Source of the DNA: Pseudomonas karstica
Lineage (GTDB): Bacteria > Pseudomonadota > Gammaproteobacteria > Pseudomonadales > Pseudomonadaceae
Direction: 5' to 3'
Assembly (NCBI RefSeq): GCF_009707515.1
Contig: NZ_WLYI01000026.1
Span: forward strand, 1 to 64,000
Length of the DNA stretch: 64,000 nt
The notes beneath the pieces are model-generated. The model worked only from the letters and a program-made list of their open reading frames with translations, did not search any database and had not been told where the DNA came from. Shown one piece after another: positions 1 to 64,000 of this stretch; position 1 is the stretch's first letter; each line of letters starts with the position of its first letter. Position numbers and translations under genes: made by a program.

Positions 1-335
1 GGTGGGCTGGAATCGATGGCGCGTTTATGGCGCAGGCCTGGGGCCGGTGGGGGATTTAACCCTGTCGGGTCATACTGAGGAACAGAAGAGGAGGGGCTGA
101 TTTGCATGGCAGGACCTCAGGACGCATAGCGTATGGACGGAGTTTTGGATCGTCCGTTTGTGTGGTCGCATGCGTGGGAAGAGTTCCAGTTGTTATGTAG
201 GATGGCTGTACCTGCAACACGTCTGGTCAGGGGCTGAACGGTGCCTGAACAATTTGCGTCAGGGCGCACGGAGCCTTGAACCGATCGTTTATGATCGATT
301 CAAACGCCTGTCATTTTTTCCTACGAGCCTGAACG
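1..335. other. Left-edge stretch without a supported gene
   Basis: No confident gene lies before the ABC exporter. Two plus-strand frames are open from the window edge and stop at 57-59 (TAA) and 98-100 (TGA). Either could be the last codons of a gene truncated by the edge, but the pieces are too short to recognise. The rest (about 100-335) shows no good Shine-Dalgarno, hairpin or clear sigma-70 promoter, and the 64-codon frame at 158-352 overlaps the exporter start and has no recognisable features. Confidence 0.4.
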
Positions 336-2060
336 ATGAATCAGAACGCTGAGTACTCTGCGGTCAACGACGCGGTGCGTGGGCAATTTTTTCGCCGAAC
401 CTGGGCGATGATCACGCCCTATTGGCGCAGCGAAGAGAAGGGCAAGGCTTGGTTGTTGTTGGCGGCGGTGATCGGCCTGTCGCTGTTCAGCGTGGCCATT
501 TCCGTGTGGATCAACCACTGGTACAAGGACTTCTACAACGCCCTGGAGAGGAAGGACACTGCTGCCTTCTGGCAACTGATCGGCTATTTCGGCGGGATCG
601 CCGCCGTGGCCATTCTCGGTGCGGTATACCGTCTATACCTGACCCAGATGCTGACCATCCGTTGGCGGGCCTGGCTCACCGAAAAGCACTTCGCGCGCTG
701 GCTCGCCGACAAAAACTACTACCAGTTGGAGCAGGGCGGCTACACCGATAACCCGGACCAGCGGATTTCCGAAGACCTCAACAACTTCACCTCCAGTACC
801 TTGGGCCTAGGGCTTGGGTTGCTGCGCAACGTGGTCAGCCTGGTATCGTTCTCGATCATCCTGTGGGGCGTGTCGGGCAGCATCGAAGTGTTCGGTATTA
901 CCATCCCCGGCTACATGTTCTGGTGTGCACTGGTCTACGCGGGCGTGGGCAGTTGGCTGACTCATTTGATTGGCCGTCGCTTGATCGGCTTGAGCAATCA
1001 ACAGCAACGCTTTGAAGCCGACTTGCGTTTCTCCATGGTGCGGGTACGCGAGAACGCTGAAAGCATTGCCCTGTACAACGGCGAGCCGAACGAAAATCAG
1101 CGTTTGAGCGCGCGGTTCGGCAAGGTCTGGCATAACTTCTGGGACATCATGAAGGTGTCCAAGCGCCTGACGTTCTTCACCGCCGGTTACAGCCAGATCG
1201 CGATTATCTTCCCGTTTATTGTCGCCGCGCCGCGTTACTTCACTGGCAAGATCGAGCTGGGTGAGTTGATGCAGATCAACTCTGCGTTCGGCAACGTGCA
1301 AGAGAACTTCAGCTGGTTTATTAACGCGTATTCGGACCTGGCCGGCTGGCGTGCTACCAGTGATCGTCTGCTGAGCTTCCATCAGGCCATGAGCGAAAAT
1401 GAACAGCGCCCAGCGGCCATCGATGTGCGCGCGCAGGGCGAGCGCCTGGTGGTGCAGGGTTTGGGCATGAGCCTGGCCGATGGCCGCCACTTGCTGATCG
1501 ATGGCAACATGATCGTGGATCCGGGACAACGCTTGATGCTCAGCGGCCGTTCCGGCAGTGGCAAAAGTACCTTGCTGCGTGCGATGGGCCATCTGTGGCC
1601 GGCGGGGCACGGCAGTATCCGCCTGCCGGCGGCGCGTTACCTGTTCCTGCCGCAGAAGCCTTATTTGCCGATTGGTACGCTGAAAACTGTGTTGAGTTAT
1701 CCACAGGACGATAGCGTTTATCCGGCGCAACGTTACGCGCAGGTGCTGGAGACCTGCCGCTTGCCGCAGTTGGTCAGCCGACTGGATGAAGCCAACCATT
1801 GGCAACGCATGCTTTCGCCGGGAGAACAGCAACGCCTGGCCTTTGCTCGTGCATTGTTGTTCGCACCGCAATGGCTGTACATGGATGAAGCCACCTCGGC
1901 CATGGATGAAGAGGATGAAGCGATGCTGTATCAAGCGCTGATCGATGAATTGCCTGGCCTGAGCATCGTCAGCGTCGGCCATCGTAGTAGCCTCAAGCGC
2001 TTCCATGAGCGGCATGTGCGAATCGAGAACGGTCAGTTGCAAGAACAACCGGTATCCTGA
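336..2060 (+). CDS. Fused ABC transporter, SbmA/BacA-like membrane domain plus ATPase (YddA type)
   Basis: 574-residue half-transporter. The N-terminal half (about 30-340) has several hydrophobic spans and resembles the SbmA/BacA membrane domain (ABC_membrane_2). The C-terminal half is a nucleotide-binding domain with Walker [10 protein letters not shown] (about 404-412), signature SPGEQQRLAFARALL and Walker B WLYMDEAT. SbmA/BacA proteins move peptides and cobalamin-like cargo across the inner membrane, while ATPase-fused relatives (YddA, Rv1819c) are ATP driven. The substrate here is unknown. The start ATG at 336 gives a typical length. The gene stands alone and ends at a strong hairpin terminator shared with the convergent zapG gene. 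Confidence 0.85.
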   Translation: MNQNAEYSAVNDAVRGQFFRRTWAMITPYWRSEEKGKAWLLLAAVIGLSLFSVAISVWINHWYKDFYNALERKDTAAFWQLIGYFGGIAAVAILGAVYRLYLTQMLTIRWRAWLTEKHFARWLADKNYYQLEQGGYTDNPDQRISEDLNNFTSSTLGLGLGLLRNVVSLVSFSIILWGVSGSIEVFGITIPGYMFWCALVYAGVGSWLTHLIGRRLIGLSNQQQRFEADLRFSMVRVRENAESIALYNGEPNENQRLSARFGKVWHNFWDIMKVSKRLTFFTAGYSQIAIIFPFIVAAPRYFTGKIELGELMQINSAFGNVQENFSWFINAYSDLAGWRATSDRLLSFHQAMSENEQRPAAIDVRAQGERLVVQGLGMSLADGRHLLIDGNMIVDPGQRLMLSGRSGSGKSTLLRAMGHLWPAGHGSIRLPAARYLFLPQKPYLPIGTLKTVLSYPQDDSVYPAQRYAQVLETCRLPQLVSRLDEANHWQRMLSPGEQQRLAFARALLFAPQWLYMDEATSAMDEEDEAMLYQALIDELPGLSIVSVGHRSSLKRFHERHVRIENGQLQEQPVS

Positions 2061-2132
2061 AATTGGAAGCGGGCAAGCCGGGCTGCCGGCTCCCATAAGC
2101 CTGAGCGGTGAATGACCGATCAGGCACCCAAC

Positions 2133-2169
2133 AAAAAGCCCGACTGATCATTGATCAGTCGGGCTTTTT
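2133..2169. terminator. Bidirectional rho-independent terminator between ABC exporter and zapG
   Basis: A perfect 18-bp inverted repeat (AAAAAGCCCGACTGATCA and its complement) with a 1-nt centre. It begins with A5 and ends with T5, so it can act on both strands. It sits between two convergent genes. Confidence 0.9.
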
Positions 2170-2188
2170 AATCTCGCTTGAAGTGATA

Positions 2189-2626
2189 TTACTTCTTCAA
2201 TCCGTAATGCTTATCCAGCATGCCGGGGGCGTTCGGCGTTTTTGGCGCGTAGTCCCGAGGCGGTTCCTGATCCTCGCGTGGCGGGGTCAGGCGTTCCCGT
2301 GGCGCTTGTACCGCATCGGAATGCAGCGCGGCCAGGAGACGCTGGCGGGTGATGTCGTCCAGGGCCAGGCGGTTGGCACCCTCGGCGAGATGATCCTGTA
2401 CTTCCTGATAGCTCTGAGTGAGCTTTTTCACCAGGGTCGCGGTGCTGTTGAAGTGGGTAACAACCTCGTTCTGATAACTGTCAAAACGTTCCTGAATGTC
2501 ATCCAGCTGACGTTGCGTGCGGTTAGGCGCGGCATTCGGCAGCAGGCGAGCAACCAGGAATCCAATGGCGACACCGGCAACCAGGGCAAGAGTCGGCAGT
2601 AACCAAACTAAGAGCGAGTGTTCCAC
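2189..2626 (-). CDS. zapG: ZapG/YhcB family inner-membrane protein (DUF1043)
   Basis: 145 residues. One N-terminal membrane span (about 6-26) is followed by a helical, coiled-coil-prone cytoplasmic region (about 35-95) and a Pro/charged C-terminal tail, the layout of YhcB. The family links cell division with envelope synthesis in gamma-proteobacteria. The start is GTG at 2626, preceded by a strong AGGAAGGA Shine-Dalgarno; no ATG is available there. In enterics yhcB lies beside zapE and rplM-rpsI. Here the same neighbourhood is stretched by the hydrolase, trpS and an accessory block. Confidence 0.88.
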   Translation of the reverse strand: MEHSLLVWLLPTLALVAGVAIGFLVARLLPNAAPNRTQRQLDDIQERFDSYQNEVVTHFNSTATLVKKLTQSYQEVQDHLAEGANRLALDDITRQRLLAALHSDAVQAPRERLTPPREDQEPPRDYAPKTPNAPGMLDKHYGLKK

Positions 2627-2774
2627 GAGTCCTTCCTCTATAAACGGCTTTGCTTTACGTTAACGGCTCGGACCTGCGCTGTATACCGCGATTAAGCTCG
2701 CAATGATGCAATGCACAGACTTTGTAGCTAGACGAGTCGACCCCATGAGAGGTCACGGAGTTCCTTCCTTGCTG

Positions 2775-3404
2775 ATGCGTGAAACCCCCGTTTTGATCGA
2801 TGGCCCGGTAGGCCAACTGGAAGCCCTGTACCTGGATCACCCCGAGCCACGTGGCCTGGCGCTGATCTGTCACCCTAATCCGGTGCAGGGCGGAACCATG
2901 CTCAATAAAGTGGTCTCGACTCTGCAGCGCACCGCCCGCGACGCTGGTCTGGTCACCTTGCGTTTCAATTATCGCGGTGTGGGTGCCAGCGCCGGAGTTC
3001 ACGATATGAGCAGCGGCGAAGTGGATGACGCCGAAGCAGCTGTCACCTGGCTGCGTGAAAAGCACCCCAAGCTGCCCATCACCTTGCTGGGGTTTTCCTT
3101 CGGTGGATTTGTTGCAGCAAGTCTCGGCGGGCGCCTGGAAGCCAAGGGTGAAAAACTGGCGCACCTGTTCATGGTTGCTGCTGCGGTCATGCGCCTGCGG
3201 GATCAGGACGTGCTGCCGCAGAACTGCCCACTGACGCTGATCCAGCCGGAAACCGACGAAGTGGTCGACCCACAGATTGTCTACGACTGGTCGGCGGCTT
3301 TGAATCGCCCCCATACGCTTCTGAAAGTGGCAGAATGCGGCCACTTTTTTCATGGCAAGCTCACCGATCTCAAGGATCTTGTGCTGCCGCGCCTTTCGAA
3401 TTGA
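2775..3404 (+). CDS. Alpha/beta hydrolase of the YsgA/CocE-like small hydrolase type
   Basis: 209 residues from ATG 2775. Upstream in-frame ATGs at 2703 and 2745 would add N-terminal residues without family character. The HPNPxxGGT segment forms the oxyanion/lid region, GFSFGG (serine nucleophile elbow) follows mid-protein, and a late Asp (ETDEVVD) and His (GHFFHGKL) complete a Ser-Asp-His triad. No signal peptide, so cytoplasmic. Such proteins are conserved beside trpS/zapE in Pseudomonas, but the substrate is unknown. It ends 24 nt before trpS and may be co-transcribed with it. Confidence 0.75.
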   Translation: MRETPVLIDGPVGQLEALYLDHPEPRGLALICHPNPVQGGTMLNKVVSTLQRTARDAGLVTLRFNYRGVGASAGVHDMSSGEVDDAEAAVTWLREKHPKLPITLLGFSFGGFVAASLGGRLEAKGEKLAHLFMVAAAVMRLRDQDVLPQNCPLTLIQPETDEVVDPQIVYDWSAALNRPHTLLKVAECGHFFHGKLTDLKDLVLPRLSN

Positions 3405-3428
3405 TAGCAGTCTGATAAGCGATTACCC

Positions 3429-4784
3429 ATGACGACTCGTACCCGCATCCTTACCGGCATCACCACCACCGGCACGCCTCACCTGGGCAACTACGCAGGC
3501 GCCATCCGCCCGGCGATCCTTGCCAGCCAGGACACCAACGCCGACTCCTTCTATTTCCTGGCCGACTACCACGCCCTGATCAAATGCGATGACCCGCTGC
3601 GCATCCAGCGCTCGCGTATGGAAATCGCCGCGACCTGGCTGGCCGGTGGACTGGATGTGAATCGGGTGACCTTTTACCGTCAGTCGGATATCCCTGAAAT
3701 CCCCGAGTTGACCTGGCTGCTGACCTGCGTCGCGGCCAAGGGCCTGCTCAACCGTGCCCACGCCTACAAGGCTTCGGTGGACAAGAACCTGGAAAACGGC
3801 GAAGACCCGGATGCCGGGATCACCATGGGCCTGTACAGCTACCCGGTGCTGATGGCAGCGGACATCCTGATGTTCAACGCCCACAAGGTGCCGGTGGGCC
3901 GTGACCAGATCCAGCACGTGGAAATGGCTCGTGACATCGGCCAGCGCTTCAACCACTTGTTCGGCAATGGCAAGGAGTTCTTCACCATGCCGCAAGCGCT
4001 GATTGAAGAAAGCGTTGCCACCTTGCCGGGCCTTGATGGCCGCAAGATGTCCAAGAGCTACGACAACACCATCCCGTTGTTCACCAGCGCCAAGGACATG
4101 AAAGACGCCATCTCGCGGATCGTCACCGACTCCCGCGCTCCGGGCGAAGCCAAGGACCCGGATAACTCGCACCTGTTTACCCTGTACCAGGCGTTTGCCA
4201 CCAAGACCCAGGAAGAACAATTGCGCGGCGAACTGTTGCAAGGCCTGGGTTGGGGCGAGGCGAAGAGCCGTCTGTTCCAATTGCTGGACGATCAACTGGG
4301 CGAAGCCCGCGAGCGTTACCACCAGTTGATGTCCCGCCCTTCGGACATGGAAGACCTGCTGCAGATCGGTGCCAGGAAAGCTCGCGCGGTGGCTGCCCCA
4401 TTCCTCGCCGAGTTGCGCGAGGCGGTAGGCCTGCGTTCGTTCGTCAATCAGGCTGCCGTCGCTGCCAGCACCAAGAAAAAGGCGGCGAAAGCCGCACGCT
4501 TTGTCAGCTTCCGCGAAGACGATGGCAGCTTCCGTTTCCGCCTGCTGGCGGCCGACGGCGAGCAACTGTTGCTGTCACGCAATTTTGCCGATGGCAAAGC
4601 AGCGGGGGCCGTGACCAAGCAACTGCAGTCGGGCGAAGCGCTGGATGTGCGCAGCGAAGCGCTGGGCTTCAGTGTCTGGCTGCAAGGTGCGGTCGTGGCC
4701 GACAGCCCGGCATTCGCTGACAGCGCCGCACGGGATACCGCCATCGAAGCCTTGCGCGTCGCGTTGACCCCACTCGAGGATTAA
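3429..4784 (+). CDS. trpS: Tryptophan-tRNA ligase with C-terminal extension
   Basis: Charges tRNA-Trp with tryptophan. Class I signatures are present: the HIGH-like TGTPHLGN (14-21) and KMSKS (206-210) in GRKMSKSYDN. The catalytic and anticodon regions occupy about 1-345. The protein is 451 residues against about 330 for E. coli TrpS. The extra roughly 100 residues follow a Lys/Ala linker and contain a segment with the pattern GSFRFRLLAADGEQLLLS, which resembles a DUF1508 (YegP-type) domain. That assignment is by eye. A hairpin terminator follows at 4814. Confidence 0.95.
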   Translation: MTTRTRILTGITTTGTPHLGNYAGAIRPAILASQDTNADSFYFLADYHALIKCDDPLRIQRSRMEIAATWLAGGLDVNRVTFYRQSDIPEIPELTWLLTCVAAKGLLNRAHAYKASVDKNLENGEDPDAGITMGLYSYPVLMAADILMFNAHKVPVGRDQIQHVEMARDIGQRFNHLFGNGKEFFTMPQALIEESVATLPGLDGRKMSKSYDNTIPLFTSAKDMKDAISRIVTDSRAPGEAKDPDNSHLFTLYQAFATKTQEEQLRGELLQGLGWGEAKSRLFQLLDDQLGEARERYHQLMSRPSDMEDLLQIGARKARAVAAPFLAELREAVGLRSFVNQAAVAASTKKKAAKAARFVSFREDDGSFRFRLLAADGEQLLLSRNFADGKAAGAVTKQLQSGEALDVRSEALGFSVWLQGAVVADSPAFADSAARDTAIEALRVALTPLED

Positions 4785-4813
4785 CCCGACCAAGGGTTGA
4801 TTGCCATTCTCCG

Positions 4814-4844
4814 GGGCCGTCGTTACAGTGACGGCCCGTTTTTG
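4814..4844 (+). terminator. Rho-independent terminator after trpS
   Basis: Stem GGGCCGTC / GACGGCCC with an 8-nt loop, followed by GTTTTTG. It lies 30 nt after the trpS stop and ends 18 nt before zapE. Confidence 0.85.
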
Positions 4845-4862
4845 TTGCCTTGCTAACGAATT

Positions 4863-5957
4863 ATGACGCCCCTAGAACGATATCAAGCTGATCTGAAACG
4901 CCCAGAATTCTTCCATGATGCTTCCCAGGAAACGGCGGTGCGTCATTTGCAGCGCCTGTATGACGACCTGGTCCAGGCTTCGCAGAACAAGCCTGGGATG
5001 TTCAGCAAGCTGTTTGGCAAGAAAGACCATGCGCCGGTCAAGGGCCTGTATTTTTGGGGTGGCGTGGGCCGAGGCAAGACTTACCTGGTGGACACCTTCT
5101 TCGAAGCGTTGCCGTTCAAGGAAAAGGTCCGCACTCACTTCCACCGCTTCATGAAGCGTGTGCACGAAGAGATGAAGACTTTGCCGGGCGAGAAAAACCC
5201 GCTGACCATCATCGCCAAGCGCTTCTCCGAAGAGGCGCGGGTGATCTGTTTCGATGAGTTTTTCGTTTCCGACATCACCGACGCCATGATCCTCGGCACG
5301 CTGATGGAAGAATTGTTCAAGAACGGCGTGACCCTGGTCGCTACCTCGAACATCGTGCCGGACGGGCTATACAAGGATGGTCTGCAACGGGCGCGTTTCC
5401 TGCCGGCCATTGCGCTGATCAAGCAGAACACCGACATCGTCAACGTCGACAGCGGCGTCGACTACCGCCTGCGCCACCTCGAGCAAGCAGAACTGTTCCA
5501 CTTTCCGCTCGACGAGGCCGCTCAGGACAGTCTGCGTAAAAGCTTCCGCGCCCTGACGCCGGAATGCACCCAGGCTGTGGAAAACGATGTGCTGATCATC
5601 GAAAACCGCGAAATCCGTGCCTTGCGTACTTGTGACGATGTGGCTTGGTTCGACTTCCGCGAACTGTGCGACGGCCCTCGTAGCCAGAACGACTACATCG
5701 AATTGGGCAAGATCTTCCACGCTGTGATCTTGAGCGGTGTCGAGCAAATGAGCGTCACTACTGACGACATCGCCCGGCGCTTTATCAATATGGTCGATGA
5801 GTTTTACGACCGTAATGTCAAGTTGATCATCTCGGCCGAAGTCGAACTCAAGGACCTCTACACCGGTGGTCGCTTGAACTTCGAGTTCCAGCGGACCTTG
5901 AGTCGTCTGCTGGAAATGCAATCCCACGAGTTCCTGTCGCGGGCGCACAAACCCTAG
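4863..5957 (+). CDS. zapE: Cell division protein ZapE (AFG1-like ATPase)
   Basis: 364 residues, the usual ZapE length. It is a P-loop ATPase with Walker A GGVGRGKT (66-73) and Walker B VICFDEFF, followed by sensor segments (VATSNIVPDGLY). ZapE binds FtsZ and modulates the Z-ring during constriction or stress; the family is related to yeast AFG1. Together with zapG and downstream rplM-rpsI it preserves a conserved gamma-proteobacterial neighbourhood. A GATCGTTCCC inverted repeat follows the stop codon. Confidence 0.93.
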   Translation: MTPLERYQADLKRPEFFHDASQETAVRHLQRLYDDLVQASQNKPGMFSKLFGKKDHAPVKGLYFWGGVGRGKTYLVDTFFEALPFKEKVRTHFHRFMKRVHEEMKTLPGEKNPLTIIAKRFSEEARVICFDEFFVSDITDAMILGTLMEELFKNGVTLVATSNIVPDGLYKDGLQRARFLPAIALIKQNTDIVNVDSGVDYRLRHLEQAELFHFPLDEAAQDSLRKSFRALTPECTQAVENDVLIIENREIRALRTCDDVAWFDFRELCDGPRSQNDYIELGKIFHAVILSGVEQMSVTTDDIARRFINMVDEFYDRNVKLIISAEVELKDLYTGGRLNFEFQRTLSRLLEMQSHEFLSRAHKP

Positions 5958-5963
5958 TCGTAC

Positions 5964-5994
5964 GATCGTTCCCACGCCCTGCGTGGGAACGATC
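5964..5994. repeat. GATCGTTCCC inverted repeat / bidirectional terminator-like hairpin
   Basis: Perfect 14-bp arms (GATCGTTCCCACGC and complement) around a CCT loop, between convergent zapE and the GlxA-type regulator. The same core recurs at 24999, 45723 and 61050, so this is a dispersed repeat and not a one-off terminator. Confidence 0.85.
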
Positions 5995-6003
5995 AGGCCC
6001 TAT

Positions 6004-6999
6004 TTATGCCGCCTGCTGGAATTGCTGGCGATACTGGTTCGGCGACAATTCCGTGTGCTGCCTGAACAGGCGCGCAAAGAAACTCGCATCGTCGTAACCC
6101 ACCTCGTAACTGATGGTCTTGATGCTCTTGCGGCTGCCGGAAAGCAGGCCCTTGGCCGTCTCGATGCGCAGGCGTTGCAGGTAATGCAGTGGCTTGTCGC
6201 CGGTGGCGGTCTGGAAGCGGCGCATGAAGTTGCGGATGCTCATGCCGTGTTCCCGGGCGACGTCTTCGAAGCGGAATTTGTCGGCGAAGTGCTCTTCGAG
6301 CCAGTGCTGGATTTGCAGGATGATCACGTCCTGATGCAGTTTTTGGCCGCCGAAGCCGATGCGCCCGGGCGCGTAGTTGCGCTGCACCTCATAAAGAATG
6401 TCACGGGCCACGGCCTGGGCGATGTTGGCGCCGCAGAAGCGTTCGATCAAATAAATGTAGAGATCGCACGCCGAGGTAGTGCCGCCGGCGCAGTACAGGT
6501 TGTCGGCGTCGGTCAGATGCTTGTCCTGATTGAGTTGCACCTTGGGGAAGCGTTCGCTGAAGGCGTTGAAAAAGCGCCAGTAGGTGGTCGCCTCCTTGCC
6601 ATCGAGCAGGCCCGCTTCAGCGAGCCAGAACACCCCGGTGGCTTCGCCGCAGAGTACGGCGCCACGGGCATGCTGCTCCCGTAGCCAAGGCAGGACTTGT
6701 GGATAGCGGATGCACAGGGCCTCGAAGTCGTCCCAGAAAGCCGGCAGGACGATGATGTCGGCGTTTTCCAGCCCGCCATCCACCGGCATGATCACATCGC
6801 TGAAGCTGCAGACGGGCTGCCCGTCGGGGCTGACCAGGCGTGTTTCAAAGGCCGGTGTAAGGCCCAGTCCTTGTTGTTTGCCGTAGCGCAGGCTAGCGAG
6901 GTGGAAAAAATCCTTGGCTTGCATGAGGGTTGAAGCAAACACCCGATCAATGGCCAAAATGCTGACGCGCCGCAAGGGCGTGGAGATTTGGTTGGACAT
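6004..6999 (-). CDS. GlxA family transcriptional regulator (DJ-1/PfpI-AraC)
   Basis: 331 residues. An N-terminal DJ-1/PfpI class I amidotransferase-like sensor domain (about 10-190, with CGEATGVFWLAEAGLLDG around the elbow) precedes a C-terminal AraC-type double helix-turn-helix (about 225-325: YDDASFFARLFRQHTELSPNQYRQQF). Relatives control catabolism of nitrogenous solutes such as carnitine, betaine or arginine; the ligand here is unknown. It is transcribed divergently from the acyl-CoA dehydrogenase across 145 nt, so that gene is a plausible target (inference). Confidence 0.88.
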   Translation of the reverse strand: MSNQISTPLRRVSILAIDRVFASTLMQAKDFFHLASLRYGKQQGLGLTPAFETRLVSPDGQPVCSFSDVIMPVDGGLENADIIVLPAFWDDFEALCIRYPQVLPWLREQHARGAVLCGEATGVFWLAEAGLLDGKEATTYWRFFNAFSERFPKVQLNQDKHLTDADNLYCAGGTTSACDLYIYLIERFCGANIAQAVARDILYEVQRNYAPGRIGFGGQKLHQDVIILQIQHWLEEHFADKFRFEDVAREHGMSIRNFMRRFQTATGDKPLHYLQRLRIETAKGLLSGSRKSIKTISYEVGYDDASFFARLFRQHTELSPNQYRQQFQQAA

Positions 7000-7144
7000 A
7001 ATTTCAATTATTCTTATAGGGGAAAGTGGTCACCAGACGGCTGGATCGTCTTATTTTTTGTCGCATGTGTCCAGTGTCCTGTGACGTGCGCGCAGCTTAG
7101 GCTCTGTGATCTTGTTCTTGTCTGACAGTCCTCACAGGTGACCC

Positions 7145-8281
7145 ATGATTCCCAGAACCTTGTTCAGCTCTGAGCACGAACTCTTTCGGCAGAGCGTGCG
7201 TACCTTTCTCGAAAAAGACGCAGCGCCGTTCCATGCACAGTGGGAAAAACAGGGGCATATTGATCGCAACCTGTGGAACAAGGCGGGGGAGGTGGGGATG
7301 CTCTGTTCTCATTTGCCGCAAGCGTATGGCGGCTTGGGCGTGGACTTTCTCTATAGCGCCGTGGTGATCGAGGAAATCAGCCGGCTGGGTTTGACCGGGA
7401 TTGGGTTTTCCCTGCATTCGGACATTGTGGCGCCGTACATCCTGCACTACGGCAGTGAAGCGCTGAAGCACAAGTACCTGCCAAAATTGATCAGCGGGGA
7501 GATGGTGACCGCTATCGCCATGACCGAGCCCGGCGCCGGTTCCGACCTGCAAGGGGTCAAGACCACCGCCGTGCTGGACGGCGATGAGTATGTGATCAAT
7601 GGCTCCAAGACATTTATTACTAATGGTTTCCTGGCAGACCTGGTCATCGTTGTGGCCAAGACCGATCCCAAGGCTGGCGCCAAGGGCACCAGCCTGTTTC
7701 TGGTGGAGGCGAACACGCCGGGCTTCGATAAGGGCAAGCGTCTGGAGAAGGTGGGCATGAAGGCCCAGGACACCTCAGAGCTGTTCTTTCAGGATGTGCG
7801 GGTGCCCAAGGAGAACGTGTTGGGGCAGGCGGGGATGGGCTTTGCCTACCTGATGCAGGAGTTGCCCCAGGAGCGATTGACGGTGGCGATCGGTGCCTTG
7901 TCCTCAGCGGAAGCGGCTTTGCAATGGACCCTGGAGTACACCCGCGAGCGCAAGGCGTTTGGCAAGGCAATTGCCGACTTCCAGAACACTCGGTTCAAGC
8001 TGGCGGAAATGGCCACTGAAGTGCAGATTGGCCGGGTGTTTGTCGACAAATGCCTGGAGCAACACCTGGAAGGCAAGCTGGACGTGCCCACGGCGGCCAT
8101 GGCCAAGTATTGGGCCACTGACTTGCAATGCAAGGTACTTGATGAGTGCGTGCAGCTGCATGGTGGCTACGGCTACATGTGGGAATACCCGATTGCCCGG
8201 GCCTGGGCCGATGCGCGGGTGCAGCGAATTTATGCGGGGACCAATGAAATCATGAAGGAGATTATTGCGCGGGCGCTGTAG
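7145..8281 (+). CDS. Acyl-CoA dehydrogenase, long-chain (LCAD) type
   Basis: 378 residues covering the N-terminal helical, beta and C-terminal helical domains. FAD/substrate motifs AMTEPGAGSDLQG and FITNGFLADLVIV are present, and the C-terminal YMWEYPIARAWADARVQRIYAGTNEIMKE is split here only by naming: its key parts are WEYP and YAGTNE. The C-terminal Glu used by medium-chain enzymes is Ala (YAGT), while ELPQERL in helix G supplies Glu243, the catalytic-base position of LCAD and isovaleryl-CoA dehydrogenases. It introduces the alpha-beta double bond in acyl-CoA and passes electrons to ETF. It may be controlled by the divergent GlxA-type regulator (inference). Confidence 0.88.
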   Translation: MIPRTLFSSEHELFRQSVRTFLEKDAAPFHAQWEKQGHIDRNLWNKAGEVGMLCSHLPQAYGGLGVDFLYSAVVIEEISRLGLTGIGFSLHSDIVAPYILHYGSEALKHKYLPKLISGEMVTAIAMTEPGAGSDLQGVKTTAVLDGDEYVINGSKTFITNGFLADLVIVVAKTDPKAGAKGTSLFLVEANTPGFDKGKRLEKVGMKAQDTSELFFQDVRVPKENVLGQAGMGFAYLMQELPQERLTVAIGALSSAEAALQWTLEYTRERKAFGKAIADFQNTRFKLAEMATEVQIGRVFVDKCLEQHLEGKLDVPTAAMAKYWATDLQCKVLDECVQLHGGYGYMWEYPIARAWADARVQRIYAGTNEIMKEIIARAL

Positions 8282-8283
8282 GG

Positions 8284-8328
8284 CAGCAACGAGGGTTCCC
8301 ATGCAGAGCATGGGAACCCTCGTTGCTG
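8284..8328. repeat. Perfect 21-bp inverted repeat between convergent genes
   Basis: Arms 8284-8304 and 8308-8328 are exact complements around an AGA loop. The inner part GGTTCCCATGC is a variant of the GTTCCCACGC core of the dispersed family. It starts 3 nt after the acyl-CoA dehydrogenase stop and ends 6 nt before the stop of the minus-strand tas gene. It lacks a T-tract, so any terminator role is uncertain. Confidence 0.85.
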
Positions 8329-8333
8329 GTCAA

Positions 8334-9374
8334 TCAAGGCGCAGGATTCGGATGATCCTTCTGAATGGCCTCAATCCCTGCCAGCACTTCATCCGACAGT
8401 TTCAGGTCGGCGCTGGCGATGTTGCTGTCCAGTTGCTCCAGCGTCGTGGCCCCAATGATGTTGCTGGTCACAAACGGCTGTTGCGTCACAAACGCCAGTG
8501 CCATCTGCGCGGGATCCAGGCCGTGTTCACGGGCGAGGCCGACGTAACGGCTGCACGCCGCTTCCGACTGTGCATTGAAATAGCGACTGAAGCGGCTATA
8601 GAGGCTCAGCCGACCTTTTGGCGGGCGGGCACCCCCTTCGTATTTGCCGCTCAGCATGCCGAATGCCAACGGTGAGTAAGCCAGCAGGCCGCATTGTTCA
8701 CGGATTGCGATTTCCGCCAGGCCCACTTCAAAACTGCGGTTGAGCAGGTTATAGGGGTTCTGGATCGACACGGCGCGAGTCCAGCCACGCGCTTGGGCCA
8801 GGGCCAGGAACTTCATGGTGGCCCATGGGGTTTCATTGGACAGGCCAATGTGGCGGATCTTGCCTGCCCTGACTTGCTCGTCCAGGGCTTCGAGGGTTTC
8901 CTCCAGTGGCGTCAGGTCTTCTTCGGCCTTGTGCTTGTAGCCAAGCTGCCCGAAGAAGTTGGTGCTGCGCTCCGGCCAGTGCAACTGGTAGAGGTCGATC
9001 CAGTCGGTCTGCAGGCGCTTGAGGCTGGCGTCCAGGGCGTCGACGATGTGCTTGCGGTTGTGTTTGAGCTGGCCGTCGCGGATGTAGTCGATGGTGTTGC
9101 CGGGGCCGGCGATCTTGCTGGCGAGGATCCAGTCGGCACGGTCGCCGCGGCTTTTGAAGTAATTGCCGATATAGCGCTCGGTGGTGGCGTAGGTATCTGC
9201 CTTGGGTGGCACTGGGTACATTTCTGCCGTATCGAGGAAGTTGATCCCCGCAGCCTTGGCCCGTTCAATCTGTGCGAAGGCCTCTGCCTCGCTGTTCTGC
9301 TCGCCCCAGGTCATGGTCCCGAGACAGATCGAACTCACATTCAGATCGGTCCGGCCCAGTTGTCGATAATCCAT
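8334..9374 (-). CDS. tas: Aldo-keto reductase, Tas family
   Basis: 346 residues from ATG 9374 (MDYRQLGRTDL); an upstream in-frame ATG at 9398 is less likely. The TIM-barrel reductase motifs are present: LGTMTWGEQNSEAEA, FLDTAEMYPVPP (Asp/Tyr of the catalytic tetrad), ILASKIAG (Lys), LYQLHWPER (His) and the NADPH-binding IGATTLEQL. It tracks E. coli Tas along its length. The family reduces carbonyls with NADPH; Tas can complement prephenate dehydrogenase loss in E. coli, but the physiological substrate is unclear. It is transcribed away from rplM. Confidence 0.87.
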   Translation of the reverse strand: MDYRQLGRTDLNVSSICLGTMTWGEQNSEAEAFAQIERAKAAGINFLDTAEMYPVPPKADTYATTERYIGNYFKSRGDRADWILASKIAGPGNTIDYIRDGQLKHNRKHIVDALDASLKRLQTDWIDLYQLHWPERSTNFFGQLGYKHKAEEDLTPLEETLEALDEQVRAGKIRHIGLSNETPWATMKFLALAQARGWTRAVSIQNPYNLLNRSFEVGLAEIAIREQCGLLAYSPLAFGMLSGKYEGGARPPKGRLSLYSRFSRYFNAQSEAACSRYVGLAREHGLDPAQMALAFVTQQPFVTSNIIGATTLEQLDSNIASADLKLSDEVLAGIEAIQKDHPNPAP

Positions 9375-9544
9375 CGGGTGCTCCTTCGGGGAAAACAATC
9401 ATAAAAGCAGGTTGAATTTTTTTTCGCAATCTGCATAATTGCCCACCTCTTTCTGCAGTGGAAGTGATGCGCCGCCTGCCGAAGAATCTTGCCGTTGAAC
9501 GGACGCGCTGACCCGAGCCCCCGATAGCGTCTGTATCCGGCTGC

Positions 9545-9580
9545 CTTTGACTTGTCAAAGTACGCACTATTCAGTAAGAT
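9545..9580 (+). promoter_or_regulatory. Predicted sigma-70 promoter of rplM-rpsI with overlapping palindrome
   Basis: -35 TTGTCA (9552-9557) and -10 TAAGAT (9575-9580) are 17 nt apart, 42 nt before the rplM ATG. The -35 lies inside the 16-bp palindrome CTTTGACTTGTCAAAG (9545-9560), a possible operator. Confidence 0.55.
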
Positions 9581-9622
9581 CCGCCGTCTAATTTACAGGG
9601 CGGCCCCTGAGGCTATTAAAGA

Positions 9623-10051
9623 ATGACAACTTTTACTGCAAAACCGGAAACAGTTCAGCGCGACTGGTTTGTCGTCGACGCCGCTGGTCAGACCCTGGGT
9701 CGTCTGGCCACTGAAGTCGCCAGCCGTCTGCGCGGCAAGCACAAGCCTGAGTACACTCCTCACGTTGATACCGGTGACTACATTGTCATCATCAACGCTG
9801 AGCAGGTTCGTGTAACCGGCAACAAAGCCCAAGACAAAATGTACTACCGTCACTCCGGTTTCCCAGGCGGTATCAAGTCTTCCAACTTTGAAGGCCTGAT
9901 TGCCAAGAAGCCTGAAGCCCCGATCGAAATCGCGGTTAAAGGTATGCTGCCGAAGGGCCCACTGGGTCGCGACATGTATCGCAAGCTGAAAGTCTATGCG
10001 GGCGCTGCTCACCCTCATGCTGCTCAGCAGCCCCAAGAACTGAAGTTTTAA
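9623..10051 (+). CDS. rplM: 50S ribosomal protein L13 (uL13)
   Basis: 142 residues, the exact family size. It opens with [20 protein letters not shown] and contains the L13 signature region ([21 protein letters not shown] near the C-terminus, shown here in part: LGRDMYRKL). It is an early-assembling large-subunit protein that binds 23S rRNA. It is 14 nt upstream of rpsI, the near-universal L13-S9 operon. Confidence 0.98.
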
Positions 10052-10065
10052 CGGAATAGTTCATT

Positions 10066-10458
10066 ATGTCGGCGACTCAAAATTACGGCACTGGCCGTCG
10101 CAAAACCGCAACCGCACGCGTTTTCCTGCGTCCGGGCACTGGTAACATCTCGATCAACAACCGCACTCTGGAAAATTTCTTCGGTCGCGAAACTGCCCGT
10201 ATGGTAGTTCGTCAGCCGCTGGAATTGACCGAGACTGTTGAAAAGTTCGACATCTACGTCACCGTTATCGGTGGCGGTGTAAGTGGTCAAGCTGGCGCAA
10301 TCCGCCACGGCATCACTCGCGCTCTGATGCAGTACGACGAAACCCTGCGTGGCGCTCTGCGCAAAGCTGGCTTCGTTACTCGCGATGCTCGTGAAGTTGA
10401 ACGTAAGAAAGTTGGTCTGCGTAAAGCGCGTAAGCGTCCGCAGTACTCGAAGCGTTAA
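10066..10458 (+). CDS. rpsI: 30S ribosomal protein S9 (uS9)
   Basis: 130 residues, standard length. It starts [20 protein letters not shown] and ends KRPQYSKR, the basic tail that reaches the P-site tRNA anticodon. It is second in the rplM-rpsI operon and is followed by a strong terminator. Confidence 0.98.
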
Positions 10459-10476
10459 TTCGCTTTTACGTTTCAG

Positions 10477-10513
10477 AAAACGCCCAGCCTCCTCACGGAG
10501 CTGGGCGTTTTTT
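10477..10513 (+). terminator. Rho-independent terminator after rpsI
   Basis: Stem AAAACGCCCAGC / GCTGGGCGTTTT with a 9-nt loop and a following T run, 18 nt past the rpsI stop. Confidence 0.92.
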
Positions 10514-10552
10514 ATTGCCTGCTGTTTATAGGTAATTTTTTGCTGAGACAAC

Positions 10553-10613
10553 TTGCCACATCTGTAGACCCCCTATACTGCAAGGCTTAGAGCTTGGGCT
10601 GGGGGTAATTACC
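10553..10613 (+). promoter_or_regulatory. Candidate petABC promoter and palindrome in the leader
   Basis: In the 267-nt rpsI-petA gap a TTGCCA / TATACT pair (10553-10558, 10574-10579) has a short 15-nt spacer, so the promoter is only tentative. Downstream is the palindrome GGTAATTACC (10604-10613), a possible operator. The implied leader would be about 140 nt. Confidence 0.35.
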
Positions 10614-10725
10614 TTGTCAGAGGTGGGGCTTTTCATTACCATTCGGCAAAATTTTTATAAGTTCAGATTTAACACTTAGTAGACGCCTGATTTAACAGGC
10701 CACAAAGCTGATGGGAGAGGACTGA

Positions 10726-11319
10726 ATGAGCAATGACGGCGTGAATGCAGGCCGGCGTCGCTTCTTGGTAGCAGCCACATCCGTGGTGGGTGCTGCAGGA
10801 GCGGTGGGGGCTGCGGTCCCGTTCGTGGGGTCATGGTTTCCCAGTGCCAAGGCGAAAGCCGCAGGTGCACCGGTGAAGGTGAATGTCAGCAAGATCGAGC
10901 CAGGTCAGCAGATGATTGCTGAGTGGCGCGGCCAGCCAGTATTCATCGTTCGTCGTACCGAGGAAATCCTGGGGAATCTGAAGAAGATTGAAGGCCAGTT
11001 GTCTGACCCCAAATCTGAGAATTCCGACCAGCCCGCCTACGCCCAAAACGAAGTGCGCTCGATCAAGCCAGAGATTCTTCTGCTGGTCGGTCTCTGTACC
11101 CACCTGGGTTGCTCGCCTACCTTTCGTCCGGAGGTGGCACCTGTTGATCTGGGCAAGGACTGGGTCGGTGGTTATTTCTGCCCCTGCCATGGTTCCCACT
11201 ACGATCTGGCGGGTCGCGTCTACAAGTCTCAGCCTGCGCCATTGAACCTGCCGGTCCCACCGCATAACTACGAATCTGACGACGTTATTGTCATTGGTGT
11301 CGATAAGGAGAGCGCGTGA
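10726..11319 (+). CDS. petA: Ubiquinol-cytochrome c reductase iron-sulfur (Rieske) subunit
   Basis: 197 residues. A twin-arginine motif (RRRFL, 10-14) before a hydrophobic segment indicates Tat-dependent export with the anchor retained. The [2Fe-2S] ligands are in CTHLGC (124-129) and CPCHGS (152-157). It accepts an electron from ubiquinol and passes it to cytochrome c1 in the bc1 complex. A good Shine-Dalgarno (GGGAGAGGA) precedes the ATG. Its TGA overlaps the petB ATG, indicating translational coupling. Confidence 0.97.
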   Translation: MSNDGVNAGRRRFLVAATSVVGAAGAVGAAVPFVGSWFPSAKAKAAGAPVKVNVSKIEPGQQMIAEWRGQPVFIVRRTEEILGNLKKIEGQLSDPKSENSDQPAYAQNEVRSIKPEILLLVGLCTHLGCSPTFRPEVAPVDLGKDWVGGYFCPCHGSHYDLAGRVYKSQPAPLNLPVPPHNYESDDVIVIGVDKESA

Positions 11320-12530
11320 TGAGCAAGATCATGGATTGGGTTGATGCACGCTTCCCTGCCACTAAAATGTGGGAAGACCATCTCAGCAAGTATTACGCGC
11401 CAAAGAACTTCAACTTCTTCTACTTCTTTGGCTCCCTGGCCCTGCTGGTACTGGTCAACCAGATCGTTACCGGTGTCTGGCTGACCATGAGCTACACCCC
11501 GTCGGCGGAAGAGGCTTTTGCGTCTGTCGAAGGCATCATGCGCGATGTCAATCATGGCGCTATCTTGCGTCTGCTTCATGCCGTTGGCGCTTCGATGTTC
11601 TTCATCGTGGTCTATCTGCACATGTTCCGTGGCTTGCTCTACGGTTCGTACCAGAAGCCCCGTGAGCTGGTGTGGGTGTTCGGCATGCTGATCTACCTGG
11701 CGCTGATGGCAGAGGCCTTCATGGGCTACCTGCTGCCGTGGGGGCAGATGTCTTACTGGGGGGCCCAGGTGATTATCTCGCTGTTTGGTGCCATCCCGGT
11801 CATCGGCAACGACCTGACCCAGTGGATCCGTGGTGACTACCTGATTTCCGGTATCACCCTGAACCGCTTCTTCGCCTTGCATGTGGTGGCCTTGCCGATC
11901 GTTATTCTCGGCCTGGTGGTATTGCACGTCCTGGCGCTGCATGAAGTCGGGTCAAACAACCCGGACGGTGTAGACATCAAAAAACACAAGGACGAGAACG
12001 GCGTACCGTTGGACGGCATTGCCTTCCACCCGTACTACACCGTGAAAGATATCGTCGGCGTGGTGGTGTTCCTCTTCATCTTCTGCTCGATCGTGTTCTT
12101 TTTCCCGGAGATGGGCGGTTATTTCCTTGAGAAGCCGAACTTTGAGCAGGCGAACGCCTTCAAGACGCCGGAACACATTGCCCCGGTCTGGTACTTCACT
12201 CCGTTCTACGCCATTTTGCGGGCAATCCCCGACAAACTCATGGGCGTTATCGCCATGGGTGCAGCCATTGCTGTGCTGTTCGTCCTGCCGTGGCTCGACC
12301 GTAGTCCGGTCAAGTCCATGCGTTACAAGGGCTGGATGAGCAAGATCTGGCTGTGGGTGTTTTGTATTTCGTTCGTGATTCTGGGCGTACTGGGCGTATT
12401 GGCGCCGACCCCTGGGCGCACGCTGCTGTCGCAGGTCTGCACCTTCCTGTACTTCGCCTACTTCATTCTGATGCCGTTCTATACCAGGCTCGAGAAGACC
12501 AAACCGGTTCCGGAAAGGGTGACTGGCTGA
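11319..12530 (+). CDS. petB: Ubiquinol-cytochrome c reductase cytochrome b subunit
   Basis: 403 residues from ATG 11319, which overlaps the petA stop (ATGA); a GTG one codon earlier is possible. It has eight or more membrane helices, paired heme-ligand histidines in the second and fourth spans (LLHAVGASMFF, RFFALHVVALP) and the Qo-site PEW-like segment (PVWYFTPFYAILRAIPDK, key part PVWYF). It binds hemes bL and bH and catalyses the Q cycle. Its stop overlaps petC by one base. Confidence 0.97.
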   Translation: MSKIMDWVDARFPATKMWEDHLSKYYAPKNFNFFYFFGSLALLVLVNQIVTGVWLTMSYTPSAEEAFASVEGIMRDVNHGAILRLLHAVGASMFFIVVYLHMFRGLLYGSYQKPRELVWVFGMLIYLALMAEAFMGYLLPWGQMSYWGAQVIISLFGAIPVIGNDLTQWIRGDYLISGITLNRFFALHVVALPIVILGLVVLHVLALHEVGSNNPDGVDIKKHKDENGVPLDGIAFHPYYTVKDIVGVVVFLFIFCSIVFFFPEMGGYFLEKPNFEQANAFKTPEHIAPVWYFTPFYAILRAIPDKLMGVIAMGAAIAVLFVLPWLDRSPVKSMRYKGWMSKIWLWVFCISFVILGVLGVLAPTPGRTLLSQVCTFLYFAYFILMPFYTRLEKTKPVPERVTG

Positions 12531-13309
12531 TGAAAAAATTATTCGTTGCATTGATTCTTGCGGCTCTGCCGGTACTGTCCTTTGCGGCCGAACATGGGCT
12601 GGAACTGGAAAAAGTCGATATCGACGTTTCTGACAAGGCCGCCATGCAAGACGGCGCACGTACCTTCGCCAACTACTGCATGGGCTGCCATAGCGCCAAG
12701 TTCCAGCGTTATGAGCGGGTTGCCGATGACTTGGGCATTCCCCATGAGGTGATGCTCAGCAACCTGGTGTTCACCGACGCGAAGATCGGCGACCACATGA
12801 ACATTGGCATGCAGCCCGTGGATGCCAAGGCCTGGTTCGGGGCAGCGCCGCCCGACTTGACCCTGGTGGCCCGCGTGCGCGGCACCGATTGGCTCTACGG
12901 TTACCTGAAATCCTTCTACGAAGACCCGGCGCGTCCTTGGGGCGTGAACAACAAGGTATTTCCGAATGTCGGCATGCCTAATGTTCTGGTCGGCTTGCAG
13001 GGTCGCCAAGTGGTAGGATGCAAGCAGGTTCAGGTTGTTGAGAACGGCAAGAAGCAATATGACCCGTTGACCGGTACGCCGCTGACTCATGAAGCGTGCG
13101 ATCAACTGACCATAGTGCCGAAAACCGGTACGCTGAACGAAGAGCAGTTCGACGAGAAGGTCAAGAACCTGGTGACCTTCCTGGCCTATTCGGCCAACCC
13201 GGTGAAACTGCAGCATCAGCGCATTGGTACCTATGTATTGCTGTACCTGGCTTTCTTCTTCGTGTTCGCTTACTTGCTCAAGCGCGAATACTGGAAGGAT
13301 GTGCATTGA
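12530..13309 (+). CDS. petC: Cytochrome c1 subunit of the bc1 complex
   Basis: 259 residues from ATG 12530, overlapping the petB stop (TGATG). A Sec signal peptide (about 1-19, ending SFAAE) is followed by heme c motif CMGCH (50-54). A distal Met in the GMPNVLVGLQG region may serve as sixth ligand, and a C-terminal membrane anchor (about 235-252) is followed by a Lys/Arg stop-transfer. It shuttles electrons from the Rieske protein to soluble cytochrome c. It is the last gene of petABC. Confidence 0.97.
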   Translation: MKKLFVALILAALPVLSFAAEHGLELEKVDIDVSDKAAMQDGARTFANYCMGCHSAKFQRYERVADDLGIPHEVMLSNLVFTDAKIGDHMNIGMQPVDAKAWFGAAPPDLTLVARVRGTDWLYGYLKSFYEDPARPWGVNNKVFPNVGMPNVLVGLQGRQVVGCKQVQVVENGKKQYDPLTGTPLTHEACDQLTIVPKTGTLNEEQFDEKVKNLVTFLAYSANPVKLQHQRIGTYVLLYLAFFFVFAYLLKREYWKDVH

Positions 13310-13338
13310 TCCAACCGTAAGCAATTGCTGTTAATCTT

Positions 13339-13421
13339 GCGCGCCCAGCGGCATCTCTGAACAGGTAACGGTCTGGTTGATCCAGGCGTTACGGAGATGC
13401 TCACTGGGCGCGCTCGTTTTT
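13339..13421 (+). terminator. Long nested hairpin with T-tract between petC and sspA
   Basis: Four consecutive complementary segments nest within one another: GCGCGCCCAG/CTGGGCGCGC (13339-13348 with 13404-13413), GCATCTC/GAGATGC (13351-13357 with 13394-13400), GTAACG/CGTTAC (13365-13370 with 13387-13392) and CTGG/CCAG (13373-13376 with 13382-13385). TCGTTTTT follows. A competing small hairpin CGCTC/GAGCG spans 13411-13426. It is at least the petABC terminator, and could also be a structured sspA leader or small RNA. Confidence 0.7.
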
Positions 13422-13459
13422 GAGCGTTTCGATAATTTCAACAAGCGAGGAGGACCGCC

Positions 13460-14077
13460 ATGGGCGTGACCAACCGGTTGGCCTGTTACTCCGACCCCGC
13501 CGACCACTATTCCCACCGAGTACGCATCGTACTCGCAGAGAAGGGTGTCAGCGCCGAGATCATCAGTGTGGAGGCGGGCCGTCAGCCGCCGAAACTGATC
13601 GAAGTGAACCCTTACGGCAGCTTGCCCACCCTGGTCGATCGTGACCTGGCGTTGTGGGAGTCAACCGTGGTGATGGAATATCTGGATGAGCGTTACCCAC
13701 ATCCGCCTTTGCTACCGGTGTATCCGGTGGCGCGTGCCAACAGCCGTCTGCTGATCCACCGGATTCAGCGTGACTGGTGTGGCCTGGTTGACGTGATTCT
13801 GGATTCGCGTAGCAAAGAAGCTGCCCGCGTTCAGGCTCGAAAGGAACTGCGCGAAAGCCTGACCGGTGTTTCGCCGTTATTCGCCGACAAACCTTTTTTC
13901 CTCAGCGAGGAACAAAGTCTGGTGGATTGCTGCCTACTACCCATACTCTGGCGCTTGCCGATTCTGGGCATTGAACTGCCGCGGCCTGCCAAGCCGCTGC
14001 TTGATTATATGGAGCGCCAGTTTGCGCGTGAGGCTTTCCAGGCGAGTTTGTCTGGCGTCGAACGTGATATGCGCTAA
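13460..14077 (+). CDS. sspA: Stringent starvation protein A (GST-fold RNA polymerase-associated)
   Basis: 205 residues with a thioredoxin/GST N-terminal domain ([37 protein letters not shown]) and a helical C-terminal domain. SspA binds RNA polymerase and affects stationary-phase, acid-stress and virulence transcription, with no glutathione transferase activity. The Shine-Dalgarno AGGAGGA precedes ATG 13460. sspB follows after 12 nt, the standard pair downstream of petABC. Confidence 0.94.
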
Positions 14078-14089
14078 AAGGAGCCGCTA

Positions 14090-14506
14090 ATGAACTCCAG
14101 TCGACCTTACTTGGTCCGCGCGCTCTATGAGTGGATTGTGGACAACGATTGCACCCCGCACATGCTGGTCAATTCCGAGTTTCCTGCGGTGCAGGTACCA
14201 CAAGGTTTTGCCAGTGACGGTCAGATCGTTCTGAACGTTTCACCCAGTGCTGTGAGACACCTGCATATGGATAATGAAGCGGTCAGTTTCGAAGGGCGTT
14301 TCGGCGGTGTGCCGCATACGCTGCACGTGCCCATCGGCGCCATCCTGGGGATCTATGCCCGGGAGAACGGCCAGGGTATGGTGTTTGATCTGGAGTCGTC
14401 TCTTGAGGATGGCGACGGGATTGAGCTCGAAGGCGATGATGTGCCGCCACCAGATTCCGAGCCGCCGCGTCCTAGCGGTCGGCCTAGTCTGAAAGTGGTG
14501 AAGTAA
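14090..14506 (+). CDS. sspB: ClpXP protease specificity-enhancing factor SspB
   Basis: 138 residues. The Sm-like tag-binding domain covers about 1-110 (starts SRPYLVRALYEWIVDND) and is followed by an acidic flexible linker and the short C-terminal ClpX-binding module ending LKVVK. It tethers ssrA-tagged substrates to ClpXP. It is co-transcribed with sspA and followed by a terminator. Confidence 0.95.
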   Translation: MNSSRPYLVRALYEWIVDNDCTPHMLVNSEFPAVQVPQGFASDGQIVLNVSPSAVRHLHMDNEAVSFEGRFGGVPHTLHVPIGAILGIYARENGQGMVFDLESSLEDGDGIELEGDDVPPPDSEPPRPSGRPSLKVVK

Positions 14507-14532
14507 CAGATAACTGTCTTCGGGTGGTTGTG

Positions 14533-14566
14533 AAAAATGCCTTGGCTTTGCCGAGGCATTTTTTTG
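14533..14566 (+). terminator. Rho-independent terminator after sspB
   Basis: Stem AAAATGCCT(TGG) / (CCG)AGGCATTTT with a short CTTTG loop and a run of T, 26 nt after the sspB stop. Confidence 0.88.
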
Positions 14567-14614
14567 CGCGGGGAAAACCTGTAGGCCGTGGACGAAAATT
14601 GCAGCAAACAGTGA

Positions 14615-14625
14615 TCGTACAACCA
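14615..14625 (+). promoter_or_regulatory. FadR-type operator upstream of the GntR regulator gene
   Basis: TCGTACAACCA is an exact match to the FadR-subfamily operator pattern TNGTNNNACNA. It lies 40 nt before the regulator start and just upstream of a TATGAT -10-like hexamer (14634-14639), consistent with autoregulation. Related sites cover the kdgD promoter. Confidence 0.55.
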
Positions 14626-14664
14626 CCTTGGGCTATGATGCTTCCTTAGTTCAACGCGAGACAG

Positions 14665-15423
14665 ATGATCGACATGGAAAACGCCAGCAACGCCCTCCGT
14701 CAGCCCCGCAAGCGTCGCAGCCTTGCCCAGGAATTGGTCACGGTGTTGTCGGAGCAAATCCGTGACGGCCAACTCAAGCGTGGCGACAAGTTGCCTACCG
14801 AGTCGGCAATCATGGATGCCCACGGTGTCAGCCGTACCGTCGTACGCGAAGCCATCTCACGATTGCAGGCGGCAGGGCAGGTGGAAACCCGCCATGGCAT
14901 CGGCACCTTCGTGCTGGATACGCCAAGCCCCAGCGGTTTTCGCATCGATCCGGCCACAGTCGTGACTTTGCGTGATGTGCTGGCCATCCTGGAGTTGCGT
15001 ATCAGCCTGGAGGTGGAGTCCGCCGGCCTGGCAGCCCAGCGTCGCAGTGACGAGCAGTTGGCAGGTATGCGCTCTGCCCTCGATGCCCTGAACGAAAGTG
15101 CGGCCCACGCCGGTGATGCGGTGGCATCGGACTTCCAGTTTCACCTGCAGATTGCCCTTTCCACCGGCAACCGCTATTTCACCGACATCATGACCCATCT
15201 GGGTACCAGCATTATCCCGCGTACCCGATTGAACTCAGCGAGCCTGGCCCATGATGACCAACAGCACTACATGAACCGCCTGGGCCGTGAGCATGAGGAA
15301 ATCTACGACGCCATTGCCCGTCAGGATTCGGATGCAGCGCGCGCGGCGATGAGGCTGCACCTGACCAATAGCCGTGAACGGCTGCGTCAGGCGCATGAAG
15401 AGGCGCAGGCGCAGCGGGGTTAA
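14665..15423 (+). CDS. GntR/FadR family regulator, probably of the galactarate/glucarate genes
   Basis: 252 residues. A winged helix-turn-helix (about 18-85: LKRGDKLPTESAIMDAHGVSRTVVREAISRLQAAG, key part TESAIMDAHGVSRTVVREA) is followed by an all-helical FCD ligand-binding domain with metal-type residues (ELR, DFQFHLQIA, REHEEI). FadR-subfamily FCD proteins bind small carboxylates. The following plus-strand genes degrade galactarate, and TNGTNNNACNA sites precede both this gene and kdgD, so that is the likely regulon (inference). Start 14665 is used; ATG 14674 is an alternative. Confidence 0.85.
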   Translation: MIDMENASNALRQPRKRRSLAQELVTVLSEQIRDGQLKRGDKLPTESAIMDAHGVSRTVVREAISRLQAAGQVETRHGIGTFVLDTPSPSGFRIDPATVVTLRDVLAILELRISLEVESAGLAAQRRSDEQLAGMRSALDALNESAAHAGDAVASDFQFHLQIALSTGNRYFTDIMTHLGTSIIPRTRLNSASLAHDDQQHYMNRLGREHEEIYDAIARQDSDAARAAMRLHLTNSRERLRQAHEEAQAQRG

Positions 15424-15446
15424 ATGTGTAAGCGCGGCAGGCCCTG

Positions 15447-15470
15447 TGTGGGAGCTCGAGAGCTCCCACA
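15447..15470. repeat. TGTGGGAGC-type palindrome (REP-like) between convergent genes
   Basis: TGTGGGAGCTC / GAGCTCCCACA with a 2-nt centre, between the regulator stop and the phospholipase-like stop. TGTGGGAGC is the usual core of Pseudomonas REP elements, and the hairpin may terminate both convergent genes. Confidence 0.7.
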
Positions 15471-15499
15471 TTTGATCTTTGTTTAAGTGTCGCGCTCGC

Positions 15500-16654
15500 T
15501 TAACTGGCTGGCGTATTCGGCTTGTAGTCCTTGAGCAACCAATACGTACTCCAGCCCCACCAGTCGTTGGTCCACTGCTTGTCGTTGAGGTTACTGACGT
15601 CTTGGCGGCGTAGCACCTTGTCACCCTCGGCCTTGAATAACGGTGAAAAGTTATTGCCCGGGTTTTGCGCGGCATTCAGGTCCGGTACGTAGAGCGGGGC
15701 CCTGAAGTTGGCCGGGGAGGGCGCGATACCGCTGATGAACGTCTCGAAGATCTCGTCTGCTGAAGCCTGTACCGCACGCTTGACCTGGACCCGGTTAGCG
15801 CTGTCGTTGGTATCGAAATAGCGTTTATCACCGTAGGCATGCCATTGATCGCCCAAGGCGTTGCGCACGTTGAGCCCGAACTTGCTGTCTTCGTCGTGCA
15901 TGAAGCGGCTGATCAGCGAGCCTAGCTCTCCCGGTGTCACCACGGCCGCCAACTGTTTGCGCGGCACACGCAGGTGGCCGGCTGAAAACAAGTCAGTCAA
16001 AAAGTGATCAGCGAAGCTGTTCATGGCGTAGGCCAATTCCAGTTGTTGTTCGCTGCCGCTTTGGCGCGCCACGAGGGCGTGTTGCAGCGCTGCGGTATGC
16101 CCTGCCAGATAAGCCGACAATGCCCACTCACCGAAATGGTCAGCGTTGTCGGCGGCCAATTTCAGGTATCGCCCCAGCGGGACCAGCCCCGACACGGCAC
16201 TGCCGCCGCCGGTGATGCGGTTCCATTCCTCAGACAATGTATCACCTAGGGTGTCGTAGGCTTCATGGGGTTGTTTGCCGTCCTTGATTGCCTGGTTGAC
16301 TGCATTGACCTCCTTTTGCATGACCGCAAGTATCTTGCCGGCTTCCTCTCGTGAAGCTGGCAGTACCGCCAACGAATTGAACGCCGCGATGAATCGCTGC
16401 ACGCGATCGGTTGCCGAGGCAGCATCGCTGATGGGTTGGCCGGGGATGCCATAGAAGTCACCACCCAGGGAGATAATCTGACCGTAGGTCAGGGCCAGGC
16501 CGTTGGGTAAATGCAGCTTTACCTGTCGAGCGGAGATCGCCGGCGCATCGTTGATGAAGCGCAATAGGATGTCGTCGCCGATAGCGGTGTGTTCGCCACC
16601 TTCGAAACGTAAAGAGGGGGTTTTCGAGCGTGTTACCGATTTAAGTTCTGACAT
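15500..16654 (-). CDS. Leaderless zinc-type phospholipase C-like protein
   Basis: 384 residues, no signal peptide and no membrane span. Potential zinc ligands are EHTAIGD (His22, Asp27), ADHFGEWALSAYLAGH (His173, Glu176, His186) and HFLTDLFSAGH (His217, Asp221, His227), the last resembling the zinc-dependent PLC signature. It recalls the leaderless phosphatidylcholine-hydrolysing PLC reported from P. fluorescens (recollection, not checked). The gene points against the sugar-acid genes on both sides. A near-perfect LexA box overlaps its putative -10. RBS AAGGAGC precedes ATG 16654. Lipid substrate and export route are unknown. Confidence 0.65.
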   Translation of the reverse strand: MSELKSVTRSKTPSLRFEGGEHTAIGDDILLRFINDAPAISARQVKLHLPNGLALTYGQIISLGGDFYGIPGQPISDAASATDRVQRFIAAFNSLAVLPASREEAGKILAVMQKEVNAVNQAIKDGKQPHEAYDTLGDTLSEEWNRITGGGSAVSGLVPLGRYLKLAADNADHFGEWALSAYLAGHTAALQHALVARQSGSEQQLELAYAMNSFADHFLTDLFSAGHLRVPRKQLAAVVTPGELGSLISRFMHDEDSKFGLNVRNALGDQWHAYGDKRYFDTNDSANRVQVKRAVQASADEIFETFISGIAPSPANFRAPLYVPDLNAAQNPGNNFSPLFKAEGDKVLRRQDVSNLNDKQWTNDWWGWSTYWLLKDYKPNTPAS

Positions 16655-16692
16655 GTAAGCTCCTTGCTATGTCGTGGAATTTTCCTTTTTAG

Positions 16693-16708
16693 CTGTATGT
16701 ATATACAG
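16693..16708 (-). promoter_or_regulatory. Predicted LexA (SOS) box upstream of the phospholipase-like gene
   Basis: Read on the minus strand, AACTGTATATACATACAGCT carries CTG-N10-CAG with one change from CTGTATATATATACAG, the gamma-proteobacterial LexA consensus. It ends 39 nt before ATG 16654 and contains TATACAT, a likely -10, so LexA would block the promoter. Confidence 0.65.
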
Positions 16709-16800
16709 TTTTTTGATCATAGAGGAATAAATTCCTACGTCAAGAGGCCGTTATAGGCACTGCCAAAACCCAATCTGCCCGACAGGTAGGTGAATTGATG

Positions 16801-16840
16801 TTGACGAATATTTTTATAGTTGTACGATGACGTACGACAA
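16801..16840 (+). promoter_or_regulatory. kdgD promoter with two FadR-type operator sites
   Basis: -35 TTGACG (16801-16806) and -10 TACGAT (16823-16828) are 16 nt apart. Two TNGTNNNACNA-like sites lie side by side over and after the -10: TTGTACGATGA (16820-16830) and ACGTACGACAA (16830-16840), each with one mismatch. The second keeps the GTN3AC core. Binding by the cluster's GntR/FadR protein would repress transcription. Confidence 0.55.
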
Positions 16841-16890
16841 TGATCATCTCAACCTTTCACCGATAGTCTTTGCCCCAGGGTGTTCGAATA

Positions 16891-17802
16891 ATGAATCCAC
16901 AAGAACTGAAGTCCATCCTCTCCTCCGGTCTGCTGTCTTTCCCCGTGACCGATTTTAATGCTCAAGGCGATTTCAACCAGGCAGGTTACATCAAGCGTCT
17001 GGAGTGGCTGGCCCCATACGGTGCCACTGCCTTGTTCGCCGCAGGCGGTACCGGTGAGTTTTTCTCCCTGGCAGCCAGTGAATACTCCCAAGTGGTGAAA
17101 ACGGCAGTCGACACCTGCGCCAACAGCGTGCCCATCCTTGCCGGTGTTGGCGGTTCGACCCGCCAGGCCATCGAGTACGCTCAGGAAGCCGAGCGTCTGG
17201 GCGCCAAAGGCCTACTGTTGCTGCCGCATTACTTGACCGAAGCCAGCCAGGACGGCGTTGCCGCCCATGTTGAAGCTGTCTGCAAATCGGTAAAAATCGG
17301 CGTGGTGGTCTATAACCGCAACGTTTGCCGCTTGACCGCTCCACTGCTGGAACGCCTGGCCGAACGCTGCCCGAACCTGATCGGCTACAAGGACGGCTTG
17401 GGTGACATTGAGTTGATGGTGTCGATCCGCCGTCGTCTGGGGGATCGTTTCAGCTATCTGGGCGGTTTGCCGACGGCAGAGGTTTATGCCGCTGCCTACA
17501 AGGCTTTGGGCGTTCCGGTGTACTCCTCGGCGGTGTTCAACTTCATCCCGAAAACCTCGATGGATTTTTACCACGCCATTGCCCGTGAAGATCACGCCAC
17601 CGTTGGCAAGATCATCGACGACTTCTTCTTGCCGTACCTGGATATCCGTAACCGCAAGGCCGGTTACGCGGTGAGTATCGTCAAGGCCGGGGCGAAAATT
17701 GTCGGATACGATGCCGGCCCTGTGCGTACGCCGTTGACTGATCTGTTGCCGGAAGAATACGAAGCCCTGGCCGCGCTGATCGATAAGCAAGGCGCGCAAT
17801 AA
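16891..17802 (+). CDS. kdgD: 5-dehydro-4-deoxyglucarate dehydratase
   Basis: 303 residues from ATG 16891 ([13 protein letters not shown]). It is a DapA-family TIM barrel with the [16 protein letters not shown] phosphate/carboxylate loop, Tyr in VVVYNRNV and the Schiff-base Lys in GYKDG (about residue 167). It converts 5-dehydro-4-deoxy-D-glucarate to 2,5-dioxopentanoate with loss of CO2 and water. It is the first gene of the galactarate block, under the GntR/FadR operator region, and is followed by a hairpin before the dehydrogenase. Confidence 0.95.
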
Positions 17803-17811
17803 CCCATTATC

Positions 17812-17839
17812 AAGGCCGCTGAGAGATCAGCGGCCTTTT
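17812..17839 (+). terminator. Intra-operon hairpin terminator/attenuator after kdgD
   Basis: Perfect 11-bp stem AAGGCCGCTGA / TCAGCGGCCTT with GAGA loop and TTTTG, 10 nt after the kdgD stop and 18 nt before the next start. It probably lowers read-through to the dehydrogenase. Confidence 0.8.
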
Positions 17840-17856
17840 GCGTCAGGAGAAGATTT

Positions 17857-19302
17857 GTGTCCCAAGCCAAGCGTTTTGACAATTACATCGACGGCCAGTG
17901 GGTCGCCGGAACCGATTACTCGGTCAATATCAACCCATCGGAGTTGTCCGATGTGATTGGCGATTACGCCAAGGCCGACGTCGCTCAGGTCCAGACGGCT
18001 ATTGATGCCGCCCGCGCTGCATTCCCGGCCTGGTCGACCTCCGGTATCCAGGCCCGTCACGATGCCCTCGATAAAGTCGGCAGCGAAATCCTCGCCCGTC
18101 GTGAAGAGTTGGGCACTCTGCTGGCCCGTGAAGAGGGCAAGACCCTGCCCGAAGCCATCGGCGAAGTCACCCGCGCCGGTAACATCTTCAAGTTCTTCGC
18201 TGGCGAATGCCTGCGTTTGTCTGGCGACTACCTGCCATCGGTGCGCCCGGGGGTCAATGTTGAAGTGACTCGCGAAGCCCTGGGCGTGGTCGGCCTGATC
18301 ACTCCGTGGAACTTCCCGATTGCCATCCCCGCCTGGAAAATCGCTCCGGCCCTGGCCTATGGCAACTGCGTGGTGCTCAAACCGGCGGAATTGGTGCCGG
18401 GTTGCGCGTGGGCCCTGGCGGAAATTATCTCCCGCGCAGGCTTCCCCGCCGGTGTGTTCAACCTGGTGATGGGCAGCGGCCGGGTGGTCGGTGACGTCAT
18501 GGTCAACAGCCCGAAAGTCGACGGCATCAGCTTCACCGGTTCCGTAGGCGTTGGTCGGCAGATTGCGGTCAGTTGCGTGTCGCGCCAGGCCAAGGTGCAA
18601 TTGGAAATGGGCGGCAAAAACCCGCAGGTCATTCTCGACGATGCCGACCTCAAACAGGCCGTCGAGTTGTCCGCCCAGAGTGCTTTCTACTCCACTGGCC
18701 AGCGTTGTACCGCTTCCAGCCGCTTTATCGTCACGGCCGGGATTCACGACCAGTTCGTCGCGGCCCTGGCTGAGCGAATGAAATCGATCAAGGTCGGCCA
18801 TGCCCTGAAAGCTGGCACCGACATTGGGCCAGTGGTTTCCCAGGCGCAGTTGGATCAGGACTTGAAGTACATCGATATCGGCCAAAGCGAAGGTGCACGG
18901 CTGGTGAGCGGTGGTGGCCTGGTGACTTGCGACACCGAAGGCTACTTTCTGGCGCCGACGCTGTTTGCCGACAGCGAAGCCAGCATGCGCATCAGCCGTG
19001 AAGAAATCTTCGGCCCGGTGGCGAACGTAGTGCGTGTGGCGGATTACGAGGCGGCGCTGGCGATGGCCAACGACACCGAGTTCGGTCTGTCGGCAGGTAT
19101 TGCCACCACTTCGCTGAAATACGCCAACCATTTCAAGCGCCATTCCCAGGCCGGGATGGTGATGGTCAACCTGCCGACGGCTGGTGTGGATTACCACGTT
19201 CCGTTCGGTGGCCGGAAGGGCTCATCCTATGGCTCGCGTGAGCAGGGTCGCTATGCGCAAGAGTTCTACACAGTGGTGAAAACCAGCTACATCGGTTCGT
19301 AA
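17857..19302 (+). CDS. 2,5-dioxovalerate (alpha-ketoglutarate semialdehyde) dehydrogenase
   Basis: 481 residues, an NAD(P)-dependent aldehyde dehydrogenase with Glu250 in LEMGGKNP, catalytic Cys284 in TGQRCTASS and the substrate-end motif EEIFGPVANV. Its place after kdgD indicates oxidation of 2,5-dioxopentanoate to 2-oxoglutarate, which enters the TCA cycle. The start is GTG 17857, chosen because AGGAGA (17845-17850) precedes it and the protein begins SQAKRFDNYIDGQW. Cofactor preference cannot be read from sequence. Confidence 0.9.
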   Translation: MSQAKRFDNYIDGQWVAGTDYSVNINPSELSDVIGDYAKADVAQVQTAIDAARAAFPAWSTSGIQARHDALDKVGSEILARREELGTLLAREEGKTLPEAIGEVTRAGNIFKFFAGECLRLSGDYLPSVRPGVNVEVTREALGVVGLITPWNFPIAIPAWKIAPALAYGNCVVLKPAELVPGCAWALAEIISRAGFPAGVFNLVMGSGRVVGDVMVNSPKVDGISFTGSVGVGRQIAVSCVSRQAKVQLEMGGKNPQVILDDADLKQAVELSAQSAFYSTGQRCTASSRFIVTAGIHDQFVAALAERMKSIKVGHALKAGTDIGPVVSQAQLDQDLKYIDIGQSEGARLVSGGGLVTCDTEGYFLAPTLFADSEASMRISREEIFGPVANVVRVADYEAALAMANDTEFGLSAGIATTSLKYANHFKRHSQAGMVMVNLPTAGVDYHVPFGGRKGSSYGSREQGRYAQEFYTVVKTSYIGS

Positions 19303-19329
19303 ACGCAACACCAGGCCAGGCTTGTATGG

Positions 19330-19379
19330 GGCCTGCCTTGTGTAGGAGCCAGCGTGCTCGCTCCTACACAAGGCAGGCC
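19330..19379. repeat. 20-bp inverted repeat with TGTAGGAGC (REP-like) core
   Basis: Perfect arms GGCCTGCCTTGTGTAGGAGC and complement flank a 10-nt loop. It sits between the dehydrogenase and the transporter. The TGTAGGAGC core is typical of Pseudomonas REP sequences; there is no T-tract. Confidence 0.8.
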
Positions 19380-19451
19380 TTGCAAGTTCGAACCACTGCA
19401 ACACACAACAATTACCCGCAAAAAAAACAATTAGTGGGAGTACACCTCTAC

Positions 19452-20819
19452 ATGCAAGCGACCAAGCCCACGCACGTCCGCTATTTGATCCTGCTCATGC
19501 TGTTCCTGGTGACCACGATCAACTACGCCGACCGCGCAACTATCGCGATTGCAGGCTCCAGCCTGCAAAAAGACCTCGGCATCGACGCGGTCACCCTCGG
19601 TTATGTCTTCTCTGCATTCGGTTGGGCCTATGTGGCCGGGCAAATCCCCGGCGGCTGGTTACTGGACCGTTTTGGCTCGAAGAAAGTCTATGCCCTGAGC
19701 ATCTTCACCTGGTCATTGTTCACCGTGCTGCAAGGCTATGTCGGTGAGTTCGGTGTCTCTACCGCCGTGGTGGCGTTGTTCATGCTGCGTTTTCTGGTGG
19801 GCCTGGCTGAAGCGCCATCCTTTCCGGGTAATGCACGTATTGTGGCCGCTTGGTTCCCCACTGCGGAACGTGGTACGGCCTCGGCAATCTTCAATTCGGC
19901 GCAGTATTTCGCCACCGTATTGTTTGCACCGCTGATGGGCTGGATCGTCTACAGCTTCGGTTGGCAGCATGTGTTTATCGTGATGGGTGTGATCGGCATT
20001 GTGTTCTCGCTGATCTGGCTGAAAGTTATCCACAGCCCACGTCAACATCCGATGATCAATGAGGCTGAGTTCAAGTACATTGCCGAAAACGGGGCCCTGG
20101 TCGACATGGACCAGGACAAGTCCAAGGACAAGAAAACCGACGGTCCGAAGTGGGATTACATTCGCCAACTGCTGACCAACCGCATGATGCTTGGTGTATA
20201 CCTGGGTCAATACTGCATTAATGGCATCACTTATTTCTTCCTGACCTGGTTCCCGGTTTACCTGGTGCAGGACCGTGGCATGACCATCCTCAAGGCGGGC
20301 TTCATCGCCTCGCTGCCGGCGATCTGTGGCTTTATCGGTGGTGTGCTGGGCGGGGTGATTTCTGACTACTTGCTACGCAAGGGCCACTCCCTGACTTTCG
20401 CCCGCAAGGCGCCGATCATTGCCGGCCTGCTGGTCTCCAGTAGCATTATTGCCTGTAACTACGTGGACGTTGAGTGGATGGTGGTGGGCTTCATGGCCCT
20501 GGCTTTCTTCGGCAAAGGCGTTGGCGCACTGGGCTGGGCGGTGGTGTCCGACACTTCGCCGAAACAGATTGCCGGCTTGAGCGGTGGCCTGTTCAATACT
20601 TTCGGCAACCTCGCTTCTATCACCACACCGATAGTGATCGGCTACATCATCAGCACCACCGGGTCGTTCAAATGGGCCTTGGTGTTTGTCGGTGCCAACG
20701 CGCTGGTGGCGGTGTTCAGTTACCTGGTGATTGTCGGGCCAATCAAGCGCGTGGTGCTCAAGGAGCCACCAAGCAAAGGTCCTGATGGGCTGACCAACCT
20801 TTCCCAAGCGCATTATTGA
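19452..20819 (+). CDS. MFS transporter, glucarate/galactarate (GudP-like, ACS family)
   Basis: 455 residues from ATG 19452 ([17 protein letters not shown]). Twelve membrane spans are visible, with the anion:cation symporter family signature after span 1 ([21 protein letters not shown], key part NYADRATIA) and a central cytoplasmic loop rich in Lys/Asp. It is placed between the dehydrogenase and garD, so it most likely imports galactarate and/or glucarate with protons. GGAG at 19437-19440 is the only Shine-Dalgarno candidate and is slightly distant; a GTG at 19434 is an alternative. Confidence 0.88.
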
Positions 20820-20830
20820 GAGACCACGTG

Positions 20831-22384
20831 ATGCAGTTGATTGAACATGCCGATTCACCACGCTCTATCCTTTTGCACGAGCGGGATAACGTAGTGGTTG
20901 TGGTCAATGACCAGGGTGTACCGGCGGGAACAGAGTTTCCCTACGGCCTGGTGACCGTGGACTTCATTCCCCAGAGCCACAAGGTGACGTTGGAAGATAT
21001 CCCCGAAGGTGGGCATATCATTCGTTATGGTCAGACCATCGGCTATGCCTTGCAGCCGATCCCCAGGGGCAGTTGGGTCAAGGAGGACCAACTGCGCATG
21101 CCCATGGCGCCATCCCTGGACAACCTCCCGCTGGCCACCGAAGTGCCTGAGGCCCAGCCCCCCTTGGAGGGGTTTACTTTCGAGGGGTATCGCAATGCCG
21201 ACGGTACAGTCGGTACGCGCAATATTCTCGGTATCACCACCACCGTGCAATGTGTGACCGGGGTTCTGGACCATGCGGTCAAGCGCATCAAGGATGAGTT
21301 GCTGCCCAAGTATCCGAACGTCGACGACGTAGTGGCCTTGACCCACAGCTACGGCTGCGGTGTGGCGATTACCGCTACCGATGCCTACATTCCGATCCGA
21401 ACCGTGCGTAACCTGGCACGCAACCCAAACCTGGGCGGCGAAGCGTTGGTGATCAGCCTGGGGTGCGAGAAGTTGCAGGCCGGGCAGGTGATGCATGAGC
21501 ACGACAGCTCCGTGGACCTTAGCGAGCCGTGGCTATACCGGCTACAGGACTCCAGCCACGGTTTTACCGAAATGATCGAGCAGATCATGGCGTTGGCTGA
21601 AACCCGCTTGAAGAAACTCGATCTGCGCCGACGGGAAACCGTGCCGGCCTCTGAGCTGATCCTCGGCATGCAATGCGGGGGTAGCGATGCGTTTTCCGGT
21701 ATCACCGCCAACCCGGCGCTGGGTTACGCATCGGACCTGTTGCTGCGGGCGGGTGCGACGGTGATGTTTTCCGAAGTCACTGAAGTGCGCGATGCCATTT
21801 ACCTGTTGACCTCTCGCGCCGAGACCGAGGAAGTTGCCCGGGAACTGGTACGGGAAATGGACTGGTACGATCGTTACCTGGCCAAGGGCGAAGCCGATCG
21901 CAGCGCCAACACCACGCCGGGTAACAAGAAGGGTGGTTTGTCGAACATCGTCGAGAAGTCATTGGGCTCTATCGTCAAGTCTGGTAGCAGCGCCATCAAT
22001 GGGGTGCTTGGTCCTGGCGAGCGCTTCAAGCAAAAGGGCCTGATTTTTTGTGCGACGCCGGCCAGTGATTTTGTCTGCGGCACCTTGCAGTTGGCAGCGG
22101 GGATGAACCTGCATGTGTTTACCACGGGACGCGGCACGCCTTATGGGCTGGCAATGGCGCCGGTGGTGAAGGTTTCGACCCGGACCGAGTTGGCCGAGCG
22201 TTGGCCGGACTTGATCGATATCGATGCCGGACGGATTGCTACCGGGCGCGCGACGATCGAGGAGCTGGGCTGGGAGTTGTTCCACTTCTACCTGGATGTG
22301 GCCAGCGGCAAGAAGCAGACCTGGGCTGAACAGCACAAGCTGCACAACGACATTACCTTGTTCAACCCTGCACCCATCACCTAA
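20831..22384 (+). CDS. garD: Galactarate dehydratase
   Basis: 517 residues from ATG 20831 ([13 protein letters not shown]), 11 nt after the transporter stop. It has an N-terminal SAF-like domain (about 10-90) followed by the UxaA/GarD catalytic region ([37 protein letters not shown]). It dehydrates D-galactarate to 5-dehydro-4-deoxy-D-glucarate, the KdgD substrate. No glucarate dehydratase (gudD) lies in the cluster, so galactarate is the best-supported substrate. A REPIN-like repeat follows. Confidence 0.94.
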
Positions 22385-22388
22385 CCCC

Positions 22389-22457
22389 TTGTAGGAGCGA
22401 GCTTGCTGGCGAAACACGCAGCGACAACGCGTTAAACCAGCATGCTCGCACCTACAA
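22389..22457. repeat. REPIN-like pair of inverted REP sequences
   Basis: Two REP-type units in opposite orientation, 22389-22409 and 22437-22457, match each other as complements at 19 of 21 positions (core GTAGGAGCGAGC versus GTAGGTGCGAGC) with a 27-nt spacer. This is the layout of REP doublets mobilised by RAYT transposases in Pseudomonas. It lies between garD and the AEC transporter gene. Confidence 0.8.
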
Positions 22458-22514
22458 AGGCCTACGCTGGCTTATCATGGGAGCCCTGATCACAGGCCCC
22501 AAGGTTTAACCCGC

Positions 22515-23456
22515 ATGCTGGCAATCTTCCTCCAAACCCTGAATATCACCGCGCCGGTGTTTGCCATGCTGTTTCTTGGTGTGCTGCTCAAGCGCATCAA
22601 CTGGATCAACGATAACTTCATCCACACTGCATCGGCCCTGGTGTTCAACGTCACCATGCCGGCGTTGCTGTTTCTCGGGATCCTGCATGCGGACCTGCAC
22701 TCGGCGCTCAAGCCAGGGCTGTTGATTTACTTCGCTGTTGCCACGCTGTTGAGTTTCGCCCTGGCCTGGGGCTGGGCCATCTGGCGTTGCCCACGGGAAG
22801 ATCGAGGCGTTTACGCCCAGGGTGCGTTTCGCGGTAACAACGGGGTGATCGGCCTGGCGTTGGCGGCGAGCATGTATGGCGATTATGGGATTTCCCTGGG
22901 GGCAATTCTCGCGGCGTTGGTGATCCTGTTCTACAACACCTTGTCGACCATTGTGTTGGCGGTGTACAGCCCGGTGATCAAGTCTGACCCGTGGAGCATC
23001 TGCAAGAGCGTGGTGGCCAATCCGCTGATTATCAGTGTGGTTGGGGCGGCACCCTTTGCCTATTTCCAGCTGGGTCTGCCCGGCTGGTTGCAAACCTCCG
23101 GGCAGTACCTGGCGGACATGACCTTGCCATTGGCCTTGATCTGCATCGGCGGAACGTTGTCATTGGCGGCATTGCGCAAGAGCGGCGATATGGCATTGAG
23201 CGCCAGCCTGGTGAAGATGATCGGCCTGCCGGTACTGGCGACCCTGGGGGCCTGGCTGTGTGGTTTCCGTGGGCCGGAGTTGGGAATTCTCTTCTTGTAC
23301 TTCGCCAGCCCGACCGCGGCTGCCAGTTTCGTCATGACGCGGGCAGCCGAGGGTAATCATGAGCTGGCGGCCGCGATTATCGTGATCACCACCTTGATGG
23401 CAGCGCTGACCACCAATATCGGGATCTTCGTGTTGCAGGCCGGTGGCTGGATCTAA
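22515..23456 (+). CDS. AEC family transporter (auxin efflux carrier-like permease)
   Basis: 313 residues with about ten hydrophobic spans in two five-span halves. GNNGVIGLALAASMYG in the first half and SPTAAASFVMTRAAEGN in the second are the polar crossover segments seen in AEC/BASS-fold carriers. Bacterial members export or exchange carboxylates such as malate; the substrate here is unknown. It follows garD by 130 nt across a REPIN, so it is probably a separate unit. No clear terminator follows; only 52 nt separate it from the convergent antiporter gene. Confidence 0.82.
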   Translation: MLAIFLQTLNITAPVFAMLFLGVLLKRINWINDNFIHTASALVFNVTMPALLFLGILHADLHSALKPGLLIYFAVATLLSFALAWGWAIWRCPREDRGVYAQGAFRGNNGVIGLALAASMYGDYGISLGAILAALVILFYNTLSTIVLAVYSPVIKSDPWSICKSVVANPLIISVVGAAPFAYFQLGLPGWLQTSGQYLADMTLPLALICIGGTLSLAALRKSGDMALSASLVKMIGLPVLATLGAWLCGFRGPELGILFLYFASPTAAASFVMTRAAEGNHELAAAIIVITTLMAALTTNIGIFVLQAGGWI

Positions 23457-23508
23457 CATCTTTTGTGTTCTTACCCGTGACGGCTATCTGCTATTTAGTT
23501 CTGATCAA

Positions 23509-24618
23509 TCATTGCGATTCTTTCTTGTGTTGGCGGCGCCAAGCTCGCAGCGAGGTAAATAACAAGAACGCTACCAGTGCGGGCAGGACGTAAAACAGCA
23601 TCAGTTGTTCCAGCTTGTTGGCCAGGAGCATACCTGTGGTGAACGAGATCACGTGCAGCCCATAGGCCAGGTACAGCCCCAGTAGCAGCAAACCTTCGGC
23701 GCGAGTGATTCGATAACCGGAATAGAACACTGGCAGGCACAAGACCGCGACACCCAGCATCACCGGCAAGTCGAAGGCCAGGGCATTGGGCGATACCGAC
23801 AGCGGCGAAGGCGCCACCAGGGCAGTAAAGCCCAGCACCCCCAGCAAGTTGAAAAGGTTACTGCCGATCACGTTGCCCACGGCAATCTCGCGCTCTCCCC
23901 GCAGGGCGGCAATCAGCGAGGTTGCCAGGCACGGCAGCGAGGTGCTGACGCCGACGATGGTCAAGCCGATGACCCGCTCGGACAAACCCAGGTCACTGGC
24001 CACTTCCACTGCCGCGCCCAGCAACAGGTGCCCGGCCAATACCAGCAACAGCAGGCCGGCGATCATCCAGAGCAAGCAGCTCAACCATGGTGCTTGCGCC
24101 ACCATATCGCGGGTGCGAGGGCGACGGGAGTGGCGAGTCTGGTAGAGCAGCAAGCCAAGGTAAGCCACCAGGGCTGTCAGCAGGAACAGGCCGTCCAGCG
24201 GCGTCAGCGTTTCGTTGGCAGCACACGCGAACACCAACAGGCTGGCGAGGATCATCACCGGGATGTCCAGGCGCACCAGTTGCCGGGAGACGCGCAAGGG
24301 AATGATCAGCGCCGACAGCCCCAGGGTGACGAGGATATTGAAGATACTGCTGCCGATCACGCTGCCCACGGCAATGTCGGTATTGTCCCCCAGGGTTGCT
24401 TGCAGGCTGATGGCCATCTGTGGCGCGCTGCTGCCAAATGCGACGATGCTCAGGCCAATGATCAGCGGCCGTACTTTGAGACTGGCGGCCAGGCGAACGG
24501 CGGCGCGCACCAACACTTCGGCACCGAGAATCAACAGCACCAGGCCACTGATGAGCTCGATAAGGCTTAAGGGCGAAAGGGCGGTTAGTCCGAAAATGGT
24601 CAGGGCTCCGTCAATCAA
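23509..24618 (-). CDS. Calcium/sodium antiporter (YrbG-like, CaCA family)
   Basis: 369 residues with two homologous halves of about five spans. Each carries an alpha-repeat: GSSAPQMAISLQATLGDNTDIAVGSVIGSSIFN in half 1 (key part GSSAPQ...VIGSSIFN) and GVSTSLPCLATSLIAALRGEREIAVGNVIGSNLFN in half 2 (key part VGNVIGSNLFN). The usual family GTSLPE motif is varied. It exchanges cations, likely Ca2+ for Na+ or H+. The start is TTG 24618, which overlaps the rlpA-like stop (TTGA); no ATG or GTG precedes the first span. In E. coli the relative yrbG sits between mlaF and kdsD, but here it is elsewhere. Confidence 0.85.
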   Translation of the reverse strand: MIDGALTIFGLTALSPLSLIELISGLVLLILGAEVLVRAAVRLAASLKVRPLIIGLSIVAFGSSAPQMAISLQATLGDNTDIAVGSVIGSSIFNILVTLGLSALIIPLRVSRQLVRLDIPVMILASLLVFACAANETLTPLDGLFLLTALVAYLGLLLYQTRHSRRPRTRDMVAQAPWLSCLLWMIAGLLLLVLAGHLLLGAAVEVASDLGLSERVIGLTIVGVSTSLPCLATSLIAALRGEREIAVGNVIGSNLFNLLGVLGFTALVAPSPLSVSPNALAFDLPVMLGVAVLCLPVFYSGYRITRAEGLLLLGLYLAYGLHVISFTTGMLLANKLEQLMLFYVLPALVAFLLFTSLRAWRRQHKKESQ

Positions 24619-24986
24619 TTGCTCAGGGCTTGTACGCGAACGCGCGCGGTTCCGCTGCGCAGCATACCCACCTGCTCGGCGGCCTTGCGTGAAAGATCGA
24701 TCAGGCGGCCGCGGGTGTACGGGCCGCGATCATTGATTCGGACCACGACGCTTTTGTTGTTGCCCAGATTGGTAACCCGCACCCGCGTGCCGAAGGGCAG
24801 GCGACGGTGGGCGGCGGTCAGGCCATTCTGGTTGAAAGATTCACCACTGGCGGTTTTTTTGCCGTGGTGCCTGGCGCCGTAGTAGGACGCGGTGCCGGTT
24901 TCATCGTAGCCGTTGGGGTCGATGAGGCCGCTGGCGCAGCCGGTAAGCAGGGAGAACAGGGCCAGGAGGCCGAATAGACGCTTCAT
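24615..24986 (-). CDS. Short RlpA-like lipoprotein (double-psi beta-barrel)
   Basis: 123 residues. The lipoprotein signal MKRLFGLLALFSLLTGCA places the lipidated Cys at 17. The double-psi beta-barrel includes GTASYYGARHHGKKTASGE, LPFGTRVRVTNL and VVRINDRGPY. RlpA proteins are septal lytic transglycosylases or cell-wall-binding lipoproteins. This copy stops at the barrel and lacks the C-terminal SPOR domain, so it is not canonical RlpA. It is translationally coupled to the antiporter. Confidence 0.85.
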   Translation of the reverse strand: MKRLFGLLALFSLLTGCASGLIDPNGYDETGTASYYGARHHGKKTASGESFNQNGLTAAHRRLPFGTRVRVTNLGNNKSVVVRINDRGPYTRGRLIDLSRKAAEQVGMLRSGTARVRVQALSN

Positions 24987-24998
24987 TCAAGTGTCCCG

Positions 24999-25109
24999 AT
25001 GATCGTTCCCACGCTCCGTGTGAGAGTGCAGACGGTGGCGCTGCGCGTTACAAAAGCGGATGCGTAGCGCCCTGTGAAACGTTCCCACGCAGAGCCTGGG
25101 AACGATCAT
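24999..25109. repeat. GATCGTTCCC-family element with 13-bp terminal inverted repeats
   Basis: A 111-bp element bounded by ATGATCGTTCCCA and its exact complement. Internal partial palindromes (GGCGCT...AGCGCC-like) occupy the middle. It lies between gatB (stop 25114) and the rlpA-like gene. The larger, better preserved relative is at 61050-61185. Confidence 0.75.
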
Positions 25110-25113
25110 TTGA

Positions 25114-26559
25114 TCAGCCTTCGAGCTTGCTTTTCAGCAGTTCGTTGACTTGTTGCGGGTTGGCCTTGCCCCTGGAGGCTTTCATTGCCTGGCCGACGAA
25201 GAAGCCGAACATCTTGCCGCGCTTGGCTTCATCCGCTGCGCGGTATTGCTCGACCTGTTCGGCATTGGCCGCCAGCATCTCGTCGAGTACCGCCGAGATC
25301 GCGCCACTGTCGGTGACTTGCTTGAGGCCCTGCTTCTCGATGATCTCGTCGGCGCTGCCTGCACCACTGGCCATGGCTTCAAACACGGTCTTGGCGATCT
25401 TGCCCGAGATGGTGTTGTCTTTGATCCGCAGCAACATGCCACCCAACTGTTCGGCCGAGACCGGGGCTTCGTCGATTTCCAGGCCCTGTTTGTTCAACAG
25501 GCTGCCCAACTCGACCATGACCCAGTTGGCTGCCAGTTTGGCATCGCCGGCGATGCTTACTACTTTTTCGAAGTAGTCCGCTTGCTCGCGGCTCGAAGCC
25601 AGCACGCTGGCATCGTAGACCGACAGGCCGAACTGTTCCTGGAAGCGCACGCGTTTCTGCGGCGGCAATTCCGGCAGGGTGGCGCGGATGTCATTGAGGA
25701 ACGAATCCTCGATGACTACCGGCAACAGGTCTGGATCGGGGAAGTAACGGTAGTCGTTGGCTTCCTCCTTGCTGCGCATGGCGCGGGTTTCGTCTTTGTT
25801 CGGATCGTACAGGCGGGTTTGCTGGATCACCTTGCCGCCGTCTTCGATCAGCTCGATCTGGCGTCGCACTTCGGTGTTGATCGCCTTCTCGATGAAACGG
25901 AACGAGTTGACGTTCTTGATCTCGCAGCGGGTGCCGTACTCGACCTGGCCTTTTGGCCGGATCGACACGTTGCAGTCGCAACGCAGCGAGCCTTCGGCCA
26001 TGTTGCCGTCGCAGATGCCCAGGTAGCGCACCAGCGCGTGGATCGTCTTGACGTAGGCCACGGCTTCCTTGGCGCTGCGCATGTCCGGCTCGGAAACGAT
26101 CTCCAGCAACGGCGTGCCGGCCCGGTTCAAGTCGATACCGGTGGCACCTGGGAATTCTTCGTGCAAGCTTTTGCCGGCGTCTTCTTCCAGGTGGGCGCGG
26201 GTAACGCCGACACGCTTGATGGTGCCGTCTTCCAGCGGAATGTCCAGATAGCCCTTGCCGACGATCGGCAATTCCATCTGGCTGATCTGGTAGCCCTTGG
26301 GCAGGTCCGGGTAGAAGTAGTTCTTGCGGGCGAACACGTTGTGCTGGCCGATCTCGGCGTCAATCGCCAAGCCAAACATCACCGCCATGCGCACCGCTTC
26401 CTGGTTCAGCACCGGCAGTACGCCGGGCATGCCCAGGTCGACCAGGCTAGCCTGGGTGTTCGGCTCGGAACCGAAGGTGGTGGCGCTACCGGAGAAAATC
26501 TTCGATTGGGTGGCGAGCTGGGTATGAATCTCCAGCCCGATCACGACTTCCCATTGCAT
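25114..26559 (-). CDS. gatB: Aspartyl/glutamyl-tRNA amidotransferase subunit B
   Basis: 481 residues. The N-terminal cradle domain has [39 protein letters not shown] and RCDCNVSI(R) zinc/active-site segments, and the C-terminal YqeY-like tail domain binds tRNA. It forms GatCAB and converts Asp-tRNA-Asn (and Glu-tRNA-Gln) to Asn- or Gln-tRNA. It is last in the gatC-gatA-gatB operon, 12 nt after gatA. Confidence 0.97.
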
Positions 26560-26571
26560 AATGTTTTCTCC

Positions 26572-28023
26572 TCAGAAGCCGGTTGGGGTGCGAGTGTGCC
26601 AGTCAGTGTTCAACTGGTACTGGTGCGCCACATTGAGCAGGCGGCCTTCCTGGAAATACGGTGCGAGCAGTTGCACGCCCACCGGCAGGCCATCGACGAA
26701 ACCTGCAGGCATGGACAAGCCCGGCAGACCCGCGAGGTTGGCGGTGATGGTGTAGAAGTCTTCCAGATACGCAGCGATCGGGTCGTCGTTCTTGGCGCCG
26801 ATCTTCCAGGCCGGGTTAGGCGTGGTTGGGCCGAGAATCACATCGACTTCATTAAAGGCTGTCATGAAGTCGTTCTTCACCAGGCGACGGATCTTTTGCG
26901 CCTTGAGGTAGTACGCGTCGTAGTAACCGGCCGACAGGGCGTAGGCGCCCACCATGATCCGGCGCTGTACTTCGGCACCGAAACCTTCGCCACGGGAGCG
27001 CTTGTACAGGTCGGTGAGGTCTTTCGGGTCTTCACAGCGATAGCCAAAGCGCACGCCGTCGAACCGCGAGAGGTTGGAGGAGGCTTCAGCCGGGGCGATC
27101 ACGTAGTACGCAGGAATGGCGTGCTGGTTGTTCGGCAGGCTGATTTCCTTGATCACCGCGCCGAGCTTTTCCAGCTCTTTCACGCTGTTATGTACCAGTT
27201 CGGCAATACGCGGGTCGAGGCCGGCGCTGAAATACTCTTTTGGTACGCCGATACGCAGGCCTTTGAGCGAGGTATTGAGGCTGGCGCTATAGTCCGGCAC
27301 CGGCTCATCGATGCTGGTGGAGTCCTGCGGATCGAAGCCTGCCATGCCTTGTAACAATATTGCGCAGTCTTCAGCCGTGCGCGCCAGAGGACCGCCCTGA
27401 TCGAGGCTGGAAGCGTAGGCAATCATGCCCCAGCGGGAAACGCGACCGTAGGTCGGCTTCAAACCGGTGAGGTTGGTGAACGCCGCTGGCTGGCGGATCG
27501 AACCGCCGGTATCCGTGGCCGTGGCCGCAGGTAACAGACGAGCGGCAACAGCCGCTGCCGAACCGCCGGATGAGCCACCTGGCACGTGTTCCAGGTTCCA
27601 CGGGTTCTTTACCGCGCCGTAGTAGCTCGACTCGTTGGCCGAGCCCATGGCGAATTCGTCCATGTTGGTCTTGCCCAGGGTCACGGCCCCGGCGGCAGCC
27701 AGCTTGGCAACCACAGTGGCATCATAGGGCGCCTTGAAGTTGTCGAGCATCTTCGAGCCGCAACTGGTGCGAATGCCCTGGGTGCAGAACAGGTCCTTGT
27801 GGGCAATCGGCGCACCCAGCAGCGCGCCGTTCTCGCCGTTGGCGCGGCGGGCGTCGGCGGCCTTGGCCTGGCTCAGGGCCAGCTCTTCGGTAAGGCTGAT
27901 GAAACTGTTGAGCGCAGGATCCAGCTCGGCGATCCGCGCCAGCAAGGTCTTGGTCAGCTCTTCGCAAGAAAACTTTTTATCGGCGAGACCGCGAGCGATC
28001 TCGGCCAGAGTCAATTGATGCAT
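26572..28023 (-). CDS. gatA: Aspartyl/glutamyl-tRNA amidotransferase subunit A
   Basis: 483 residues, amidase-signature enzyme with catalytic Lys in PIAHKDLF, cis-Ser/Ser in the [13 protein letters not shown] loop and [12 protein letters not shown]-like [12 protein letters not shown]. It hydrolyses glutamine and channels ammonia to GatB. It is 16 nt downstream of gatC. Confidence 0.97.
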
Positions 28024-28039
28024 TGCAGGCTCTTTCCCT

Positions 28040-28327
28040 TTAGTCGATGACTTTCGGAACCAGGTACAGGCCGTTTTCGACCGCTGGTGCGATGGACTGA
28101 TAGGCCTCGCGATTATTGCGTTCGGTCACGACGTCTGCGCGCAGGCGCTGACTGGCTTCCAGTGGGTGAGCCAGGGGCTCGATGCCGTCTGTATTCACAG
28201 CCTGCATTTGGTCGACCAGCCCGAGAATGCTGTTCAGGGCTGCTGTGGTCTGTGGAAGATCGGCTTCATTGAGGCCCAGGCAGGCCAAATGAGCGATTTT
28301 TTCCACGTCGGAGCGTTCAAGTGCCAT
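28040..28327 (-). CDS. gatC: Aspartyl/glutamyl-tRNA amidotransferase subunit C
   Basis: 95 residues, standard length. It is a small wrap-around subunit that stabilises GatA-GatB ([34 protein letters not shown]). It is first in the minus-strand gatCAB operon and divergent from mreB across 200 nt. Confidence 0.96.
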
Positions 28328-29565
<1,238 letters not shown>

Positions 29566-29594
29566 GATTCCCTGGGTCATCCATGTTTCGCTCA

Positions 29595-29620
29595 CAGGCA
29601 GCACTTTGCAGTGCTGCCTG
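29595..29620 (+). terminator. Hairpin between mreB and mreC
   Basis: Perfect 11-bp stem CAGGCAGCACT / AGTGCTGCCTG with a TTGC loop, 30 nt past the mreB stop. The following TTGGCGTTTATCTTC is only weakly T-rich, so it looks like a partial terminator or mRNA-stabilising end. Confidence 0.6.
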
Positions 29621-29704
29621 TTGGCGTTTATCTTCTTCAATCTGCATCCGGGCCGGTTTGATGCCGTATGAATAACCTGAACATTTGCCTGGGAGGAGCG
29701 GCCT

Positions 29705-30805
29705 ATTAAACCGCTTTTCACCAAGGGTCCTTCGCTGGGCGTGCGCCTGTTGGTGCTGGTCGTGCTATCGGTCGCGCTGATGGTGGTCGATGCCCGCTTC
29801 ACACTGCTCAAGCCAGTGCGTAGCCAGATGTCGCTGGTATTGATGCAGTCCTACTGGATCACTGACCTGCCGCAGCGGCTATGGCAGGGCGTGTCCAGCC
29901 AGTTTGGCAGCCGTACCGAACTGGCGGCCGAAAACGAAAAACTCAAGACCGAAAACCTGCTGCTGCAGGGGCGCATGCAAAAGCTCGCGGCCCTGACCGA
30001 GCAGAACGTCCGGCTGCGCGAGTTGCTCAATTCTTCCGCGTTGGTCAACGAGAAGGTCGAAGTGGCCGAGTTGATCGGCATGGACCCTAATCCCTTCACT
30101 CACCGTATCATCATCAATAAGGGTGAGCGCGACGGCGTGGTCCTCGGCCAGCCAGTGCTGGATGCCCGCGGACTGATGGGCCAGGTGGTGGAGTTGATGC
30201 CGTATACCTCTCGCGTCCTGTTACTCACTGACACGACCCACAGCATCCCGGTGCAGGTCAACCGCAACGGCCTGCGAGCGATTGCCAGCGGTACTGGCAA
30301 CCCCGAGAGCCTGGAATTGCGGCATGTTGCCGATACTGCCGACATCAAGGTGGGCGACCTCTTGGTCAGCTCTGGCCTGGGACAGCGTTTCCCTGCGGGT
30401 TATCCGGTGGCGACGGTCAAGGAAGTGATTCACGATTCTGGCCAGCCGTTTGCTATTGTGCGTGCCGTTCCAACTGCCGCGCTGAATCGCAGCCGCTACC
30501 TGCTGCTGGTATTCAGCGACAATCGCACTCCGCAAGAGCGCGCCAACGATGCAGCCCTGGCTCAAGAAGAGGAAGACAGGCAAAACGGCATCACCCCCAA
30601 TATACCGGTGACGGTGCCGCCACCCGTGCCGCCCGCGGCACCGGCAGTCGTTCCGGTTCCGCCTGCGACGCCGGTGGCTACGCCAGTCAGTGCACGTCCC
30701 GCCAATCCCGCGACCGCACCGGCCGCTGCCAAACCACCTGCTGCAGCGCCCGCCATCGTCCAACCGGCGGTGGCTCCGGCAGCTACTCGTCAGAGGGAGG
30801 AATAA
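29705..30805 (+). CDS. mreC: Rod shape-determining protein MreC, probable ATT start
   Basis: 366 residues if initiation is at ATT 29705, giving MKPLFTKGPSLGVRLLVLV with Met inserted at ATT. GGGAGGAG (29691-29698) is ideally spaced at 6 nt. No in-frame ATG, GTG or TTG exists between the upstream stop (29678) and GTG 29741, which would cut into the membrane anchor. An N-terminal span, a coiled coil (about 70-110) and a periplasmic beta-domain follow, then a Pro/Ala-rich tail of about 65 residues. MreC links MreB to PBP2/RodA. It ends overlapping mreD. Confidence 0.93.
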   Translation: MKPLFTKGPSLGVRLLVLVVLSVALMVVDARFTLLKPVRSQMSLVLMQSYWITDLPQRLWQGVSSQFGSRTELAAENEKLKTENLLLQGRMQKLAALTEQNVRLRELLNSSALVNEKVEVAELIGMDPNPFTHRIIINKGERDGVVLGQPVLDARGLMGQVVELMPYTSRVLLLTDTTHSIPVQVNRNGLRAIASGTGNPESLELRHVADTADIKVGDLLVSSGLGQRFPAGYPVATVKEVIHDSGQPFAIVRAVPTAALNRSRYLLLVFSDNRTPQERANDAALAQEEEDRQNGITPNIPVTVPPPVPPAAPAVVPVPPATPVATPVSARPANPATAPAAAKPPAAAPAIVQPAVAPAATRQREE

Positions 30806-31293
30806 TGGCCGGTACTCATTCGCGCAATGGCTGGATCGTCTGGCTGACTTTCGCCATCGGCTTGTTGCTCAGTGTCTCGCCGCTGCCGCAATTCATGGAA
30901 ATCCTGCGCCCGTTGTGGCTGGCGCTGTTGCTGGCGTTCTGGTCCCTGGCGCTGCCCCATAAGGTCGGCATGGTCACGGCCATGTGCCTGGGGTTGGCAG
31001 AGGATGTGCTCTACGGCACTTTGCTTGGCCAGAACGCGTTGATCCTGACCCTGATTACCTTTCTGGTACTGTCGTTGCAACAGCGCCTGCGGATGTTCCC
31101 GATGTGGCAACAGTGCCTGGTGATTCTGGTGATCTTTGGCCTCGCCCAGTTGGTACAGCTATGGCTCAGCGCCTTGACCGGCAATCGCCAACCAACACTG
31201 GCACTGGTGCTGCCCGCGTTGGTCAGTGCACTGCTGTGGCCCTGGGTCAGTTTTGGCCTGCGTGGATTGCGTACTCGCTATAAAATCAATTGA
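30805..31293 (+). CDS. mreD: Rod shape-determining protein MreD
   Basis: 162 residues, with five or six membrane spans and hardly any soluble part. Its ATG overlaps the mreC stop (TAATG), and it completes the MreBCD elongasome set. Confidence 0.93.
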   Translation: MAGTHSRNGWIVWLTFAIGLLLSVSPLPQFMEILRPLWLALLLAFWSLALPHKVGMVTAMCLGLAEDVLYGTLLGQNALILTLITFLVLSLQQRLRMFPMWQQCLVILVIFGLAQLVQLWLSALTGNRQPTLALVLPALVSALLWPWVSFGLRGLRTRYKIN

Positions 31294-31344
31294 ATGGATC
31301 GCGAGGCTCTGCCTGGTTATCGAACCCTACAGGGAGAGTCTGGA

Positions 31345-31941
31345 ATGAATTCGCTTTATCTGGCCTCTGGTTCCCCCCGGCGGCGTGAGCTGCTGACGCA
31401 AATCGGTGTGCCTTTTACCGTGATCAGCGCGGCCATTGATGAAACTCTCCTGAGTGATGAACCGGCGGCGTCCTATGTGGAACGCCTTGCCCGTGGCAAG
31501 GCGCTGGCCGGTCGTACCGCGCTGGCGGATACCGCGGGCGCCTGCGTGCTGGGCGCCGATACTGCCGTGATCCTCGACGGCCGGATCCTCGGTAAGCCGC
31601 GGGATCAGGCCGACGCCTTGGCCATGTTGCTGGCCCTTTCTGATCGTGAACACGAAGTCCTTACCGCCATCGCCCTGCTTGACGACCAGCGTTGTGAAAC
31701 GCGGCTGGTGAGCAGTCGCGTGCGCTTTCGCAGGATTTCAGCGGACGAAGCCACCACTTACTGGCACAGCGGCGAACCCCAGGACAAGGCAGGCGGCTAT
31801 GCTATTCAAGGGCTGGCGGCGGTGTTTGTGGCCGGGCTCAATGGCAGTTATTCCGCGGTTGTCGGCCTGCCCGTGTGTGAAACCTTCGAGCTGCTGGGAC
31901 AATTCGGCATACCCTGTTGGCAAAATCTTATCGTGCGCTAA
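31345..31941 (+). CDS. maf: Maf family nucleotide pyrophosphatase (YhdE type)
   Basis: 198 residues from ATG 31345 with Shine-Dalgarno AGGGAGAG; an earlier in-frame ATG at 31294 has no family sequence. The Maf signature [12 protein letters not shown], the catalytic Asp in [12 protein letters not shown], and IQGLAAVFV are present. It hydrolyses dTTP/UTP-type or modified nucleotides, with house-cleaning and division-arrest roles. It lies in the usual mreD-maf-rng order. Confidence 0.93.
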
Positions 31942-32010
31942 ACGCAGTACTTGCGCGCCAAGCCTAAGCGATCGGTCATTATTGTGAAAACGCCTGAACG
32001 AGACCCAGCC

Positions 32011-33468
32011 ATGAGTGAAGAGATTCTGATCAATATCACGCCGATGGAATCACGCGTGGCGGTGGTAGAAAACGGCGTTTTGCAGGAAGTGCATGTCGAG
32101 CGCACCCAGAAGCGCGGGATCGTCGGCAATATCTATAAAGGTAAAGTGGTGCGGGTGTTGCCGGGTATGCAGGCGGCCTTTATCGACATCGGCCTGGACC
32201 GTGCTGCTTTTATCCATGCCTCGGAAATTTCCCTGCGCGAAGGCCAGGCGGTTGAAAGCATCAGCGCCCTGGTGCACGAAGGGCAAAGCCTGGTTGTGCA
32301 GGTCACCAAGGACCCGATTGCTTCCAAAGGCGCGCGGCTGACGACCCAGCTGTCGATTCCCTCCCGCTACCTGGTGTACATGCCGCGCACCGCCCACGTT
32401 GGCATTTCCCTGAAGATTGAAGACGAAGCTGAGCGTGAGCGTCTGAAAAAAGTGGTCAGCGATTGTGTGGCCCAGGAAGGAATCAAGGAAGCGGGTGGCT
32501 TTATTTTGCGTACCGCCGCTGAAGGTGCCGGTGCCGATGAAATCCTTATGGATATCCGCTACCTGCGGCGCCTGTGGGATCAGATCGACGCGCAGATCAA
32601 GACCATTGGCGCACCGAGTGTCATCTATGAAGACCTGGGCCTGGCCCTGCGCACCTTGCGGGACCTGGTCAGCCCGAAAATCGAGAAAATTCGCATAGAC
32701 TCTCGGGAAACATTCCAACGCACTACGCAATTTGTCGCTGAACTGATGCCGGAAATTGCCGATCGTCTGGAGCATTACCCAGGCGAGCGGCCGATCTTCG
32801 ATCTGTATGGCGTCGAGGATGAAATCCAGAAAGCGTTGGAGCGCAAGGTGCCGCTCAAGTCTGGCGGCTACCTGGTGATCGACCCGGCGGAAGCCATGAG
32901 CACTATCGACGTCAACACGGGCGCCTTTGTCGGCCATCGCAACCTTGAAGAAACCATCTTCAAGACCAACCTTGAAGCGGCCACGGCCATTGCCCGTCAA
33001 CTGCGCCTGCGCAATCTGGGCGGGATCATCATCATCGACTTCATCGACATGGAAGATGAAGATCACCAGCGCCAGGTGCTGCGTACCCTCGAAAAGCAGC
33101 TGGAGCGCGACCACGCCAAGACCAACATTATCGGCATCACCGAGTTGGGGCTGGTGCAGATGACCCGCAAGCGTACTCGCGAAAGCCTTGAGCAAGTGCT
33201 GTGCGAACCGTGCAGCAGTTGCCAGGGTCGCGGCAAGTTGAAAACCCCGGAAACGGTTTGCTACGAAATTTTCCGGGAAATCCTGCGTGAGGCTCGCGCC
33301 TATCAGGCCGAGGGCTATCGGGTGCTTGCCAACCAGAAAGTGGTCGACCGGCTGTTGGATGAAGAGTCAGGTAACGTGGCGGAGCTTGAAGGTTTTATCG
33401 GGCGTACGATTCGTTTCCAGGTTGAAACCATGTATTCACAGGAACAATACGACGTGGTGCTGCTCTGA
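32011..33468 (+). CDS. rng: Ribonuclease G
   Basis: 485 residues from ATG 32011 (MSEEILINITPMESRVAV). An S1 RNA-binding domain (about 35-125) precedes the RNase E/G catalytic core, with Mg-binding IDVNTGAFVG and IIIDFIDMEDEDHQ and the Zn-link CEPCSSCQG(RG). It lacks the long C-terminal scaffold of RNase E. It processes the 5' end of 16S rRNA and certain mRNAs. It follows maf by 69 nt and precedes yhdP. Confidence 0.96.
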   Translation: MSEEILINITPMESRVAVVENGVLQEVHVERTQKRGIVGNIYKGKVVRVLPGMQAAFIDIGLDRAAFIHASEISLREGQAVESISALVHEGQSLVVQVTKDPIASKGARLTTQLSIPSRYLVYMPRTAHVGISLKIEDEAERERLKKVVSDCVAQEGIKEAGGFILRTAAEGAGADEILMDIRYLRRLWDQIDAQIKTIGAPSVIYEDLGLALRTLRDLVSPKIEKIRIDSRETFQRTTQFVAELMPEIADRLEHYPGERPIFDLYGVEDEIQKALERKVPLKSGGYLVIDPAEAMSTIDVNTGAFVGHRNLEETIFKTNLEAATAIARQLRLRNLGGIIIIDFIDMEDEDHQRQVLRTLEKQLERDHAKTNIIGITELGLVQMTRKRTRESLEQVLCEPCSSCQGRGKLKTPETVCYEIFREILREARAYQAEGYRVLANQKVVDRLLDEESGNVAELEGFIGRTIRFQVETMYSQEQYDVVLL

Positions 33469-33543
33469 TTTTCATCCATTTTTTTCAACGAAACCGGCAG
33501 GCGTTGATCTGCTGTCCGCCTACTGCACAGAGGGTCGCCTGAC

Positions 33544-36500
33544 ATGGAGCGTCTGATACGCTTTTTTGCCGCATTGACCCGCTGGGGCCTGGGCTTGTGT
33601 GCCCTGCTGCTGGTTCTGGCAGCGATCTACGTCAGCCTGGGCCGTGAGTTGACGCCGCTGGTGGCGGAATACCGGGGTGAAATCGAAGCCAAGGCGCAGG
33701 CTGCGGTGGGTATGCCTTTGAGCATTGGCAGCCTGGAAGGACGCTGGAGCGGCTTTGCGCCGGTGTTGCTGGCTCACGACGTGATGGTCGGCGAGGGGAG
33801 CAACGCTTTGCGTCTGGATCAGGTGCAAGTGGTGCCGGATGTCTGGGCCAGCCTGCTGGCGCGGGAAGTACGCCTTGCACATCTACAAGTCAGTGGCTTG
33901 CAGGTCAGCGTCAAGGAGGACAAGGACGGTCATTGGGTGCTGCAAGGTTTGCCGGTGCAGGACGATCAACCACTGGATCCGCAGCAGTTGCTCACGCGCA
34001 TGCAAAGGGTATCGCAGCTATCGCTGCTCGATAGCCAGGTGACTTTGCAGCCGTTCGGTCAGGCGCCATTGACCCTGACCTATGTCGGCGCGAGCCTTGA
34101 AACCGGCAGCACCCATCAACGGCTGGACGCCCGCTTGACCTTGCCTGATGGTCAGCCTCTGGCACTGAACCTGCGCACCCGGATACGGCCCAGCCAGTGG
34201 AAGGATGCACAGGTCCAGGCCTACCTGAGCCTGCCCCAAAGTGACTGGGCCCGCTGGATTCCGGCGAGTTTGACCCAGCAATGGAAGCTCAGTGAGTTGA
34301 AGGCCGGTGGCGAATTCTGGCTGACCTGGAGCCAAGGTAGGGTGCAAAGCGCTGTTGCCCGCCTCAATGCCCCGCAACTGCGTGGCAGCTATGCTGACCG
34401 CAAGCCGGCCCATATCGAAAACCTGGCGCTGACTGCGTATGTACAACGTAGCGACAGCGGCCTCAAGGTACTCTTCGACTCCTTGGCGATGAGCCTGGGG
34501 GATACTCGTTGGGAGTCGCGTCTTCAGTTGCAGCAGACCCTGGCCACGGGCACGGCCCAGGAGGTCTGGAACCTGCAGGCTGATCGTCTGGACCTGACCC
34601 CCATCACGCCTTTGCTCAATGCCCTGGCGCCCTTGCCGGAAGGCGTTGCCACTGCGGTGGAGCACCTGAAAGCCACTGGGATGCTACGGAATGTTCTGGC
34701 CGCTTACCGTCCTCAGGACACCAGCGACCAGCGTGTCAGTTTTGCCGCCAACCTTGACCGGATCGGTTTTGATGCCTATTTCGGCGCCCCGGCGGCCCGC
34801 AATGTCACCGGCAGTATCAGCGGTAATTTAGGCCATGGCGAACTGCGCATGGACAGCAAGGACTTTTCCCTGCACCTGTCGCCGATTTTTGCCAAGCCCT
34901 GGCAGTACATCCAGGCCAATGCCCGGCTGACCTGGAAGTTGGATAAAGCAGGCTTCACCCTGGCTGCGCCGTATATCAAGGTGTTGGGTGAGGAGGGCAA
35001 GATCGCTGCCGACTTCCTGATTCGCCTGCACTTCGACCACAGCCAGGAAGACTACATGGACCTGCGGGTTGGGATGGTCGATGGCGATGGGCGTTTTACC
35101 TCCAAATACCTGCCGGCCGTCCTCAGCCCGGCGCTGGATGAATGGCTGCGCACGGCGATCCTCAAGGGCGCGGTAGATCAAGGGTTCTTCCAGTACCAGG
35201 GCTCGCTGAACCACAATGCCCCCATGGCGGCGCGTAATATCAGCCTGTTTTTCAAGGTGCATGACGCCGAACTGGCGTTCCAGCCGGGCTGGCCCCATGT
35301 CAGCAAGGTTGCCGGTGAAGTATTTGTCGAAGAGAGCGGCGTGCGGATCCTGGCCAGCAAGGGGCAGTTGCTCGACACCCAGGTCAAGGATATCTACGTC
35401 AATATTCCTCACGCCCCCACTGGCCAGCACAGTCACCTGTTGTTGACCGGCGGCTTTGCGGGAGGTTTGGGCGATGGTCTGAAAATTCTCCAGGAAGCGC
35501 CGATTGGTACGGCGTCGACCTTTGCCGGCTGGAAAGGCGAGGGTGACTTACAGGGCAAGCTTGATCTGGACATTCCACTGGCCAAGGGGGCCGAGCCCAA
35601 GATTGTCGTGGACTTCAATACCAACAAGGCGCGGCTGCAACTGGCCGAGCCTGCCTTGGACCTGAGCCAGCTCAAGGGCGATTTCCGCTTTGACAGTGCC
35701 AAGGGCCTCAGCGGACAGAAGATCAGCGCCCAGGCGTTTGATCGGCCGATCACCGCGCAAATCTTTGCTGATGGCAAGCCGGGCAATATCAGTACCCGGG
35801 TCACTGCCAAAGGCCAGGTGACGGTCAAGAAACTGACCGATTGGCTCAAAGTCGATCAGCCCTTGCCTGTTACCGGTGACATTCCTTACCAACTGCAATT
35901 GACTCTGGACGGCGCCGATAGCCAATTGATGGTCAGCTCTAACCTCAAGGGCGTGGCGGTGGATCTGCCGGCGCCGTTCGGCATGCCGACCAGCCAAGGG
36001 CGCGATAGCGTGTTCCGCATGACGTTGCAGGGCAAGGAGCGCCGCTACTGGTTCGATTATGGCGAGTTGGCGAACTTTACCTTTGCCGCGCCGGTGGATA
36101 ATTTCGCCGGCGGTCGTGGTGAGTTGTTCCTGGGTGATGGCGATGCGTTGTTGCCAAGCGCCAAAGGCCTGCGCATTCGCGGCGTGTTGTCGGAGCTGGA
36201 TATCGAGCCTTGGAGAAACCTGGTGGGCCGCTATGCCGGCAATGACCCAGGCGGTAGTGCCAAGCAGCTATTGAGCGCAGCCAACTTCAAAGTTGGCAAG
36301 CTGACCGGCTTTGGTACTCAGCTCGATCAGGTCACTTTGCTGTTGGATCGAAAACCGGCTGCCTGGGGTTTGCAGCTCGACAGTCAGCAGGCCAAAGGCA
36401 TTGTGGGGGTGCCGGATGCCAAGGGCGCACCGATTACGATCAATTTGCAGTACGTGAAGCTGCCGGCGGTCGACCCATCGGTGCAGGCCGATGAAAATGC

Positions 36501-37359
36501 ACCGGATCCGTTGGCGGATGTGGATCCCAAGCAGGTCCCGGCGCTGGATATCGCCATTGATCAATTGTTCCAGGGGCCGGATCTGATTGGGGCCTGGTCG
36601 CTGAAAGTACGTCCGACGGCCAAAGGCATGGCGTTCAGCAACCTCGACCTTGGCCTCAAGGGTATGCAATTGAAGGGCGCAGGCGGCTGGGAAGGCGTAC
36701 CAGGCGCCAGCAGCAGTTGGTACAAAGGGCGCCTGGACGGCAAGAATATTGCCGATGTGCTCAAGGGCTGGGGTTTTGCCCCGACCGTGACCAGCGAGGA
36801 TTTCCATCTGGATGTGGATGGACGCTGGCCGGGTTCGCCGGCCTGGGTTGGCCCCAAGCGTTTCTCCGGCAGCCTGGACGCCAGTTTCCGCAAAGGCCAG
36901 TTTGTGGAGGTGGAAGGTGGTGCCCAGGCTTTGCGAGTGTTTGGCCTGTTGAACTTCAACTCCATTGGCCGGCGCTTGCGCCTGGATTTCTCTGACTTGC
37001 TCGGCAAGGGGCTGAGCTATGATCGGGTCAAGGGTTTGCTGGCGGCCAGTAATGGGGTGTTTGTCACCCGTGAGCCCATTACCCTGACCGGACCCTCGAG
37101 CAACCTGGAGATCAATGGCACCCTGGATCTGGTGGCGGACCGGGTCGATGCCAAGTTGTTGGTAACCTTGCCGCTCACCAACAACCTGCCGATTGCGGCG
37201 TTGATCGTCGGTGCGCCGGCTATTGGCGGTGCGTTGTTTTTGATCGATAAGCTGATTGGTGATCGGGTTGCTCGTTTCGCCAGCGTGCAATACACGGTGC
37301 AAGGCCCCTGGAAGGACCCCAAGATCACGTTCGACAAGCCATTTGAAAAAACACGATAA
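33544..37359 (+). CDS. yhdP: YhdP family AsmA-like protein
   Basis: 1271 residues, typical size. One N-terminal membrane span (about 12-35) leads into a long periplasmic beta-rich body of repeating AsmA/DUF3971 sequence, and the C-terminus (about 1120-1260) holds the conserved AsmA C-terminal block (VEGGAQALRVFGLLNFNSIGRR; NGVFVTREPITLTGPSSNLE, key parts FGLLNF and GPSSNLEI). YhdP, TamB and YdbH act together to carry phospholipids to the outer membrane. Its place between rng and tldD is conserved. Confidence 0.93.
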   Translation: MERLIRFFAALTRWGLGLCALLLVLAAIYVSLGRELTPLVAEYRGEIEAKAQAAVGMPLSIGSLEGRWSGFAPVLLAHDVMVGEGSNALRLDQVQVVPDVWASLLAREVRLAHLQVSGLQVSVKEDKDGHWVLQGLPVQDDQPLDPQQLLTRMQRVSQLSLLDSQVTLQPFGQAPLTLTYVGASLETGSTHQRLDARLTLPDGQPLALNLRTRIRPSQWKDAQVQAYLSLPQSDWARWIPASLTQQWKLSELKAGGEFWLTWSQGRVQSAVARLNAPQLRGSYADRKPAHIENLALTAYVQRSDSGLKVLFDSLAMSLGDTRWESRLQLQQTLATGTAQEVWNLQADRLDLTPITPLLNALAPLPEGVATAVEHLKATGMLRNVLAAYRPQDTSDQRVSFAANLDRIGFDAYFGAPAARNVTGSISGNLGHGELRMDSKDFSLHLSPIFAKPWQYIQANARLTWKLDKAGFTLAAPYIKVLGEEGKIAADFLIRLHFDHSQEDYMDLRVGMVDGDGRFTSKYLPAVLSPALDEWLRTAILKGAVDQGFFQYQGSLNHNAPMAARNISLFFKVHDAELAFQPGWPHVSKVAGEVFVEESGVRILASKGQLLDTQVKDIYVNIPHAPTGQHSHLLLTGGFAGGLGDGLKILQEAPIGTASTFAGWKGEGDLQGKLDLDIPLAKGAEPKIVVDFNTNKARLQLAEPALDLSQLKGDFRFDSAKGLSGQKISAQAFDRPITAQIFADGKPGNISTRVTAKGQVTVKKLTDWLKVDQPLPVTGDIPYQLQLTLDGADSQLMVSSNLKGVAVDLPAPFGMPTSQGRDSVFRMTLQGKERRYWFDYGELANFTFAAPVDNFAGGRGELFLGDGDALLPSAKGLRIRGVLSELDIEPWRNLVGRYAGNDPGGSAKQLLSAANFKVGKLTGFGTQLDQVTLLLDRKPAAWGLQLDSQQAKGIVGVPDAKGAPITINLQYVKLPAVDPSVQADENAPDPLADVDPKQVPALDIAIDQLFQGPDLIGAWSLKVRPTAKGMAFSNLDLGLKGMQLKGAGGWEGVPGASSSWYKGRLDGKNIADVLKGWGFAPTVTSEDFHLDVDGRWPGSPAWVGPKRFSGSLDASFRKGQFVEVEGGAQALRVFGLLNFNSIGRRLRLDFSDLLGKGLSYDRVKGLLAASNGVFVTREPITLTGPSSNLEINGTLDLVADRVDAKLLVTLPLTNNLPIAALIVGAPAIGGALFLIDKLIGDRVARFASVQYTVQGPWKDPKITFDKPFEKTR

Positions 37360-37363
37360 GCGC

Positions 37364-37387
37364 CCGCAGCCGCAGCCGCAGCCGCAG
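37364..37387. repeat. Hexanucleotide tandem repeat (CCGCAG)4
   Basis: Four exact tandem copies of a 6-bp unit just after the yhdP stop (TAA 37357-37359). It is short enough to vary by slippage, though it lies outside coding sequence. Confidence 0.8.
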
Positions 37388-37464
37388 CACAAGGCTACGA
37401 TGCGGTCCCCAGGATCGCCCTTACAGTGTCATGGTCTATTACGTCCCGAACACAGGAGCCCGTC

Positions 37465-38313
37465 ATGTCCATCGCCGTCATTCAAATGGTCAGCCAAAGC
37501 GACGTACCGGCCAATCTGGTCCGGGCACGTCACTTACTTGAGCAAGCCGCTGCCGGCGGTGCACGGCTGGCAGTCCTGCCGGAAAACTTCGCCGCCATGG
37601 GCCGTCGCGACATTGTCGATATTGGCCGCGCCGAGGCTTTGGGCGAAGGCCCGATCCTGCCCTGGTTGAAACAGGCTGCCCGCGACCTCACCTTATGGAT
37701 AGTGGCAGGCACATTGCCGCTGCCGCCGGAGGGGAGACCGACGGACAAGTCTAATGCTTGCTCGTTGCTGATCAATGAGCACGGTGAAACCGTCGCTCGT
37801 TATGACAAGCTGCATTTGTTTGATGTAGACGTCGCTGACAGTCGGGGTCGTTATCGGGAGTCCGATGACTATGCTTATGGCAATCGGGTGGTGGTAGCGG
37901 ATACCCCGGTGGGTCGCCTGGGGCTGACAGTCTGTTATGACTTGCGCTTCCCGGAGCTGTACAGCGAGTTACGTGCGGCGGGAGCCGAGTTGATTACCGC
38001 ACCGTCGGCCTTTACGGCAGTGACCGGGGCCGCGCATTGGGATGTGTTGATTCGGGCGCGGGCCATTGAAACCCAGTGCTACCTGCTGGCGGCCGCTCAA
38101 GGCGGCGTACATCCGGGGCCACGGGAAACTTTCGGGCATGCAGCGATTGTCGACCCCTGGGGGCGAGTACTGGCACAACAGGATCAAGGCGAAGCGGTGT
38201 TGCTGGCCGAACGCGATAGCAGTGAACAGGCGTCGATACGGACGCGCATGCCGGTGGTAGGCCATCGGCGCTTTTTTTCGCAGGGCGCGCAGCGACCTGC
38301 TTCAGAACGATGA
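37465..38313 (+). CDS. Carbon-nitrogen hydrolase (Nit/NIT1-like amidase)
   Basis: 282 residues from ATG 37465 with CAGGAG upstream. The nitrilase triad is visible: Glu in LPENFAAMG, Lys in [11 protein letters not shown], Cys in [13 protein letters not shown]. Nit1-type proteins hydrolyse deaminated glutathione and related omega-amides. The gene sits between yhdP and tldD as in other pseudomonads. Cytoplasmic; exact substrate inferred from the family. Confidence 0.88.
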
Positions 38314-38329
38314 ATTTAAGGCCAAACCT

Positions 38330-39772
38330 ATGAGCGAGTTGTTGTCCTCAGTCAGTGAACATCTCCTGGCGCCCGGTGGCGTGACCATCGAAAGCTTGCA
38401 AGCCGTGCTGGGCGATTTGGCCGGGCCGGGTATCGACGCTGCCGACTTGTATTTCCAGGGACAGATCTCCGAGTCCTGGGCCCTGGAAGACGGCATCGTC
38501 AAGGAAGGTAGCTTCAACCTCGACCAGGGTGTGGGCGTGCGAGCGCAATCCGGTGAAAAAACCGGTTTTGCCTACAGCAACGCCATCACCCTCGAAGCGT
38601 TGGGCCTGGCTGCCCGTGCCGCCCGTTCGATCTCCCGCGCGGGTCAGAACGGCACAGTGCAGGCGTTCAGCACCCAGGATGTGGCCCAGTTGTATGCCCC
38701 GGATAACCCGTTGGAAGTGATCAGTCGTGCCGAAAAAGTCGAACTGCTCAAGCGTATTGATGCCGCAACCCGTGCCCTGGACCCACGCATCCAGCAAGTG
38801 AGCGTGAGCATGGCCGGCGTCTGGGAGCGAATCCTGGTGGCGTCCACCGACGGCAGCCTGGCGGCAGATGTGCGGCCGTTGGTGCGTTTCAATGTCAGTG
38901 TGATCGTTGAGCAGAACGGTCGTCGCGAGCGGGGCGGCCATGGCGGCGGCGGGCGCACGGACTACCGTTATTTCCTCACCGACGACCGTGCCATGGGGTA
39001 CGCCCGTGAAGCACTGCGTCAGGCACTGGTCAACCTGGAAGCCATTCCGGCGCCGGCCGGTACGCTGCCGGTGGTGCTGGGCTCGGGTTGGTCCGGCGTG
39101 TTGCTTCACGAAGCTGTGGGCCATGGCCTGGAAGGTGATTTCAACCGCAAGGGCAGTTCGGCCTACAGCGGACGCATGGGCGAGATGGTTGCGTCCAAAC
39201 TCTGCACCATTGTCGATGATGGCACCCTGGCCGGGCGTCGGGGCTCGCTGAGCGTTGATGACGAAGGCACCCCGACCGAGTGCACTACCCTGATCGAAAA
39301 CGGCGTGCTCAAGGGCTACATGCAAGACAAACTCAACGCCCGCCTGATGGGCGTAGCCCGTACCGGTAACGGTCGTCGTGAGTCCTACGCGCATCTGCCG
39401 ATGCCGCGCATGACCAACACCTACATGCTTGGTGGCGAAAGCGATCCTGCCGAAATCATCGCTTCGGTGAAACGCGGTATCTACTGTGCCAACCTCGGTG
39501 GTGGGCAGGTGGACATCACCAGCGGCAAGTTCGTGTTCTCCACCAGCGAGGCGTATTTGATCGAAGACGGCAAGATTACTGCGCCGGTCAAAGGAGCAAC
39601 GTTGATTGGCAACGGCCCGGAAGCCATGAGCAAGGTGTCGATGGTCGGTAACGACCTGTCGCTGGACAGTGGCGTGGGGACATGTGGCAAAGACGGGCAG
39701 TCGGTGCCGGTGGGTGTCGGCCAGCCAACCTTGAAAATTGATGCGATCACCGTGGGTGGCACGGGGTCATAA
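38330..39772 (+). CDS. tldD: Metalloprotease TldD
   Basis: 480 residues, usual length. The zinc motif [11 protein letters not shown] is intact. TldD with TldE forms a heterodimeric protease that cuts unfolded peptides, including microcin B17 leader and CcdA in E. coli. Its partner tldE (pmbA) lies 0.7 kb downstream across the minus-strand yjgA. A 9-bp stem separates it from convergent yjgA. Confidence 0.96.
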
Positions 39773-39783
39773 GCCAAGAGCTT

Positions 39784-39806
39784 CGGGTGGTGAAGATCAC
39801 CACCCG
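39784..39806. terminator. Hairpin between convergent tldD and yjgA
   Basis: Stem CGGGTGGTG / CACCACCCG with AAGAT loop, without a strong T-run. It is probably a shared weak terminator. Confidence 0.55.
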
Positions 39807-39816
39807 GGGAAGAGGA

Positions 39817-40338
39817 TCAGCGCAGGCCGCGTTGAGTCTCGTCCAGCTCACGGATGTACTTGAAGATTTTACGACTGGTGGCCGGTGGCTTGTTCTGCGC
39901 CAGTTCGTGCTGGGCCTGACGGGTCAGGGAGCGCAGTTGCTGGCGATCGGCATCCGGGTATTCCAGGACGAACTTCTCCAGGACGGCGTCGTCGCCCGCG
40001 ATCAAGCGGTCACGCCAGCGTTCCAGATTGTGAAAACGTTCGTTGTACTGGCGCGTGGAGGCATCCATTTGGTCGAGCAAGGTCAGAATGGCGTCAGTGT
40101 CCTGGTCGCGCATCAGCTTGCCGATAAACATGATGTGCCGTTTACGCGCGATATTCGCGGTGTGCTTGGGCGCATCGGCCAAGGCCCGGCGCATGGCGTC
40201 GGTCAAGGGCAGTTTTGCCAGCAAGTCAGGCTTGAGTGTTGTAAGGCGCTCGCCAAGGTCAACCAGAGCATGCAGCTCGCGTTTGACCTGGGTTTTGCTT
40301 TTCTCCCCATCGAGGGAGTCGTCGTAAGAATCAACCAT
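39817..40338 (-). CDS. yjgA: Ribosome-associated protein DarP/YjgA (DUF615)
   Basis: 173 residues from ATG 40338 ([21 protein letters not shown]). It is a charged, all-helical protein with the family [18 protein letters not shown] and [15 protein letters not shown] segments. It associates with 50S precursors in E. coli. It lies opposite tldD and tldE, the conserved arrangement. Confidence 0.92.
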
Positions 40339-40446
40339 GGTGGCAGTCCGCAAAGAAACGCCGCCATGATAACCAGTCGGGGGCCGCTTGTCCGGCCCGG
40401 TCGCTCGAAGGCCTTAACCGAAAGCAGAATTTGAGTGGAGAGAACC

Positions 40447-41793
40447 ATGAGTGCAGCCCAAAGCGTCGGTCCGCAAGCGTTACCGGCACTGCAGGAACAA
40501 GTCGAGCAGATCCTTGCCGAGGCCAAGCACCAAGGGGCCAGTGCCTGTGAAGTGGCGGTGTCCCTGGAGCAGGGCCTGTCGACGTCGGTGCGTCAGCGGG
40601 AAGTGGAAACCGTTGAGTTCAACCGCGACCAGGGGTTTGGCATCACCTTGTACGTCGGCCAGCGCAAAGGTTCGGCCAGCACCTCTGCCAGCGGCCCGGA
40701 AGCGATCCGCGAGACTGTTGCCGCGGCATTGGCCATCGCCAAGCACACATCCGAAGATGAAAGCTCGGGCTTGGCCGATGCGGCCTTGATGGCCAGGGAC
40801 CTGAAGGACTTTGATCTGTTTCATGCCTGGGATATCACCCCGGAGCAAGCCATCGAGCAGGCGCTGACCTGCGAAGCGGCGGCGTTTGATGCCGACAGCC
40901 GCATCAAGAACGCCGATGGCACGACCTTGAGTACGCATCAAGGCTGCCGCGTGTATGGCAACAGCCACGGTTTTATCGGTGGTTATGCCTCCACTCGCCA
41001 CAGCTTGAGTTGTGTGATGATCGCCGAGGCCAATGGCCAGATGCAGCGCGATTATTGGTATGACGTCAATCGCCAGGGCGAATTGTTGGCTGACCCGGTG
41101 AGTATCGGCCAGCGCGCCGCACAACGGGCGGCGGGCCGCCTGGGCGCACGTCCGGTGCCGACCTGCGAAGTGCCGGTGTTGTTTTCGGCGGAACTGGCCG
41201 GTGGCTTGTTCGGCAGTTTCCTGGGGGCGATTTCCGGCGGCAACCTGTACCGCAAGTCATCGTTCCTGGAAGGCGCGATTGGCCAGAGGCTGTTCCCTGA
41301 ATGGCTGACCATTGATGAGCGCCCGCATTTGATGCGCGCCATGGGCAGTTCGTCGTTCGACGGTGATGGCCTGGCGACCTATGCCAAGCCGTTCGTCGAG
41401 AAAGGTGAGTTGGTGTCTTATGTGCTGGGTACCTATGCCGGGCGCAAACTCGGCCTGCCAAGCACCGCCAACTCCGGTGGCGTGCACAACCTGTTTGTGA
41501 CTCATGGCGATGAAGACCAGGCGGCGTTGTTACGACGTATGGGACGTGGTTTGTTGGTCACCGAATTGATGGGCCATGGCCTGAACATGGTCACGGGCGA
41601 CTACTCCCGTGGCGCGGCAGGTTTCTGGGTAGAAAACGGCGAAATTCAATTCGCCGTCCAGGAAGTGACCATCGCTGGCAATATGCGCGACATGTTCAAG
41701 CAAATTGTCGCGGTGGGTAATGACCTTGAACTGCGCAGCAACATCCGTACGGGCTCGGTGTTGATTGAGCGGATGACGGTCGCCGGCAGCTAA
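40447..41793 (+). CDS. pmbA: Metalloprotease subunit TldE (PmbA)
   Basis: 448 residues from ATG 40447 with GGAGAG upstream. It is homologous to TldD but has no HExxxH zinc motif, as expected for the non-catalytic TldE partner (QREVETVEFNRDQGFGIT; GLLVTELMGHGLNMVTGDYSRGA, key part MGHGLNMVTGDYSRG). It works with TldD. A strong terminator follows. Confidence 0.95.
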   Translation: MSAAQSVGPQALPALQEQVEQILAEAKHQGASACEVAVSLEQGLSTSVRQREVETVEFNRDQGFGITLYVGQRKGSASTSASGPEAIRETVAAALAIAKHTSEDESSGLADAALMARDLKDFDLFHAWDITPEQAIEQALTCEAAAFDADSRIKNADGTTLSTHQGCRVYGNSHGFIGGYASTRHSLSCVMIAEANGQMQRDYWYDVNRQGELLADPVSIGQRAAQRAAGRLGARPVPTCEVPVLFSAELAGGLFGSFLGAISGGNLYRKSSFLEGAIGQRLFPEWLTIDERPHLMRAMGSSSFDGDGLATYAKPFVEKGELVSYVLGTYAGRKLGLPSTANSGGVHNLFVTHGDEDQAALLRRMGRGLLVTELMGHGLNMVTGDYSRGAAGFWVENGEIQFAVQEVTIAGNMRDMFKQIVAVGNDLELRSNIRTGSVLIERMTVAGS

Positions 41794-41813
41794 CCCTGCG
41801 AGGTGTCAAATAG

Positions 41814-41846
41814 GCGCGCCACCCTTTGGGTGGCGCGCTTTTTTTT
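41814..41846 (+). terminator. Rho-independent terminator after tldE
   Basis: 11-bp stem GCGCGCCACCC / GGGTGGCGCGC with a TTT loop and eight T, 20 nt after the tldE stop. Confidence 0.93.
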
Positions 41847-41903
41847 GCCTGGAATATCCGGGAGATTAATTTGATGCGCTTGTGTTGATTCTCAATATCA
41901 TTT

Positions 41904-41922
41904 AATAATAAGTATCATTATC
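41904..41922 (+). promoter_or_regulatory. Fur box upstream of fagA-fumC-sodA
   Basis: AATAATAAGTATCATTATC matches 15 of 19 positions of the consensus GATAATGATAATCATTATC. It lies 16 nt before the fagA ATG in an A/T-rich patch containing possible -10 hexamers. Fe-Fur would repress the operon in iron-replete cells. Confidence 0.85.
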
Positions 41923-41937
41923 GAGTGAGCATGGATC

Positions 41938-42333
41938 ATGAGTTCTGTCCTGCATGAGGATCCTTACCTGGAAAGTTGGCGCTGGATGAGTCGTCAGATT
42001 CGCTGCGGCCTTGATCCCAATGAACCTCGCCTGATCGAACATTACCTCAACGAAGGCCGATACCTGGCGTGTTGCACTGCGACTCACCCGTGGACCATCG
42101 CCGAAACCTCATTGCGCCTGCTGCTTGATACCGCCGCCGACATTGCCTTGCCTTGGCACTGGCGCTCCATGTGCCTGGACCAGGCCTGGCGCCCCTTGCG
42201 CGACCTGGAAAACCTATCCCGCTGTGCCTGCCGCCTCAAGCGCTGGCAGGCCTTTGCCTGGCAATTGGCAACCTGCGAATTGCTGCCGTCTATTTCTCAC
42301 TCTGACTTGGTGCAAGGATCTTCTGATGAGTAA
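41938..42333 (+). CDS. fagA: FagA family protein (Fur-associated gene A)
   Basis: 131 residues, soluble, rich in Trp, Cys and Leu (ESWRWMSRQIRCGL; WHWRSMCLDQAWRPL). It matches by position and length the uncharacterised FagA that opens the iron-regulated fagA-fumC-orfX-sodA operon of P. aeruginosa. A Fur box lies directly upstream. Its stop codon overlaps the fumC start by 8 nt. Function unknown. Confidence 0.82.
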   Translation: MSSVLHEDPYLESWRWMSRQIRCGLDPNEPRLIEHYLNEGRYLACCTATHPWTIAETSLRLLLDTAADIALPWHWRSMCLDQAWRPLRDLENLSRCACRLKRWQAFAWQLATCELLPSISHSDLVQGSSDE

Positions 42334-43702
42334 CACCCGTATCGAACGCGACAGCATGGGCGAACTGCAAGTACCCGCCGAAGCTCTGTATGGTGCGCAA
42401 ACCCAGCGTGCAGTGAATAACTTCCCCATCAGCCACCAGCGTATGCCGGCGCAATTCATTCGCGCACTGATCCTGGCCAAGACCGCTGCTGCCAAGGTCA
42501 ATGTCGACCTCAAACAGATCGGCGAAGCCCAGGGCAAGGCCATCGTCGATGCTGCCCAAGGCCTGCTGGAAGGCGACTTCATGCAGCACTTTCCGGTGGA
42601 TATCTTCCAGACTGGCTCCGGCACCAGTTCCAATATGAACGCCAACGAAGTTATTGCCACCCTCGCCAGCCGTCTGCTGGGCGAGCCGGTCAATGCCAAT
42701 GATCACGTCAATTGCGGGCAAAGCAGCAACGACATCATCCCGACCACCATCCACGTCAGCGCGGCGCTGGTCCTGCATGAACAACTGCTGCCGGCGTTGC
42801 TGCACCTGGTGCAGGTGATCGAGCACAAGGCCGAAGAGGTTCACCCGTTCATCAAGACCGGCCGTACCCACCTGATGGACGCCATGCCCGTGCGCATGAG
42901 CCAGGTGCTCAATGGTTGGGCGCAGCAGCTCAAGGCCAATATCGGCCACTTGCAAGACTTGCTACCGAGCCTGCAGGCACTGGCCCAGGGCGGCACGGCG
43001 GTAGGTACCGGGATCAACGCCCATCCAGAATTCGCCGCGCGCTTCAGCCAGCAGCTCAGCCACTTGACCGAAGTGCAGTTCACACCAGGCAAGAACCTGT
43101 TTGCGTTGATCGGCTCTCAGGACACCGCAGTCGCTGTTTCTGGGCAACTGAAAGCCACTGCTGTTTCGTTGATGAAGATCGCCAACGACCTGCGTTGGAT
43201 GAACTCGGGGCCGCTGGCCGGTCTCGGTGAGATTGAGCTGGAGGGCTTGCAGCCGGGTTCTTCGATCATGCCGGGCAAGGTCAACCCAGTGATTCCGGAG
43301 GCTGCGGCGATGGTCGCCGCGCAGGTGATCGGCAATGACACGGTCATCACCGTCGCTGGCCAGTCCGGCAATTTCGAACTGAACGTCATGTTGCCGATCA
43401 TCGCCCAGAATCTGCTCGGCAGCCTTGAACTGCTGGCCAACATCAGCCATTTGTTGGCGGACAAAGCGATCGCCAGCTTCAAGGTCAACGAGGGCAAGCT
43501 CAAGGAGGCGCTGTCGCGAAACCCGATCCTGGTCACTGCACTCAACCCGATCATTGGTTACCAAAAGGCCGCTGAAATCGCCAAGAAGGCCTATCAACAA
43601 GGCCGACCGGTGATTGAGGTTGCGCTCGAACATACCGACTTGTCCCGCAGCCAACTGGAAATCCTCCTGGATCCGGAAAAGCTCACGGCGGGTGGCGTGT
43701 AA
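42326..43702 (+). CDS. fumC: Class II fumarate hydratase FumC
   Basis: 458 residues from ATG 42326 (MSNTRIERDSMGELQVP). The superfamily signature GSSIMPGKVNP and SGTSSNMNANEV are present. It is an iron-free, oxygen-stable fumarase that interconverts fumarate and malate in the TCA cycle. The Fur box and fagA overlap indicate it replaces iron-sulfur fumarases during iron starvation or oxidative stress. Confidence 0.97.
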   Translation: MSNTRIERDSMGELQVPAEALYGAQTQRAVNNFPISHQRMPAQFIRALILAKTAAAKVNVDLKQIGEAQGKAIVDAAQGLLEGDFMQHFPVDIFQTGSGTSSNMNANEVIATLASRLLGEPVNANDHVNCGQSSNDIIPTTIHVSAALVLHEQLLPALLHLVQVIEHKAEEVHPFIKTGRTHLMDAMPVRMSQVLNGWAQQLKANIGHLQDLLPSLQALAQGGTAVGTGINAHPEFAARFSQQLSHLTEVQFTPGKNLFALIGSQDTAVAVSGQLKATAVSLMKIANDLRWMNSGPLAGLGEIELEGLQPGSSIMPGKVNPVIPEAAAMVAAQVIGNDTVITVAGQSGNFELNVMLPIIAQNLLGSLELLANISHLLADKAIASFKVNEGKLKEALSRNPILVTALNPIIGYQKAAEIAKKAYQQGRPVIEVALEHTDLSRSQLEILLDPEKLTAGGV

Positions 43703-43728
43703 TCACCGACTCTGCTTGGAGGCTCACC

Positions 43729-44172
43729 ATGGAGCACTGGAAACGCACGATCGAAAGGGCCAATCGCTGCTTTATGCAAGGCGAATTGGTGGATGCCCGC
43801 GAGCATTACCTGCAGGCCCTGGCCTTGGCCCAAGTGTTGTTCGAGCGCTGGGCCGATGCTGATGAAGCGGTGGCGGCTTGCGTCATTTCCCATCACAACC
43901 TCGCAGACCTGCACCTGCGTCTTAATCAGCCGGAAGAGAGTGCGCAATACCTCTGCGCCATCCACCAGTGCTTGTTGCAGACCATGCAGGACACCCGCCT
44001 GAGTCCGCTACTGCGGGAGGCGGCCTTGCGTCAGAGCAGCAAGACCTACGTCGAATTGCTGAATTTTATCAGTGAGCACGGCGAATACCCTCGTACTTAT
44101 CGCTTATTGGGCAGCAGCGTGGCGCGATCAGATGCATCGACCCGCAGCAGCCATTTTTATGGAGCGCATTGA
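43729..44172 (+). CDS. TPR-like protein of the fumC-sodA operon (orfX)
   Basis: 147 residues, helical. Paired helices resembling tetratricopeptide units occur at about 5-40 ([22 protein letters not shown], key part [14 protein letters not shown]) and 50-80 ([24 protein letters not shown], key part [17 protein letters not shown]). It corresponds to orfX between fumC and sodA in P. aeruginosa. No catalytic motif is seen; it may assist the neighbouring enzymes (inference). It starts 26 nt after fumC and stops just before sodA. Confidence 0.78.
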
Positions 44173-44173
44173 T

Positions 44174-44785
44174 ATGTCCTACACCTTGCCTGCCTTGCCT
44201 TACGCCTACGACGCCTTGGAGCCCCATATTGATGCACAAACCATGGAAATTCACTACACCAAGCACCACCAGACCTATATCAATAACCTGAACGCTGCAG
44301 TCCAGGGTACCGAGTGGGCTGGGTGGCCGGTGGAGAGGCTGGTGTCCAGCGTTCAGCAACTGCCGGAAAAACTGCGGGCAGCAGTGATCAACCAAGGCGG
44401 TGGCCATGCCAACCACTCGTTGTTCTGGGCGGTCATGTCGCCCAAGGGCGGTGGCGCGCCGGTCGGCACGTTGGGCAAGGCCATAGATGAGCAGTTGGGT
44501 GGCTTTGACAGTTTCAAGGAGGCCTTCACCAAGGCGGCTCTGACACGTTTCGGCAGTGGCTGGGCGTGGTTGAGCGTTACCCCGCAACAGACCCTGGTGG
44601 TAGAAAGCAGTGGCAACCAGGACAGTCCGCTGATGAATGGTAATACACCCATTCTTGGACTGGACGTGTGGGAGCACGCTTATTACCTGCTGTACCAGAA
44701 CCGCCGCCCGGAATACATCAACGCGTTCTACAGCGTCATCAACTGGCCGGAAGTTGCTGAGCGTTATCAGGCCGCGCTTGCTTAA
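44174..44785 (+). CDS. sodA: Superoxide dismutase [Mn]
   Basis: 203 residues from ATG 44174, one base after the previous stop. Metal ligands are His27 (MEIHYTKHH), His in HANHSLFW, and Asp/His in [10 protein letters not shown]. Mn preference is inferred from the GG-WAWL region and the Fur-controlled operon, where iron-free enzymes are expected. It removes superoxide in the cytoplasm. Confidence 0.95.
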
Positions 44786-44817
44786 TGCTTTTTTCATAAC
44801 AAGATCTAAGGCCGACT

Positions 44818-45711
44818 ATGGGCACTGAAACACTGGCGATTGGCAGCGTACGAATGTTTCGTTATGCGTTTGGCTCGCTGTTGCTGCTGGCGGGAATTGC
44901 ATTGCTGGTGGCTCAAGGGCTGGACTGGCTCGACCTGGAACCACGCATCTTGCGTGCATTGCAGGGCGGGGCTCTTTGCGCCCTGGGTACCGCATTGGGC
45001 GCAGTACCGGTCCTGGTGATCCGCCGGATGCCATTGGCGGTGAGCGATACATTACTGGGTTTCGGCGCGGGGGTGATGTTGGCGGCGACGGCGTTTTCGT
45101 TGATCGTGCCAGGTATCGCCGCTGCCGAAAAGCTGGGTTTATCGCCGTGGTCGTCTAGTGGGTTGATCAGTTTCGGCATCATGCTGGGGGCTTTCGGGTT
45201 GTTTCTGGTGGATCGCAAGGTTTCCGGCGCCAGCCCGCAAGTGCTGGTGGGCACATTGGAGCGCCCGGTTATCCCGCCGCGTATCTGGTTGTTTGTGTTC
45301 GCCATCATTGCCCATAACATTCCCGAAGGCATGGCTGTAGGGGTGTCGGCGGGTGGCGGCATGCCTGACGCCGACAGCCTCGCCATGGGCATCGCACTGC
45401 AGGATGTGCCGGAAGGCCTGGTGATTGCCTTGGTGTTGGCGGGTGCGGGGATGTCGCGGGTCAAAGCGTTCCTGATCGGCGCGGCGTCCGGATTGGTCGA
45501 GCCGGTATTCGCCGTTTTGTGCGCCTGGCTGGTAAGCCTGGCCGAGGTGTTATTGCCGTTGGGGTTGGCGCTGGCGGCGGGTGCCATGTTGCTGGTGGTG
45601 ACTCACGAAGTGATACCCGAATCGCGGCGCAACGGTCACGACAAGCTGGCCAGCCTGGGGTTGTGTGTCGGGTTTTGCTTGATGATGGTGATGGATACGG
45701 CGCTGGGGTAG
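44818..45711 (+). CDS. ZIP family metal transporter
   Basis: 297 residues, about eight spans. The ZIP metal-site helices HNIPEGMAVGVSAGG and QDVPEGLVIAL are present, with a further His in VTHEVIPESRRNGH. ZIP proteins import divalent metals (Zn, Mn, Fe). It starts 32 nt after sodA with no terminator between, so it may be read through from the Fur-controlled operon and could supply Mn to SodA (inference). Confidence 0.87.
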   Translation: MGTETLAIGSVRMFRYAFGSLLLLAGIALLVAQGLDWLDLEPRILRALQGGALCALGTALGAVPVLVIRRMPLAVSDTLLGFGAGVMLAATAFSLIVPGIAAAEKLGLSPWSSSGLISFGIMLGAFGLFLVDRKVSGASPQVLVGTLERPVIPPRIWLFVFAIIAHNIPEGMAVGVSAGGGMPDADSLAMGIALQDVPEGLVIALVLAGAGMSRVKAFLIGAASGLVEPVFAVLCAWLVSLAEVLLPLGLALAAGAMLLVVTHEVIPESRRNGHDKLASLGLCVGFCLMMVMDTALG

Positions 45712-45722
45712 GGCGCTTCCAA

Positions 45723-45750
45723 TGATCGTTCCCGCCGGAGGGAACGATCA
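45723..45750. repeat. Short GATCGTTCCC inverted repeat between convergent genes
   Basis: Arms TGATCGTTCCC / GGGAACGATCA around a 6-nt loop, between zip (plus) and ptsO (minus). It is a minimal copy of the family seen at 5964, 24999 and 61050. Confidence 0.75.
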
Positions 45751-45765
45751 CGGTCAAGAGAGGGC

Positions 45766-46038
45766 TTACTCGCCCTCGTCAAAGTAGTCATTGATCAGTT
45801 TTACCAGAGCGGCCATCGCTTCATCCTCTTGGTCGCCTTCCGTTTTCAGGTGGATCTTGGTGCCTTTGCCCGCAGCCAGCATCATCATGGCCATGATGCT
45901 TTTGCCATCGACCATGGACTCCGGGGTGCGACCGGCCCGGATCTGGCAGGGAAACTGCCCCGCAACGCCGACAAATTTGGCTGAAGCTCGAGCATGTAAA
46001 CCCAGCTTGTTGATGATTTCAATTTCCAGAGCGGGCAT
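45766..46038 (-). CDS. ptsO: Phosphocarrier NPr (HPr-related) of PTS-Ntr
   Basis: 90 residues, HPr fold. The active His lies in KLGLHARAS and the Ser site in SIMAMMMLAAGKG. It relays phosphate from PtsP to PtsN in the nitrogen-related PTS, with no sugar transport. It is the last gene of the rpoN-hpf-ptsN-rapZ-ptsO group, 16 nt after rapZ. Confidence 0.95.
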   Translation of the reverse strand: MPALEIEIINKLGLHARASAKFVGVAGQFPCQIRAGRTPESMVDGKSIMAMMMLAAGKGTKIHLKTEGDQEDEAMAALVKLINDYFDEGE

Positions 46039-46054
46039 CGCGCAGGTGTTCCTT

Positions 46055-46912
46055 TCAGCTAAGGTCGCGGTGGCGTACCTGGACGTTCTTGAGGGTTTGC
46101 TGCAACACCTGGCCCAGGCGCTCGGTCAGATAGACAGAGCGGTGATGTCCGCCGGTGCAGCCAATGGCGATGGTGACATAAGCTCGGTTGCTGGCAGCAA
46201 AGCGCGGCAGCCATTTGAGCAGGTAGCTGGAGATGTCCTGGAACATCTCCTCGACATCCGGTTGTGCGGCCAGGTATTCGGCCACCGGCTGGTCCAGGCC
46301 GGATTGGTCGCGCAATTCCGGCTTCCAGTAAGGATTGGGCAGGCAGCGCACATCAAATACCAAGTCGGCATCCACCGGCATACCTCGCTTGAAGCCAAAC
46401 GACTCCACCAGGAATGCCGTGCCAGGTTCCGGCTGGTTCAGCAGGCGCAGCTTGATGGCATCGCGTAGCTGATACAGGTTCAGGTTTGTGGTGTTGATCT
46501 TCAGATCGGCCAAATCAATGATCGGCCCCAGCAGTGTGCTCTCGTCCTCGATGGCTTCGGCGAGTGAACGGTGCGAGCTGCTCAGCGGGTGACGTCGACG
46601 GGTTTCGGAGAAGCGCTTGAGCAGGGTTTCTTCGTCGGCGTCCAAGTACAGCACATCGCAATGAATGTGCTTGCTGCGCACTTCCTCAAGCAGTTCGGGG
46701 AAGCGACTGAGGTGGCTGGGCAGGTTGCGGGCGTCAATGGACACGGCCACCAGCGGTTGCGACAGCTCCGTGTGGATCAAGGCGCGCTCCGCCAGTTCAG
46801 GCAACAGGCCGGCAGGCAGGTTATCGATGCAATAGAAGCCGTTGTCCTCAAGAACATTGAGGGCAGTGCTTTTACCTGAGCCGGAGCGGCCACTGACGAT
46901 GATCAAGCGCAT
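46055..46912 (-). CDS. rapZ: RNase adapter RapZ
   Basis: 285 residues. Walker [10 protein letters not shown] spans about 8-16, and the C-terminal RNA/metabolite-binding domain has [13 protein letters not shown]. In enterics RapZ guides RNase E to GlmZ and senses glucosamine-6-phosphate; the targets in Pseudomonas are less clear. It is 2 nt downstream of ptsN. Confidence 0.95.
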
Positions 46913-46914
46913 GA

Positions 46915-47379
46915 TTACTGCCCGTTCTGCTCATCCAGGACGACTTGATACAACGCTTCATTGGTGCTGGCGCTGCGCAGTCTGTCGCGTACTTCTTTGC
47001 GGTCGAGCATGCTGGCGATCTGCCGGAGCAGTTCCAGGTGCGCATCGGTGGCGGCCTCAGGGACCAGTAGAACAAACAACAGGTCTACCGGCGCGCCGTC
47101 GATGGCATCGAAATCGATAGGGAGGTCCAGGTGCAGCAGGGCGCTGACGGGGTCTTTGCAGCCTTTGAGGCGGCAATGAGGAATTGCGATGCCGTTGCCA
47201 AAACCGGTCGAGCCAAGTTTTTCACGGGCGATCAGGGCCTCGTACACATCTTGCGTATCCAGTTCTGGCACTTCGCGGCCGATCAGGTTGGCAATTTGTT
47301 CGAGGGCACGCTTTTTACTGCCGCCCGGCACGTTCACGAGGGAACGGCCGGGGGTCAGGATGTTTTCAAGTCGGATCAT
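46915..47379 (-). CDS. ptsN: PTS IIA-like nitrogen regulatory protein PtsN (EIIA-Ntr)
   Basis: 154 residues, EIIA fructose/mannitol fold with the phosphorylated His in [10 protein letters not shown]. It receives phosphate from NPr and regulates potassium, nitrogen and carbon responses. It lies 10 nt after hpf in the rpoN operon. Confidence 0.96.
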
Positions 47380-47389
47380 GGGGGGAGAG

Positions 47390-47695
47390 TTAACGACCTG
47401 TACCTTGCATCAGGTGCAGATTCTTTTCCTTATGCTTTATGAGTTGGCGGTCCAGCTTGTCGTACAGCGAGTCGATCGCCGCGTACATGTCGTCATGTTC
47501 GGCATTGGCGACGACCTTGGCGTTCGGTATGTGCAGGGTGGCCTCGATTTTCTGCTTGAGCTTATCGACCTCCATGATGACCTGCACGTTGGTGATCTTG
47601 TCAAAATGCCCCGCAAGCTTGTTCAACTTGCTCTCGGTGTACTCACGCAGGGGTTTGGTGACTTCAAGCTGGTGTCCACTGATGTTGACTTGCAT
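47390..47695 (-). CDS. hpf: Short ribosome hibernation promoting factor
   Basis: 101 residues from ATG 47695 (MQVNISGHQLEVTKPLREY); an earlier in-frame ATG at 47722 is unlikely. It has the S30AE/YfiA fold and no C-terminal dimerisation domain, so it is the short form that pairs with RMF to make 100S ribosomes. It follows rpoN by 73 nt. Confidence 0.94.
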   Translation of the reverse strand: MQVNISGHQLEVTKPLREYTESKLNKLAGHFDKITNVQVIMEVDKLKQKIEATLHIPNAKVVANAEHDDMYAAIDSLYDKLDRQLIKHKEKNLHLMQGTGR

Positions 47696-47768
47696 ACAGC
47701 TTCTCCTTCGTTGCCAGTGCATAAAGCGACAGGCAAATGCCTGCCACTGGAACGCTGTGGCCCGTCCG

Positions 47769-49262
47769 TCACATTAACCGCTTACGCTCGCTGGAAGGCG
47801 AGATCCCTAGGGACTCGCGGTACTTGGCGACGGTTCGACGGGCGACCTGAATACCTTGTGCCTCCAGTAAACCAGCGATCTTGCTGTCACTCAACGGCTT
47901 TTTCTGATTTTCCGCGGCAACCAGTTTTTTGATGATCGCGCGGATTGCCGTTGACGAGCATTCGCCGCCTTCGGAGGTACTGACATGGCTGGAGAAAAAG
48001 TATTTCAGCTCATATATACCTCGCGGGGTATGCATGAATTTTTGCGTGGTGACTCGGGAAATTGTCGATTCGTGCATACCCACCGCTTCGGCAATATCGT
48101 GCAGGACCAACGGTTTCATTGCTTCATCGCCGTACTCAAGGAAGCCGCGCTGATGCTCGACAATCTGGGTGGCTACCTTCATCAGGGTTTCGTTGCGGCT
48201 CTGCAGGCTCTTGATGAACCAGCGAGCTTCCTGCAACTGGTTGCGCATGAAAGTGTTGTCGGCGCTGGTATCGGCACGACGGACGAAGCCTGCGTATTGC
48301 GGGTTGACCCGCAGGCGTGGCACTGACTCCTGATTCAGCTCCACCAGCCAGCGTTCGTTGTCCTTGCGCACGATCACATCGGGAACCACGTATTCGGCTT
48401 CGCTGGACTCGATTTGCGAGCCCGGGCGCGGGTTGAGGCTCTGTACCAGTTCGATGATCTGGCGCAGGTCGTCTTCCTTGAGTTTCAGCCGGCGCATCAG
48501 TTGGCTGTAGTCGCGGCTGCCCAGCAGGTCAATGAAGTCAGTGACCAGGCGTTGTGCTTCGGCCAGCCATGGGGTTTTGGCCGGCAGTTGGCGCAGTTGC
48601 AGTTGCAGGCACTCGCTGAGGCTGCGAGCGCCAATGCCGACGGGCTCGAACTGTTGGATGCGGTGCAGGACGGCCTCTATTTCGTCCAGCTCTATGTCCA
48701 GTTCCGGGTCGAAGGCCTCGAGGATCTCTTCGAGTGTCTCCTCCAGGTAGCCCTGATTGTTGATGCAGTCAATCAAGGTGACAGCGATCAGGCGATCGGT
48801 ATCGGACATTGGTGACAGGTTCAGTTGCCACAGCAAGTGACTCTGCAGGCTCTCGCCGACGGACGTGCGGGTGGTGAAGTCCCACTCGTCATCGTCATTG
48901 CTGGGCAGGCTGCTGGCGCTGGTCTGGTACACGTCTTCCCAGGCGGTGTCGACGGGCAACTCGTTGGGAATACGTTCGTTCCATTCTCCTTCTTCCAGGT
49001 TATCCACCGTCGGGGCGGTTTCCTGATAAGAGGGTTCCTGGATATCGGGGTTGGGTTTTTGCTCGACGTTATCGGCCAGCGGGTCGGCGTTATCGAAGTC
49101 GTCGCCTTCTTCCTGGCGTTCGAGCATCGGATTGGACTCCAGGGCCTCCTGGATTTCCTGTTGCAGGTCCAGGGTCGACAATTGGAGCAGGCGGATAGCC
49201 TGTTGCAGCTGCGGTGTCATCGTCAGCTGCTGGCCCATTCTCAGTACTAGCGATGGTTTCAT
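47769..49262 (-). CDS. rpoN: RNA polymerase sigma-54 factor
   Basis: 497 residues. The Gln/Leu-rich activator-interacting region I (about 1-50: [21 protein letters not shown], key part [13 protein letters not shown]) is followed by an acidic region II, the core-binding region and the DNA-binding C-terminus with RpoN box [10 protein letters not shown] (474-483). It directs transcription of nitrogen, motility and other genes with AAA+ activators. It lies between lptB and hpf as in most proteobacteria. Confidence 0.97.
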
Positions 49263-49460
49263 GGCAGGGGCTTAACACCTTATTCGCCGGCGCAGTGCGC
49301 CATCCACGACAGGGCGCCTGAGCGCCAAACATAAGCAAATTATATGCCTGATATCGGGGGCTTTGCCTAGAGCGCGGTAACAATAAAAATCCTGAGGTTT
49401 TTATTGCCACTCGCGCGCCTTGGCGAAGGGCCAGACACCATGCTGCTTGCAGGGCGATAC
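49263..49460 (-). promoter_or_regulatory. lptB-rpoN intergenic region with A/T-rich hairpin
   Basis: The 198-nt gap contains CAATAAAAA / TTTTTATTG (49381-49389 with 49398-49406) around TCCTGAGG, a U-rich stem downstream of lptB that may weakly end lpt transcripts before an rpoN promoter. No certain promoter could be fixed. Confidence 0.4.
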
Positions 49461-50186
49461 TTACAGGCGGAACTCGTGGCCCAGGTAAACTTCCTTGACC
49501 AGTTCGTTGGCCAGAATGGTGGCGGAGTCGCCTTCGGCAATCAGCTGTCCATCGTTGACGATATAGGCGGTTTCGCAGATATCGAGAGTCTCGCGGACGT
49601 TGTGGTCGGTAATCAATACACCGATGCCCTTGGCCTTGAGGTGATGGATAATCTGCTTGATGTCGCCGACCGAGATCGGGTCGACACCGGCGAAGGGTTC
49701 GTCCAGCAGGATGAACTTCGGAGCAGTGGCCAGGGCGCGGGCGATTTCCACACGACGACGCTCGCCGCCGGAAAGGCTCATGCCGAGGTTGTCGCGAATG
49801 TGGTTGATGTGGAATTCCTGTAGCAGGCTTTCCAGCTCCTTCTTGCGCCCGGCACGGTCAAGCTCCTTGCGGGTCTCGAGGATGGCCATGATGTTGTCGG
49901 ATACCGACAGTTTGCGGAAGATCGACGCTTCCTGGGGAAGATAGCCAATCCCGGCCCGTGCACGACCGTGCATGGGCTGGTGGCTGACGTCCAGGTCGTC
50001 GATCAGTACGCGACCCTGGTCGGCCTGCACCAGGCCGACAATCATGTAGAAACAAGTGGTCTTGCCGGCACCGTTGGGGCCAAGCAGGCCGACGATCTGG
50101 CCACTGTCGATCGACAGGCTGACGTCACGCACGACCTGACGGCTTTTATAGGCCTTGGCCAGATGCTGGGCTTTCAGGGTCGCCAT
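49461..50186 (-). CDS. lptB: LPS export ABC ATPase LptB
   Basis: 241 residues. Walker [10 protein letters not shown] (about 37-45), signature [16 protein letters not shown] and Walker [12 protein letters not shown] are present. It powers LptFG to extract LPS from the inner membrane. Its ATG overlaps the lptA stop. Confidence 0.97.
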
Positions 50187-50719
50187 TACTCGGCCTTCTT
50201 CTTCGGCTGGATAACCATGTCGATGCGTGGGCGTGGCGTGGTGACCTTGTTGCCATTGGCCCGGCCAGCCTGGGCGACCTGGGTCTGGGTGTTGTAGATG
50301 ATCTTTTCGCCTTCGGTAGAGTTACCGTCGCTGCTGAGTACTTTGGCGCGGTCGATCAGGACAATGCGATTCTGTTGGGCGTGATATTGGATCGTCACGC
50401 CATAGCCCTTGATAGGGCCTGGATCGGCGGCTTTCTGTTGTTGCTCGAAGTAGGCCAGGTTGCCCACGGAGGTCACCACGTCGATGTCGCCCGCTGGAGT
50501 CCGGGTGAGCGTCACGGTGTTGCCCGTGATCTTCATCGAACCCTGGGTGATGATGACGTCACCCTTGTAGGTTGCGACACCTTGCTTGTCATCCAGTTGA
50601 GCGTCGTCAGCCTGGATGTGGATCGGTTGCTGGCTATCGTTCGGCAGAGCCCAGGCGCTCACGCTTCCCAGTGCTGCGCCCAGACCGAGCAAAATAGGGA
50701 GGGTTTTAACGAGCCTCAT
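50186..50719 (-). CDS. lptA: LPS transport periplasmic protein LptA
   Basis: 177 residues. A Sec signal peptide (about 1-24, ending SAWA) precedes an OstA/LptA beta-jellyroll domain ([25 protein letters not shown], key part [13 protein letters not shown]) and a basic C-terminal tail. It forms the periplasmic LPS bridge. It overlaps lptC by 14 nt and lptB by 1 nt, so all three are coupled. Confidence 0.94.
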
Positions 50720-51278
50720 ACTGTCCTCTTACGTTCGATAGCAGGTGTATCCTGCTTTCTTTCAAATACGCTTTCATTCCCTTGCCAGTCGATACACCGC
50801 CAGCGCCGTCGATTCTAACGTCTTGCTCGGTCTGCGCATATTGCTTCTGTGGGAATACGGTCATGCGACTGCTGGTAATAAGCGTGTTGCGGTTCTTTGC
50901 GTCGGTACGAGCCACGCGAACCGAGTCGATCAATTCGACCTCGGTGCCGTCGGGATTGACCTCGCCACGCTCGCTGGTGACGTGCCAGGGGAACTCGGTG
51001 CCGCGATACAGGTTCAAGTCCGGTTTGGTCAGCAAAGTGACCTCCGATACCTTCAGGTGTTCGACCTTGTCCGCGGTCATTTCATACTGGACCTTGCCAT
51101 CCGGCAGGAACTGGACGCTGTAGGCATTGGTGGCGTAATAGTCGATAGCGCCTTCGTTGACCTTGGCAACAGGCTGGTCGAGAAAGCGCTCCGGGCTGAT
51201 ATTCCAGTAGCCGACCGCTGCGAACAGCAGGGCGATAACGGCGAATATCAGGAAATTGCGAATCTTTTTGCTCAGCAT
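50706..51278 (-). CDS. lptC: LPS export protein LptC
   Basis: 190 residues. One N-terminal membrane span (about 9-26) is followed by a periplasmic jellyroll related to LptA. It connects LptBFG to the LptA bridge. It starts 8 nt after kdsC. Confidence 0.94.
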   Translation of the reverse strand: MLSKKIRNFLIFAVIALLFAAVGYWNISPERFLDQPVAKVNEGAIDYYATNAYSVQFLPDGKVQYEMTADKVEHLKVSEVTLLTKPDLNLYRGTEFPWHVTSERGEVNPDGTEVELIDSVRVARTDAKNRNTLITSSRMTVFPQKQYAQTEQDVRIDGAGGVSTGKGMKAYLKESRIHLLSNVRGQYEAR

Positions 51279-51286
51279 AGAAAGCT

Positions 51287-51811
51287 CTATAGGTAGGCGG
51301 CGTGGGCCGCTTCAAGGCTGCCCTGGGCACGCAGGATCAGCTCGCAGAACTCGCGGGCGGCGCCTTCACCACCACGGGCCGTCGTGACGCCATGGGCATG
51401 CTCTCGGACAAAGGCTGCGGCATTGGCCACCGCCATGCCCAGGCCGACCCGTCGAATCACCGGCAGGTCAGGCAAGTCGTCGCCCAAGTAGGCAACCTGT
51501 TCATAGCTTAGGTTGAGTTGGCCAAGAAGCTCGTCCAGTACGACCAGTTTATCCTCGCGGCCCTGATAGAGGTGAGCAATCCCCAGGTTTTGTGCGCGAC
51601 GTTCCACTACCGGGGTCTTGCGACCGCTGATGATGGCCGTTTGCACGCCTGAAGCCATCAACATCTTGATGCCTTGGCCGTCGAGGGTGTTGAACGTCTT
51701 GAATTCGCTGCCGTCTTCGAGGAAGTACAGGCGGCCATCCGTCAGCACGCCATCGACGTCGAAAATCGCCAATTTGATGGATTTGCCACGTTGCAGCAGG
51801 TCGGTGGTCAT
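51287..51811 (-). CDS. kdsC: 3-deoxy-D-manno-octulosonate-8-phosphate phosphatase
   Basis: 174 residues, HAD phosphatase with DVDGVLTDG (nucleophile Asp), SGRKTPVVERRAQ and the GDDLPDLPVI motif. It removes phosphate from KDO-8-P in LPS core synthesis. It begins at the base next to the kdsD stop. Confidence 0.96.
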   Translation of the reverse strand: MTTDLLQRGKSIKLAIFDVDGVLTDGRLYFLEDGSEFKTFNTLDGQGIKMLMASGVQTAIISGRKTPVVERRAQNLGIAHLYQGREDKLVVLDELLGQLNLSYEQVAYLGDDLPDLPVIRRVGLGMAVANAAAFVREHAHGVTTARGGEGAAREFCELILRAQGSLEAAHAAYL

Positions 51812-52786
51812 TTACATCACTCCTGCACGCAGCAAGTCGTGCATGTTCAGGGCGCCAATCGGGTGATCATTGCTATCGACCACCACCAGGGCGCCGATCT
51901 TGTGGTCTTCCATGATCTTCAGCGCTTCGGCTGCGAGCATCTCGGCACGGGCGGTCTTGCCATGGGGGGTCATTACATCGTCGATGGTGGCGGTGTGGAT
52001 ATCAATGGTGCGGTCCAGGGTGCGGCGCAGGTCGCCGTCGGTGAAAACCCCGGCCAGGCGGCCGTCGGCCTCCAGGATGACCGTCATGCCCAGGCCCTTG
52101 CGGGTCATTTCCATCAGCGCGTCCTTGAGCAGCGTACCGCGCTGGACCTGTGGTAATTCGTCGTCGGTGTGCATGACGTTTTCCACTTTCAACAGCAACC
52201 TGCGGCCCAGTGCGCCGCCCGGATGGGAAAACGCGAAATCTTCGGCGGTAAAACCGCGGGCTTCCAGCAGGGCTACCGCCAGCGCATCGCCCATCACCAG
52301 GGCGGCGGTGGTAGAGGAGGTCGGGGCCAGGTTCAGTGGGCAGGCTTCATGGGCCACATGCACATTCAAATTCACTTCGGCTGCCTTGGCCAGCGTCGAG
52401 TCCGGGTTGCCGGTGAGGCTGATCAGCTTGATGCCCAGGCGCTTGATCAGCGGCAGCAGGGTGACGATTTCATTGGTGCTGCCGGAATTGGACAGCGCCA
52501 GGATGATGTCATCCCGGGTGATCATGCCCATGTCGCCGTGGCTGGCTTCGGCCGGATGTACGAAAAATGCCGTGGTCCCGGTGCTTGCCAGGGTGGCGGC
52601 AATCTTGTTGCCAACGTGGCCGGATTTGCCCATGCCGACTACCACGACGCGGCCTTTGCTGGCCAGGATCATCTCGCACGCACGTACGAAATCTGCGTCG
52701 ATATGGGCCAGCAAGCCTTCCACGGCTTCAAGCTCGAGGCGGATGGTGCGTTGTGCAGATTGAATAAGGTCGCTGGATTGGCTCAT
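51812..52786 (-). CDS. kdsD: Arabinose-5-phosphate isomerase KdsD
   Basis: 324 residues. A SIS sugar-isomerase domain (about 35-180: VVGMGKSGHVGNKIAATLAS, key part GMGKSGHVG; SNSGSTNEI) precedes two CBS domains (about 200-324). It converts ribulose-5-P to arabinose-5-P for KDO. It is the first gene of the minus-strand kdsD-kdsC-lptCAB series and divergent from mlaF. Confidence 0.96.
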   Translation of the reverse strand: MSQSSDLIQSAQRTIRLELEAVEGLLAHIDADFVRACEMILASKGRVVVVGMGKSGHVGNKIAATLASTGTTAFFVHPAEASHGDMGMITRDDIILALSNSGSTNEIVTLLPLIKRLGIKLISLTGNPDSTLAKAAEVNLNVHVAHEACPLNLAPTSSTTAALVMGDALAVALLEARGFTAEDFAFSHPGGALGRRLLLKVENVMHTDDELPQVQRGTLLKDALMEMTRKGLGMTVILEADGRLAGVFTDGDLRRTLDRTIDIHTATIDDVMTPHGKTARAEMLAAEALKIMEDHKIGALVVVDSNDHPIGALNMHDLLRAGVM

Positions 52787-53076
52787 GTCTTAATCGTATA
52801 GCCTGACGAAAAGTCAGCGATTATAGCGGTAATGATCAATTCCCTCACGCAAGTTCGTCAGCCTTTGGTTCGGGGCAGGGTTGCAGGAGCACGCTCAAAT
52901 ACAATTTTTTACCTGCCTTCATTCCAAACAAGCTCTGTTCCGGCCTTGGGGGCTCTGTATCGACAGTGATATAGTTCGCCGCCAGTTCGGTCCGTGCAGC
53001 CTTTGTTTTGATTTATCGCAAGCATTTATCCGAAACACGTTGTCTGAGCGAGAGGCTGCACCCCCAAGGAGTTTAG
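52787..53076. promoter_or_regulatory. Divergent promoter region between kdsD and mlaF
   Basis: 290 nt with no gene. Inverted repeats CTGACGAA (52803-52810) and TTCGTCAG (52854-52861) flank the likely kdsD promoter zone; CTGAC/GTCAG also forms a small nested stem. AAGGAG precedes the mlaF ATG. Promoter hexamers were not conclusive. Confidence 0.4.
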
Positions 53077-53886
53077 ATGAGTGCCGATAACGCCTACGCG
53101 GTCGAGCTGAAGGGCCTTTCCTTCAAGCGCGGTACGCGCAGCATCTTCAATAATGTGGATATTCGCATTCCCCGCGGCAAGGTCACAGGCATCATGGGGC
53201 CTTCCGGTAGTGGCAAGACTACATTGCTGCGCCTGATGGGCATGCAATTGCGCCCCAGCGCCGGCGAAGTGTGGGTCAATGGTCAGAACCTGCCAAAACT
53301 GTCGCGTAGCGATCTGTTCGATGCCCGCAAGCAAATGGGCGTCCTGTTTCAGAGCGGCGCGCTGTTCACTGACCTGGACGTGTTCGAGAATGTGGCGTTC
53401 CCACTTCGGGTGCACACCCAGCTGTCCGATGAAATGATTCGTGACATTGTGTTGCTGAAGCTGCAGGCCGTGGGGCTGCGCGGTGCTATCGACCTGATGC
53501 CCGACGAATTGTCCGGCGGCATGAAGCGTCGAGTGGCGCTGGCGCGCGCCATTGCCCTGGACCCACAGATCCTCATGTACGACGAACCTTTCGTCGGCCA
53601 GGATCCGATTGCCATGGGTGTGCTGGTGCGCTTGATCCGTCTGCTCAACGATGCCCTGGGTATCACCAGTATCGTGGTTTCCCACGACCTGGCCGAAACC
53701 GCGAGCATTGCCGACTACCTCTATGTAGTGGGCGATGGCCAGGTACTGGGGCAAGGTACACCTGAAGAACTGATGAACACGGATAACCCCCGCATTCGCC
53801 AATTCATGACGGGCGATCCCGATGGCCCGGTGCCTTTTCATTTTCCGGTGGCGGACTACCGCTCAGATCTTCTGGGGAAGCGCTGA
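53077..53886 (+). CDS. mlaF: Phospholipid ABC transporter ATP-binding protein MlaF
   Basis: 269 residues. Walker A GPSGSGKT (41-48), signature [14 protein letters not shown] and Walker [13 protein letters not shown] are present. It powers the MlaFEDB complex that moves phospholipids between MlaC and the inner membrane, keeping the outer leaflet asymmetric. Its stop overlaps mlaE by one base. In Pseudomonas this locus is also called ttg2. Confidence 0.97.
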
Positions 53887-54683
53887 TGCGCAAGACATCT
53901 TTAATCGAAAAGGTTCGGCTTTTTGGTCGTTCGGGCATCGACATTGTCGAAGTGCTCGGCCGTTCGACGATTTTCCTGTTTCATGCCTTGCTTGGTCGTG
54001 GCGGTATCGGCGGCAGTTTCGGCCTGCTGATCAAGCAACTGCACTCGGTGGGCGTGATGTCCCTGGTGATCATCGTGGTCTCCGGCGTATTTATCGGCAT
54101 GGTGCTGGCATTGCAGGGCTTCAGTATTCTCTCCAGCTACGGTTCCGAGCAGGCGGTAGGGCAGATGGTCGCCCTGACGTTGTTGCGTGAACTGGGGCCG
54201 GTGGTTACGGCGCTGCTGTTTGCCGGCCGTGCCGGTTCTGCGCTGACGGCGGAAATTGGCAATATGAAGTCCACCGAGCAGTTGTCCAGCCTGGAAATGA
54301 TTGGTGTGGACCCGCTCAAATATATTGTTGCCCCGCGTCTGTGGGCCGGCTTCATTTCCTTGCCACTGCTGGCGATGATTTTCAGCGTGGTCGGGATCTG
54401 GGGTGGCTCGTGGGTGGCGGTGGACTGGCTGGGGGTCTACGAAGGCTCTTATTGGGCCAACATGCAAAACAGTGTGACGTTCACGGGTGATGTGCTCAAC
54501 GGCATCATCAAGAGCATTGTCTTTGCCTTTGTAGTGACCTGGATCGCCGTATTCCAAGGCTACGACTGTGAACCCACCTCGGAAGGGATCAGTCGCGCCA
54601 CCACCAAGACCGTTGTGTACGCCTCGCTGGCGGTACTGGGCCTTGACTTCATTTTGACTGCCTTGATGTTTGGAGATTTCTGA
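53886..54683 (+). CDS. mlaE: Phospholipid ABC transporter permease MlaE
   Basis: 265 residues with about five or six spans, MlaE family, including [24 protein letters not shown] (key part [10 protein letters not shown]) and [13 protein letters not shown]. It forms the membrane part of the Mla transporter. It overlaps mlaF and mlaD by single bases. Confidence 0.96.
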
Positions 54684-55150
54684 TGCAAAACCGCACTGTG
54701 GAAATCGGTGTCGGCCTTTTCTTGCTGGCTGGCATCCTGGCTTTACTGTTGCTCGCCCTGCGGGTCAGTGGCCTTTCGGCCAGCCCTACGGCCGATACTT
54801 ATAAACTTTATGCCTACTTCGACAATATTGCCGGTTTGACTGTCAGAGCTAAAGTGACCATGGCCGGTGTCAACATCGGCAAGGTCACGGCAATCGATCT
54901 GGATCGCGACAGCTTCACCGGCCGAGTGACGATGCAGTTGGACAAGAAGGTGGATAATCTGCCGACCGACTCCACGGCCTCTATTCTCACGGCGGGCCTG
55001 CTGGGCGAGAAGTACATTGGTGTCAGCGTGGGCGGGGAAACAGCCTTGCTCAAGGATGGCTCGACCATCCACGACACACAGTCGTCGCTGGTGCTGGAGG
55101 ACTTGATCGGTAAATTCCTGCTTAATACGGTTAGCAAAGACGCCAAATGA
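54683..55150 (+). CDS. mlaD: Outer membrane lipid asymmetry protein MlaD
   Basis: 155 residues. One N-terminal span (about 7-27) is followed by an MCE domain (KLYAYFDNIAGLTVRAKVTMAGV, key part NIAGLTVRAKVTMAGV). It forms the periplasmic hexameric ring that contacts MlaC. It is short, as in E. coli MlaD (about 183). Confidence 0.95.
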   Translation: MQNRTVEIGVGLFLLAGILALLLLALRVSGLSASPTADTYKLYAYFDNIAGLTVRAKVTMAGVNIGKVTAIDLDRDSFTGRVTMQLDKKVDNLPTDSTASILTAGLLGEKYIGVSVGGETALLKDGSTIHDTQSSLVLEDLIGKFLLNTVSKDAK

Positions 55151-55161
55151 GGAGTTTGTTC

Positions 55162-55815
55162 ATGATCTCAACCTTGCGACGTGGCCTGTTGGTGCTGCTG
55201 GCATCCCTGCCGTTGATGGCTAGCGCCGTGGCAGCGCCTTCGGCACACGACATCGTCCAGGACACCACCACCCGTTTGCTGGCAGATCTTGCCGCGAACA
55301 AGGAAAAGTACAAGCAAAGTCCGGGCGAGTTCTACGACGCCCTCAACGGCATTGTTGGCCCGGTGGTGGATGCCGATGGCATCTCCCGTAGCATCATGAC
55401 CGTCAAGTATTCGCGCAAGGCCACGCCTGAGCAAATGCAGCGTTTCCAGGAAAACTTCAAGCGCAGCCTGATGCAGTTCTATGGCAATGCCTTGCTTGAA
55501 TACAACAACCAGGGCATCACCGTGGATCCAGCCAAGGATGAATCCGGTGACCGCACCAGTGTGAATATGGCCGTCAAGGGCAGTAGTAACTCGGTCTACC
55601 CGGTTTCCTACACCCTTGTGAAGATCAACGGTGAGTGGAAAGTGCGCAACGTGGTCATCAACGGTATCAACATTGGCAAGCTGTTCCGTGACCAATTTGC
55701 GGACGCGATGCAGCGCAATGGCAACGACCTGGACAAAACCATCAATGGTTGGGCCGGTGAAGTGGCCAAGGCCAAGGAAGAAACCGATAAAGCCACAGAG
55801 AAGCCAGCCCAATGA
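55162..55815 (+). CDS. mlaC: Periplasmic phospholipid-binding protein MlaC
   Basis: 217 residues from ATG 55162, favoured because GGAG (55151-55154) is 7 nt upstream; an alternative ATG at 55147 overlaps the mlaD stop. A Sec signal peptide (cleavage near AVAAPSA) precedes the MlaC/Ttg2D fold. It shuttles phospholipids between the outer-membrane MlaA-OmpC complex and MlaFEDB. Confidence 0.94.
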   Translation: MISTLRRGLLVLLASLPLMASAVAAPSAHDIVQDTTTRLLADLAANKEKYKQSPGEFYDALNGIVGPVVDADGISRSIMTVKYSRKATPEQMQRFQENFKRSLMQFYGNALLEYNNQGITVDPAKDESGDRTSVNMAVKGSSNSVYPVSYTLVKINGEWKVRNVVINGINIGKLFRDQFADAMQRNGNDLDKTINGWAGEVAKAKEETDKATEKPAQ

Positions 55816-56117
55816 GTGAGTCGGTTGTCCGTCTCGGCCAGGCCGGTGAGTTGCTGCTCAGTGGCGTGCTGGACTACCGCACCGGGCCTGACCTGCGCAA
55901 GCAAGGCCAGGCGCTGATCAATGCCAGTACCGCGCCTGCGCTGGTGCTCGATTGTTCGGCGGTGGTAAAGTCCAGCAGCGTTGGTTTGTCACTGTTGCTG
56001 TGTTTTATGCGCGATGCGGCAGCGGCCAGAAAGCCGGTCAGCATCCGTGCGTTGCCCGAAGACATGCGTGAAATTGCCCAGGTTTGCGGTTTGACCGAGC
56101 TGTTTGCGCATCCTTAA
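55812..56117 (+). CDS. mlaB: STAS-domain protein MlaB
   Basis: 101 residues, STAS fold with LVLDCSAVVKSSSVGLSLLLC (key part DCSAVVKSSSVGLSL). It binds MlaF and supports assembly and activity of the transporter. Its ATG overlaps the mlaC stop (ATGA). Confidence 0.92.
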   Translation: MSESVVRLGQAGELLLSGVLDYRTGPDLRKQGQALINASTAPALVLDCSAVVKSSSVGLSLLLCFMRDAAAARKPVSIRALPEDMREIAQVCGLTELFAHP

Positions 56118-56131
56118 TACACATTATCCAG

Positions 56132-56185
56132 AAAGCCCCCCGTCAGAGTCCTGCCATGCGGGGTTCGCAGGCGCGGGGCTTTTTT
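56132..56185 (+). terminator. Terminator after mlaB
   Basis: AAAGCCCC / GGGGCTTT outer stem with inner CCTGC/GCAGG pairing and a T6 run, 15 nt past the mlaB stop. It separates mlaFEDCB from ibaG-murA. Confidence 0.8.
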
Positions 56186-56231
56186 GTATGATGTCCGACC
56201 CGCGCGCACTGGGCGCCGATAGAGGTTGAGC

Positions 56232-57772
<1,541 letters not shown>

Positions 57773-57900
57773 TGCTCACCATGGGCACAGGGACGTGCCC
57801 AACGATTTGGTTTCAAGTCGAGGTCTGTGAAGGCCTCGATCTGTGTCCGGCGCCGATTGCGACCGGGCAGCAATAGCCTGATGAAGGACTGACGTTTCCC

Positions 57901-58536
57901 ATGTTGACCATTGCACTGTCCAAGGGCCGCATCCTTGACGATACATTGCCGCTTCTGGCTGAAGCGGGCATCGTGCCGACCGAGAATCCGGACAAGAGCC
58001 GCAAGCTGATCATCCCCACGACTCAGGACGACGTACGCCTGCTGATCGTGCGGGCCACCGACGTGCCGACCTATGTCGAACATGGTGCGGCTGACCTGGG
58101 TGTCGCCGGTAAAGACGTGCTGATGGAATACGGTGGCCAGGGCCTCTACGAGCCATTGGACCTGCGTATTGCCTTGTGCAAGTTGATGACCGCCGGCCGT
58201 GTCGGCGACGTCGAACCCAAGGGCCGCCTGCGGGTTGCCACCAAGTTCGTCAACGTTGCCAAGCGCTACTACGCCGAACAAGGCCGTCAGGTCGACATCA
58301 TCAAGCTCTACGGCTCGATGGAGCTGGCGCCGTTGATCGGCCTGGCAGACAAGATCATCGACGTGGTCGACACCGGCAACACCCTGCGCGCCAATGGCCT
58401 GGAACCCCAGGATTTCATTGCTGACATCAGCTCCCGGCTGATCGTCAACAAAGCTTCGATGAAAATGCAGCACGCCCGTATCCAGGCGTTGATCGATACC
58501 CTGCGCAAGGCAGTGGAGTCTCGACACCGCGGTTGA
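57901..58536 (+). CDS. hisG: ATP phosphoribosyltransferase, short form
   Basis: 211 residues, so the short HisG type lacking the C-terminal regulatory domain; this type needs HisZ for activity and histidine feedback, and hisZ is not in the window. It starts [19 protein letters not shown] and contains [14 protein letters not shown] (PRPP loop). It performs the first step of histidine synthesis. A hairpin follows before hisD. Confidence 0.97.
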
Positions 58537-58589
58537 CCCATTCGCGCGGCCTTAGGCCGCGCCCGTCTATCCGCCTCATAGCCAGAATT

Positions 58590-58638
58590 CTCAGGTGCCC
58601 AAGCGGAGCGAACGGTAGTTTAGGGCGCCTGAGTTTTT
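58590..58638 (+). terminator. Hairpin with T-tract between hisG and hisD
   Basis: CTCAGGTGCCC / GGGCGCCTGAG (10 of 11 pairs) followed by TTTTTG, 54 nt after hisG and 24 nt before the hisD ATG. It is likely a partial terminator or attenuator inside the operon. Confidence 0.65.
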
Positions 58639-58661
58639 GCCATTCTATTGAGGCCCTCGCT

Positions 58662-59987
58662 ATGACCACGTCCACTGCAATTGCCCGACTCAACGCTGCC
58701 GATCCTGATTTCGCGCATCATCTGGATCACCTGCTGAGTTGGGAAAGTGTGTCCGACGACTCGGTCAACCAGCGGGTGCTCGACATCATCAAGGCCGTGC
58801 GTGAGCGTGGTGATGCGGCGTTGGTGGACTTCACCCGGCAGTTCGATGGCCTGGATGTCGCTTCCATGGCCGACCTGATCCTGCCGCGTGAACGCCTGGA
58901 GTTGGCCCTGACCCGCATCACTGCGCCCCAGCGTGAAGCACTGGAAGTGGCGGCAGCGCGGGTGCGCAGCTATCACGAAAAGCAGAAACAGGACTCCTGG
59001 AGCTACACCGAAGCTGACGGCACGGTGCTGGGCCAAAAGGTCACGCCGCTGGACCGCGCTGGCCTGTATGTGCCGGGTGGCAAGGCGTCCTACCCCTCCT
59101 CGGTGCTGATGAATGCCATCCCGGCCAAAGTCGCCGGGGTGATCGAAGTGGTCATGGTCGTGCCTACCCCACGCGGTGAAATCAACGAATTGGTCCTGGC
59201 TGCAGCCTGCATTGCCGGCGTCGATCGCGTCTTCACCATCGGCGGTGCCCAGGCCGTGGCGGCACTGGCCTACGGTACCGAGAGCGTGCCGAAGGTCGAC
59301 AAGGTGGTCGGCCCTGGCAACATTTACGTCGCCACCGCCAAGCGCCATGTATTTGGCCAGGTCGGTATCGACATGATCGCCGGGCCTTCGGAAATCCTCG
59401 TGGTATGTGACGGCCAGACCGACCCGGACTGGATCGCCATGGACCTGTTTTCCCAGGCCGAGCACGACGAAGATGCCCAGGCGATCCTGGTCAGCCCCGA
59501 TGCCGAGTTCCTCGACAAGGTGGCCGCCAGCATCGCCAAGCTGCTGCCGACCATGGAGCGTGCCGAAATTATCGAGAAATCGATCAATGGTCGTGGTGCG
59601 CTGATCCTGGTGCGTGACATGGAGCAAGCCATCGAAGTGGCCAACCGTATCGCGCCGGAGCACTTGGAGCTGTCCGTAGCCGACCCACAAGCCTGGTTGC
59701 CGTCGATTCGCCATGCCGGCGCGATCTTCATGGGCCGCCACACCAGCGAAGCCCTGGGCGACTACTGCGCCGGTCCCAACCACGTATTGCCGACCTCCGG
59801 TACCGCGCGGTTCTCATCGCCATTGGGGGTGTATGACTTCCAGAAGCGTTCGTCGATCATCTTCTGCTCGCCACAAGGTGCGTCGGAACTGGGCAAGACC
59901 GCCTCTGTGCTGGCTCGTGGTGAATCCCTGAGCGCTCACGCCCGTAGTGCTGAATACCGCATTCTTGACGACACGCAGGGGAACTGA
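58662..59987 (+). CDS. hisD: Histidinol dehydrogenase
   Basis: 441 residues from ATG 58662 ([17 protein letters not shown]); the frame extends upstream to 58533 but that part overlaps the hisG end and hairpin. Family motifs [17 protein letters not shown] and [11 protein letters not shown] and zinc-binding residues near [11 protein letters not shown] are present. It oxidises histidinol to histidine in two NAD-dependent steps. Confidence 0.97.
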
Positions 59988-59990
59988 GAC

Positions 59991-61043
59991 ATGAGCAAAT
60001 TCTGGAGCCCCTTCGTCAAGGACCTCGTACCTTATGTGCCTGGCGAGCAGCCAAAGCTGACCAAGCTGGTCAAGCTCAACACCAATGAAAACCCTTATGG
60101 CCCTTCGCCCAAGGCGCTGGCGGCGATGCAGACCGAGTTGAATGATAACTTGCGCCTGTATCCAGACCCCAACAGCGACTTGCTCAAGCAGGCCGTGGCC
60201 AAGTATTACGGGATTGACGCGGGTAAAGTGTTCCTCGGCAACGGTTCCGATGAAGTCCTCGCGCACATCTTCCACGGCTTGTTCCAGCACGAGTTGCCGC
60301 TGTTGTTTCCGGACATCAGCTACAGCTTCTACCCGGTGTACTGCGGCCTCTATGGCATCAAGTCCGATCCGGTGCCGCTGGACGAGCAGTTCCAGATCCG
60401 CGTGGCGGATTACGCCAAACCCAATGGCGGGATCATCTTCCCCAACCCGAACGCGCCCACCGGCTGCGTGCTGGCGCTGGACGCAGTCGAGCAGATCCTT
60501 AAAGCCAACCCGGACTCGGTGGTGGTGGTCGATGAAGCCTATATCGACTTCGGCGGCGAAACCGCCATCAGCCTGGTGGACCGCTACCCGAACCTGCTGG
60601 TGACCCAGACCCTGTCCAAATCGCGCTCCCTGGCGGGCCTGCGGGTAGGGCTGGCGGTAGGCCACCCGGACCTGATCGAGGCGCTGGAGCGGGTCAAGAA
60701 CAGCTTCAACTCCTACCCGCTGGATCGCCTGGCGATTGTTGGCGCGGCGGCGGCATTCGAAGACCGTGAATACTTCGAGAAGACGTGCCAGCGGGTAATC
60801 GACAGCCGCAACAAGGTGGTCGCGCAATTGGAAGGCAAGGGTTTTGACGTGTTGCCGTCAGCGGCAAACTTCATCTTTGCCCGTCACCCGCAACACGATG
60901 CAGCCGGCCTGGCCGCCAAGTTGCGTGAGCAAGGGGTGATTGTGCGGCACTTCAAGCAGGAGCGGATTGCCCAGTTCCTGCGGATCAGCATTGGTACGCC
61001 TGAGCAGAACCAAGCGCTGATTGATGCCCTGGGCGATCTCTAA
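59991..61043 (+). CDS. hisC: Histidinol-phosphate aminotransferase
   Basis: 350 residues, fold-type I PLP enzyme. The PLP Lys is in [14 protein letters not shown], with [10 protein letters not shown] and [12 protein letters not shown] upstream. It transaminates imidazole-acetol phosphate. It starts 3 nt after hisD. A large GATCGTTCCC-type repeat follows. Confidence 0.96.
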
Positions 61044-61049
61044 TTGCTT

Positions 61050-61185
61050 GATCGTTCCCACGCTCCGCGTGGGAATGCATCCCGTGACGCTCCGCGTCAC
61101 GCCCTTCGCAGGACTTGAGGCCTACGCCGGCAGTGGGACGCAGAGCGTCCCAGGCGGCATTCCCACGCAGAGCGTAGGAACGATC
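61050..61185. repeat. 136-bp palindromic repeat element (GATCGTTCCC family, full copy)
   Basis: Terminal arms 61050-61078 and 61157-61185 pair at 27 of 29 positions. Inside are two smaller hairpins, GTGACGC/GCGTCAC (61084-61100) and GGGACGC/GCGTCCC (61135-61151). It fills nearly all of the gap between convergent hisC and uraA. It has no coding capacity, so it is MITE-like. Confidence 0.8.
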
Positions 61186-61188
61186 TGG

Positions 61189-62463
61189 TTACAGCAGCGG
61201 CTCATCCGGCTTCTTGTTCTTCCAGCCATCATTGCCCGGCAGCAGCAGGTTCAAGGCAATCGCTACCACCGCACACAGGGCGATGCCCTTGAGGCCGAAG
61301 TCATCCGGGCCGGTGCCGGTGCCGACCAGCACACCGCCAATCCCGAATACCAGGGTCACTGAGACAATCACCAGGTTGCGCGCTTCTCCCAGATCGATCT
61401 TGTGGCGAATCAACGTATTCATCCCCACTGCGGCAATCGAGCCGAACAGCAGGCATAGGATCCCGCCCATCACCGGCACCGGGATACTTTGCAGCAGTGC
61501 GCCGAACTTGCCGATAAACGCCAGGCCGATAGCAAACACGGCCGCCCAGGTCATGATTTTCGGGTTGTAGCTCTTGGTCAGCATCACCGCACCCGTTACT
61601 TCTGCGTAGGTGGTGTTGGGTGGGCCGCCGAACATGCCAGCAGCGGTGGTGGCGATCCCATCACCCAGCAGTGTGCGATGTAGGCCGGGCTTTTTCAGGT
61701 AGTCGCGACCGGTCACGCTGCCAACGGCAATCACCCCACCGATGTGTTCGATGGCCGGCGCCAGGGCCACTGGGACGATAAACAGAATCGCCTGCCAGTT
61801 GAACTCCGGTGCGGTGAAGTGGGGCAGGGCGAGCCACGGCGCAGCCGCAATCTTCGCCGTGTCCACCACGCCAAAGTAGAATGCCATGGCAAACCCCACC
61901 AGCACGCCCGAGATGATCGGCACCAGGCGGAAAATGCCTTTGCCAAACACCGCCACGATCAGTGTGGTCAGCAGTGCCGGCATCGAAATCATCATTGCTG
62001 TCTGGTAATGAATCAGCTCGGCGCCGTCGCCCGACTTGCCCATGGCCATGTTGGCGGCGATCGGTGCCATGGCCAGGCCGATGGAGATAATCACCGGCCC
62101 GATCACCACTGGCGGCAGCAGCCGGTCGATGAAACCGGTGCCCTTGATCTTCACCGCCAGGCCCAGGAAGGTATAAACGAAACCGGCCGCCATCACGCCG
62201 CCCATGGTCGCCGCGAGGCCGAATTGGCCCTTGGCGAGAATGATCGGGGTGATGAAGGCAAAGCTTGAGGCCAGGAACACCGGCACCTGGCGCCCGGTGA
62301 CAAGCTGGAACAGCAGCGTGCCCAGGCCCGCGGTAAACAGTGCGACGTTCGGATCCAGGCCTGTGATCAGCGGCATCAACACCAACGCGCCAAATGCTAC
62401 GAAGAGCATCTGTGCACCAGACAGGATCTGGCGCCAAAGCGGGTCGTTGAATTCATCCTGCAT
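61189..62463 (-). CDS. uraA: Uracil:cation symporter UraA
   Basis: 424 residues, with 12-14 spans of the NCS2/UapA fold. It carries the family core PALEHIGGVIAVGSVTGRDY-like APAIEHIGGVIAVG and GGPPNTTYAEVTGA. It takes up uracil with protons. It starts 2 nt after upp, so the two form a pyrimidine-salvage operon. Confidence 0.94.
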   Translation of the reverse strand: MQDEFNDPLWRQILSGAQMLFVAFGALVLMPLITGLDPNVALFTAGLGTLLFQLVTGRQVPVFLASSFAFITPIILAKGQFGLAATMGGVMAAGFVYTFLGLAVKIKGTGFIDRLLPPVVIGPVIISIGLAMAPIAANMAMGKSGDGAELIHYQTAMMISMPALLTTLIVAVFGKGIFRLVPIISGVLVGFAMAFYFGVVDTAKIAAAPWLALPHFTAPEFNWQAILFIVPVALAPAIEHIGGVIAVGSVTGRDYLKKPGLHRTLLGDGIATTAAGMFGGPPNTTYAEVTGAVMLTKSYNPKIMTWAAVFAIGLAFIGKFGALLQSIPVPVMGGILCLLFGSIAAVGMNTLIRHKIDLGEARNLVIVSVTLVFGIGGVLVGTGTGPDDFGLKGIALCAVVAIALNLLLPGNDGWKNKKPDEPLL

Positions 62464-62465
62464 GC

Positions 62466-63104
62466 TTACGCGTCCTTCTGCTTGGTACCGAAGATCTTGT
62501 CACCGGCATCGCCCAGTCCGGGGATGATGTAGCCGTGTTCGTTGAGGCACTCATCGATGGAGGCGGTGTAGATCTGCACGTCCGGGTGGGCCTTCTCGAC
62601 GGTGGCGATGCCTTCGGGCGCGGCCACCAGCACCATGGCGCAGATGTCTTTGCAGCCGGCTTTTTTCAACAGGTCGATGGTGGCAACCATGGAGCTGCCG
62701 GTGGCGAGCATCGGGTCGATGATCATCGCCAGGCGCTCGTCGATTTCCGGCACCAGTTTTTCCAGGTAGGTATGGGCTTGCAAGGTTTCTTCATTGCGGG
62801 CCACGCCCACGGCGCTGACCTTGGCGCCCGGGATCAGGCTCAGCACGCCTTCGAGCATGCCGATACCGGCGCGCAGGATCGGCACCACGGTAATTTTCTT
62901 GCCGGCGATTTTCTCGACCTTGACTGGACCACTCCAGCCTTGGATCTCATAGATTTCCAGCGGCAAGTCTTTGGTCGCTTCATAGGTCAGCAACGCTCCG
63001 ACTTCCTGAGCAAGCTCACGGAAGTTCTTCGTGCTAATGTCGGCGCGGCGCATAAGGCCGAGCTTGTGTCGGATCAACGGGTGGCGGATCTCACGGATGG
63101 GCAT
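62466..63104 (-). CDS. upp: Uracil phosphoribosyltransferase
   Basis: 212 residues. The PRPP-binding loop [12 protein letters not shown] and the uracil-binding [10 protein letters not shown] near the C-terminus are present. It converts uracil and PRPP to UMP. It is the first gene of the upp-uraA operon. Confidence 0.96.
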
Positions 63105-63268
63105 GGGGAAAGGCTCCGGCGGCAGGCAAAAAAACCGGCCTAGATTAATCTATCCGAGGGTGTTGTCCTATAGACATCACCTACGTTAGTCCATAAAGGC
63201 TTGAACGATGGGCCTCACATGCGTACCTTTGCCCGCTTTTCTTGCCACAGCACCCCCTGGAGAGCGTC

Positions 63269-63826
63269 ATGTCTGCTGATCTCGAGCATATCCGTCAAAT
63301 CATGCGAGAGGCTGACTGCCTGTACACCGAGTCGCAAGTCGAAGCCGCGATCGCCAAAGTCGGCGCGCAGATATCTCGCGAAATGGCCGATACCAACCCG
63401 GTGGTTTTCTGTGTGATGAACGGCGGTCTGATTTTCGCCGGTAAATTGCTTACCCATCTGCAATTCCCGCTGGAGGCGTCCTATCTGCATGCCACCCGCT
63501 ATCGCAATGAAACCAGTGGCGGAGACCTGTTCTGGAAGGCCAAGCCGGAAGTATCGTTCATCGACCGTGATGTGCTGATCATCGACGACATCCTCGATGA
63601 AGGTCACACCTTGGGCGCGATCATCGACTTCTGCAAACATGCCGGCGCCCGCAAAGTCCACACCGCCGTGCTGATCGACAAGGACCATGACCGCAAGGCG
63701 CGTCCGGACCTGAAGGCCAATTACGTGGGCCTGCCGTGCATTGACCGTTATATCTTCGGCTACGGCATGGACTACAAAGGCTACTGGCGCAACGCCAACG
63801 GGATCTACGCCGTTAAAGGAATGTAA
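63269..63826 (+). CDS. hpt: Hypoxanthine-guanine phosphoribosyltransferase
   Basis: 185 residues from ATG 63269 (MSADLEHIRQIMREADCLY) with GGAGAG upstream; an in-frame ATG at 63242 is less likely. PRPP motif VLIIDDILDEGHTL and flexible-loop HATRYRNETSGGD are present. It salvages hypoxanthine/guanine to IMP/GMP. It is divergent from upp across 164 nt and is followed by a cupin gene after 3 nt. Confidence 0.93.
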   Translation: MSADLEHIRQIMREADCLYTESQVEAAIAKVGAQISREMADTNPVVFCVMNGGLIFAGKLLTHLQFPLEASYLHATRYRNETSGGDLFWKAKPEVSFIDRDVLIIDDILDEGHTLGAIIDFCKHAGARKVHTAVLIDKDHDRKARPDLKANYVGLPCIDRYIFGYGMDYKGYWRNANGIYAVKGM

Positions 63827-63829
63827 TCA

Positions 63830-64000
63830 ATGGCCCGTTTTCTTGATCAATCGTTGTTTGCCGAATTGGCCGAGAAAGCGGCCGACAGCCCGCGTGGCCG
63901 GCATCACCACAACTTCCACCAGATGGAAGAACCGTGCCATCGGATGGCCGTGGGTTTGCAGCCCAACACCTACGTGCCGCCCCATCGGCACCTGAGCGCA
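63830..64000 (+). CDS. WbuC family cupin protein (5' part, cut by window end)
   Basis: The first 57 codons, beginning MARFLDQSLFAELAEKAA, with RGRHHHNFHQMEEPCHRM and PPHRH, the metal-binding start of a WbuC-type cupin. ATG 63830 is preceded by AAGGA, and it starts 3 nt after hpt. Function is unproven; some family members lie in O-antigen loci. Confidence 0.75.
   Translation, partial: MARFLDQSLFAELAEKAADSPRGRHHHNFHQMEEPCHRMAVGLQPNTYVPPHRHLSA

Follow-up and report, generated by a model that had tools for sequence, protein, structure and literature searches.

The question raised by this locus is at which codon translation of mreC begins. The window, by which we mean the whole analysed stretch of 64,000 nt from Pseudomonas karstica (all coordinates below are given on it, + strand), has in the mreC frame a first canonical start codon, GTG, that lies downstream of an ATT preceded by a strong Shine-Dalgarno (SD) sequence, and it was proposed in an earlier note that the non-canonical ATT is the start. 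The features on which the argument depends are as follows.

28528..29565, + strand: mreB, with ATG start; PF06723 neighbour of mreC and control for the start-codon survey
29678..29680, + strand: in-frame TGA, which bars a canonical start upstream
29691..29698, + strand: SD sequence GGGAGGAG, 6 nt 5' of the ATT, duplex energy -10.2 kcal/mol, spacing conserved
29705..29707, + strand: ATT start codon of mreC, aligned with Met1 of E. coli; ATH in 150/150 Pseudomonas loci read
29705..30805, + strand: mreC coding sequence counted from the ATT, with 366 codons before the stop and flanked by mreB and mreD; PF04085, TIGR00219
29741..29743, + strand: GTG, first canonical codon in the mreC frame, rejected as start
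30805..31293, + strand: mreD, with ATG start; PF04093 neighbour of mreC

The codons between TGA 29678 and ATT 29705 are ACA TTT GCC TGG GAG GAG CGG CCT, with no ATG, GTG or TTG among them, so that codon reading bears out the earlier statement that the frame is open back to the stop at 29678 and that GTG 29741 is the next canonical codon; the coordinates of the SD sequence 6 nt before the ATT were confirmed as well. The SD duplex energy is -10.2 kcal/mol at ATT 29705 versus -4.2 at GTG 29741. The identity of the gene is given by Pfam PF04085 (E 6e-42) and by NCBIfam TIGR00219 (above cut-off), and the NCBIfam mreC equivalog profile is entered at position 3 with 232.8 bits when the window MreC is taken from the codon after the ATT, and at position 11 with 223.8 bits when it is taken from GTG 29741. 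It is noted that the SD duplex energies of the operon genes diverge, being -3.8, -10.2 and -11.4 kcal/mol for mreB, mreC and mreD, respectively. A consensus scan of 29300-29900 gave no promoter or terminator, and a search of 28300-30000 gave no Rfam match to a known RNA element up to E = 1.

We then consider the conservation of the start within the genus. The codon aligned with the window ATT was read in 150 Pseudomonas loci and is ATT in 132, ATC in 15 and ATA in 3, with ATG, GTG or TTG in none. The loci consist of 80 named Pseudomonas genomes, with ATT in 80/80, and of 70 further genus genomes, with ATT in 52, ATC in 15 and ATA in 3, the 70 being the 30 best-scoring (the window's own included) and the 40 weakest of 149 matched genus genomes; locus L111, which duplicates L146, was left out. 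Starts were called at the aligned codon, else at the one before, else at the one after, with SD strength not used and CTG not counted. A sequencing error at the ATT is ruled out, as ATT is present in 132 genus loci, which are near relatives with some overlap of the named and unnamed sets likely. By pattern search, the motif around the start is matched in 396/398 genus genomes, and among the pattern matches listed the third base of the start is, by eye, T, C or A, with no G. Codon -1 varies over the same 150 loci, taking ten forms that specify six residues; since ATH is kept in 150/150 while its neighbour takes ten forms, the conservation at the start is beyond chance. Moreover, when the spacing is measured from the last base of the best purine motif to the start, 145/150 genus loci have a gap of 6 or 8 nt. 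Thus, of the expectation that the ATT and its SD sequence would be conserved in Pseudomonas, the part on the site and the SD spacing holds, whereas the conserved class is ATH and not ATT alone. In the mreB control, ATG is present in 110/110 genus loci where the mreB start was read. Among the isoleucine codons of five neighbouring genes, ATC is the commonest (74), followed by ATT (35) and ATA (3/112).

Outside the genus, the aligned position reads ATG AAG CCA ATT TTT in E. coli (L208), where it is the MreC start, and ATG AAA CCC ATC TTT in Aeromonas caviae. As both have ATG there, the Pseudomonas ATT aligns with Met1, and together with ATH in 150/150 Pseudomonas loci this upholds the non-canonical start proposed for the window. 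The KP(L/I)F..GPS N-terminus can be made out in many families across the class, standing directly after Met1 in E. coli; it was said before that lack of conservation of the KPLFTKGPSLG region would speak against the ATT start, and the region is conserved, so the proposal stands on this count also.

In 186 loci outside the genus, with the aligned codon and its immediate neighbours on both sides considered, ATH is found in 132 and ATG, GTG or TTG in 27; of the remaining 27, the N-terminus could not be aligned in 16, and in 11 no start-like codon is present at this place. The three loci of the same family all have ATC. The 65 order loci (68 loci outside the genus were taken from 142 order matches) have ATH in 53, ATG in 4 and TTG in 2, with 5 unalignable and 1 without a start-like codon, and the 118 class loci, which are the best-scoring of 170 matched with the weakest left out, have ATH in 76, ATG in 17, GTG in 3 and TTG in 1, with 11 unalignable and 10 without a start-like codon. 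Counted by family, with family codes typed by hand from the order and class match lists, ATH is present in 105/149 sampled, only NTG in 23, and 21 are uncallable. In the phylum-level search most matches outside the class begin after the MreC N-terminus. The gap between SD sequence and ATH outside the genus is most commonly 6-8 nt (91/132), with no motif in 15. The mreB control is less clean here, with ATG in 24/29 order and 40/55 class loci, and the non-ATG mreB codons (e.g. GTT, TTC) suggest a misaligned variable N-terminus. An exception among the mreC loci is Legionella adelaidensis (L396, 471-503), where mreC is annotated from a GTG overlapping the mreB end and the aligned codon is CAT. The remark that AUU would be unusual for a cell-shape gene is therefore right, but the start is not peculiar to this genome, ATH being the commonest state among the families sampled.

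It should be noted that an internal isoleucine codon would also show a third base of only T, C or A, and that such a reading is excluded only by the missing upstream start and the alignment with Met1. An internal codon would require a start further upstream, and in 253/282 ATH loci there is no ATG, GTG or TTG between the in-frame stop and the ATH; in 28/282 a canonical codon lies further upstream in frame, and one locus ran to the contig end. As the start encodes Met whatever its third base is, the protein cannot account for why only T, C and A occur there in Pseudomonas. The third base shifts among these three and never to G in the 150 loci, although AUG would give the same Met, implying that what is conserved is the poor start-codon pairing itself. 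From the reading of the sequences, mreC almost certainly starts at AUU (or AUC/AUA) in Pseudomonas and in most related families examined, and for the window we hold with very high confidence that initiator tRNA-Met reads AUU 29705 as the first codon, so that the protein would begin MKPLFTKGPSLGVRLLVLVV....

A start in this position also bears on the annotation of P. aeruginosa. The 1131-base record CP123788.1 (L395), labelled as a P. aeruginosa plasmid, contains TAG GAG CGG ATC ATC AAA CCG, with two tandem ATC codons (within 216-269) before the AAA CCG of P. aeruginosa mreC; its annotation places the mreC start at GTG 267, which lies 16 codons past the second ATC. Counting from GTG 267 puts Glu at residue 188 and Arg at 190, as they are numbered in a published structure of P. 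aeruginosa MreC; this suggests that the structure numbering fits the 16-codon truncation, with residue numbers 16 too low when set against the full-length protein. Fourteen residues is short for a membrane span, and the longer P. aeruginosa form restores a charged head and a full hydrophobic stretch. It is suggested that MreC is mis-annotated wherever only ATG, GTG and TTG are allowed, as in this one deposited P. aeruginosa sequence checked.

Upstream of and around the AUU, two further features are present in the window.

29668..29709, + strand: putative leader ORF, ATG..TAA (MNNLNICLGGAAY), in frame -1 to mreC, its stop overlapping the start as AT[TAA]
29693..29719, + strand: predicted hairpin, GAGGAGCGG (29693-29701) with CCGCTTTTC (29711-29719), pairing the SD sequence and placing the AUU in a 9-nt loop

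A leader ORF with its TAA overlapping the AUU is found in 131/132 ATT-type Pseudomonas loci and in 0/18 ATC/ATA loci, the latter having no overlapping stop because ATCAA and ATAAA cannot form one. Nearly every ATT-type locus has such a leader ATG without an intervening stop. The ORF has 13 codons in 107 loci and from 7 to 47 in the rest, with length counted from the most upstream ATG; only frame -1 was searched, so the in-frame leader lengths alone are no test. The leader peptide sequence varies widely, and the leader ATG of the window has a modest SD sequence (-4.6). In 123/132 ATT-type loci the SD sequence of mreC pairs with mreC codons 3-5 (CCG CTT TTC in the window), leaving the AUU in the loop, the window hairpin being predicted at -15.2 kcal/mol; by the same rule the hairpin is found in 0/18 ATC/ATA Pseudomonas loci and 1/160 loci outside the genus, and some ATT-type loci (e.g. 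L172) have the leader ORF without it. Codon 4 is CTT in 110/150 genus loci, although four neighbouring genes use CTT for only 10/163 of their leucine codons, a hint that pairing with the SD sequence is selected for. In a fixed register no two-sided compensatory pair changes were found in the hairpin, and it thus remains a prediction. Note also that a strong 12-bp hairpin, ACAGGCAGCACT/AGTGCTGCCTGT, is present at 29594-29621 between mreB and mreC, and that L173 and L177 are predicted to have, upstream of mreC, hairpins of related sequence with both arms changed; a possible role of the hairpin at 29594-29621 is to stabilise the mreB portion of the transcript or to set it apart.

Two readings would dispense with initiation at the AUU altogether. 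One is that translation starts at GTG 29741 or a later canonical codon, with KPLFTKGPSLG left untranslated. GTG 29741 is indeed the first canonical codon, the deposited P. aeruginosa annotation also picks an internal GTG, and a start there keeps most of the hydrophobic stretch in the window (best 19-residue mean 2.26 vs 2.60). However, codon 13, which is this GTG, is GTG in only 120/150 genus loci, the first canonical codon falling at codon 11, 13, 15, 16, 17, 19 or 24 depending on the locus; its SD sequence is weak (-4.2); KP(L/I)F..GPS is conserved as protein and adjoins Met1 in E. coli; and in P. aeruginosa the membrane segment is poor when read from the annotated internal start (1.46 vs 2.34). 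GTG 29741 is rejected as the mreC start on conservation, SD strength and protein alignment, and a start there or further downstream appears to us extremely improbable. The other reading is that the leader ORF undergoes +1 frameshifting at its stop (UAU UAA to AUU), as in prfB, giving a fusion protein to which the AUU is internal. The in-frame leader ATG in 131/132 ATT-type loci and the SD-like stretch just 5' of the stop could be expected for such an event, but the leader overlap is missing in the 18 ATC/ATA Pseudomonas loci, where the mreC frame is open, and ATH extends far outside the genus. It is also reasoned that AUU would offer no pairing to a tRNA slipping from UAU or CAU, and the leader peptides vary widely. 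Frameshifting from the leader ORF is rejected because of the ATC/ATA loci without overlap, and we regard a fusion product as scarcely credible.

With initiation at the AUU retained, we propose a model of its function. AUU, AUC and AUA are the codon class that IF3 discriminates against, with infC as the model gene. In the model, the poor start-codon pairing would be offset by a strong and well-spaced SD sequence, so that initiation would proceed at a low rate. The stronger SD sequences at ATH loci fit the tuning of such a rate: among non-genus loci the median SD duplex energy is -7.4 kcal/mol for the 132 ATH loci vs -2.9 for the 27 NTG loci (Mann-Whitney p 6e-8), and an SD sequence of -6 kcal/mol or stronger is present in 105/132 ATH vs 8/27 NTG loci, 27/132 ATH loci being weaker than -6. 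On an MreB tree made by a quick method from 85 loci with a called start, the start codon changes at least 35 times, with 6 changes between ATH and NTG; as these switches are few, the association between SD strength and ATH is not significant once kinship is counted (one supported pair, six in all). In E. coli, the balance of MreC and MreD is reported to set the activity of PBP2 (PMC7793260), and since this balance governs PBP2 activity the dose of MreC matters. As a whole, that mreC is translated from an AUU which, as a weak AUH start, limits the MreC dose is the best overall explanation, and we hold it with good confidence. The AUU start probably keeps the production of the wall-growth regulator MreC low, and that synthesis would be held low relative to MreB and MreD in particular is the role towards which we lean. 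Given the discrimination by IF3, MreC output should fall under IF3 excess, an expectation we put forward tentatively and with some doubt. With such a start it becomes testable whether the dose of MreC, with its bearing on PBP2 activity, is tied to IF3 and growth state.

Could the AUH start be a relic without regulatory meaning, its weakness simply compensated by SD strength? ATH with a strong SD sequence and ATG with a weak one do resemble two routes to a similar rate, and weak starts with strong SD sequences are reported for GUG and UUG by Belinky et al. (PMC5622118). Against this, ATH becomes ATG by one base with the protein kept, yet this is seen in 0/150 Pseudomonas loci while T, C and A interchange, and the same authors report that substitutions go more often toward an AUG start than away from it (PMC5622118). 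We consider a relic rather unlikely. A different reading accepts a function for the AUU and supposes that, in ATT-type Pseudomonas, MreC is made from it only by reinitiation after the leader ORF, with independent initiation negligible. That the leader stop overlaps the AUU by one base in 131/132 loci and that the SD sequence lies in a predicted hairpin in 123/132 ATT-type loci would accord with this. But the overlap and the hairpin are missing in the 18 ATC/ATA loci, and the hairpin is present in 1/160 loci outside the genus, yet AUH persists in both groups; moreover, the leader ATG has a modest SD sequence (-4.6 in the window), and some ATT-type loci, such as L172, have the leader ORF and no hairpin. 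Exclusive reinitiation is thus unlikely in our estimation, if a little less so than a relic.

Returning to direct initiation at a weak AUU, the leader ORF and hairpin may add a second layer to it in ATT-type Pseudomonas. The SD sequence would be folded into the hairpin, and translation of the leader ORF would unfold it and deliver the ribosome to the AUU. This second layer of hairpin and handover is modelled from predicted structure, and we offer it as a possibility that we doubt more than we credit. Wider still is the picture in which, across most gammaproteobacterial families, an IF3-discriminated AUH start on MreC, an activator of the elongation machinery, would couple wall elongation to the condition of the translation apparatus, with ATT-type Pseudomonas having a two-step gate where translation of the leader ORF melts the hairpin and the ribosome passes to the AUU in the loop. 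Taken in full, this picture is speculative and not likely to hold in every part.

Finally, we compare mreC with known systems. To our knowledge, very few of the bacterial genes described start with AUU, AUC or AUA, and a cell-shape gene with an ATH start in 105/149 families would be, as far as we know, the broadest case outside infC. A search within the open-licence PMC literature found no paper on an AUU/ATT, non-canonical or near-cognate start of mreC. The infC gene, which encodes IF3 and is autoregulated, resembles mreC in having an ATH-type start with a strong SD sequence; ATH was found in 26 of the 30 best-scoring order loci of infC and one of the 30 gave no candidate, the start being assigned there by best SD sequence and thus less strictly than for mreC. 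The infC of the window's own genome (L290) has an ATT start, with ATT AAG CGT GAA after GGAG. Unlike infC, mreC acts in cell shape and offers no logic for autogenous control. In E. coli, the AUU start of pcnB is said, by the title of a 2002 report of Binns and Masters, to limit synthesis, and for mreC an ATH start is present in 105 of the 149 families sampled. On the evolution of start codons, PMC5622118, which treats mainly GUG and UUG, counts 1 switch from AUG to AUU among 61,358 ancestral AUG codons and reports that changes of the start codon were not significantly associated with changes of the SD sequence; mreC shares the pattern of a weak start with a strong SD sequence with the association of start codon and SD described there. 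More recently, the non-canonical starts of Staphylococcus aureus cvfC1 (AUU) and ccpN (AUA) were found, with extended SD motifs, and that report states that their expression is below that of the AUG version, that ccpN expression is medium-dependent and that cvfC1 is conserved among Staphylococci (PMC13009471). Unlike cvfC1, the ATH start of mreC spans many proteobacterial families, and Pseudomonas adds to it a leader ORF and a predicted hairpin. Very probably, mreC joins infC, pcnB, cvfC1 and ccpN as an ATH-start gene of unusual breadth, having in Pseudomonas what may be a new arrangement.
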